A DNA stretch of 34,174 nucleotides, from the NCBI GenBank assembly GCA_003283025.1, contig QBYC01000011.1, forward strand, positions 1 to 34,174, in the 5' to 3' direction. Every line of letters begins with the position of its first letter. Positions within the stretch are counted from its first letter, which is position 1. Position numbers and translations under genes: made by a program. Shown here piece after piece: positions 1 through 34,174 of the stretch. The notes beneath the pieces were generated by a model. It did not search any database. It was not told where the DNA came from and worked only from the letters and a program-made list of their open reading frames with translations. The DNA comes from Pelagibacteraceae bacterium AG-325-C03 (GTDB lineage: Bacteria; Pseudomonadota; Alphaproteobacteria; Pelagibacterales; Pelagibacteraceae).

Positions 1-93
1 AAAAGAGAAAAATATCATCATGATATGATGATTGAGCCCTTTGGAAAAAAATTGAGCTTTACAGCAGAAATACAATTAGATTTAGATTTATGA
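1..93 (+). CDS. 3' end of an unrecognised protein (partial)
   Basis: An open frame enters from the left edge and runs 30 codons to TGA, ending in EIQLDLDL. It lies on the same strand as rmuC, 26 bases upstream of it, so it may share a transcript. The stretch is too short to assign; I tried peptide deformylase, truA and dapE, which sit near rmuC in some Alphaproteobacteria, and saw no C-terminal match. Being coding is inferred only from the open frame and position. Confidence 0.5.
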   Translation, partial: KREKYHHDMMIEPFGKKLSFTAEIQLDLDL

Positions 94-119
94 GCATGAG
101 AGGCAATGGTATATAATAA

Positions 120-1151
120 ATGATGGATTCGATACTTATATTTATAGTAATAGGTTTGCTTATTGCAAACTTAGTAGCAGTAATTCTGCTATTTAAAAGG
201 AAACAACCTGACCAGGTTGATAACAGCCAAATTTTTAAAGATGAGGTGAATTCTCTTAAAAATTCTTTTAGCCAATCTTTTGGTTCTATGAGCAAAGAGA
301 TTGCCAAAGATATGACGGGTGCTTTAACAAAAGTAGATGAAAAGGTTGGAGTATTTAATCGCCAAGTTAGTGAACTAAATAAAAGCCAAGATAATTTTAG
401 TAAAATTTTAAGTGGAGTAAAAACTTACGGAACTTTAGCTGAATTTGGTTTAGGAGCTCTTCTAAAAGATTTACTTCCAGCCTCCCAGTTTATTTCTAAT
501 GTTAAAATGAAAGAAGATACATCCGAAACTGTAGAATTTGCTATAAAGTTACAAGATATTTTACTTCCCATAGATAGCCATTGGCCAGTAGAAAAATATA
601 AAGCAATTGATGATGCTTATAATGCAAATGATAAGGATGCTCAAGCTGAGGCGAGAAAAGATCTAGCAGCCGCTTTTAGATTAAAAGCAAAAGCAGTTAA
701 TACAAAATATATAGCACCGCCTAAAAGTACTGACTTTGCAATTGTTTATGTCCCAACTGAGGGATTGTTTGCAGAGTTATCAAGCTACAGAGATCCAAAA
801 ACAAAAGAATTATTACTTCAAGAATTAAGAACTAAATATAAAGTTACAGTTACAGGACCAAATACTTTATCCGCATTACTTCAGTCATATCACTTAGGAT
901 TTGCAACTTTGAAAATACAGAAGCATGCCTCGCAAATTTACAGTGATTTAAGAAATATCAGCTCTAGATTTGATAAACATTTTGATGGTATAAAAGATCT
1001 AAGAAAAAAACTTGAACAAGCAATGACAGCAACCGATGGTTTTGGACGAGATGCAAGATCAATAATGAATACACTTTCTAATATTAAAGACCCTCAACAA
1101 GTAAAAGAAACATTAGAAGAAAATTCAGAAAAAATAAAAGTTCTTAAATAG
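120..1151 (+). CDS. rmuC: RmuC-family DNA recombination protein
   Basis: Predicted RmuC-family protein, linked in E. coli to limiting rearrangement at inverted repeats; the family is nuclease-like but its biochemistry is poorly defined. Residues about 4-25 form one hydrophobic N-terminal anchor, followed by a charged, coiled-coil-like stretch (about 30-95). The conserved domain follows, with the PIDSHWPVEKY motif and the KYIAPPKSTDFAIVYVPTEGLF block that correspond to the family signatures. At 343 residues it is shorter than the 475 of E. coli RmuC; the loss is mostly in the coiled-coil region. The start gives the membrane anchor immediately. It is 8 bases upstream of sbcB, so the two nucleic-acid genes are probably co-transcribed. 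Confidence 0.85.
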   Translation: MMDSILIFIVIGLLIANLVAVILLFKRKQPDQVDNSQIFKDEVNSLKNSFSQSFGSMSKEIAKDMTGALTKVDEKVGVFNRQVSELNKSQDNFSKILSGVKTYGTLAEFGLGALLKDLLPASQFISNVKMKEDTSETVEFAIKLQDILLPIDSHWPVEKYKAIDDAYNANDKDAQAEARKDLAAAFRLKAKAVNTKYIAPPKSTDFAIVYVPTEGLFAELSSYRDPKTKELLLQELRTKYKVTVTGPNTLSALLQSYHLGFATLKIQKHASQIYSDLRNISSRFDKHFDGIKDLRKKLEQAMTATDGFGRDARSIMNTLSNIKDPQQVKETLEENSEKIKVLK

Positions 1152-1159
1152 ATTAATAT

Positions 1160-2581
1160 ATGTCTAATTTTGTCTTTTATGATTTCGAGACCAGCTCATC
1201 CAACAAGTACTGGGATCAAATAATACAAATTGGTGCAGTGCTTACTAACGATAATCTAGATGAACTCGATAGATTTGATGTAAGGTGTAGGCTTAATCCT
1301 GGCATTATTCCATCCGCAATGGCTCTGATAGTGAATAGATCTACCCCGCATATGTTGAAGAATTCTAATTTATCCCATTATGAAATGATTAGACAATTTG
1401 TTGAAACTTTAAAAAGATGGGGCAAGGCGACCTATATTGGATTTAATAGTATAGAATTTGATGAAGAATTTTTAAGATCCACTCTGTTTCAAACTTTGGA
1501 ATATCCATATCTAACTAGTACAAACGGAAATACTAGGGGAGATGTTTTGAGTTTGGCAAGAGCAGCTAATCTTTATTATCCAGACACTTTAAAAAATCCA
1601 GTAAATGAAAAAGGAAATGATGTATACAAATTAGATCAAATGGCTCCATTAAATGGCATTGAGCATGGAGATGCGCATAGTGCTATAGGTGATGTCATGG
1701 CCACTGTAGGGATTGCTAAACTTATTTCTAAAAAGGCTCCTAATGTTTGGAAAGCTAGCATGTTAACCATGGATAAAACACAATCTTTAGAAGTTATTAA
1801 AAAAGAATTATTATTTTGTACTAATGAATATTTTTACGGAAAAAGCAGACCTTATGTACAAACTTTTATCTGCCAGCATCCACAATATCAGTGGCCATTA
1901 TGTTTTGACTTAAGACATGATCCAACTCCATATTTAAACATGCCTTTAAAAGAATTAGAGACAGCAATGAAAAAGCAACCAAAATTTATTAGAACTGTCA
2001 GACACAACAAGCATCCTGTAATCATGAACCCATCTTACGGAAATAAATTTGATGAATACAAAATAATCGGATTAGCCAAACTTGAAACTAGAGCAAAATT
2101 AGTTAAAGAAAACAATGAATTTGGAGAAAAAATTCAATCGATCAAGAGATCAGAAGTTGAGGAAAAAGAACAAAGTAAATCGCAAGAGGATTTGTATAAT
2201 GAAGAGAGTATTTACGCTAAATTTACCACAGCTGAGGATAATAAAATTATGCCAGAATTTCACTCAGTTGAATGGAATAAAAAGATAAATGTAATTTCAA
2301 AATTCAAAGATGAGAGGCTTCAATATTTTGGAAAAAAATTATTATATAGTGAAAAACCTGAAGTTTTGAGTAAAGAAGATTATGATTTAATACATAAAGA
2401 CACAGCAAAAAAACTTTTAAGTACTAATAATGAAAAGTGGAACACTATTCCCAGAACTTATTCAGAGATTGATACATTAAGAGCTAAATTTGAAAAACAA
2501 GGGGAGTCTGAAAAATTAAAAATTTTAGATGATATTAACGCGTACGTTGAAGAATTAGAAAAACATTATTCATCTGCGTAG
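1160..2581 (+). CDS. sbcB: Exodeoxyribonuclease I (3'-5' ssDNA exonuclease)
   Basis: Degrades single-stranded DNA 3'-5' and acts in mismatch repair and recombination. The DEDDh exonuclease signature is visible: FYDFET (Asp8, Glu10) at the N-terminus, a GFNSIEFDEEFLR block around residue 95, and HGDAHSAIGD near residue 170 carrying the catalytic His and final Asp. The SH3-like and C-terminal helical regions follow. The length, 473 residues, equals that of the E. coli enzyme (475), so the protein is intact. It follows rmuC by 8 bases and precedes the thioredoxin gene by 34 bases. Confidence 0.92.
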   Translation: MSNFVFYDFETSSSNKYWDQIIQIGAVLTNDNLDELDRFDVRCRLNPGIIPSAMALIVNRSTPHMLKNSNLSHYEMIRQFVETLKRWGKATYIGFNSIEFDEEFLRSTLFQTLEYPYLTSTNGNTRGDVLSLARAANLYYPDTLKNPVNEKGNDVYKLDQMAPLNGIEHGDAHSAIGDVMATVGIAKLISKKAPNVWKASMLTMDKTQSLEVIKKELLFCTNEYFYGKSRPYVQTFICQHPQYQWPLCFDLRHDPTPYLNMPLKELETAMKKQPKFIRTVRHNKHPVIMNPSYGNKFDEYKIIGLAKLETRAKLVKENNEFGEKIQSIKRSEVEEKEQSKSQEDLYNEESIYAKFTTAEDNKIMPEFHSVEWNKKINVISKFKDERLQYFGKKLLYSEKPEVLSKEDYDLIHKDTAKKLLSTNNEKWNTIPRTYSEIDTLRAKFEKQGESEKLKILDDINAYVEELEKHYSSA

Positions 2582-2615
2582 TTGACAATAAATTAAAAAT
2601 ACTTAATTAGAGTGT

Positions 2616-2933
2616 ATGGCATTTAAAGATTCTACTGATGAAAAATTTCAAGAGCAGATTAGCGGAAACAAATTAAATTTAATTCAATTTTCAGCCAGCT
2701 GGTGCGGGCCATGCCAACAATTAAAACCAATCATTGAAAAAATTTCTAACGATTTGCCTGATAAAATAGACTGTTATTATCATGACATTGAAACTCAGCC
2801 TAATGAACCTACAAAATATTCTGTTAGAGGAGTTCCAACGGTTTTATTGTTTAAAGGTGGAAAACTTGTTGGGACAAAAGTGGGCGCTACTAGTGAGAAA
2901 GATATGCTAGAATTTATACAGCCTCATATCTAA
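2616..2933 (+). CDS. trxA: Thioredoxin
   Basis: Small cytoplasmic thiol-disulfide reductase of 105 residues, the usual size. The active site WCGPC occupies residues 29-33 and the cis-proline loop RGVPT ends at Pro74/Thr75; no signal peptide is present. In many Alphaproteobacteria a thioredoxin gene lies beside folC, accD and trp genes in the same direction; here it faces folC, so the linkage survives but the orientation differs. Its stop codon overlaps the folC stop by four bases on opposite strands. Which thioredoxin paralogue it is cannot be decided from the sequence. Confidence 0.9.
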   Translation: MAFKDSTDEKFQEQISGNKLNLIQFSASWCGPCQQLKPIIEKISNDLPDKIDCYYHDIETQPNEPTKYSVRGVPTVLLFKGGKLVGTKVGATSEKDMLEFIQPHI

Positions 2934-4198
2934 TTTTTATTCAATATATTTCCAACATTGTAAAGCGAACCAAAACAAACGATGAGCTTCTTTTCTTTTG
3001 AAGAAATTTTTTTTAAGGCGTCGTCAAAGTTATTTGCTTTATCCACAGAGAGTTTATTTTTTAGTGCTATTTGATAAAGTTTATTAGCATCCATAGTTTT
3101 TTTTTCATTTTCAATTGGAATAGTGATAATTTTTTTAAATACATTCTTTAGTTGTTTTATAAATAAATTAGGCTCCTTATTTTTCATCATTGCCCAAATA
3201 CCATATTTTGAAATTTTTATAGACTTTAGATAATTTGAGAGATTTTTAGCATCAGTTTCAGCATGCGCTCCATCTAATAAAATTTTTTCACTTTTGTTCA
3301 GTCTATTTTTAATCTTTCCTTTATTTAAATATTGAAAACGACCTTGGAATGTAATCTTAGGTATTGCTTTTTCTATTACTTTTTTATTTATATTTAGATC
3401 TATCGCTATTTTTATAGCGTGACAAAGGTTTTCGAGTAATCCTTTTGAATAAATATTTTTTGAATTAAGTATTATTTTATTTTTATTATCTTGATAAAAG
3501 AAGCGCTTATTTTCTTTAATTAGTCTCCAAGTATTAGGATAATTTATTTCACTTTTATTTTTTTTAAGACACCTTTTAATTTTTTTTAAAATATAAGGTC
3601 TTTGTTTACCCACATATATACGAGTAAAATTACTTAGAAATCCTACTTTTTGATAAATCACTTCATCAAGAGTTTTTTTATTTTTACTTAAAAAGTTTAA
3701 ATGTTGTTTATTTATATTAACTACTACTTGAGCTTGCGGAAAATCAAAAATATTAGTTGAGTCTTTAGCAAAAAGTGCCCCGGCCTCAACTAGATGATAA
3801 TCAACATTCTGTTTTGAGGCATTCATTACATAAACGACCGTAAGGACCTCGAAAATAGTTAGTGGAACTTTTATTTTTTCAATTAGCTTAATTGTTTGTT
3901 TGATTTCTTGATGAGTAAGATATTTTTCACCCATCCAAAAACGCTCTTTTATATCTTTTATTGAAGGCGAAATATAAGCTGAAGTAGTTTGATTATTAGC
4001 TTCAATAAAATTTTTAACAGAGTGAAGAGTAGTAAACTTTCCACTAGAACCTAGGAAATTAATCACATTATTAAGTTTCTTTTCAGGATTATTTAATTTT
4101 TTAAGAACTAACTTAATTCTCGTTAAATCAAAATTTATATTTTTAGTAAAAAGCTTATGACTAGCTAACTGCTTGTAGAGACTTATTGACTGAGACAT
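2930..4198 (-). CDS. folC: Divergent folylpolyglutamate/dihydrofolate synthase
   Basis: Assigned to the Mur-ligase-like FolC family, which adds glutamate to (dihydro)folate with ATP. Support is position (after accD, as in other Alphaproteobacteria), length (422 residues) and partial motifs. The P-loop is GSSGKFT (residues 50-56) instead of the usual GTNGKGS; SPSIKDIKER resembles the TSPHL...ERI block; TIFEVLT (Glu117) matches the TxFExxT motif; DGAHAETDA near residue 310 matches DGAHNPxxA. The signature EVGLGGRLDATN has decayed to VEAGALFAKDSTN (137-149). The start overlaps accD by 38 bases. It is the last gene of the long minus-strand block. The family call is fairly safe; normal activity is less so. 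Confidence 0.78.
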   Translation of the reverse strand: MSQSISLYKQLASHKLFTKNINFDLTRIKLVLKKLNNPEKKLNNVINFLGSSGKFTTLHSVKNFIEANNQTTSAYISPSIKDIKERFWMGEKYLTHQEIKQTIKLIEKIKVPLTIFEVLTVVYVMNASKQNVDYHLVEAGALFAKDSTNIFDFPQAQVVVNINKQHLNFLSKNKKTLDEVIYQKVGFLSNFTRIYVGKQRPYILKKIKRCLKKNKSEINYPNTWRLIKENKRFFYQDNKNKIILNSKNIYSKGLLENLCHAIKIAIDLNINKKVIEKAIPKITFQGRFQYLNKGKIKNRLNKSEKILLDGAHAETDAKNLSNYLKSIKISKYGIWAMMKNKEPNLFIKQLKNVFKKIITIPIENEKKTMDANKLYQIALKNKLSVDKANNFDDALKKISSKEKKLIVCFGSLYNVGNILNKN

Positions 4199-5075
4199 TT
4201 GAATCTTGTTTAGCTTGAGCCTCTACTTTTTTCAATAAAACGTTTAATAACGTTCCAATTGTAGAGCTTAAGAATTGTCTTTCAACTACCAAATCAATTC
4301 CACCGTGATCTTTAACGTATTCAGCTGTTTGAAATTCATCAGGTAAAGTTTCTTTAACAGTATCCTGAATAACACGTCTTCCTGCAAAACCAATGGTTGC
4401 TTTCGGTTCAGCAATCAAAATATCACCTAACATTGCCCATGAAGCGGTTACGCCACCAGTCGTAGGGTCTGTAAGAACTACAAAGAAGGGAATATTTTTT
4501 TTCTTTAATTCATTTACAGCTAAAGCTGTTCTTGACATTTGCATCAAAGCAATCGACGACTCCATCATTCGCTGTCCTCCTGAACAACTAAAGAATATGT
4601 ATGGCACATTATTTGCTATGGCATTCTGAGCGCCAGCAATAAAAGCTTCTCCAGAAGCAGCACCAAATGAGCCTCCTATAAATCTAAAATCTTGTGCTCC
4701 AACTACTACATCAATGTTTTGAACTTTACCTTTAGCAATTAGAATAGCGTCATCTTGACCTGTGAGTTTACGTGCTGATTTTAATCGATCAGTATATTTT
4801 TTTTTGTCTTCAAAATTTATTGGATCATCTTTAGGTAAAGGAGTTTCAATTAATTCAAAATCTTTATTATCGAAAAAAGTCTCAAATCTTTCTCTACAGG
4901 TTAGTTTATGATGGGCACCACATTTAGGACATACTTTTTGGTTGGATGCCATATCTTCTTTGTATATCAAGTTTTTGCACCCACAAGTAGTCCACAGATT
5001 GTCTTGTGTTCTTGAAGATTTTTTTTCAAAAAGTGATTTAATTTTTGGCTTAATAAATTTTGTAATCCAATTCAT
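4161..5075 (-). CDS. accD: Acetyl-CoA carboxylase carboxyltransferase subunit beta
   Basis: Beta half of the carboxyltransferase that makes malonyl-CoA for fatty-acid synthesis; it pairs with AccA, which is not in the window. The crotonase-like core shows GGSFGAASGEAF, FFSCSGGQRMMES and DPTTGGVTASWAMLGD, and GFAGRRVIQ near the C-terminus, all typical of AccD. The N-terminal zinc ribbon is present but altered: Cys31-Gly-Cys33 replaces the usual CxxC, while the second pair Cys49-Pro-Lys-Cys52 is normal. Length 304 matches E. coli. It overlaps trpA by 4 bases (ATGA) and folC by 38 bases. Confidence 0.94.
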   Translation of the reverse strand: MNWITKFIKPKIKSLFEKKSSRTQDNLWTTCGCKNLIYKEDMASNQKVCPKCGAHHKLTCRERFETFFDNKDFELIETPLPKDDPINFEDKKKYTDRLKSARKLTGQDDAILIAKGKVQNIDVVVGAQDFRFIGGSFGAASGEAFIAGAQNAIANNVPYIFFSCSGGQRMMESSIALMQMSRTALAVNELKKKNIPFFVVLTDPTTGGVTASWAMLGDILIAEPKATIGFAGRRVIQDTVKETLPDEFQTAEYVKDHGGIDLVVERQFLSSTIGTLLNVLLKKVEAQAKQDSNVSVNKSLQAVS

Positions 5076-5872
5076 ATAATTTTTTTTTTTAGATTGTATA
5101 CAATTTTATCTAACTTTGTGACAGGATTTTGTCTCATTTTTAGTGAATTTGTAATTGTTTTACACAACATACTGCCTACAACTAATCCATTTGCTGATTT
5201 TAGCATAGAAATGGTTTTATCAGTAATTCCAAACCCTATTACAAGGTTCTTTTTTGGGTTGATTCTTTTGATCATATTATAATTATGAAGAATTTTTTTA
5301 GGTGAAACTTTTAGTTTTCCGCCTGTAGTTGATAACATTGATATATAATAAATCATATCATGTGAGTCTTTAATAATTTTTTTCATCCTATCTTTAGATG
5401 TAGTAGGAGATAAGAGTTGAATAAAATTTATTGATTTTTTTTTACATTTATTTGCAAATTTTTTATTTTCAGGATACGGGAGATCAACTATAATTAGACC
5501 ATCTACACCAGATGATTTGCAGCCTCTTAAAAAATTATTTTCACCTTTCTGGTAAATTAAATTAAAATAACCCATTAGAATAATTGGCTTGTTAGGATTA
5601 CTCTTTTTAAATTTTTTAACGATTTGAAATACATCATTTAATTTAATTCCATTTTTTAAAGCCCTATGTGAACTGACTTGTATTTGTCCCCCGTCAGCTA
5701 TTGGGGTGTTATGGGGAAATCCAAGTTCTAAAATATCCGCATGTTCAGAAATTTTATTAAGAATTTTGAGTGAATTTTTTTTAGTATTATCACCGGCTAC
5801 TGTATATGTTATTAGTGCAGCTCTTCTCTCTCTTTTACAATTATCAAAAGCTAGAGCAATCTTAGATTTCAT
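5072..5872 (-). CDS. trpA: Tryptophan synthase alpha subunit (variant interface)
   Basis: Cleaves indole-3-glycerol phosphate and passes indole to TrpB. Both catalytic acids are at the same numbers as in E. coli: Glu49 (ILELG) and Asp60 (IADG). Phosphate-site elements GFGI and the VVGS segment are retained, and the length (266) is normal. Oddities: loop 2 reads PHNTPIADGG, so Asp56 of the usual PFSDPxADGP is Thr; loop 6, usually SRxGVTG, reads MLSTTGG. Both loops talk to TrpB in the classic enzyme. It overlaps trpB and accD by 4 bases each, which implies translational coupling. I read it as a working but rewired alpha subunit. Confidence 0.88.
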   Translation of the reverse strand: MKSKIALAFDNCKRERRAALITYTVAGDNTKKNSLKILNKISEHADILELGFPHNTPIADGGQIQVSSHRALKNGIKLNDVFQIVKKFKKSNPNKPIILMGYFNLIYQKGENNFLRGCKSSGVDGLIIVDLPYPENKKFANKCKKKSINFIQLLSPTTSKDRMKKIIKDSHDMIYYISMLSTTGGKLKVSPKKILHNYNMIKRINPKKNLVIGFGITDKTISMLKSANGLVVGSMLCKTITNSLKMRQNPVTKLDKIVYNLKKKII

Positions 5873-7101
5873 CTTATGTAAGAACCCAATCTTTGTTTTA
5901 TGATATCTTTGTCTTTTTGACTATCTCCGCAACTATTGCAAATTATTATTTCTGAAGATTTTAATTTTGGTGCAATTCGTATTACCTCAGCAAAAGCATG
6001 AGATGGTTCCAGTGATGGTGAAATATTTTCAAGTCTAGAAACTAATTGATAGGCTTTTAGTGCATCTTCATCACTAGCTGAAGTATATTTGGCTCTTTTA
6101 GTATCTTTAAGAAAACAATGCAAAGGAGAAATTCCAGGATAATCTAATCCAGCTGAAATGGATTTTGTTGATCCTATTTGGCCTTCTTTATCTTGAATTA
6201 CGTATTGGGCTGCGCCATGAAGAATTCCAATTTTTGATCCATTAGTTAAAGGTGCAGCGTGAAGCTTACTATTTTTTGGACCACCGGCTTCAACACCAAT
6301 AAATTCAGCTTGTGTTTCCATGAATTCATTCCAAAATCCTACGGCAGAGCTTCCTCCGCCAACACAATTTATTAATTTAAGTTTTTTTGGAATTTTTCCA
6401 AACTCGTCTTTAACTTGCCTAATTAATTCTCTTGAAATCTGAGCAGTGCTCCAAGCACAAATTTTTATAAATATATTAGGACCAACAGTTGAACCTACAC
6501 ACATATGAGTTGTATCACAATTAGAAACCCAATATCTCATACATTCACTAACAGCATCTACAAGTGTTTGACTTCCGGTTGTTACAGGTACAATCTCAGC
6601 TCCATTTTTTTTTATAGCTTCAACGTTGGGTCTTTGTCTTTTTATATCTTTTGCACCCATAAAAATTTTACACTTAAGACCAAATTTTTTTGCAGCCATT
6701 GACAGCATTTTTCCAGCGTAGCCCGCACCTGTATCACCAACAATAAATTTCTTCCCCGCTTTTTTTGCAATTAAACAATGAACAGTTGCGTTATAAATTT
6801 TATGAGCTCCACCATTAGCTTCAGAAACAACTTTTGCATAAATCTGAGCTCCTCCTAGATGTTCTGTTAAATTTTCCAATTTAATAAAGGGTGTGGGTGC
6901 TCCCACATAAGCTTTAAAATAATGATTTCTTTCTTTAAGAAAATTTTTATCTTTTCTTAATTTAGAAAATAATTTTGTTAAATCATCAATTGGTTTTTTG
7001 AGCGTTTCAGGGATAAAATTTCCACCAAACCTTCCACCATACATAAAGTTTTCATCATGTTGGTCTATAAGAGGTATATTTTTTTTAATTTTTAAGCTCA
7101 T
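5869..7101 (-). CDS. trpB: Tryptophan synthase beta subunit, divergent
   Basis: PLP enzyme that joins indole and serine to make tryptophan. The frame is clearly TrpB (410 residues, FGGNFIPETL at the N-terminus, PLP lysine K101 in GGAHKIYNA, phosphate loop CVGGGSSAVG, SISAGLDYPG, TSASDEDAL). Several otherwise near-invariant residues differ. DTGAGYAG (123-130) replaces ETGAGQHG, so catalytic Glu109 is Asp and Gln114-His115 are Tyr-Ala. VVSEANG (91-97) replaces REDLNHT. Val181 stands at the place of Lys167. NSCGDSQKDKD replaces LSGRGDKD. It does not match TrpB2 either, which keeps ETGAGQW. It overlaps trpF by 17 bases. It could be an adapted tryptophan synthase or a PLP enzyme of shifted specificity. 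Confidence 0.85.
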   Translation of the reverse strand: MSLKIKKNIPLIDQHDENFMYGGRFGGNFIPETLKKPIDDLTKLFSKLRKDKNFLKERNHYFKAYVGAPTPFIKLENLTEHLGGAQIYAKVVSEANGGAHKIYNATVHCLIAKKAGKKFIVGDTGAGYAGKMLSMAAKKFGLKCKIFMGAKDIKRQRPNVEAIKKNGAEIVPVTTGSQTLVDAVSECMRYWVSNCDTTHMCVGSTVGPNIFIKICAWSTAQISRELIRQVKDEFGKIPKKLKLINCVGGGSSAVGFWNEFMETQAEFIGVEAGGPKNSKLHAAPLTNGSKIGILHGAAQYVIQDKEGQIGSTKSISAGLDYPGISPLHCFLKDTKRAKYTSASDEDALKAYQLVSRLENISPSLEPSHAFAEVIRIAPKLKSSEIIICNSCGDSQKDKDIIKQRLGSYIR

Positions 7102-7693
7102 TTATTTTGTTTATAAAATTTTTAATTTTAATGTGATCTTTGTAACCTAATTGACTTTCTAAACTAGATGATAAATCAAAAAAATTAACCCCTAATTTAT
7201 TAATATATCCTAAATTACGTTCAGAGATTGAGCCTGCTAAAGCATATTTTTCACCTTTAGGGAGCTTTATAATTAAATTTTTTGGAAATTCTAAAGACTT
7301 CTCCATGCTTGGTGTATCAAATAATATTATGTCAGCTTTATCAAATTCTTTATGTTTATGAATATCTTTTTCTTCTTTTACTTTAATAGCTTTAATGATT
7401 TTAAAGCCCATATTCTTAATCTCTTGAACTCTTTCTTTTGATTCTGATCCATGAAGTTGAATATAATCAAAATTTCCTATTAAATTCTTTTTTATAAACT
7501 CATCATTAGGATTTACTGTTACGGCAACAAAAGCAGAATTTTTTTTATCATATCTAGAAAGTATTTTTATATCTGAAAGATTTACATTTCGAGGGGATTT
7601 TTCATAAAAAACAAAACCCAAATAATTTATTTTGAGATCAATACATAGTTGAACATCTCTAGTTGGATTTAAACCGCAAATTTTTATTTTCAT
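7085..7693 (-). CDS. trpF: Phosphoribosylanthranilate isomerase
   Basis: Catalyses the Amadori rearrangement of phosphoribosylanthranilate, the step before indole-glycerol phosphate synthase. The TIM-barrel signatures KICGL (catalytic Cys6), GFVFYEKSPR, YIQLHGSE and LFDTPS (the catalytic Asp) are visible in 202 residues, the usual length. The glycine-rich GGTGxxFDW loop after the catalytic Asp is absent, and later motifs read AGSISERN and DLSSSLE rather than AGGLxPxN and DVSSGVE. It starts one base inside the pyrF stop and overlaps trpB by 17 bases. The assignment is strong from context plus the catalytic residues. Confidence 0.88.
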   Translation of the reverse strand: MKIKICGLNPTRDVQLCIDLKINYLGFVFYEKSPRNVNLSDIKILSRYDKKNSAFVAVTVNPNDEFIKKNLIGNFDYIQLHGSESKERVQEIKNMGFKIIKAIKVKEEKDIHKHKEFDKADIILFDTPSMEKSLEFPKNLIIKLPKGEKYALAGSISERNLGYINKLGVNFFDLSSSLESQLGYKDHIKIKNFINKINELKN

Positions 7694-8352
7694 TATCTTA
7701 ATTCTTTAACAAGATCTTGAATATTTTTTTTGATATTACCATGTGTGATTGCTCGTCCAATCACTAGCCAATCAGCGTTTATATTTTTTGCTTCCATAGA
7801 ACGTTTCTGATCGTAATTTTTTTTTCCTAATTGAACACCAGGGGTAATGATTTCTTTTTTAAAAATTTTCCTTACGGAACTAACTTCATAAGGACTACAA
7901 ACTAAAGCATCTAATGATGCAAGCTTAGCGAGCTTTGCTTGATGATTTACCAAATTTTTTACAGATTTGTTATATCCTATTAATTTTAAATCATTGTTAT
8001 CTAAAGACGTCAAAGTTGTTACGCCAATAATTTTAGTCAATCCTGAAACTTTTTTTACTGCCTTTAGAGCTGCTAGGCCAGAAGAAACATGCACAGTTAG
8101 GTAATTTATTTTTAGATCGCGCATCGCTTTTACAGCAGATAGCATAGTATTTACAGTATCATTTAATTTTAAATCAACAAAAATAATTTTATTTTTTAAT
8201 TTTGAGATAAAAGATCTACCTTTTTTTGAATTCATAAATTCTAGTCCAAATTTATATCCGATTTTAAATTTATTAGTTTGTGATTGAATAATTATATTTT
8301 TTACTTTTGAAATACTTGTAGTATCACATGCAATGAATATTTTTTTTTTCAT
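7693..8352 (-). CDS. pyrF: Orotidine-5'-phosphate decarboxylase
   Basis: Last step of UMP synthesis. The catalytic pattern DxKxxD is present as DLKLND (about residues 60-65), with the first Asp in IACD near residue 9 and the substrate Lys in KIGYKFGLEF. The C-terminal phosphate site shows GVQLGKKNYDQKR and VIGRAIT, the Arg of the latter being the usual phosphate contact. The usual DIPNT is DTVNT here. Length 219 is slightly short of the E. coli enzyme (245). It overlaps ihfB by 4 bases and trpF by 1; pyrF beside trpF is a known alphaproteobacterial order. Confidence 0.88.
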   Translation of the reverse strand: MKKKIFIACDTTSISKVKNIIIQSQTNKFKIGYKFGLEFMNSKKGRSFISKLKNKIIFVDLKLNDTVNTMLSAVKAMRDLKINYLTVHVSSGLAALKAVKKVSGLTKIIGVTTLTSLDNNDLKLIGYNKSVKNLVNHQAKLAKLASLDALVCSPYEVSSVRKIFKKEIITPGVQLGKKNYDQKRSMEAKNINADWLVIGRAITHGNIKKNIQDLVKELR

Positions 8353-8630
8353 TCGTTAATTATTTTATTTAATTTTTTTGACGCTTTGAATCTAACTTTA
8401 ACACGTTCTGGTTTGTATATTAACTCGTTTGTATTAGGATTTCTTGCATTAAAATTCTCCTTTAATCTTTTGATTTTCCATGTACCAAATCCCCGAATTT
8501 CAACTGGACACTCCTTTTTTAAACTATCTGAGAGACTTTTACAAAAAATATCAATTATTGTGTTGATTTCAGATTTGTTAAGTGTTGGATTTTTTTGTTT
8601 GAAGAATTTAATTAGCTTAGGTCTTGACAA
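8349..8630 (-). CDS. ihfB: Integration host factor beta-type DNA-binding protein
   Basis: HU/IHF-family DNA-bending protein of 93 residues. The beta-arm signature VEIRGFGTW followed by ARNPNTNE is plain; the Pro in ARNP is the residue that wedges into DNA. Placement right after rpsA reproduces the cmk-rpsA-ihfB order of E. coli and other Proteobacteria, which favours IHF-beta over HU. Its start codon abuts the rpsA stop with no gap and its end overlaps pyrF by 4 bases. The alpha partner is not in the window. Confidence 0.88.
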   Translation of the reverse strand: MSRPKLIKFFKQKNPTLNKSEINTIIDIFCKSLSDSLKKECPVEIRGFGTWKIKRLKENFNARNPNTNELIYKPERVKVRFKASKKLNKIINE

Positions 8631-10352
8631 TTATTTTTCTTTTTTAGCTTTTTTACCAATTGCTTTTTCGAAAATACCTTTAAGCGTAGCTCCTGATTTA
8701 GTTGCTCCTTCTCCGAATTTAGCTATTAAAGATTTTTCTTCATCTATCTGAGCTGCTTTTACGCTAAGTTTTACTCTTCTATTTTGTAGATCTAATTCTG
8801 TAATTTTAGCGTCTAAGGCATTCCCTTGAGAAAATACCTCCGGTCTAGCATCAGCACTGTCTTTTGCTAAGTCAGATTTTTTTATGGTTACAATCAATTT
8901 TTTATCTTTGTCGATTGAAACTTTAAGACCTGTTTTTAAAACTTCATGAACTCTTGTAGTAATTATACTTCCAACTTTTTTCTTATTATCTTTAAACCAG
9001 TCTAGAGGATCTCTTTCTAATGCTCTTTTAGAAAATCTTATTTTTTCATCTTTAATTTCAATAATTTTAACCTCTATAATATCGTTTTTTTTGAACTTTT
9101 TTAAGTCATCGATGTTCTCCTGATACGATATTTCTTTATAATGCAACATCCCTGACAATTTTGAGTCAGTTAATTCTCCAAATATGGCTTTATCAGTGAT
9201 ATTTTTAATTTTGATTTTATTAACTTTATCTATTTGATTTTTAATTTTTTCCCATGGATTTTCCAAAGTGGCTTTGTAGGATAGAGATATTCTTTTTGAT
9301 GCCTTTTCTATATTTACAATTTTAAATTTTATTTTTTGAGAAACGGACAAAACTTTACCCGGATTAATATTTCTGTTAGTCCAATCTAACTCTGAATTAT
9401 GTATCAAACCCTCTATTCCATCCTCAATTTTTACAAAACATCCGTAATCCATTATTTTTGTAACTGTTCCTTTATAAAATTCTCCAACTTTGTATTTCTG
9501 TTCAATACTTTCATAAGGATCTTCTGTAAGCGCTTTAACAGATGCAGACACACGATTAGTTTTTTCGTCAATTTTTGTAATTTTAACTCTAATTTTTTGA
9601 CCAATTGATACTAGGTCTGCAGGTTTTTTTACTCTACCGTGACTTAAATCTGAAACATGTAAAAGTGCGTCTATACCATTTATATCTAAAAATATTCCCC
9701 AATCAGTAGTTGCTTTAACTATTGCATTTTCAACAATGTCACCTTCTTTAATATTTTTGAGCGCCTCAACTATTTCTGCATTTTTACTTTTTTCAATTAC
9801 TGCTCTTCTAGATACACAAACATTACCTCTATTCTTGTCTATTCTAGTGGCTATTACTTTTACGGGAGTATTCATTAAGTGATCAATTTTTTTTAAAGGT
9901 CTTACGTCTATTTGTGAAGAAGGCATAAAACATGGCAAGCCCTCTACATTAGCTATAAAGCCACCTTTGATTTTACCTGTAATGTATCCAGTCATCTCTT
10001 CTTGCGTTTCAAAAACTTTTTCCATCTTTTTCCAAGCTTTCATTTTTCTAGCTTTATCCCTTGAAATGACTATTTCACCTTTAAAACTTTCAATTCTTTC
10101 AAGATAAACATCAATTTGTGATCCTACTTTTAATTTAGCTAGTTCATCATCATTTTTAAATTCTTCAATTGGAATCATCCCTTCCATTTTTGCTTTACAA
10201 TCTACTACTATGAAATTTTTAGTAATTTCGGTGACAGTAGCTTTTATTATTTCGTTCTCTTTAAGTGTGCGATCTTTGAAATCTTTTTCTAATAAGTTTT
10301 GAAACTCTTTGTGAAGAGAGCTCATTTTTTTTATTTCTTGTTCAGTTGCCAT
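8631..10352 (-). CDS. rpsA: 30S ribosomal protein S1
   Basis: RNA-binding ribosomal protein needed to load structured or poorly Shine-Dalgarno-led mRNAs. Six S1/OB repeats can be laid out at about residues 32-108, 117-187, 202-275, 289-368, 378-452 and 462-538. Repeat 3 (TDWGIFLDINGIDALLHVSD) and repeat 4 (MDYGCFVKIEDGIEGLIHNSE) are the most canonical. A Lys-rich tail ends the 573-residue protein, close to the E. coli length of 557. It overlaps the end of cmk by 11 bases. Most genes here lack a clear Shine-Dalgarno sequence, which fits reliance on S1 (inference). Confidence 0.95.
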   Translation of the reverse strand: MATEQEIKKMSSLHKEFQNLLEKDFKDRTLKENEIIKATVTEITKNFIVVDCKAKMEGMIPIEEFKNDDELAKLKVGSQIDVYLERIESFKGEIVISRDKARKMKAWKKMEKVFETQEEMTGYITGKIKGGFIANVEGLPCFMPSSQIDVRPLKKIDHLMNTPVKVIATRIDKNRGNVCVSRRAVIEKSKNAEIVEALKNIKEGDIVENAIVKATTDWGIFLDINGIDALLHVSDLSHGRVKKPADLVSIGQKIRVKITKIDEKTNRVSASVKALTEDPYESIEQKYKVGEFYKGTVTKIMDYGCFVKIEDGIEGLIHNSELDWTNRNINPGKVLSVSQKIKFKIVNIEKASKRISLSYKATLENPWEKIKNQIDKVNKIKIKNITDKAIFGELTDSKLSGMLHYKEISYQENIDDLKKFKKNDIIEVKIIEIKDEKIRFSKRALERDPLDWFKDNKKKVGSIITTRVHEVLKTGLKVSIDKDKKLIVTIKKSDLAKDSADARPEVFSQGNALDAKITELDLQNRRVKLSVKAAQIDEEKSLIAKFGEGATKSGATLKGIFEKAIGKKAKKEK

Positions 10353-10998
10353 ATTTTTTATTAATCACTATTTCAACATGTCTTGACATTTTAGCCACCA
10401 TTTCATGTTTATTTAATTTTCCGGTGTCAACCACTACAGCATTTTTATGTATTTTTAAAGGACTATGTTTCCTTTTTTTGTCTGAAATATTCCTTAATTT
10501 TAGAGCTTTTTTTACACTATTCAAATTAACTTTTAAGTCATTTTTTTTTAATTCTTTATATCTTCTTTTTGCAGCAGTATTTAAATTGCAAATGAAAAAA
10601 AATTTAACATCAGAATTTGGTAAAATTTTTGTGGAAGCATCTCTTCCTTCTAATACACAACCTTTATTATTTTTAATAAATTGTTTTTGATACTTTTTTA
10701 AAATATTTCTAATACTTAGAATTTTTGCAATTTTAGCACTATGTGTTGATATTTTTTGTGTATGTAATCTTATTTGTTTTAATTTATTATAGTTTAAATT
10801 TTTAAATTTTTTTTCAATAAAATTAGTCTTATTATGAGGACGATGTTTTATAATTAAGTAACTTACGTATCTGTAAAGTAATCCACTTGAAAGAAAAACA
10901 AGATTATATTTTTTTGCAATTAATTTAGCTCCTGTTGATTTTCCGGTAGCAGCACCGCCGTCACAAGTAATTTTTAAATTTTTATTTTTGAGTTTCAA
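10342..10998 (-). CDS. cmk: Cytidylate kinase
   Basis: Phosphorylates CMP/dCMP. The P-loop GGAATGKST sits at about residues 14-22 (usually GPSGxGKxT), followed by FLSSGLLYRYV, the counterpart of LDSGAxYR, and LEGRDASTKILPNSDVK, the counterpart of GRDxGTxVFPxA. Length 218 is normal. The sequence is very Lys/Asn-rich and loosely conserved, like others in this block. The cmk-rpsA-ihfB order supports the call. It overlaps aroA by 17 bases and rpsA by 11 bases. Confidence 0.87.
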   Translation of the reverse strand: MKLKNKNLKITCDGGAATGKSTGAKLIAKKYNLVFLSSGLLYRYVSYLIIKHRPHNKTNFIEKKFKNLNYNKLKQIRLHTQKISTHSAKIAKILSIRNILKKYQKQFIKNNKGCVLEGRDASTKILPNSDVKFFFICNLNTAAKRRYKELKKNDLKVNLNSVKKALKLRNISDKKRKHSPLKIHKNAVVVDTGKLNKHEMVAKMSRHVEIVINKKYGN

Positions 10999-12331
10999 AT
11001 TTTGCTCCTAGCAATTTCATAATTTTTAAAAAAGAAGGTGATGAGGTATAAACAGTTTCAAAATTTTTAATTTTTGCTTTAGCCCCAGTTAAAATTGATA
11101 ATACAAAAGCTGACATACAAATACGATGATCTCCTAAATTAGGGACAATAATTTTTTTTTTACTAGCATCAAAAATTCCTTTACCAAAAATCTTAATTTG
11201 ATTGCTATGAAAAATACTTTTTACACCTATTTGTTTTAATATTTTTTGCATTTCAATAATACGATTTGACTCTTTGGACACTAAGTCACCTATATTATTA
11301 AAAACTGAAGTTCCTTTAATCAAGGCAGCTATAATAAACAAGATCGGGTATTCATCTGCCATACGAGGATATAAATCACCAGGTGCTTTAATCGAGTCAA
11401 GTTTAGAACTTTTAATCATAATATCTCCAGATATTTCACTATTTTTTTTTTTTAAATTTATTATCTTAATTTTGGCTTTATTCTTTTTTAAGATTTCATA
11501 AAAACCTGTACGTGTAGGATTAAGACAAACATTTTTAATTTTGAGTGTAGAGTTTTTATTCAATAATGTCAGTGCAACAAAAAATGCAGCGCTAGAAGGG
11601 TCACCTGATATTTTAATAAGATTAGGTTTTAAATTTTTTTTACCATATATGGTTATTATTTTTTTCTTTTTTTTGTGTTTTATTGTAATAGCTTGAGTAT
11701 TTGACTCTAGGAGATTTTCAGTATGATCTCGCGATTTTATTGCCTCTTCAATTCTTGTATTTCCATAACTGTTAAGACCTGCTAAAATTACCGCAGATTT
11801 TAATTGAGCGCTTACACCAGACTTATAAGATATTCCAACAGGCATCCTTGACGAAATCAACTTAAGCGGAAATGTAAATTTGTTTAAAGGTAAGAAAGTT
11901 GCTCCAAATCTAGACATTAGATTTATTAATCTCTTCATACTTCTTTTATTTAGTGAATGATCTCCCTTAATATTTATTTCAATATTGGGAGTAGTTGAGA
12001 GAATTCCAATCAACAATCTAGCTAAAGTTCCAGAGTTACCAAAATTAATTTCCATATTTTTTTTTGAAAATAGAGAACCTAAGCCTTTTCCATAAATTTT
12101 ATAAGATTTATTTTTTATTTTGTAAATTTTTACTCCAAGTTTTTTACAAGCAGTTATTGTGCTTTTAACGTCATCGGACTCCAATACATTTTTTGCTATT
12201 GATAAATTTTGACAAATTGAACCAATCAAAAAGCTTCTGATTGACAATGATTTGTCGGAATCTACAGAGATTTTTTTATTAAATGGTTTTATTTTTTTTT
12301 TAAGTATTAAATTAAATTTTTTTTTAGCCAT
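10982..12331 (-). CDS. aroA: 3-phosphoshikimate 1-carboxyvinyltransferase (EPSP synthase)
   Basis: Sixth shikimate-pathway step, condensing shikimate-3-phosphate with PEP. Signatures: SDKSLSIRSF (Lys and Arg substrate contacts; the usual His of KSxSHR is Ile), GNSGTLARL near residue 97, SRDHTENLL, SGDPSSAAFFVAL, the catalytic Asp in MADEYPIL, KESNRI and GDHRICMS. Length 449 is normal. aroA-cmk-rpsA is a conserved gene order. It ends 17 bases inside cmk and begins 8 bases after lptB, the widest gap within this minus-strand block. Confidence 0.93.
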   Translation of the reverse strand: MAKKKFNLILKKKIKPFNKKISVDSDKSLSIRSFLIGSICQNLSIAKNVLESDDVKSTITACKKLGVKIYKIKNKSYKIYGKGLGSLFSKKNMEINFGNSGTLARLLIGILSTTPNIEINIKGDHSLNKRSMKRLINLMSRFGATFLPLNKFTFPLKLISSRMPVGISYKSGVSAQLKSAVILAGLNSYGNTRIEEAIKSRDHTENLLESNTQAITIKHKKKKKIITIYGKKNLKPNLIKISGDPSSAAFFVALTLLNKNSTLKIKNVCLNPTRTGFYEILKKNKAKIKIINLKKKNSEISGDIMIKSSKLDSIKAPGDLYPRMADEYPILFIIAALIKGTSVFNNIGDLVSKESNRIIEMQKILKQIGVKSIFHSNQIKIFGKGIFDASKKKIIVPNLGDHRICMSAFVLSILTGAKAKIKNFETVYTSSPSFLKIMKLLGAKFETQK

Positions 12332-12339
12332 TATTATTT

Positions 12340-13095
12340 TTAAGAAAACTGAGATCCAAAATAATATTTTATAGCCTTAGAAGATTTGAGTAGCTCTCTG
12401 GAAGTTCCTTCTGCAATTACAGTATGTTCACCTAGAACGTAGCTTCTATCAGTTATGTCGAATAAATTCTTTACATTGTGATCTGTTACAAGGACTGCAG
12501 TTCCGCTTGATTGAATTTTTAAAATATATTTTTGGATGTCCTGAATAACTAATGGATCTAGAGCAGCAAGTGGCTCATCTAGTAGCACAATTTTAGGATT
12601 ATTTATCATAACTCTTGCCATCATAAGTCTTCTAATTTCTCCTCCTGATAATACCGAAGCATTTAGTGTTCGTAGGTGTTGTAGATTAAATTCATCTAAA
12701 AGTTTTTCAGTGACTTTTTTTTGTGTATCTAAATCTTTGATAGAAATTTGAGCAATACCAAGTATGTTGTCATATACTGACATATTAAATACACTTCTTT
12801 GTTGAGGCAGATAACCTAAACCTTCTTTAGATCTTAAATGAATTGGAATCTCTTCAATTGATTTATTATTTAAGATAATTTTACCAGTGTCTAGATTCTG
12901 CTCACCAATACACATAGAAAATAGTGTAGTCTTACCACACCCGTTAGGTCCGAGTATACCAACGCATTCTCCTGGAAAAACTTTGAGTGACAATCTTTTT
13001 AATACAGGTCTTCCATCAAAAGATTTACTTAAATCTTTGATTTCAAAAATAGGTTTATCTTTTTTAAATTTTAAAATTCTGAAACCTTTTTTCAT
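12340..13095 (-). CDS. lptB: LPS export ABC transporter ATP-binding protein
   Basis: ATPase that powers LPS extraction from the inner membrane with LptFG. Walker A GPNGCGKTT (49-57), Q-loop YLPQQRSVF, signature LSGGEIRR, Walker B IVLLDEPLAALDP and switch His in VTDHN are all present in 251 residues. The LPQ after the Q-loop and the RRLMMARVM stretch are typical of LptB. It follows lptC with a 4-base overlap; lptA, which normally lies between them in Proteobacteria, is absent. The gene after it is aroA rather than rpoN. Confidence 0.92.
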   Translation of the reverse strand: MKKGFRILKFKKDKPIFEIKDLSKSFDGRPVLKRLSLKVFPGECVGILGPNGCGKTTLFSMCIGEQNLDTGKIILNNKSIEEIPIHLRSKEGLGYLPQQRSVFNMSVYDNILGIAQISIKDLDTQKKVTEKLLDEFNLQHLRTLNASVLSGGEIRRLMMARVMINNPKIVLLDEPLAALDPLVIQDIQKYILKIQSSGTAVLVTDHNVKNLFDITDRSYVLGEHTVIAEGTSRELLKSSKAIKYYFGSQFS

Positions 13096-13697
13096 TTTAT
13101 ATCCAAATAAGCATTTACTTTATCATCACTTGTAGAATAAATATCAAGTGTATTTTTTTTTATATCAAATATAAGTCTATCTGCAAACATCGTACCTCTT
13201 AAATCCTCTACAACAACATCTTCAGAAACTATTAAAAAACTTTTAGCGTTAGAATATTCAGCTTTCTCAGAAAATAGTTGACTATCTCCATAGTTTGCTT
13301 TTACATTTTTATAAAAGCTCATATCTAATGTTTTGTTGTTATATTTTCCCTCATCAGATTTAACATTTAATACAGTTCCATCTTTAAAATAAAAAAAAGC
13401 ATCTACATGTCTCATGTTAACTATCTCAATATTCTCCTTACTGTTGACAGCCTCCTTGGATCTTAAAATATATCTATTTCCTGCAAGGTCTAAACCAGAA
13501 TATTCAATGTTATAAAAAATGTCTTCATCAGATGTTTTTTTAGAAATAAGTTCTTTAATTTTTTTTTCAGTTTCTGCTGAAAAAATATCAGCTTTTTCGG
13601 ATTTTTGATTCTGAAAATAAGTAAAAAAAATTATTAGCAGAGCTAGTAATATTAAACTAATTTGAATTATTCTTAAATTTCTTTTTCGATTACTCAA
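13092..13697 (-). CDS. lptC: LPS export protein LptC
   Basis: Single-span inner-membrane protein that receives LPS from LptB2FG and passes it to LptA. Residues 9-28 form the membrane anchor, followed by a periplasmic OstA-like beta-rich region (for example DEGKYNNKTLDMSFYKNV and SEKAEYSNAKSFLIVS). Length 201 fits LptC. It overlaps kdsD and lptB by 4 bases each. The call rests on fold-type motifs and context more than on strict identity, since the family is poorly conserved. Confidence 0.84.
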   Translation of the reverse strand: MSNRKRNLRIIQISLILLALLIIFFTYFQNQKSEKADIFSAETEKKIKELISKKTSDEDIFYNIEYSGLDLAGNRYILRSKEAVNSKENIEIVNMRHVDAFFYFKDGTVLNVKSDEGKYNNKTLDMSFYKNVKANYGDSQLFSEKAEYSNAKSFLIVSEDVVVEDLRGTMFADRLIFDIKKNTLDIYSTSDDKVNAYLDIK

Positions 13698-14671
13698 TTT
13701 ACACCTCCATCTAAAAGAAAGTGGATATGTATTATTCCTTTCAATTTTTTTTGCGATTTTTTTAAGTCCTTATCAGAAACCACAAGTAAACTTGTTATTT
13801 TTTTTTCGTTCATTATTGCTAATGCTTTTTGAGCTGGCATATTCTCATTTACAACTAAAGGTTTTTTATTAATAAATTTGCTTAAATTGTTTTTTTTAGA
13901 ATAACTATTTAATTCTCTTCTAAGGTCCCCATCAGTAATAAGGCCTGCAATATATTTTTTTTTATTAATAACGACTATTCCTAATTTTTTTTTGTTCATT
14001 ATCCTTAATGCTTTTTCAAAACTTTTTTTGTAGTCGATCACAGGCATTTTTCCTCCAATTACCATTATATCTTTTGCAAGAAGTAAAGATTTTCCAATAT
14101 TACCTCCAGGATGGAAAATTTTAAATTTTTCTTTAGAAAACTTTTTTTTATACATTATTGTTGTAGCTAAACAATCTCCAAGCAATAATGTAATCGATGT
14201 GCTAGAGGTAGGGACCATTCCTGTTGAGTCTGCCTCTTTTACTTTTGGTAGAATAAGTTTTATGTCACTAGCCTTTAATAACATACTGTCTGTTTTAGAA
14301 GCAACGCCAATAATTTTGATACGATATCTATTAGCATATTTTAACATGTTAGTAAGTTCAATCGTGTTTCCTGAATAAGAGAAAATTATTAAAATATCCT
14401 TTTTTTCGATCTGACCCATGTCTCCATGCAAAGCTTGGGCAGGATCACAAAAAAAACTTGGTACACCAATGCTAGAAAAAGTAGCGGATATTTTTTTTGC
14501 TATTAAACCAGATTTACCAATTCCAGCAAAAATTACTTTTCCTTTACAATTTACGATTAGTTCAACGGCTTTTATAAATGAATTATTAAAAACTTTTTTT
14601 ATTTTTTTTAATTCATTAATTTGAATACTTGCTGTTTTCTTTGCAAGTGAAATATAATTTTTATTTTCCAT
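13694..14671 (-). CDS. kdsD: Arabinose-5-phosphate isomerase (KpsF/GutQ family)
   Basis: Converts ribulose-5-phosphate to arabinose-5-phosphate, the first committed step to Kdo in LPS. The SIS domain occupies about residues 30-180, with GIGKSGLIAKK, ATFSSIGVPSFF, QALHGDMG and FSYSGNT. Two CBS domains follow (about 200-260 and 270-320; VIDYKKSFEKALRIM, LITDGDLRRE, ITSLLVV). Length 325 matches the family. It shares one base with the rnd stop and overlaps lptC by 4 bases, the standard alphaproteobacterial neighbourhood of LPS transport. Confidence 0.92.
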   Translation of the reverse strand: MENKNYISLAKKTASIQINELKKIKKVFNNSFIKAVELIVNCKGKVIFAGIGKSGLIAKKISATFSSIGVPSFFCDPAQALHGDMGQIEKKDILIIFSYSGNTIELTNMLKYANRYRIKIIGVASKTDSMLLKASDIKLILPKVKEADSTGMVPTSSTSITLLLGDCLATTIMYKKKFSKEKFKIFHPGGNIGKSLLLAKDIMVIGGKMPVIDYKKSFEKALRIMNKKKLGIVVINKKKYIAGLITDGDLRRELNSYSKKNNLSKFINKKPLVVNENMPAQKALAIMNEKKITSLLVVSDKDLKKSQKKLKGIIHIHFLLDGGVN

Positions 14672-15294
14672 TAGTGTTCAAAAATATCAAATTTAAATCC
14701 GCTTTGATCTAATTGCACTCTTGTATCTAAAAAATTTAGACAGCTTTTAAAGATTTCCATTCTATTTTCTCTGATAAGCATAGTTTCTAATTCTTTTTTG
14801 ATCTTGTGCAAATAGATTACATCATTAGCCGCATACTCCAACTGTTTGTCAGATAATTTATCTAAATCTTTATTCCAGTCGCTACTACCTTGTCTTTTAT
14901 CTAAAGATTTATTACAAAATTCTTGAACAAGATTTTTTAAGCCATGACTATCTGTGTAAGTTCTAACAATTTTTGAAGCAATTTTTGTGTCAAAAATATT
15001 CTTTATTTTACACCTTAAAAAATATTCTAAGGCATTTTTATCGAATCGTAAAAAATGTCCGATTTTTAAAATACTGTTATTTTCTAAAACAGATACTAAA
15101 TTAGGAGCATTAAAGTTTTTTTTATTGGGCTGAATTATAAAAACATTACCGTTTTCGTCACAAATTTGAATTAAACTTAACTTGTCTCTCTCTGGAATTT
15201 GAAGTCCGGTAGCCTCAGTATCTATTGCAATACTATTTTTAAATTTATCGGCTATCTCTGAAGTTATGTCCTCTTTAAACTTAGTAATTTTCAT
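14671..15294 (-). CDS. rnd: Ribonuclease D-like 3'-5' exonuclease
   Basis: DEDDy exonuclease domain alone, without HRDC domains, so a short RNase D-type protein of about 207 residues. The motifs are AIDTEATGLQ (Asp, Glu), ILKIGHFLRFDKNAL (Asp) and LEYAANDVIYLH (Tyr, Asp). I chose the ATG whose complement is at 15292-15294 (MKITKF). An in-frame ATG 30 bases further upstream would run into the divergent gene starting at 15313. Being first of the minus-strand block, its promoter must drive much of that block, yet only 18 bases separate it from the divergent gene, so that promoter probably lies inside the neighbour's coding sequence. Confidence 0.87.
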   Translation of the reverse strand: MKITKFKEDITSEIADKFKNSIAIDTEATGLQIPERDKLSLIQICDENGNVFIIQPNKKNFNAPNLVSVLENNSILKIGHFLRFDKNALEYFLRCKIKNIFDTKIASKIVRTYTDSHGLKNLVQEFCNKSLDKRQGSSDWNKDLDKLSDKQLEYAANDVIYLHKIKKELETMLIRENRMEIFKSCLNFLDTRVQLDQSGFKFDIFEH

Positions 15295-15295
15295 A

Positions 15296-15301
15296 TATAA
15301 T
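15296..15301 (+). promoter_or_regulatory. Putative -10 element for the NDUFA9-like gene
   Basis: A perfect TATAAT ends 11 bases before the ATG at 15313, so transcription would begin only about 4-6 bases upstream of the start codon. No Shine-Dalgarno is present. The -35 region would fall inside rnd and has no clear TTGACA, so the promoter is unproven; AT-richness makes chance matches common. Confidence 0.35.
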
Positions 15302-15312
15302 TGTAAAATACC

Positions 15313-16254
15313 ATGAAAAATCAAATTTGCACAATTTTAGGTGGCGGTGGCTTTATAGGAAGATATCTTGTTCGAAATTTGACCAAGAAAAACTGCAGAT
15401 GTATCATTTCCACAAGAAAAGCCTTCGAAAAAGGTTATTTGAAAACCCAAGCTACACCGGGATCAATAGAGCTATTGGAATGGAGTCCCAATAATTTTTC
15501 AGAATTAAAAGAAGCAATTAAAAACTCAGATATAGTTATAAATTTGATTGGTATTCTCTATGAAACTAGAAAACAAAAATTTTATAATATTCATTCAAAT
15601 ATACCTGAAGCAGTTGCTAAAATTTGTTCAGAGTCAAATGTTAAGAAATTTATTCATGTTTCAGCAATAGGTGCAAGTGAAAATTCAAAATCTTTATATC
15701 AAAAATCAAAATATCAAGGTGAGGTAAAGGCATTAGAAAATTTTAAAAACACAGTGATCATAAGACCAAGTGTTGTTTGCGGAACTGAAGATAATTTTAC
15801 AAATCTTTTTTCTAAATTAAGTATTTTGCCAGTTATACCTGTTGTAGGCATAAACTATAAGTTTCAACCTATTTTGGTAAATGATGTTGCCGATGCAATA
15901 GTTGAAGCGATTGAAACTAAGGGCAGTGAAGGTAAAATTTATGAAATCGGCGGTCCAAAAGTAATAAGTTTTGGTGATATGGTTAAATCTATTTTAAAAA
16001 CTATTAATAAAAAAAGATTTGTAGTTCCTATGCCCATGCCAATTGCAAAAATTCAAAGTAGTATTTTAAGTTTATTGCCCATACCACCAATTTTAACAAA
16101 AGATCAGTGTGAGATTTTATCAGAAGCAGATAATGTAGTATCTAGCAACCATTTAACCTTGAAAGATTTAGATATTGATCCATCTGATGTTGAAGAAGAA
16201 ATGAAAAAATGGTTATGGCGATATAAAGATGGCGGCCAGTTCGCAAAAGCTTAA
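15313..16254 (+). CDS. NDUFA9-like NAD(P)-binding epimerase/dehydratase (atypical SDR)
   Basis: Rossmann-fold protein of the complex-I 39-kDa-subunit (NDUFA9) type common in Alphaproteobacteria; substrate unknown. The nucleotide motif GGGGFIGRYLVRNL starts at residue 10, and VINLIGILYE, the NVKKFIHVSAIGAS segment and SKYQGEVKALENF match the SDR core, where YQKSKYQGE stands in for YxxxK. PVIPVVGINYKFQPILVNDVADAIVEAI is typical of this subfamily. Length 313 is normal. It diverges from rnd across 18 bases and its TAA directly abuts the SMR-like gene, so those two form a small operon. Confidence 0.85.
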   Translation: MKNQICTILGGGGFIGRYLVRNLTKKNCRCIISTRKAFEKGYLKTQATPGSIELLEWSPNNFSELKEAIKNSDIVINLIGILYETRKQKFYNIHSNIPEAVAKICSESNVKKFIHVSAIGASENSKSLYQKSKYQGEVKALENFKNTVIIRPSVVCGTEDNFTNLFSKLSILPVIPVVGINYKFQPILVNDVADAIVEAIETKGSEGKIYEIGGPKVISFGDMVKSILKTINKKRFVVPMPMPIAKIQSSILSLLPIPPILTKDQCEILSEADNVVSSNHLTLKDLDIDPSDVEEEMKKWLWRYKDGGQFAKA

Positions 16255-16599
16255 ATGAAAAGTATGACTTTACTATCAGGGTATATATATCTTGCTTTAG
16301 CGATTATCACGGGGATTGCCTCAAATGGTTTTTTAAAAACAACTGAGGGATTTTCAAAAATAAGCCCGACAATTTTTTGTGTTACAAGTATTGTGGTTTG
16401 TTTATTTTGCATTTCAAAAGCAATGACAATAATTCCAGTTGGTTTTACGTACGCAACTTATGGCGCTTTAACTATAACTGCAGTAACTTTATTTGGAATA
16501 TTTAAATATAATCAAACTCCAAATATCTATGGGACTATAGGTTTAATATTAATTATAGCAGGTGTCATACTTTTAAATCTTTTTGGAAAAGTAAAATAA
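16255..16599 (+). CDS. SMR-like four-helix membrane protein lacking the essential Glu
   Basis: A 114-residue protein with four hydrophobic helices (about 6-28, 35-55, 62-83, 90-110) that aligns without gaps to the start of EmrE. YIYLALAIITGIASNGFLKTTEGF corresponds to its helix 1, and YATYGALTIT to the YAIWSGVGIV stretch. The residue at the position of Glu14, required for proton-coupled drug export, is Gly20, and Trp63 is Tyr. It may therefore not be a drug/proton antiporter; SMR relatives without this Glu exist, such as the ArnE/ArnF lipid-carrier flippase subunits. It abuts the preceding gene with no gap. Family call good, function open. Confidence 0.75.
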   Translation: MKSMTLLSGYIYLALAIITGIASNGFLKTTEGFSKISPTIFCVTSIVVCLFCISKAMTIIPVGFTYATYGALTITAVTLFGIFKYNQTPNIYGTIGLILIIAGVILLNLFGKVK

Positions 16600-16661
16600 A
16601 ACCCTAGGTAGAATCTAAATTTAATTACCGACTCCTCTTTATATATATTTTGTGCTAGCTT

Positions 16662-16679
16662 TTTTCTTTTTAAAGAAAA
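16662..16679. promoter_or_regulatory. Perfect inverted repeat in the ugpB leader
   Basis: TTTTCTTT, a 2-base spacer and AAAGAAAA form an 18-base perfect palindrome ending 15 bases before the ugpB ATG. It could be an operator or a weak leader hairpin covering the region just upstream of the ribosome-binding site. I see no PhoB-like CTGTCA repeats in the 95-base gap. Function inferred only. Confidence 0.35.
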
Positions 16680-16680
16680 C

Positions 16681-16686
16681 GGGGGA
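16681..16686 (+). promoter_or_regulatory. G-rich ribosome-binding site of ugpB
   Basis: GGGGGA lies 8 bases before the ugpB start and stands out in a region with almost no G runs. Few genes in the window have such a purine-rich Shine-Dalgarno-like element, which fits high translation of the binding protein. Confidence 0.55.
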
Positions 16687-16694
16687 CATCAAAA

Positions 16695-18008
16695 ATGAGA
16701 ACAATAAAAGCAATAATTGCTTCGTTGGCACTTTTCGCAATGTTTGCGGGAACATCTGCCCAAGCAAAAGTAGAAATACAATGGTGGCATGCTTTTGGTG
16801 GAAGACTTGGTGAATTACTTGATGAACAAGTAAACAAGTTCAATGCATCACAAGACAAATACACTGTTGTTCATACTAGAAAAGGTAATTACTCAGAAAC
16901 TCTTAATGCTGGTATTGCTGCATTTAGAGCTGGACAACATCCAAATATCCTTATGGTATTCGAAGTTGGAACAGCAAGTTTAATGGCAGCAAAAGGAGCT
17001 TATGTTCCTATGTACCAACTTATGAAAGATGCTGGTCAAAGATTTAATCCTAATGGATTTGTATCTGCTGTATCTGGTTATTATACAACAACAGATGGCA
17101 AAATGTTATCTATGCCGTATAACTCTTCAACTCCAGTGCTTTGGGTAAATAAAGACTTGATGAAAAAAGCAGGTTTAGATCCAGAGATGGACTTAAGTAC
17201 TTGGAAAAGAGTTGGAAACGCACTTGATGCTGCAAAAGCTAAGGGCATTGATATGCCTTTCTGTACTTGTTGGCACAGCTGGGTTCACCTTGAGAATTTT
17301 TCAGCGTACCACAACATACCGTTTGCAACTAAATCAAATGGATTTGCTGGTTTAGATACTGAGTTAGCATTCAATAGTCCAGTACACATCAAGCACATTC
17401 AAACTTTAGGTAAATGGGCACAAGAAGGTAAATTTAAGTATATGGGTAGAAGAAATGAAGCTGGTAAAAATTTTAGAGCCGGTGAATGTATGTTAATGAC
17501 AGAATCTTCTGCTGGTTATGCTGGTATCAAAAAAGAAGCAAAATTTGAATTTGGTATTAGACACTTACCTTACTATGGAGCAACTGAAGCACCTCAAAAC
17601 ACAATCATTGGTGGTTCATCTTTATGGGCATTATCTGGAAAATCTAAAGAAGAGAATAAAGCTACTGCAGCATTTTTAGCTTTCTTATCTAATACTGATA
17701 TTCAAGCTAAGTGGCACCAAGACACGGGTTATTTGGGTGTTACAACTGCAGCTGCTAAAGCAACTAAAAAAGCAGGATTTTATGAATCAAATCCTGGAAC
17801 TGATTTAGCAGGAATACAGATGATGAGAAATAAAGTTACTCAAAACTCCAAAGGCTTACGTCTTGGGTCTTTTGATCAAATAAGAGGAATTATTGATGAA
17901 GAGATGGAAGGAGTTTACAACGGCAGCAAAACTGCTCAAGTAGCTTTAGACAGCGCTGTAAAAAGAGGTAATGTTCTTTTAAGAAGATTTGAAAGAGCTA
18001 ACAAATAA
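16695..18008 (+). CDS. ugpB: sn-glycerol-3-phosphate ABC transporter, periplasmic binding protein
   Basis: Captures sn-glycerol-3-phosphate or glycerophosphodiesters in the periplasm. Residues 1-24 are a Sec signal peptide ending in AQA. The mature protein keeps blocks of E. coli UgpB nearly word for word, including WWHAFGGRLGELLDEQ, KGNYSETLNAGIAAFRAGQ, FEVGTASLMAAKGAYVP, NSSTPVLWVNKDLMKKAG, NTIIGGSSLWALSGK and KGLRLGSFDQIRGIIDEE. Length 437 matches E. coli (438). It is the first gene of ugpBAECQ, led by an AT-rich 95-base region with a palindrome and a strong ribosome-binding site, and followed by a GC-rich hairpin. Confidence in the family is very high; exact substrate range is inferred. 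Confidence 0.96.
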   Translation: MRTIKAIIASLALFAMFAGTSAQAKVEIQWWHAFGGRLGELLDEQVNKFNASQDKYTVVHTRKGNYSETLNAGIAAFRAGQHPNILMVFEVGTASLMAAKGAYVPMYQLMKDAGQRFNPNGFVSAVSGYYTTTDGKMLSMPYNSSTPVLWVNKDLMKKAGLDPEMDLSTWKRVGNALDAAKAKGIDMPFCTCWHSWVHLENFSAYHNIPFATKSNGFAGLDTELAFNSPVHIKHIQTLGKWAQEGKFKYMGRRNEAGKNFRAGECMLMTESSAGYAGIKKEAKFEFGIRHLPYYGATEAPQNTIIGGSSLWALSGKSKEENKATAAFLAFLSNTDIQAKWHQDTGYLGVTTAAAKATKKAGFYESNPGTDLAGIQMMRNKVTQNSKGLRLGSFDQIRGIIDEEMEGVYNGSKTAQVALDSAVKRGNVLLRRFERANK

Positions 18009-18023
18009 ATCAATTTAATGTAT

Positions 18024-18041
18024 CAGGGGCGAAAGCCCCTG
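18024..18041 (+). terminator. Intra-operon GC-rich hairpin after ugpB
   Basis: CAGGGGC, a GAAA tetraloop and GCCCCTG make a perfect 7-pair stem, 15 bases after the ugpB stop and 19 before ugpA. There is no U-run after it, so it is not a classic intrinsic terminator. The likely role is to protect the 3' end of ugpB mRNA or to attenuate transcription, giving more binding protein than permease, as in other binding-protein operons. Confidence 0.75.
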
Positions 18042-18060
18042 TTATAATTCTTAAGATCAA

Positions 18061-18942
18061 ATGGAAAAAAGAGTTTTTTTTAAAGGCTGGTGGTTACCAG
18101 CACTGTTAGTTGCACCTCAATTACTGATTTCTTTTGTCTTCTTTTTTTATCCATCAGGACAAGCCATTTGGAATTCTTTATTTTTACCAGATCCCTTTGG
18201 ATTAAAGACAGAATTTGTAGGTTTAGATAATTTTAGATTTTTATTATCCGATCCTTATTATTTAGCAAGTTTCAAAACGACAGTTATTTTTTCAACAGCA
18301 GTATCAGTTTCCTCAATGGCTTTAGGTTTATATTTAGCTGCGTTAGCGGATCGATTAATTAAAGGTGCAGGCGTTTATCAAACATTATTAATTTGGCCTT
18401 ACGCTATAGCACCAGCGATTGCAGGAGTTTTATGGTTATTCATGTTTAATGGAAACATTGGTTTAGCTTCTTATTATCTTAAAGCTTTAGGTTATGAGTG
18501 GAACCATACGTTAAAAGGTGATCAAGCTATGTTCTTAGTTATTCTGGCCTCTTCATGGGGAAGAATAAGTTATAACTTTTTATTTTTTTTAGCAGGACTT
18601 CAAGCTATTCCTAAATCCATTATTGAAGCGGCTGCGATAGATGGTGCTAGTTTTTGGAAACGATTTGGTACGATTGTTATACCTCTTCTCTCACCCATCA
18701 CATTCTTTTTATTAGTCGTAAATATTGTTTATGCTTTCTTTGATACTTTTGGAGTAATACATACAATCACTTCAGGCGGACCTGAACAGTCGACCACTAT
18801 ACTAGTTTATAAAGTATTCTCCGATGGGTTTGTGAGCCAAGATCTTGGATCAAGCGCAGCTCAATCGGTAATCCTACTTGTTTTAGTTGGAATTTTAACC
18901 GTCATTCAATTTAAATATATAGAGAGAAAGGTTCATTACTAA
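18061..18942 (+). CDS. ugpA: Glycerol-3-phosphate ABC transporter permease UgpA
   Basis: Inner-membrane permease of the MalF type, 293 residues with about six hydrophobic spans. The EAA loop that docks on the ATPase reads EAAAIDGASFWKRFGTIVIPLL near residue 187. FTSGGPEQSTTILVY-type sequence (ITSGGPEQSTTI) near the end is typical of this family. It starts 52 bases after ugpB across the hairpin. Its stop shares one base with the ugpE start (TAATG), implying coupling. A TATAAT at 18043-18048 could give a weak internal promoter. Confidence 0.93.
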   Translation: MEKRVFFKGWWLPALLVAPQLLISFVFFFYPSGQAIWNSLFLPDPFGLKTEFVGLDNFRFLLSDPYYLASFKTTVIFSTAVSVSSMALGLYLAALADRLIKGAGVYQTLLIWPYAIAPAIAGVLWLFMFNGNIGLASYYLKALGYEWNHTLKGDQAMFLVILASSWGRISYNFLFFLAGLQAIPKSIIEAAAIDGASFWKRFGTIVIPLLSPITFFLLVVNIVYAFFDTFGVIHTITSGGPEQSTTILVYKVFSDGFVSQDLGSSAAQSVILLVLVGILTVIQFKYIERKVHY

Positions 18943-19796
18943 TGGTTGAGAAAAAGAAATCAGGATATTGGTTAACTCACCTTGGTTTAATTCTTGGGGT
19001 ATTATTTATATTCTTTCCAGTTTGGCTTACTTTTGTTGCATCAACCGTAACTCAAGATGCAATTATTTATCCACCATTACCAATGCTACCAGGAACAGAA
19101 TTCTTTGAAAATTATGCTAATGCATTATTCAGAGGTTCGCCAGAGGGATACGGAGCCAAAGTTCCCGTCATAAAAATGATGATGAACTCTGCAATCATGG
19201 CAATTGGAATTACAGTTGGAAAAATAATTATTTCATTATTATCAGCTTTTGCATTTGTTTATTTTAGATTTCCATTCAGGAATTTATGTTTCTGGTTAAT
19301 CTTTATTACTCTGATGCTTCCAGTTGAGGTAAGAATAGTTCCAACTTACGAAGTTGTTGCAAACTTAAATCTATTAAACTCTTACACCGGATTAATCTTT
19401 CCATTAATTGCTTCAGCGACAGCAACTTTTTTATTTAGACAATTTTTTATGACTATACCAGATGAAATGGTTGAAGCAGCCAGAATGGATGGTTGTAGTC
19501 CAATGCGTTTCTTTTTTGATATATTAGTTCCAATTAGTAAAACTAATATTGCGGCTTTATTTGTAATTTTATTTATTTTTGGTTGGAACCAATATTTGTG
19601 GCCACTATTAATGACGACTGATCCTGACATGAGAACCATTGTAATGGCAATTGATTCAATGATACCTACAGGCGATGATTATGCACACTGGCCAACGGTA
19701 ATGGCAACAGCAATGTTAGCTATGGTTCCACCAGTCATAGTAGTAATCAGTATGCAAAAGTTTTTTGTTAAAGGGTTATTAGAAAGCGATAAATAA
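18942..19796 (+). CDS. ugpE: Glycerol-3-phosphate ABC transporter permease UgpE
   Basis: Partner permease of the MalG type, 284 residues, about six spans. The EAA loop reads EAARMDGCSPMRFFFDILVPISK. The GWNQYLWPLLMTTDPDMRTI block before the last helices and the FPVWLTFVASTVTQDAI opening match UgpE. It overlaps both ugpA and ugpC by a single base, so the three are translationally coupled and probably made in equal amounts. Confidence 0.94.
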   Translation: MVEKKKSGYWLTHLGLILGVLFIFFPVWLTFVASTVTQDAIIYPPLPMLPGTEFFENYANALFRGSPEGYGAKVPVIKMMMNSAIMAIGITVGKIIISLLSAFAFVYFRFPFRNLCFWLIFITLMLPVEVRIVPTYEVVANLNLLNSYTGLIFPLIASATATFLFRQFFMTIPDEMVEAARMDGCSPMRFFFDILVPISKTNIAALFVILFIFGWNQYLWPLLMTTDPDMRTIVMAIDSMIPTGDDYAHWPTVMATAMLAMVPPVIVVISMQKFFVKGLLESDK

Positions 19797-20851
19797 TGTC
19801 TCAAATTAGTTTACAAAATTTAAAAAAATCTTTTGGAAAAACTCAGGTTATTCATGATCTGAGTATAGATGTAAAAGATGGTGAGCTGATTGTAATAGTT
19901 GGACCATCAGGTTGTGGTAAATCAACATTATTGAGAATGGTTGCGGGGTTAGAGGATGCTAATGAAGGAAATATTTTAATTGATAATAAAAAAGTAAACG
20001 AGCTTGAACCTATGGAGCGAAATATTGCCATGGTATTCCAAAATTACGCTCTTTATCCTCACATGACAGTATTTGGCAACATGGCTTATGGTTTAAAAAT
20101 TGCAAAAGTGCCGAAAGAAGAAATTGAGTCAAGAGTTCAAAAAGCAGCTGAAATTTTAGAGCTTGGAGAATTATTAGAAAGAAAACCTAATCAATTATCT
20201 GGTGGACAAAGACAAAGAGTTGCAATGGGAAGAGCGATTGTAAGAAACCCTGTGGCTTTTTTATTTGATGAACCCTTATCAAATCTTGATGCAAAATTAA
20301 GAGTTCAAATGAGATTAGAGATTAAAAAACTTCAAACTCAATTAAAAACTACCTCTCTTTATGTAACGCATGATCAAGTTGAAGCGATGACATTAGCTGA
20401 TCGAATGATTGTAATGAACGAAGGCAACGTAGAACATATTGGAACACCTTTAGAAGTTTATACAAAGCCCAAAACTTTATTCACGGCTCAATTCATCGGA
20501 AGTCCAGCGATGAATATTTTAAAAGGGAACTGCGAAAATAATAAAGTGAGTTTTGCAAACAAATCTTCACTTTCAATTAATTCAAAATTTAATGGACCTG
20601 TTAATGTAGGTATGCGACCTGAAGATTTTGAATTAGATCAAAATGGTCCAATCAAATTAAAAGTTGAACTTGTAGAGCTGATCGGAGCTAATACACTTAT
20701 TCATGGTAAACTTGAAAATAGTAATGAAATTTTAGTTGCAAGTATCTCAGGTGTTGTTAATGAAGATACTATTGGAAAAAATATAAATCTTTCCATTCAA
20801 AATGACAAACTACACCTGTTTGATACTAATACTGATTTGAGGATTAATTGA
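19796..20851 (+). CDS. ugpC: Glycerol-3-phosphate ABC transporter ATPase UgpC
   Basis: Cytoplasmic ATPase of the MalK/UgpC group. Walker A GPSGCGKST (36-44), Q-loop MVFQNYALYPHMTV, signature LSGGQRQRVAMGRAIVRNP, Walker B FLFDEPLSNLDAKLR and switch His in VTHDQVEAMTLADR are all intact. A C-terminal TOBE-like regulatory region begins about residue 240 (MRPEDF). Length 351 is normal. It overlaps ugpE by 1 base and ugpQ by 4 bases. Confidence 0.95.
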   Translation: MSQISLQNLKKSFGKTQVIHDLSIDVKDGELIVIVGPSGCGKSTLLRMVAGLEDANEGNILIDNKKVNELEPMERNIAMVFQNYALYPHMTVFGNMAYGLKIAKVPKEEIESRVQKAAEILELGELLERKPNQLSGGQRQRVAMGRAIVRNPVAFLFDEPLSNLDAKLRVQMRLEIKKLQTQLKTTSLYVTHDQVEAMTLADRMIVMNEGNVEHIGTPLEVYTKPKTLFTAQFIGSPAMNILKGNCENNKVSFANKSSLSINSKFNGPVNVGMRPEDFELDQNGPIKLKVELVELIGANTLIHGKLENSNEILVASISGVVNEDTIGKNINLSIQNDKLHLFDTNTDLRIN

Positions 20852-21780
20852 TCAATCCATTTTTAACGAAGCCTAATTACATAAGAATATACGGCCACAG
20901 AGGAGCTAGAGGTGATATTGTTGAAAACTCAATCTCTGGTTTTAAATATACTTTTGATCTTGGTATTAAAGCTGTTGAGTTCGATGTTGTAATTTCAAAA
21001 GATAATATTCCAACGATATTTCATGACTACAGATTAAATCCAGATTTAGTTAAAGATGCCTCAGGGAGCTGGATCACAGATAAAAGCATGAAATTAGTGG
21101 AACTGACTTATGAGGAAGTTAGTAAGTATAGTATTGGAAGTATAAAGCCCGAAACAAAGTACGCAAAAAGATTTAAAAATCAAAAACCTATTACAGGTGA
21201 AAAAATACCAAAATTAACTGATTTCTTTAAATTAGTGACGGAAGACAAATATAAAGATGTATTTTTAAATTTAGAAATTAAATCAACTCCCACACAAGAA
21301 AATGTAACACCTGACCCAGAAAAAATGGTTTCCTTAATCCTTAAAGATATAAAAGATTTTAAACTTGAGGACAGAACTTTAATCACTTCTTATGATTTTA
21401 GAATTCTTTACGCCCTTAAAAAACAAAATCCAAATATTTTAAGAGGATTTATAACCCTGCAACAAGGTCTTTCAATAACGAAAAAGAATATTTATGAAAA
21501 TTCTCCGTGGATGGTTAAAAACTATCCTATGGAAGAATTATTTTTGCTTCCTAATATAATTAAATCATTAGAAGGGCATGTGTGGAGTACTTTCTACCGT
21601 GATGTTACAAAACAAAATGTAGAATTAGCACATAAGCATGGTCTTGCGACTTGTGTTTGGACAGTGAATAGAGAACAAGATATTATTCGAATGATTGAGT
21701 ACGGTGTAGATGGAATTATAACTGACTATCCAAAAAAAGTTCAAGAAATTTGTAAAGCAAAAAATATTTCTTGGTTTTAA
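20848..21780 (+). CDS. ugpQ: Cytoplasmic glycerophosphodiester phosphodiesterase
   Basis: Hydrolyses glycerophosphodiesters to glycerol-3-phosphate and an alcohol. The TIM-barrel metal and catalytic residues appear as YGHRGARG (His17, Arg18), VENS (Glu26), AVEFDV, TIFHDYRL, and LEIKS further on; the C-terminus has VWTVN and DGIITDYP. There is no signal peptide, so it acts inside the cell on material brought in by UgpBAEC. The start is TTG, set by the 4-base TTGA overlap with the ugpC stop; no ATG lies nearby before the HRG motif. Length 310 is longer than E. coli UgpQ (247), mainly from an insert around residues 60-130. Confidence 0.9.
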   Translation: MINPFLTKPNYIRIYGHRGARGDIVENSISGFKYTFDLGIKAVEFDVVISKDNIPTIFHDYRLNPDLVKDASGSWITDKSMKLVELTYEEVSKYSIGSIKPETKYAKRFKNQKPITGEKIPKLTDFFKLVTEDKYKDVFLNLEIKSTPTQENVTPDPEKMVSLILKDIKDFKLEDRTLITSYDFRILYALKKQNPNILRGFITLQQGLSITKKNIYENSPWMVKNYPMEELFLLPNIIKSLEGHVWSTFYRDVTKQNVELAHKHGLATCVWTVNREQDIIRMIEYGVDGIITDYPKKVQEICKAKNISWF

Positions 21781-21789
21781 TTCTAAAAC

Positions 21790-21816
21790 TTGATCTTTTT
21801 ACGTTCTTGATATAAA
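21790..21816 (+). promoter_or_regulatory. Possible promoter upstream of a 45-residue ORF
   Basis: TTGATC (21790-21795) and TATAAA (21811-21816) are separated by 15 bases, slightly short for a sigma-70 promoter, and lie just upstream of the ATG at 21824. This would give a very short leader. Weak evidence in AT-rich DNA. Confidence 0.3.
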
Positions 21817-21823
21817 TACACGC

Positions 21824-21961
21824 ATGGCAAAAAAAAAATATCAAAGAAATTGGTTAGAAAGAAAATTGGATGAATATAATCATACAATGGAACTTATTAG
21901 GACTATTCTACCTTTTTTAATCCTTTTGCTACAAATTTACATACTTACTAAACTTATTTAA
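21824..21961 (+). CDS. Small single-span membrane protein (45 residues), unknown
   Basis: A short open frame lying between ugpQ and the next gene. It starts MAKKKYQRNWLERKLDEYN, a basic and amphipathic segment, and ends with one hydrophobic helix, TILPFLILLLQIYILTKLI. The basic N-terminus followed by a C-terminal anchor suggests a tail-anchored inner-membrane microprotein with its N-terminus in the cytoplasm. The coding pattern (composition switch from charged to hydrophobic, a promoter-like TTGATC/TATAAA upstream, the frame filling the gap) supports a real gene. I do not recognise a family. Confidence 0.55.
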   Translation: MAKKKYQRNWLERKLDEYNHTMELIRTILPFLILLLQIYILTKLI

Positions 21962-21980
21962 CACCTCGTTAAATATCAGT

Positions 21981-21986
21981 TATAAT
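21981..21986 (+). promoter_or_regulatory. Putative -10 element giving a leaderless mRNA
   Basis: A perfect TATAAT is followed by exactly six bases before the A of the ATG at 21993, so the usual initiation point would coincide with the start codon. No Shine-Dalgarno is present. A clear -35 is not visible. Confidence 0.4.
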
Positions 21987-21992
21987 CTCATA

Positions 21993-22220
21993 ATGACTTT
22001 ATTGTTTTTATCACTAGCAGGTATCATTGCTATTATTGTTATTCTTGTATCGGCAAAATTTATTAAAGCTGGATTTGAGGCAAGAAGTGAAGTTAAAGAC
22101 CAAAAGACGAATGAAAATGTTAGCCAAGAAGATGAAGAAATTTTAGATAAATTAAAAGAAAAAAACCTATCTCCTGAAGACCTTAAAAAAATTTATGAAG
22201 ATCTTCAGAAGAAAAAATAG
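21993..22220 (+). CDS. Small membrane-anchored protein (75 residues), unknown
   Basis: Residues 2-20 form a hydrophobic helix (LLFLSLAGIIAIIVILVSA), followed by a strongly charged cytoplasmic tail with alternating Glu/Lys, SPEDLKKIYEDLQ near the end and a Lys-rich terminus. The tail looks helical and could be a protein-interaction segment. It is followed by the convergent PiT gene only 9 bases away. I do not recognise the family; superficially it resembles small SHOCT-like or CcoQ-sized membrane proteins but no diagnostic motif is visible. Confidence 0.65.
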   Translation: MTLLFLSLAGIIAIIVILVSAKFIKAGFEARSEVKDQKTNENVSQEDEEILDKLKEKNLSPEDLKKIYEDLQKKK

Positions 22221-22229
22221 TCTTGATTA

Positions 22230-23198
22230 TTAAAATAATCCTCTAGGAATTATAAAGTAATGTATCGCAAGCACGATTGCTACCGAAACACTTAATCCAA
22301 ATATCATTTTAACAAAGTCTTTTCCAATTAGTGGAAAGACATATTTGAATTTATAATCCTTGTTCATAGTTGAAATTGCCAACTCTCTTCCACACAATAA
22401 GCCTACGAACACCCATGTCGTTGACATTGGTAAATCATTCAACTCTTTGAAGTAGAAAAGAACTGCAGCATAAATCACGTTGATGATCGTTGCTGATCGA
22501 GCGTATCTCGTTCCAGTTTTTTCTAATACAACCTGTTGTATCGAGCCACCTCTAATATAGAAGATATAAAAAAGTAGAACGGTAAAGTATGTTATTACAA
22601 TTAAAAGTAATGAAAAATCTAATTGTCTAGGTAAGTACACAGCAATGTTTGCAACATCATGTGATAACCAAACCCACCATAACCAGCCTGAAGATACCCA
22701 AACTGAATTTCGCCAAAAAGCAATCCATTTATCCCCTTTAACTTCATCAAGTTTCTCATTAATAAATTTAGAAACTGCAATCCAACAGAAGTAAGCAACT
22801 GTTGCCGCTATACCATAACCTACAATACTTTTCACAAGCATTTTTTCCAAAACAATTGTTGAGGCAAACGCAGATAAAACTAAAAAAGTTGTAGATACTG
22901 GGATACCTATTCTTGTTAGTGCCAATAGAATTGCAGGCGCAACTGCGTGGTACCACTGAATTTCTTGGAAAGGTATTCTTGTTAATCTTCCGTAAGAAAT
23001 ATCTCCATCATAACTGTACCAGCCCCAAGTTATTGCAACAATCATTACTAGTGATGCAGCACTTGCGAGCGTGTACCATTTAAACCATTTTTGCTTTGAA
23101 GCAATAAAAGTTCCGAGTGTTTGTATAGAGTCGTTAGCGATTACACTATAACCTGCTAATCCGAACCCTATAATCGTGTATATTAACGTAAGTTCCAT
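22230..23198 (-). CDS. PiT-family inorganic phosphate transporter (compact)
   Basis: Sodium- or proton-coupled phosphate permease family. The two inverted PiT repeats are visible: IANDSIQTLGTF near residue 20 with PVSTTFLVLS near 118, and SHDVANIAVYLP near 187 with PMSTTWVFVG near 270. These correspond to the GANDVANA and PVSTTH signatures. At 322 residues with about nine or ten spans it is much shorter than E. coli PitA (499), lacking the large central loop. A Shine-Dalgarno-like AAGGA (complement of 23205-23209) precedes the ATG. Located near the ugp operon, it suggests a phosphorus-uptake neighbourhood. Substrate could be another oxyanion. Confidence 0.82.
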   Translation of the reverse strand: MELTLIYTIIGFGLAGYSVIANDSIQTLGTFIASKQKWFKWYTLASAASLVMIVAITWGWYSYDGDISYGRLTRIPFQEIQWYHAVAPAILLALTRIGIPVSTTFLVLSAFASTIVLEKMLVKSIVGYGIAATVAYFCWIAVSKFINEKLDEVKGDKWIAFWRNSVWVSSGWLWWVWLSHDVANIAVYLPRQLDFSLLLIVITYFTVLLFYIFYIRGGSIQQVVLEKTGTRYARSATIINVIYAAVLFYFKELNDLPMSTTWVFVGLLCGRELAISTMNKDYKFKYVFPLIGKDFVKMIFGLSVSVAIVLAIHYFIIPRGLF

Positions 23199-23465
23199 AT
23201 TATTTCCTTTTTGTCATTTTTTTATTGTTATTCTTGACATCCGAATCGTCATACTTAATAAAACTTTTAAAGGATGTTTAAAATTTATCTAGTAAAGAAT
23301 TTATTAATTTTTTTTTTGAATAAGCCTTGGATCGCTTATAAAAATTATTTGACTATTTGCAAATAAATTATCTGTTATTAAGAATATTTATCTTAAAAAT
23401 TTAATAACATTATATTTCAAAAACTTAATTAAAATCAACCAGTTTCACGTGTTCATTTCACGGGA
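23199..23465. other. 267-base intergenic region upstream of the PiT gene
   Basis: This is the longest non-coding stretch in the window. It holds the PiT ribosome-binding site, one GAATC (GANTC) site at 23243-23247 within the presumed PiT promoter, and a direct repeat TTTCACG at 23443-23449 and 23456-23462 that includes CACGTG. I find no tRNA, no open frame worth calling, no convincing Pho box and no intrinsic terminator for the upstream MIP gene. Confidence 0.6.
23443..23462. repeat. Tandem TTTCACG pair, 13-base period
   Basis: Two copies of TTTCACG begin 13 bases apart, right after the stop codon of the MIP channel gene. The spacing is not quite one or two helical turns, and no regulator can be named. 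It may be a 3' structural element: CGTG and CACG can pair across seven bases on the minus strand. Confidence 0.35.
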
Positions 23466-24116
23466 TTATTTTTTGTAAAAAATTTTCTGAATTATAAATA
23501 AAGCTAACAAACCACCTATAATTTCTGCAACTATGTAAGTAGGTGTATTTAAATAGTTTATACCTGTAAATGTATCAGTGAAAGTTCTAGCTAATGCAAC
23601 CGCAGGGTTAGCAAAAGAAGTTGATGAAGTAAACCAATACCCAGCAGTAATATAAGTTGCAACGGATGCAGCAACTGCAACAGTTCCATTTTTAAGTGAA
23701 CCAAATATTATGAAAATTAAACCAAAAGTTGCTATAACTTCTGCAATAAAAATATTAAACCCTGGTCTAGCTTTGCTTGATAATTCTATAAAAGGTAAAT
23801 CAAACATAAAATTTGCGAGCATTACTCCCAATAGACATCCTAAAATTTGGGCACTTATATAAGTAAAAATTAAGTCTTTTTTAACTTTTTTTGTGAAATA
23901 CATTGTCATTGTAACAACAGGATTAAAGTGAGCTCCAGAAATATTTACAATTGAATTAATTAAAACAAACAATCCTGCACCAGTGGCAAGAGTATTAGCT
24001 AATAACATGACTGCAAAGTCTCTAGTCAAATTTTGAGCCATTATCCCGGAACCAACTATGATCATGACTAAAAAAGCACTACCTATAAATTCACCTATAA
24101 ATATTCTATTTTTCAT
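23466..24116 (-). CDS. MIP-family channel (aquaporin/glycerol-facilitator type)
   Basis: Six-span channel for water or small neutral solutes, 216 residues. The two half-helix boxes are ISGAHFNPVVTM (NPV, in place of NPA) and SFANPAVALAR (NPA with the selectivity-filter Arg). The N-terminal GEFIGSAFLVMIIVGSGIM is typical of bacterial MIPs. The atypical first box suggests a solute other than, or in addition to, water, but the substrate cannot be read. It overlaps the 75-residue membrane protein gene by 4 bases, so the two are coupled. No arsenic genes accompany it. Confidence 0.87.
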   Translation of the reverse strand: MKNRIFIGEFIGSAFLVMIIVGSGIMAQNLTRDFAVMLLANTLATGAGLFVLINSIVNISGAHFNPVVTMTMYFTKKVKKDLIFTYISAQILGCLLGVMLANFMFDLPFIELSSKARPGFNIFIAEVIATFGLIFIIFGSLKNGTVAVAASVATYITAGYWFTSSTSFANPAVALARTFTDTFTGINYLNTPTYIVAEIIGGLLALFIIQKIFYKK

Positions 24117-24340
24117 TGAATTAACAATTGATAGAATCCTATTAAAAATAAAGGAATTTGTAATCCGAAGTTTGTAAGAATAGCTTTATCTTTTGAGAGA
24201 AAACCAGCAATAGTCCAACCTACAACTCCCGCTCCATGAAACATAATATTAATAGGGTACATATTAAGATTGGTAAGCAGTATTCCTGTTAGAACTAAAA
24301 AAGTGCTTAACCACTTAAGGTATTTTTTAATAAATTCCAT
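24113..24340 (-). CDS. 75-residue membrane protein, unknown
   Basis: About three short hydrophobic helices (residues 8-26, 30-47 and 53-73) with HGAGVVGWTIAGFLSKDKA in the middle. No family is recognised with confidence; the pattern resembles small DUF-type membrane proteins of marine Alphaproteobacteria. Its 4-base overlap with the MIP channel gene suggests a coupled product, perhaps an accessory subunit. It starts 11 bases after gcrA. Confidence 0.7.
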   Translation of the reverse strand: MEFIKKYLKWLSTFLVLTGILLTNLNMYPINIMFHGAGVVGWTIAGFLSKDKAILTNFGLQIPLFLIGFYQLLIQ

Positions 24341-24351
24341 TTGAGTTTGAA

Positions 24352-24849
24352 TTACCCTGAGGCTTTAACTTTTTTCTCAATAAATTCTGGAATGTCATCT
24401 TCTTTATCAAGAACCTCTTCTTTTGTGCCTTTAGGTTGAAATGCGTACAGGACATGTAATTTACAATACGGAAATTCCCCTTCAGGTTTTCTTCCGCAGA
24501 AATAAAACTTTTCTTCATTCGGGTGCCCTATAGGCCACTTACAAGTTTGATCAGTTAATTCCTCCAAAGACTTAGGGTTTTCTGGTTCAAAATTTTTATC
24601 GAGTAAAATTGATTGAAATTTAGCTTTCCTTGAAATGGGGGCAGATCCTCTTCTTACAGGTCTATTTACAGATGTTGATGATTGACTAGATTGTTTAGAT
24701 GGGGCTCTCGCCTCTAAGTTTAATCTGTGAGCTTTACCAATAACCGCGTTTCGTGTTGTGTCACCTAGAGCTTCGGCTATCTGACTTGCGGTATGGCCTT
24801 TAGACCAGAGTTCTTTCAATTTAGCGACTTTTTCTTCTGTCCAACTCAT
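24352..24849 (-). CDS. gcrA: GcrA cell-cycle regulator
   Basis: Alphaproteobacterial transcription cofactor that binds sigma-70 holoenzyme and methylated GANTC sites, working with the methylase CcrM. The N-terminal helix-turn-helix reads MSWTEEKVAKLKELWSKG, then SQIAEALGDTTRNAVIGKAHRL, diagnostic for GcrA. The C-terminal sigma-binding region has TCKWPIGHPNEEKFYFCGRK and PYCKLH, matching the Caulobacter protein closely. A Ser/Arg-rich linker joins them; length 165 is typical. It heads the minus-strand set gcrA, 75-residue protein, MIP channel, all closely spaced. Confidence 0.96.
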   Translation of the reverse strand: MSWTEEKVAKLKELWSKGHTASQIAEALGDTTRNAVIGKAHRLNLEARAPSKQSSQSSTSVNRPVRRGSAPISRKAKFQSILLDKNFEPENPKSLEELTDQTCKWPIGHPNEEKFYFCGRKPEGEFPYCKLHVLYAFQPKGTKEEVLDKEDDIPEFIEKKVKASG

Positions 24850-24929
24850 AGTATATAATTACAATATTTAGTAATTATGAAAAACTTAGGACATAATATT
24901 GGGGTTTAAAACATTAAAAGACCTTAAAG

Positions 24930-24962
24930 CTGTGAGTAGTTTTAGTTGTGCACAGTTTTTTT
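24930..24962 (+). terminator. Weak terminator-like hairpin upstream of the ABC-2 gene
   Basis: CTGTG (24930-24934) can pair with CACAG (24951-24955), followed at once by seven T. The loop is 16 bases, so the stem is weak. No annotated plus-strand gene precedes it, so it could end a small RNA read from the 136-base gcrA/permease gap, form a leader attenuator, or be chance. Confidence 0.25.
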
Positions 24963-24985
24963 AATAAGGGGTTATAAGACTATCA

Positions 24986-25798
24986 ATGGTTGAAATTACA
25001 AAAAAATATAAAATTGGATCGAGAAGATTTGGATTAATAAATTGGGTTGGAGCTTGGACTTTATATAAAAAAGAGGTCTTAAGATTTTTAATTGTTTGGA
25101 TACAAACTATTTTTTCTCCGCTAATTTCATCTTTACTTTTTTTACTTGTTTTATCTCTAGCTATAGGTGCAGATAGGGGAGATGTGCTTGGAGTTTCTTT
25201 TATAACTTTTTTAGCGCCAGGGTTGATCGCAATGCAAGTCATCCAACAATCATTTTCTCATTCATCATCATCTTTTATGATCGGAAAAATTCAAGGTAAC
25301 ATACTTGACCTTCTTTACGCTCCTTTGTCAGCTACTGAGGTTACTATCTCCATTTCTCTTGCTGCGGTTACTAGAAGTGTAATGATAGCTGCAGTTTCGA
25401 TAATTGTTTTTAAACTTATTATAAAAATAGAAATCACAAATTATTTATTACTTGTTATATTTACTCTACTTTCATCCTTCATACTGGGGAACGTAGGAAT
25501 AATAGCTGGTTTATGGGCTGAAAAATTCGATCATATGGCTACCGTAACAAATTTTGTGATTGTTCCTTTATCTTTCTTATCAGGCACTTTTTATTCAATA
25601 GACAGATTGCCAGAATTTTTACAAATTGTAAGCAAAGCTAACCCATTTTTTTATATGATAGACGGATTTAGATATAGTTTTATTGGGCAAGCGGATGGAT
25701 CAATTACAGTTGGTTTAGTGTATTTGACAATTTTAAGTCTTGTAAGTTGGTTTGTCACTTACTTGTTGTATAAAAACGGTTATAAAATAAAGTCTTAA
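24986..25798 (+). CDS. ABC-2 type transporter permease (YadH/NodJ-like)
   Basis: Inner-membrane permease of an ABC exporter, 270 residues with six hydrophobic helices (about 35-60, 68-90, 112-135, 146-170, 178-197, 235-260). The ABC-2 signature appears as PLSFLSGTFYSIDRLPEFLQIVSKANPFFYMIDGFRYSFIG, characteristic of the YadH/NodJ group. The usual partner ATPase gene (YadG/NodI type) is not beside it. The substrate is unknown. It lies one base upstream of argD and is probably co-transcribed with argD-argF. The ATG at 24986 puts a basic segment ahead of helix 1. Confidence 0.88.
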   Translation: MVEITKKYKIGSRRFGLINWVGAWTLYKKEVLRFLIVWIQTIFSPLISSLLFLLVLSLAIGADRGDVLGVSFITFLAPGLIAMQVIQQSFSHSSSSFMIGKIQGNILDLLYAPLSATEVTISISLAAVTRSVMIAAVSIIVFKLIIKIEITNYLLLVIFTLLSSFILGNVGIIAGLWAEKFDHMATVTNFVIVPLSFLSGTFYSIDRLPEFLQIVSKANPFFYMIDGFRYSFIGQADGSITVGLVYLTILSLVSWFVTYLLYKNGYKIKS

Positions 25799-25799
25799 A

Positions 25800-26966
25800 A
25801 TGAGCTCGATATTAAAAACCTATAATAGAAAAAAAATTTCTTTTAATAGAGGAAAAGGAAGTTTTCTATATGACACAAAAGGTAAAAAATACTTAGATTT
25901 TGTTCAAGGTATAGCCGTGAATTGCCTAGGTCACTCCCATAATCATTTGATCAAATCTATTTACAAACAGTCAAAAAAACTTTGGCATGTTTCAAATGCT
26001 TTTGTCATTCCTGAACAAGAAAGATTAGCAAAAAGGTTAACTCAAAAAACTTTTGCAGATTATGTTGCTTTTCAAAATTCAGGCGCTGAAGCCACAGAAG
26101 CTGCAATAAAATTTGCGAGAAGATATTTTTATTCTAGAGGCAAACCAAGAAAAAATAGAATTTTATGTATCAATAATAGTTTTCATGGCAGAACTCTTGC
26201 AACTATTTTTGCTAGCAATAGTAAAAAAGCTATAGAGGGTTTTGGTCCTAAAGTTGATGGTTTTGATCATTTTAATTTCGGCGATCATAGAGGTTTAGAA
26301 AAAGCTATTACAAGTAGAACTGCAGCTATTATGGTTGAAACTATTATGGGAGAAGGTGGGATTAAAGTTATTCCAGATTTTTGTTTAGTTGGATTAAGAA
26401 AACTTTGTAATAAAAAAAAGATATTACTTATTCTTGATGAAGTTCAATGCGGAATAGGTAGAAGTGGAAAGTTTTTTGCATTTGAACATGCAAAAATAAA
26501 GCCTGATATTGTTCCAATTGCAAAAGGAATAGGGGGCGGTTTTCCAATAGGCGCTGTATTAGTTAATAAAAAGGTGGCTTCAGGAATGAAACCAGGAACC
26601 CATGGCTCAACATTTGGCGGTAATCCATTAGCGATGAGTGCAGGTAATGCAATCATGGATGTGATGTTTAAAAAAGGTTTTTTAGTTAACGTATCTAAAA
26701 ATGGAAAATATTTTCTAAGTGAATTAAACAAACTTAAAAATAAATATCCTAAAATTATAAAAGAGGTTAGAGGAAAAGGATTATTACTGGGTTTATCTTT
26801 ATATAAAAATCAAGTTCCCTTTATTGATAAACTATTAAAGAGTAATCTTCTTACAATTAGAGCGGCAGAGAATGTTGTCAGACTTTTGCCTCCTTTAAAT
26901 GTCACAAAGCAGGAAATTAATTTAAGTCTAAAAATACTAGATAAGGTTTGCAAAAACTATAGATGA
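25800..26966 (+). CDS. argD: Acetylornithine aminotransferase
   Basis: Class-III PLP aminotransferase making N-acetylornithine in arginine synthesis (and possibly succinyl-diaminopimelate in lysine synthesis). Signatures: FVQGIAVNCLGHSH, FQNSGAEATEAAIKFAR, NSFHGRT, LILDEVQCGIGRSGKFFAFEH, and IAKGIGGGFPIGA with the PLP lysine at K242. TFGGNPLAMSAGNA follows. Length 388 matches the family. It overlaps argF by 4 bases, giving the alphaproteobacterial argD-argF pair. ArgD rather than GABA or ornithine aminotransferase is inferred from length, motifs and this pairing. Confidence 0.94.
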   Translation: MSSILKTYNRKKISFNRGKGSFLYDTKGKKYLDFVQGIAVNCLGHSHNHLIKSIYKQSKKLWHVSNAFVIPEQERLAKRLTQKTFADYVAFQNSGAEATEAAIKFARRYFYSRGKPRKNRILCINNSFHGRTLATIFASNSKKAIEGFGPKVDGFDHFNFGDHRGLEKAITSRTAAIMVETIMGEGGIKVIPDFCLVGLRKLCNKKKILLILDEVQCGIGRSGKFFAFEHAKIKPDIVPIAKGIGGGFPIGAVLVNKKVASGMKPGTHGSTFGGNPLAMSAGNAIMDVMFKKGFLVNVSKNGKYFLSELNKLKNKYPKIIKEVRGKGLLLGLSLYKNQVPFIDKLLKSNLLTIRAAENVVRLLPPLNVTKQEINLSLKILDKVCKNYR

Positions 26967-27889
26967 AAAATTTCATAAATATATCAGATCATTCCTCGAT
27001 TGATCTAAGAGTCATTATTGATGAGGCTAAGATTAGAAAACTTAGTAGAAAAGGATTTAATAAATCTGCTCCTGATGACGACAAACCTTTTGAAGGTAAG
27101 TCTATGGCAATGATTTTTGAAAAGCCCTCAACAAGAACAAGAATGTCTTTTGATATTGCTGCTAAGCAATTAGGTGGGTCTTCTATTATTTTAAATCCAG
27201 ATGGAATTCATTATGGAAAAGGAGATGAAACTTTAAAAGACACTGCAAAAATTTTAACCGAATATGTAGATATAGTTATGCTTAGAACATCTTCGCATAA
27301 AAATTTAGAAGAGTTTGGTAAATATTTAGATATTCCAATTATAAACGGTCTTTCCGACAAAAGTCATCCATGCCAGATCATGTCGGATATTTTAACATAT
27401 GAGGAGAGTAACGGCTCTATAACTGGTAAAACAGTTTCTTGGTTAGGTGATGGCGACAATAATATGTCTAATTCTTTAATAGAAGCAGCTGGTAAATTTA
27501 AATTTAATTTAAGAATTGGTTGTCCTAAAAAATATGCTCCAGGAAAGAAAATATTAGGATGGGCTAAAGAAAATAAAGTTAATCTTTTAATAACTCAAAA
27601 ACCTGATGACGCTGTAAAAAACTCAGATTGTGTGATGACCGATAAGTGGGTATCGATGAACGATAAGGTTAATAAAAAAACAAAGAAGAAGGTTTTAAAG
27701 CCATTTCAAGTTAATAAAAAATTAATGAAAAAAGCTAATTCAAATGCAATTTTTATGCATTGTTTACCTGTAGGCAGAGGTGAAGAGGTTACTGATGAAG
27801 TTATTGATGGAAAGCAGTCTGTAGTGTGGAGACAAGCTCTTAACAGAGTGCATGCTCAAAAAAGTATAATTAAGTGGTGTTTAGACTAA
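26963..27889 (+). CDS. argF: Ornithine carbamoyltransferase
   Basis: Makes citrulline from ornithine and carbamoyl phosphate. The carbamoyl-phosphate motif STRTR spans residues 56-60, HPCQ is present in SDKSHPCQIMSD, the ornithine motif is SWLGDGDNNMSNS, and FMHCLPVGRGEEVTDEV carries the catalytic Cys; the usual PAxR is PVGR. Length 308 is normal. It is the last gene of the permease-argD-argF group, and its stop overlaps the convergent cytochrome c gene by 4 bases. Confidence 0.95.
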   Translation: MKNFINISDHSSIDLRVIIDEAKIRKLSRKGFNKSAPDDDKPFEGKSMAMIFEKPSTRTRMSFDIAAKQLGGSSIILNPDGIHYGKGDETLKDTAKILTEYVDIVMLRTSSHKNLEEFGKYLDIPIINGLSDKSHPCQIMSDILTYEESNGSITGKTVSWLGDGDNNMSNSLIEAAGKFKFNLRIGCPKKYAPGKKILGWAKENKVNLLITQKPDDAVKNSDCVMTDKWVSMNDKVNKKTKKKVLKPFQVNKKLMKKANSNAIFMHCLPVGRGEEVTDEVIDGKQSVVWRQALNRVHAQKSIIKWCLD

Positions 27890-28431
27890 GGCAATGCTTT
27901 AGGACTATCGCTTTTTGAATTCATATAAAGAATTACAGAAGCTCTATCTTTTTCTTTCCTTAAACCAGCAAAAGCCATTTTAGTTCCTTTAACGTACGCT
28001 TGAGGTTTGATTAAATAACTATTCATTTCTTCAAAAGTCCATTCTTTTCCGTAGGCGATCATAGCTTTTGAATATTTATAATCACTTACAACTCCAGCCT
28101 GTCTACCTATAACGCTCCATAAATTAGGACCAATCATATTTTTACCCTCAGCAGCAATCATGTGGCAAGCAGTACATTTTTTAAAAACTTTTTCTCCATG
28201 TGCTAAGTCACCCATTGCTAAAAGTGCTTTTATATCTACTGCTTCAACAACTTTTACAGCTTCTTGACCAGAAGCAGTTGTAGACGCAACTTCTAATCCC
28301 TCAACTTTGTAAGCTGACTCTTTGGGTTTCTCAACGTGGAATAAAACATCAGTGAATTTTCCAATACCAATAATAATCAATGCAGTAAGAAGAACTGCGC
28401 CTATAATTTTATTTAATTCAAAACTGTCCAT
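27886..28431 (-). CDS. Membrane-anchored class I cytochrome c (CycM-like)
   Basis: Electron carrier held to the periplasmic face of the inner membrane by an N-terminal helix (residues 9-26). A flexible linker runs to about residue 70, then the haem domain with CTACH at residues 86-90, GPNLWSVIGRQAG, and the axial Met in GTKMAFAG. This architecture is that of alphaproteobacterial CycM/c552, which can feed terminal oxidases. Length 181 is typical. It overlaps argF tail-to-tail by 4 bases and has a 93-base divergent gap to kdsB. Confidence 0.92.
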   Translation of the reverse strand: MDSFELNKIIGAVLLTALIIIGIGKFTDVLFHVEKPKESAYKVEGLEVASTTASGQEAVKVVEAVDIKALLAMGDLAHGEKVFKKCTACHMIAAEGKNMIGPNLWSVIGRQAGVVSDYKYSKAMIAYGKEWTFEEMNSYLIKPQAYVKGTKMAFAGLRKEKDRASVILYMNSKSDSPKALP

Positions 28432-28502
28432 ATTTTTGATAAATACTCAAGTGACATATAGCATGACTTTTATAAAAAAACTTAAAATTACTTAATTTTT
28501 TT

Positions 28503-28519
28503 TGCGTCTTTGGGACGCA
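28503..28519 (+). promoter_or_regulatory. Hairpin in the kdsB leader
   Basis: TGCGTC, five bases (TTTGG) and GACGCA form a 6-pair GC-containing stem ending 5 bases before the kdsB ATG at 28525. It has no U-run downstream on either strand, so it is not a terminator. It would cover the region where a ribosome-binding site should be, so it may tune kdsB translation. The preceding 28432-28502 is AT-rich with no other feature recognised. Confidence 0.45.
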
Positions 28520-28524
28520 TAATT

Positions 28525-29262
28525 ATGAACAAAACTGCAATAATAATACCTTCAAGATTAGACGCTGTAAGATTACCAAACAAACCTCTAGAACTCATAA
28601 AAAATAAAGAGATGATTCTTCATGTTTATGAAGCTGCACAAAAAACAAATACCGGACATGTTTATGTAGCTACGCCTGATCAAAAGATTATAGATGTAGT
28701 TAACAAGAACGGAGGAAAAGCAATTCTCACTGAGGTAAATCACCAAACAGGTACTGATCGAGTTTATGAAGTGTTTAAAAACCATTTAAAAAGTGAACCT
28801 GACTTAATTATAAATTTACAAGGAGACATGCCTAATATTGATCCTAGAGCTATAACTAATTTAGTTTCTTATATGAGCAAAGGTAAATGTGATATTGGAA
28901 CTTTGGCAAGCACATTTAGCTCTGAAAAAGAACTAGCAGACGAGAATAATGTTAAAGTTGCTACAAAAAATAAGCTAAAAATTAATCAATTTGATCAAGC
29001 TATAGATTTTTTCAGACAAGATACCAAAGAATATGAAAACTATTTTCATCACGTAGGCATTTATGCCTTTACTAATAAAGCATTAGTAAGGTATGTAAGC
29101 TTGAAAAGGTCAAAACTTGAATTACAAAGAAAGTTAGAACAGCTCAGAGCTTTAGAAAACTCGATGACAATTCATGTTGGATATATCAATTCTTCTCCTT
29201 TAAGTGTAGATACTAAAAGCGATTTAATGGAAGTGAGAAAGATAATTGAAACAAATGAGTAA
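28525..29262 (+). CDS. kdsB: 3-deoxy-manno-octulosonate cytidylyltransferase (CMP-Kdo synthetase)
   Basis: Activates Kdo with CTP for LPS core synthesis. IIPSRLDAVRLPNKPL is the nucleotide-binding opening, followed by VYVATPDQKIID, TEVNHQTGTDRVYEV (the usual HxSGTDR) and LIINLQGDMPNIDP with the metal-binding Asp. Length from this ATG is 245 residues, matching E. coli (248). I chose MNKTAII over the upstream in-frame TTG at 28510 because that TTG lies inside the leader hairpin and adds residues the family lacks. It overlaps pheA by 8 bases. With kdsD it supplies two steps of the Kdo route. Confidence 0.93.
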   Translation: MNKTAIIIPSRLDAVRLPNKPLELIKNKEMILHVYEAAQKTNTGHVYVATPDQKIIDVVNKNGGKAILTEVNHQTGTDRVYEVFKNHLKSEPDLIINLQGDMPNIDPRAITNLVSYMSKGKCDIGTLASTFSSEKELADENNVKVATKNKLKINQFDQAIDFFRQDTKEYENYFHHVGIYAFTNKALVRYVSLKRSKLELQRKLEQLRALENSMTIHVGYINSSPLSVDTKSDLMEVRKIIETNE

Positions 29263-30097
29263 GATGAAAATTGCAATACAAGGTGAGTTAGGCGCTTATT
29301 CGCACATAGCTGTAGAAAAATTATATAAGGATGCAGAAATAAAAACTTGTGCGACCTTTGAAGATACTTTTAAACAAGCTTATAACGACATAAATTGTAA
29401 AATAGTAATTCCAATTGAAAATTCTTTAGCTGGTAGAGTAGCTGATATTCATTACTTATTACCAAAATATAAATTACAAATTCATGGTGAATACTTTCTT
29501 CCTGTAGTACATAATCTCCTTGGAAAACCTGATGCAACTATTGAAGATATTAAGTATGTAAGAAGTCATTCCCAGGCTATTAGTCAATGTCAAAATATTA
29601 TTACAAAAAATAATTATCAACCTATTATTTCCGTAGATACTGCAGGTTCTGCAAAAGATTTGGCTGAGGGTAATGACAAAACTATAGCAGCGATAGCTTC
29701 AGATCTCTCAGCAAAAATGTACAAATTGAAAATTTTACAAAAAAATATAGAAGACGATAAAGGAAATGTTACTCGTTTTTTAATAATGGGAAAAAATATT
29801 GAGCAACCCGAATATGATAAGAGTAAAAAATATATAACTAGCTGCATCTTCAGAGTAAAAAGTGAACCATCGGCTCTATATAAATGTCTTGGTGGATTTG
29901 CTACCAATCAAGTAAACCTTACAAAACTAGAGAGTTTTTCAGTCAAAAATACTTTCGATCAAGCAAACTTTTATTTAGATCTTGAAGGTCATTTAGAGCA
30001 AGCTGGAGTCAAAAAGGCATTGGAAGAACTTGGTTTTCATACAGAAACCTTAGATATATTAGGAGTATATGAATCTTCAATTTTTAGGCAAAAATAG
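29255..30097 (+). CDS. pheA: Prephenate dehydratase
   Basis: Converts prephenate to phenylpyruvate for phenylalanine; monofunctional, without a chorismate mutase domain. Catalytic-domain motifs are IQGELGAYSHIA, PIENSLAGRVADIHYLL, SHSQAISQCQ, DTAGSAKDLAEG and NVTRFLIM (Thr-Arg-Phe). The ACT regulatory domain follows from about residue 195 (PSALYKCLGGFATNQVNLTKLESF, ANFYLDLEGH), so feedback control by phenylalanine is expected. Length 280 is typical. The start is uncertain: ATG at 29255 (overlapping the kdsB stop by 8 bases) or 29264; a TTG at 29246 is less likely. Confidence 0.94.
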   Translation: MSKMKIAIQGELGAYSHIAVEKLYKDAEIKTCATFEDTFKQAYNDINCKIVIPIENSLAGRVADIHYLLPKYKLQIHGEYFLPVVHNLLGKPDATIEDIKYVRSHSQAISQCQNIITKNNYQPIISVDTAGSAKDLAEGNDKTIAAIASDLSAKMYKLKILQKNIEDDKGNVTRFLIMGKNIEQPEYDKSKKYITSCIFRVKSEPSALYKCLGGFATNQVNLTKLESFSVKNTFDQANFYLDLEGHLEQAGVKKALEELGFHTETLDILGVYESSIFRQK

Positions 30098-30119
30098 TCC
30101 ACAAAATTTAAATCTAGTC

Positions 30120-30149
30120 TTGTAGTATTTAAATTGATCTTGATATACT
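30120..30149 (+). promoter_or_regulatory. Predicted promoter of the SRP RNA
   Basis: TTGTAG (30120-30125) and TATACT (30144-30149), 18 bases apart, would start transcription at about 30156, exactly where the SRP RNA 5' arm (GAGG) begins. It probably also drives dnaX-ybaB-recR. Confidence 0.6.
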
Positions 30150-30155
30150 CATATT

Positions 30156-30245
30156 GAGGTTGGCATCAGGTGGATGTTTCATAAACCCGGTCAGGTCCGA
30201 AAGGAAGCAGCCGTAGTGAAAATTATTCAGGTTGTTGCCTGCCTC
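30156..30245 (+). ncRNA. ffs: 4.5S signal recognition particle RNA (bacterial small type)
   Basis: The conserved apical domain is unmistakable: GGTCAGGTCCGAAAGGAAGCAGCC-type sequence at about 30190-30213, which binds Ffh and its receptor. The tetraloop is GAAA where E. coli has GGAA. The ends pair: GAGGTTGGCA at 30156 with TGCCTGCCTC ending at 30245, with one mismatch and one G-U. About 90 bases long, so small type without an Alu domain. The 3' end is only 7 bases from the dnaX ATG. Exact ends are inferred from pairing. Confidence 0.93.
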
Positions 30246-30252
30246 TTAAAAA

Positions 30253-31917
30253 ATGATAAATAAAATTCTAGCACTTAAATATAGACCACAAGAATTTAAA
30301 GAATTGATTGGTCAAGAAGTTATGGCACAAACAATCACTAACGCAATTAAACTTAACAAAACTCCAAATGCATATTTACTAACTGGTATTAGGGGAGTGG
30401 GAAAAACAACAACAGCAAGATTAATTGCTAAAGCACTAAACTGCAGCAAGGATTTTACAAAAGGAGAGAAATGTAAAACTGAAGAATACTGTCATTGCGC
30501 TGAAATAATTAATTCAAATCACATGGATATTTTAGAAATGGATGCAGCTTCTAAAACAGGTATTGATGATGTTAGAGAATTAATTGAGAATTCAAAATAT
30601 AGTCCTACAAGTGCAAAATTTAAAATATTTATAATTGATGAAGTTCATATGCTCTCAAAGCAAGCCTTTAATGGTTTACTAAAAACCTTGGAGGAGCCAC
30701 CACCAAGTCTAAAATTTATTTTAGCTACAACAGAAGTGAGAAAAATACCTATTACTATTTTGTCTCGTTGCCAAAGATTTGATCTTAAAAGAGTAAGTGT
30801 TGAACAGCTATGTAAACACTTAAAACTTATTGCTGATAAAGAAAAAGGTAAAATATCTGAAGATGCAATTAAGTTAATCGCAAGGACGTCTGAAGGATCT
30901 GTTAGAGACTCTATTTCGTTGCTTGACCGAGCTTTAATATCTCAATCAATTAATGAAGGCAAACAAATAGAAGAGCCCGATGTAAGACAAATGTTAGGGT
31001 TAGCAGATAAAAGCAAAATAATATCGTTATTCAAAGAAGTATTAAGTGGTAATGAAAAAGATGCTATAAAATTTTTGCACGATCTTATTAATGATGGATT
31101 AGATGCAAAAAACTTTTTAAACGATATTCTTGAAGTGCTTTATCTATTTAGCAGAAGAATAAACTTAGGACCTATTGAAAAAGATATGTCTATATCAGAA
31201 GCAGAAGTACAAATGATTGACCAATATTCTAAAAATATAGATATGCAAGATATCGGTTTATTCTGGCAACTCACTATTAAAACCATTGATGACTTAAGAA
31301 TTGTTGGAAATGAAAATTTAACTTTGGAAATGTATGTAATGCAATTAGTACATTTGAAAAACATTGATGAGAGAAAAGAAACTCAAAATTTCGAAAATAA
31401 TCACCAATCTGATGAAAGCTTAGTTGGTAAAAAAATTGACGACAAGCCACTTGAGACAAGCATTCCTAATCAAGTTAAAAACCAGCTTAAAAGTACTGAT
31501 CAAATAAAAACTAATCCAGTAAAAAATTTATTAAAAGACAATCAAAGTGAAAAAATTGAAATAACCAGTTATCAAGATTTAATTGATCAAGCAAATAAAG
31601 AAAAAGAAATTGAACTTAAGTATGACCTTGAAAGAAACGTAAAATTAGTAAGTTTTAACAAAGGTACTATAGATATTTGTTTCAATGAAAAACTAAACAA
31701 AAATTTTATAAAAAATCTTACAGAAAAATTGCTTTTATGGACGGGTGAAAGATGGATTATATCTTTAAGTAAAAACGCTGATGCAAAAAGTATATATGAA
31801 AAAAACCTAGAAGATAAAAGCAATAGGGTGGAAGAGTTTAAGAAAAGTAAAATTGCTCAAGACATTCTAAAAACTTTTCCAGATGCAAAATTAATTGATT
31901 TAAAGGAAGAGGAATAA
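30253..31917 (+). CDS. dnaX: DNA polymerase III subunit gamma/tau
   Basis: Clamp-loader ATPase. Walker A is GIRGVGKTTTARL (residues 45-57), Walker B IIDEVHMLS, sensor/arginine-finger region LSRCQRFDLKR, then domain III to about residue 372. A charged linker (about 375-440) and a C-terminal tau-like domain follow, for 554 residues. The zinc module is unusual: Cys64, Cys74, Cys80, Cys82, spaced C-x9-C-x5-C-x-C rather than C-x8-C-x2-C-x2-C. An A-AAA-AAT run at 31521-31527 could allow a -1 frameshift giving a 432-residue gamma-sized product. It is followed at once by ybaB (TAA then ATG). Confidence 0.94.
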   Translation: MINKILALKYRPQEFKELIGQEVMAQTITNAIKLNKTPNAYLLTGIRGVGKTTTARLIAKALNCSKDFTKGEKCKTEEYCHCAEIINSNHMDILEMDAASKTGIDDVRELIENSKYSPTSAKFKIFIIDEVHMLSKQAFNGLLKTLEEPPPSLKFILATTEVRKIPITILSRCQRFDLKRVSVEQLCKHLKLIADKEKGKISEDAIKLIARTSEGSVRDSISLLDRALISQSINEGKQIEEPDVRQMLGLADKSKIISLFKEVLSGNEKDAIKFLHDLINDGLDAKNFLNDILEVLYLFSRRINLGPIEKDMSISEAEVQMIDQYSKNIDMQDIGLFWQLTIKTIDDLRIVGNENLTLEMYVMQLVHLKNIDERKETQNFENNHQSDESLVGKKIDDKPLETSIPNQVKNQLKSTDQIKTNPVKNLLKDNQSEKIEITSYQDLIDQANKEKEIELKYDLERNVKLVSFNKGTIDICFNEKLNKNFIKNLTEKLLLWTGERWIISLSKNADAKSIYEKNLEDKSNRVEEFKKSKIAQDILKTFPDAKLIDLKEEE

Positions 31918-32238
31918 ATGAGTAATTTTTCTGACATGTTATCTAAAGCCAAAGCCATGCAGGAGAAAATGAGAGAGGTTCAGGATCAAATAAAAAAAAT
32001 TGAAGTAGAGGGAGAGGCAGGAGGCAATCTTGTTAAAGTTGTTTTATCAGGAGATTATGAACTTAAATCAATAACGATTAGTGATGCAGCGAAAAAAGAG
32101 AGTCAGGAAATAATAAATGATTTAATAATTGCTGCCTATAATAACGCTAAAGAAAATCTTAAAAAGAAATCTGCAGAAGAATTATCTAAAGCAACAGGTG
32201 GACTTAACTTGCCTCTAGATTTTAAACTTCCTTTCTAA
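31918..32238 (+). CDS. ybaB: YbaB/EbfC-family nucleoid-associated protein
   Basis: Small DNA-binding protein, 106 residues, with the family pattern: an N-terminal coiled coil (MLSKAKAMQEKMREVQDQIKK), then the VEGEAGGNLVKVVLSGDYELKSITI beta core, then LIIAAYNNAKENLKKKSAEEL. It sits between dnaX and recR as in most Bacteria, starting directly after the dnaX stop and sharing one base with recR (TAATG). Role in nucleoid organisation or recombination is by family knowledge. Confidence 0.93.
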   Translation: MSNFSDMLSKAKAMQEKMREVQDQIKKIEVEGEAGGNLVKVVLSGDYELKSITISDAAKKESQEIINDLIIAAYNNAKENLKKKSAEELSKATGGLNLPLDFKLPF

Positions 32239-32843
32239 TGGATAATGAAATTCCAGAAATTAATGAATTAATTAAGCAATTTTCTAAATTGCCTGGTTTA
32301 GGACCTAAATCTGCTAAAAGGATTATTCTTAAACTAATTAATAATAAAGATAATATGGTTAAACCCTTAGCTAAATCTTTAGCCCAAGTTTATAAAAAAG
32401 TTGTTAGATGTGTAGACTGTGGAAATTTAAAAATTATAGACAAAATTTGTATTTGCTCATCTGACAATTCTTACGATAAAATTTGTGTCGTTGAAAATCT
32501 TGCTGATATGTGGGTTATAGACTCTGCTAATATTTATAAAGGACATTATCATATTTTAGGTGGAACATTAAATTCAAATGAAAATTTTGAACAAAAAAAT
32601 CTTTTAATTGAGTCTCTTGTTAAAAGAATAAAAAAAAATAATCTCAAAGAGGTAATTATTGCAACAAGCGCTACTGTTGAGGGACAAACTACTGCTCACT
32701 ATATCGAAGATATCATTAAAAATGATAAGTTAAAAATTACAAAACTTGCTCAAGGTTTACCTGTTGGTGGAGAAATTGAACAATTAGATGACGGGACTTT
32801 GTTTTCAGCTTTTAAAAACAGATTACCTGTAACCGAAAGTTAA
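32238..32843 (+). CDS. recR: Recombination mediator protein RecR
   Basis: Works with RecO and RecF to load RecA on gapped DNA. The N-terminal helix-hairpin-helix is [16 protein letters not shown], then the Cys4 zinc finger, then the Toprim domain ([15 protein letters not shown]) with [11 protein letters not shown] and [15 protein letters not shown]. Length 201 is normal. The zinc finger is Cys58, Cys61, Cys71, Cys73: the second knuckle is Cys-Ile-Cys, not CxxC. The usual SPLxGIGP after GGxL is replaced by [11 protein letters not shown]. It overlaps ybaB by one base and the malate synthase stop by four. Confidence 0.93.
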
Positions 32844-34174
32844 TTAGAAGCTTTTCTCTCTATTCTTTTTTGATGTAATAAAGGTTCCGTATAGCCTGAA
32901 GGCTGTGCTCTACCTTTAAAAACAAGATCACAAGCTGCTGAAAACGCTATTGACTTGTCATAGTTATCTGACATTTTTTGATAATTAGCATCATTTTTAT
33001 TTTGCTCATCAACGATTTTTGCCATTTTTTTCATAATTTCCATGACCTGATCTTTTTTACAAATTCCGTGATGCAACCAATTAGCAATATGTTGAGATGA
33101 AATTCTCAGCGTAGCTCTATCCTCCATCAAGCCAATATTATTTATATCTGGTACTTTAGAACATCCAACACCTTGGTTGATCCATCTTACAACATAACCT
33201 AAAATTCCTTGGGCATTATTCTCTAATTCTTTATTAATGCTTTCAAGCGCCCAATTAGGTCTATCTGCTTTTGGAATTTCTAAAATATCCTCTAACTTAG
33301 CTTTATTTCTATTACTAATTTTATTTTGTTCATCGAAAACATTTACTTTGTGATAGTGCATTGAATGTAAAGTTGCAGCTGTAGGCGAGGGCACCCAGGC
33401 ACAATTTGCTCCTGATTTTGGATGGCCAATTTTTTGTTCCATCATATTTGCCATTTGATCTGGCATTGCCCACATTCCTTTTCCAATTTGAGCTTTGCCA
33501 GAGAAACCGCAGTTTAATCCAATATCTACATTCCAGTTTTCGTAGGTTTCCAACCAAATTGATTTCTTCATATCACCCTTAAAAATCATTGGACCCGCCT
33601 CAAAAGATGTATGCATTTCATCTCCAGTTCTGTCTAAGAAGCCTGTATTAATGAAAACAATTCTATTTTTTACTTTTCTAATACATTCTTTTAAGTTGAC
33701 TGTAGTTCTTCTCTCTTCATCCATAATGCCAACTTTAATTGAATATTTTTTTATCCCTAAAGCCTCCTCAACTTTTCCAAAAAGCGTATTCGTGAAAGCC
33801 ACTTCCTCTGGACCATGCATTTTTGGCTTAACAATGTAAACAGAACCAGTTCTTGAATTTTTTTTGTTTTTAACATCATGGAGAGCACATAGTGAAGAAA
33901 TAAAAGCGTCCATTATTCCTTCTGGTATCTCTGAACCATCGTTCAACAGAATAGCAGGATTAGTCATTAGATGCCCCACGTTACGATTTAATAATAATGC
34001 TCTTCCATGAAGTGTAATTTTTTTTCCATCCCTAGAAATATAATTTCGATCTGGATTTAGTTTTCTAACAAATTTTTTTCCATTTTTTTCTATATTGGCC
34101 GTAAGGTCGCCCTTCATTAGACCTAGCCAATTACGATAACATCTTACTTTATCTTCATCATCTACAGCAGCAAC
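32840..34174 (-). CDS. glcB: Malate synthase G (C-terminal part; start lies outside the window)
   Basis: Condenses glyoxylate with acetyl-CoA to malate. The frame runs without a stop to the right edge (first codons read [23 protein letters not shown]), so the gene continues beyond 34174; the ATG at 34117 is internal. About 444 of an expected 720 residues are here. Key blocks: [39 protein letters not shown] with the catalytic Arg, [17 protein letters not shown] with Glu/Asp ligands, [11 protein letters not shown] and [13 protein letters not shown] carrying the catalytic Asp. In SAR11 this gene is reported to be controlled by a glycine riboswitch in its leader, which would lie outside the window. 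Confidence 0.96.

Follow-up and report, generated by a model that had tools for sequence, protein, structure and literature searches.

Joint loss of the αAsp56 and βLys167 charges in a SAR11 tryptophan synthase whose two genes are exchanged together

Results

The stretch of 34,174 nucleotides analysed here (the window; contig QBYC01000011.1 of Pelagibacteraceae bacterium AG-325-C03) carries trpF, trpB, trpA and accD side by side (Table 1), with the trpF-trpB-trpA order also given in PMC2395257 and with trpB and trpA overlapping in ATGA. TrpA reaches 210.4 bits against TIGR00262 and passes its curated cut-off (102.35); TrpB passes that of TIGR00263 narrowly (397 bits, cut-off 392.45), a cut-off passed in 72 of the 197 genomes searched in the order Pelagibacterales. 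A TrpB2-like identity was rejected, TIGR01415 (trpB_rel) giving 99 bits against a cut-off of 518.85. The AlphaFold models have mean pLDDT values of 93.7 (TrpA; best Foldseek match 5ey5_A, TMq 0.91) and 93.2 (TrpB; 5t6m_C, TMq 0.90), and the neutral-interface type described below is 26% (TrpA) and 36% (TrpB) identical to the E. coli proteins.

Neither gene is disrupted: both have open frames and evolve under purifying selection, with a dN/dS of 0.04-0.10 against eight relatives, which rules out a decaying pseudogene pair. Each was found in one copy, and no second trpB or trpA was found in this genome, which is 79% complete; another member of its family group, whose genome is complete in one contig, has one trpB, and the single trpB of Ca. 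P. ubique has been argued to be functional (PMC2395257). IGP synthase is present in this genome, in all 40 high-quality genomes of the family and in 83 of its 99 genomes overall.

Table 1. Genes and diagnostic codons of the tryptophan synthase locus in the window.
Feature	Positions	Strand	Evidence or conservation
accD, downstream neighbour	4161..5075	-	TIGR00515, 309 bits, slightly under cut-off 317
trpA, tryptophan synthase α subunit, 266 aa, neutral-interface type	5072..5872	-	TIGR00262, E. coli alignment
TrpA loop 6 segment MLSTTGGK, residues 179-186; Ser replaces Gly181, Thr183-Gly184 kept	5315..5338	-	
TrpA Asp60, catalytic acid, kept	5693..5695	-	Asp in 158/159 readable neutral-type rows, Glu in 1
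TrpA Thr56, E. coli Asp56 position, loop αL2	5705..5707	-	Alignment and AlphaFold model
TrpA Glu49, catalytic acid, kept	5726..5728	-	159/159 readable neutral-type rows
trpB, tryptophan synthase β subunit, 410 aa, neutral-interface type	5869..7101	-	TIGR00263
TrpB Asp320, E. coli Asp305 position, intra-β latch, kept	6142..6144	-	Alignment
TrpB Ser185, E. coli Asn171 position	6547..6549	-	Alignment
TrpB Val181, E. coli Lys167 position, helix βH6	6559..6561	-	Alignment and AlphaFold model
TrpB Asp123, E. coli catalytic Glu109 position	6733..6735	-	Alignment
trpF, upstream neighbour	7085..7693	-	PRK01222 models, best 135 bits, under their curated cut-offs

Alignment of TrpA and TrpB with the E. 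coli K-12 proteins requires no gaps around either interface site (LELGIPFSDPLADG / LELGFPHNTPIADG and SGSATLKDACNEALRDW / TGSQTLVDAVSECMRYW), and it places Thr56 at Asp56 and Val181 at Lys167, as a first-pass annotation of this DNA had proposed with correct codons. In the models, TrpA Thr56 lies in the loop joining strand 47-51 to helix 62-73 (αL2), and TrpB Val181 begins helix 180-194, at the position of βH6. The residues of the αAsp56-βLys167 bridge of the canonical complex are absent. We rejected a misplaced alignment and a charged pair shifted to adjacent positions, both regions being ungapped and without substitute charges: up to three residues on either side, TrpA 56 has no acid and TrpB 181 no Lys or Arg. 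Neither a displaced charged pair nor a second canonical trpBA turned up in what could be searched.

The enzyme has the common fold (best Foldseek TMq 0.90-0.91) and gene pair of the canonical TrpA/TrpB1 of Salmonella and E. coli, and shares with it αGlu49 and αAsp60, αThr183-Gly184 (Thr183 in 158/158 readable rows of the neutral type), the PLP lysine βLys87 in GAHK (160/161 rows, one unreadable), βHis86, βGlu350 and βArg141-Asp305. Both catalytic acids of TrpA are thus present and loop 6 is altered (SRAGVTG to SMLSTTG, though Thr183-Gly184 is unchanged), much as had been annotated; the TGAG loop of TrpB is kept in the type IV rows among those listed. Unlike the canonical enzyme, the neutral type has Thr, Ala or Cys for αAsp56, an apolar residue for βLys167 (Val in 157 and Ile in 4 of 161), Ser for βAsn171, mostly Ser for αGly181, Tyr or Met for βGln114, mostly Ala for βHis115, Ser for βAsn236 and mostly Asp for βArg379. 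The catalytic βGlu109, which assists indole attack (PMC9512447), is replaced by Asp in 161/161 neutral-type pairs, preserving the carboxylate. This substitution and further residue changes had not been remarked on in the first-pass annotation. In all, 43 of 133 near-invariant TrpB positions have changed in the neutral type, and 8 near-invariant TrpA positions have been lost, three of them (54, 56 and 181) in loops L2/L6; the joint charge loss is part of a far wider remodelling of TrpB.

The loss of both charges had been annotated as a feature of this stretch of DNA; it is present there, but 162 of the 173 distinct TrpA/TrpB pairs sampled from SAR11 (Pelagibacterales) share it. The other 11 pair an acid with Lys and none is mixed, so that neither half is ever lost without the other. 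Acid and base are both kept in 82/82 other pseudomonadotal genomes with trpB close to trpA, a non-random sample drawn from the best plus weak TIGR00263 matches (84 rows, two genomes being duplicated), and the substitutions found there remain charge-for-charge (Glu/Lys in four, Asp/Arg in one). The supposition that loss of one residue would be drift fares poorly against these 82 genomes, among which no single loss was seen. Since joint loss is found in 162 of 173 SAR11 pairs and in 0 of 82 other genomes, it goes beyond chance. The counts omit 20 of 312 loci whose fetched region contained no TrpA, the E. coli row, and rows L151 and L320 (a spurious match to TrpA in G394); two SAR11 rows with a truncated TrpA are not counted at position 56, and several of 39 further loci lacked one of the two genes. 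In three alphaproteobacterial genomes with no detected trpA (99, 78 and 87% complete), Lys167 has become Ser in two and is Lys in one.

Position β171 tracks α56 within SAR11, being Asn with Asp (3/3), Thr with Glu (8/8), and Ser (161/161) or Ala (3/3) in the neutral types. Asn171 has been reported as another partner of αAsp56, with Asp56-Asn171 and Asn171-Tyr279 named as interacting pairs (PMC5573416).

The intra-β latch of the closed state, βArg141-βAsp305, is retained in the neutral type (Arg141 in 161/161, Asp305 in 160/161), and Arg or Lys141 with Asp305 is kept in 161 of 162 neutral-interface SAR11 pairs; where SAR11 types carry Glu56/Lys167, Asp305 is gone in 8/8. Across the 173 SAR11 pairs, 161 have the intra-β bridge only, 8 the inter-subunit bridge only, 3 both and 1 neither. 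Exceptions to an either/or rule are the neutral-type locus L201, without Asp305, and an alphaproteobacterial genome (G291) with Asn305 beside an intact Asp56/Lys167. Judged by their residues, the two closed-state salt bridges seem able to stand in for each other across SAR11 types, and this either/or pattern suggests that a single such latch may suffice.

Deeply different trpBA pairs are found at a single chromosomal slot, where one pair takes the place of another as a whole. Between loci L155 and L308 the flanking proteins are 80-97% identical, against 26% for TrpB and 29% for TrpA, and similarity at the DNA level stops where accD meets trpA and where trpB meets pyrF. Distances for TrpA rise with those for TrpB (r 0.93), and among 170 pairs there was no case of a single subunit having crossed from one charge class to the other. 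The neighbours trpF, accD, folC and pyrF are also mosaic, and the exchange may extend beyond trpBA. Phage carriage was discarded as the vehicle, there being no relative in the viral collection; in the phage collection 21 putative phage records match, all at less than 60% identity.

The best trees of TrpA and TrpB each need two joint losses. For TrpB, the test does not reject a single joint loss with the neutral types united (p-AU 0.364); two independent losses were therefore withdrawn as a firm result. The joint loss may represent one event or two, and for this reason the covariation of α56 and β167 is statistically weak (independent-pairs test, 2 pairs only, p 0.5). Two SAR11 types on long branches retain Glu56 with Lys167. 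Within the neutral type, 7 of the 30 top inter-subunit pairs link two stretches of the interface as defined here, against an expectation of 0.5; in a circular-shift control a count of 7 came up in 1 of 2000 draws, and another form of the analysis gave identical leading pairs. High-ranking pairs outside the defined interface include α260-β250 and α3-β238. The proposal of a co-evolved complex is consequently upheld in part: joint loss, parallel distances, exchange as a unit and interface covariation speak for it, and the few events, the p-AU value and the two independent pairs speak against.

Discussion

Tryptophan synthase serves as the standard case of two active sites linked by allostery and channelling, and knowledge of its interface bridge comes largely from mutants of the enterobacterial enzymes (PMC6608616). 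We consider the SAR11 neutral type most likely to be a working, rewired tryptophan synthase, because trpA and trpB are under purifying selection and their covariation is enriched at the interface. In its full form, our reading is that this is probably the sole functional α2β2 tryptophan synthase, of a deeply divergent type, with a neutral αL2-βH6 contact, with the remaining latches timing the switch, and with trpBA exchanged together. TrpA would still turn indole-glycerol phosphate into indole and hand it to TrpB; apolar packing of Thr, Cys or Ala56 on Val181 and the start of TrpB would replace the αAsp56-βLys167 bridge; and the open-to-closed switch would be timed by βArg141-βAsp305 and αThr183-αAsp60. 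The different allostery proposed in the first-pass annotation would be in keeping with these residues. The choice of latch would have to agree between both subunits, and trpB and trpA would therefore be inherited and exchanged together.

Ancestry could produce much of this pattern by itself, if a single old trpBA copy, evolving fast, happened to lose both residues and was then inherited or spread horizontally, the sites being functionally unlinked. We regard this as possible but somewhat doubtful: the two neutral types can be united (p-AU 0.364), the independent pairs number only 2 and many TrpB losses lie away from the interface, but in 82/82 non-SAR11 genomes the pair is conserved or swapped charge-for-charge, two long-branch SAR11 types kept Glu56 with Lys167, and β171, another reported Asp56 contact, shifts in step within SAR11. 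An uncoupled enzyme, which still makes tryptophan in a streamlined genome with allostery and channelling relaxed or lost and the interface charges drifted, would account for the TrpA losses at 54, 56 and 181 in loops L2/L6 and for the loss from TrpB of Gln114 and Arg148, which contribute to holding the closed state in Salmonella (PMC9512447). This is unlikely, given that β167 is Val or Ile in 161/161, that Arg141, Asp305, αThr183 and αAsp60 are kept, that dN/dS is low and interface covariation enriched, and that 170 pairs include no one-subunit exchange between charge classes; furthermore, β167 varies where trpA is undetected (Ser 2, Lys 1) but is fixed as apolar in the neutral type.

Altered chemistry is conceivable because many active-site positions have changed: Glu109 is Asp in 161/161, Gln114, His115, Asn236 and Arg379 are replaced, and 43/133 near-invariant TrpB positions differ, so that the divergent TrpB might take another amino-acid donor or acceptor, with tryptophan synthesis only part of its role. 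We think this improbable: the genome yielded no other trpB, and this one lies within trpF-trpB-trpA, with a carboxylate retained at β109, both catalytic acids kept in TrpA and IGP synthase in 40/40 high-quality family genomes; the single trpB of Ca. P. ubique has, moreover, been argued functional (PMC2395257). Building on the rewired, working enzyme, we suggest with considerable reserve that the closed-state switch can run on either latch, α56-β167 or the intra-β 141-305, and that SAR11 swaps single-latch enzymes as sealed trpBA cassettes whose subunits would be incompatible across classes.

The distinctness of SAR11 trpB has been known since 2008, when SAR11 trpB1 formed a separate tree cluster in the Sargasso Sea metagenome (PMC2395257); the accessible text of that paper handles trpB as a tree cluster and is silent on the salt bridge, TrpA residues, other SAR11 types in the same slot and swapping. 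We found no report of the joint charge loss or of a trpBA swap in SAR11 in the open-licence literature, and the residue pattern and the swap are apparently unreported. A natural stand-alone TrpB from Pelodictyon luteolum, plTrpB, likewise has unusual coupling to TrpA, but it is identified by six other residues, K167, D56 and SAR11 being absent from the available text (PMC11917138). Lys167 is likewise uncharged in the βK167T Salmonella complexes (PDB 6duc, 7ki7, 7lgx and 7lt4, by their entry titles), whose existence shows that even the classic enzyme can assemble without the bridge; βK167T is a laboratory mutant of one subunit, whereas the SAR11 change is natural, affects both subunits and comes with many others.

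The SAR11 enzymes that share this slot cover three of the four ways in which the two closed-state bridges known best can be combined, with one doubtful case of the fourth, and in these abundant ocean bacteria two subunits have been replaced as a matched set. Natural enzymes can serve to test which of the contacts transmits the signal and whether either can take the other's place. Catalytic and interface residues of TrpB that seem invariant are not, which serves as a warning, and the TrpB losses include many residues outside the interface. Positions β18 and β77 covary with α56 and partly follow clades; they are a lead only as to its new partner.

Joint loss of the inter-subunit salt bridge

In the SAR11 genome carrying the window (972 kb in 50 contigs, 79% complete) we found one trpB, one trpA and no second trpBA. 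The genes lie on the minus strand in the order folC, accD, trpA, trpB, trpF, pyrF, a 93-residue frame in the place of HU/himD, and rpsA, which is the order described for Ca. Pelagibacter ubique (PMC2395257); the 93-residue frame has no NCBIfam match at the limit applied, and a four-base overlap (ATGA) links trpB to trpA. Among the matches listed, the closest named TrpB records are from Pelagibacteraceae, with Ca. Pelagibacter ubique HIMB058 at 92%. Alignment to the E. coli K-12 proteins, gap-free near both sites, places TrpA Thr56 at Asp56 and TrpB Val181 at Lys167 (E. coli numbering is used below), with the catalytic Glu49 and Asp60 of TrpA retained. AlphaFold models put Thr56 in the expected loop and Val181 in the expected helix, and the top Foldseek matches of both models are tryptophan synthase chains.

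Coordinates of features in the window and in other trpBA loci (L numbers)
Feature	Source	Position	Strand
accD	window	4161-5075	-
trpA	window	5072-5872	-
TrpA Thr56 codon	window	5705-5707	-
trpB	window	5869-7101	-
TrpB Val181 codon	window	6559-6561	-
114-residue frame opposite cmk	window	10346-10690	+
accD	L155	4243-5205	-
aroA-cmk fusion	L162	10655-12649	-
probable aroA-cmk fusion	L160	10096-12090	-

We gathered trpBA at the family, order, class and phylum levels, together with the best 80 of 272 named SAR11 loci. Among 173 distinct SAR11 pairs, 162 are uncharged at both sites, 11 have an acid at α56 with Lys at β167, and none is mixed. All 82 non-SAR11 genomes, from 56 family groups, pair an acid with a base (Asp/Lys in 77, Glu/Lys in four, Asp/Arg in one). 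The joint loss of these residues proposed in the first-pass annotation is both right and general. In a class-wide scan with TIGR00263, wherever the best TrpB match of a non-SAR11 genome was full-length and over the cut-off it scored 549-658 bits, against 393 and 397 for the two SAR11 genomes in the draw; other genomes gave incomplete matches, weak ones under the cut-off (for example 151 bits in G354) or none. In three alphaproteobacterial genomes trpB was present and trpA was not found; β167 is Ser in two (L144, genome 99% complete, G362; L149, 78%, G358) and Lys in the third (L138, 87%, G310).

Sequence types of SAR11 trpBA (residues at α56/β167)
Type	Members	Residues
I	L071-L073	canonical Asp/Lys
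II	L074-L076	Glu/Lys
III	L032, L033, L273-L275	Glu/Lys
IV	window and most sampled SAR11 pairs	Thr/Ala/Cys with Val or Ile; Asp at Glu109
V	L034-L036	Thr/Leu; Glu109 retained

In a TrpB tree of 54 rows, whose bootstrap had not fully settled, all type IV rows group together with strong support, on a branch roughly 1.0 change per site long, with types II and III as its sister group and type V separate on a long branch. The TrpA tree likewise does not join types IV and V, although the fork there is unresolved, and forcing them together for TrpB was not rejected (p-AU 0.364). Only two independent pairs are available for a test of joint loss. Joint loss thus occurred once or twice, and the 173 perfectly associated pairs must not be counted as 173 observations.

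A second salt bridge and a probable rebuilt interface

The other closed-state salt bridge is Arg141-Asp305, within TrpB (PMC9512447). A basic residue at 141 with Asp305 occurs in 161 of the 162 pairs of types IV and V. In types II and III, where Glu56/Lys167 is retained, β305 is Asn, Gln or Thr in all eight cases, and type II has Leu at β141 as well. Both bridges are present in all three type I pairs and in 54 of the 55 other rows of the same tally. The exceptions are L201, with neither bridge, and L134 (genome G291), with Asn305 alongside Asp56/Lys167. L201 is the sole type IV row with Met for Asp at β305, and a sequencing or alignment slip is possible. These sequence patterns, from three deep lineages, suggest that each divergent SAR11 enzyme lost one bridge and retained the other; the most daring interpretation compatible with them is that one latch can stand in for its counterpart.

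Other residues are altered alongside. In type IV (132 rows), 43 of 133 TrpB positions that are near-invariant in 57 canonical rows are replaced, as are 8 of 41 in TrpA, where 54, 56 and 181 fall in loops L2 and L6. Asn171, reported to interact with αAsp56 and the Tyr279 gate (PMC5573416), is Ser in 161/161 type IV rows, Thr in 8/8 type II and III rows and Ala in 3/3 type V rows; the four non-SAR11 Glu/Lys genomes retain Asn171, so β171 does not follow α56 everywhere. In Salmonella, hydrogen bonds from Gln114 and Arg148 contribute to stabilising the closed β state (PMC9512447); type IV has other residues at both positions. All but one of the 161 type IV rows retain Asn145, and Met at Gln114 also occurs in 6 of 55 other rows.

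Inter-subunit covariation was scored over 159 pairs of type IV, with an effective number of 84. Among the strongest signals are α109-β296, α108-β18, α62 and α58 with β164, and α63-β22. Seven of the top 30 pairs link two interface stretches, against 0.5 expected, and the other 23 do not; circularly shifted interface sets reached seven in 1 of 2000 draws. Top scores under shuffled pairing were 2.8-3.5, against 7.6 for the real pairing; shuffling also strips relatedness, so only the interface placement counts as evidence. Apart from β18 and the contacts of αL2/L6 with βH6, the interface stretches are those we take to hold from the classic structures. The excepted contacts are backed by published work (PMC6608616, PMC5573416).

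The window trpA and trpB have dN/dS of 0.04-0.10 against eight relatives, and IGP synthase is present in the same genome, in 40/40 high-quality family genomes and in 83/99 family genomes overall. Our best reading of these sequence data is a functional tryptophan synthase in which the αL2-βH6 contact would have been rebuilt without charges and the intra-β latch retained; its allostery, as first proposed, likely differs from that of the classic enzyme. One in-frame TAA lies within the trpB match in each of three relatives (G025:C18, G042:C24 and G082:C51), which may reflect either a sequencing error or decay.

Replacement of trpBA as a unit

All 15 longer loci examined, which between them cover the five types, carry trpBA flanked by pyrF (or trpF) on one side and accD on the other. 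Comparing L155 (type V) with L308 (type IV), aroA, cmk, rpsA, pyrF, accD and folC share 80-97% protein identity, against 26% for TrpB and 29% for TrpA, and DNA similarity ends at the accD/trpA junction and restarts ten bases inside pyrF. For L274 (type III) and L280 (type IV) the values are 93% for rpsA, 94% for accD, 78% for pyrF, 35% for TrpB and 26% for TrpA; with trpF less similar, at 62%, than the remaining neighbours and DNA similarity breaking off upstream of trpB, a portion of trpF may have moved too. L307 and L308 present the opposite case, with flanks at 31-41%, TrpB at 85% and TrpA at 70%. More than one TrpB cluster (66% threshold) occurs within 6 of 16 genus groups. Distances in TrpA and TrpB are correlated (r 0.93; 170 gene pairs, all against all), and identity between charge classes is at most 43% for either protein. 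That Pelagibacter exchanges core genes through homologous recombination is already known in general terms (PMC12416821); in the literature on SAR11/Pelagibacter gene replacement and trpB we found no description of a two-gene unit replaced by such distant alleles.

The housekeeping genes flanking trpBA look mosaic as well: between L153 and L302, aroA through trpF are 73-91% identical, with accD at 46% and folC at 30%. AccD itself occurs here as widely differing alleles: AccD of L179 is 33% identical to that of the window, yet TrpA is 84% identical, and the AccD TIGR00515 score is 116 bits in L155 and 309 in the window. L155 and L156 (genus group g2) have no visible trpF frame in the cluster, trpB following pyrF directly. 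Genus group g9 has aroA and cmk, which are separate genes in the window, fused into a single 665-residue frame in L162; L160 probably has the same fusion, judging by frame length and an aroA match. The 114-residue frame opposite cmk in the window is probably a shadow frame.
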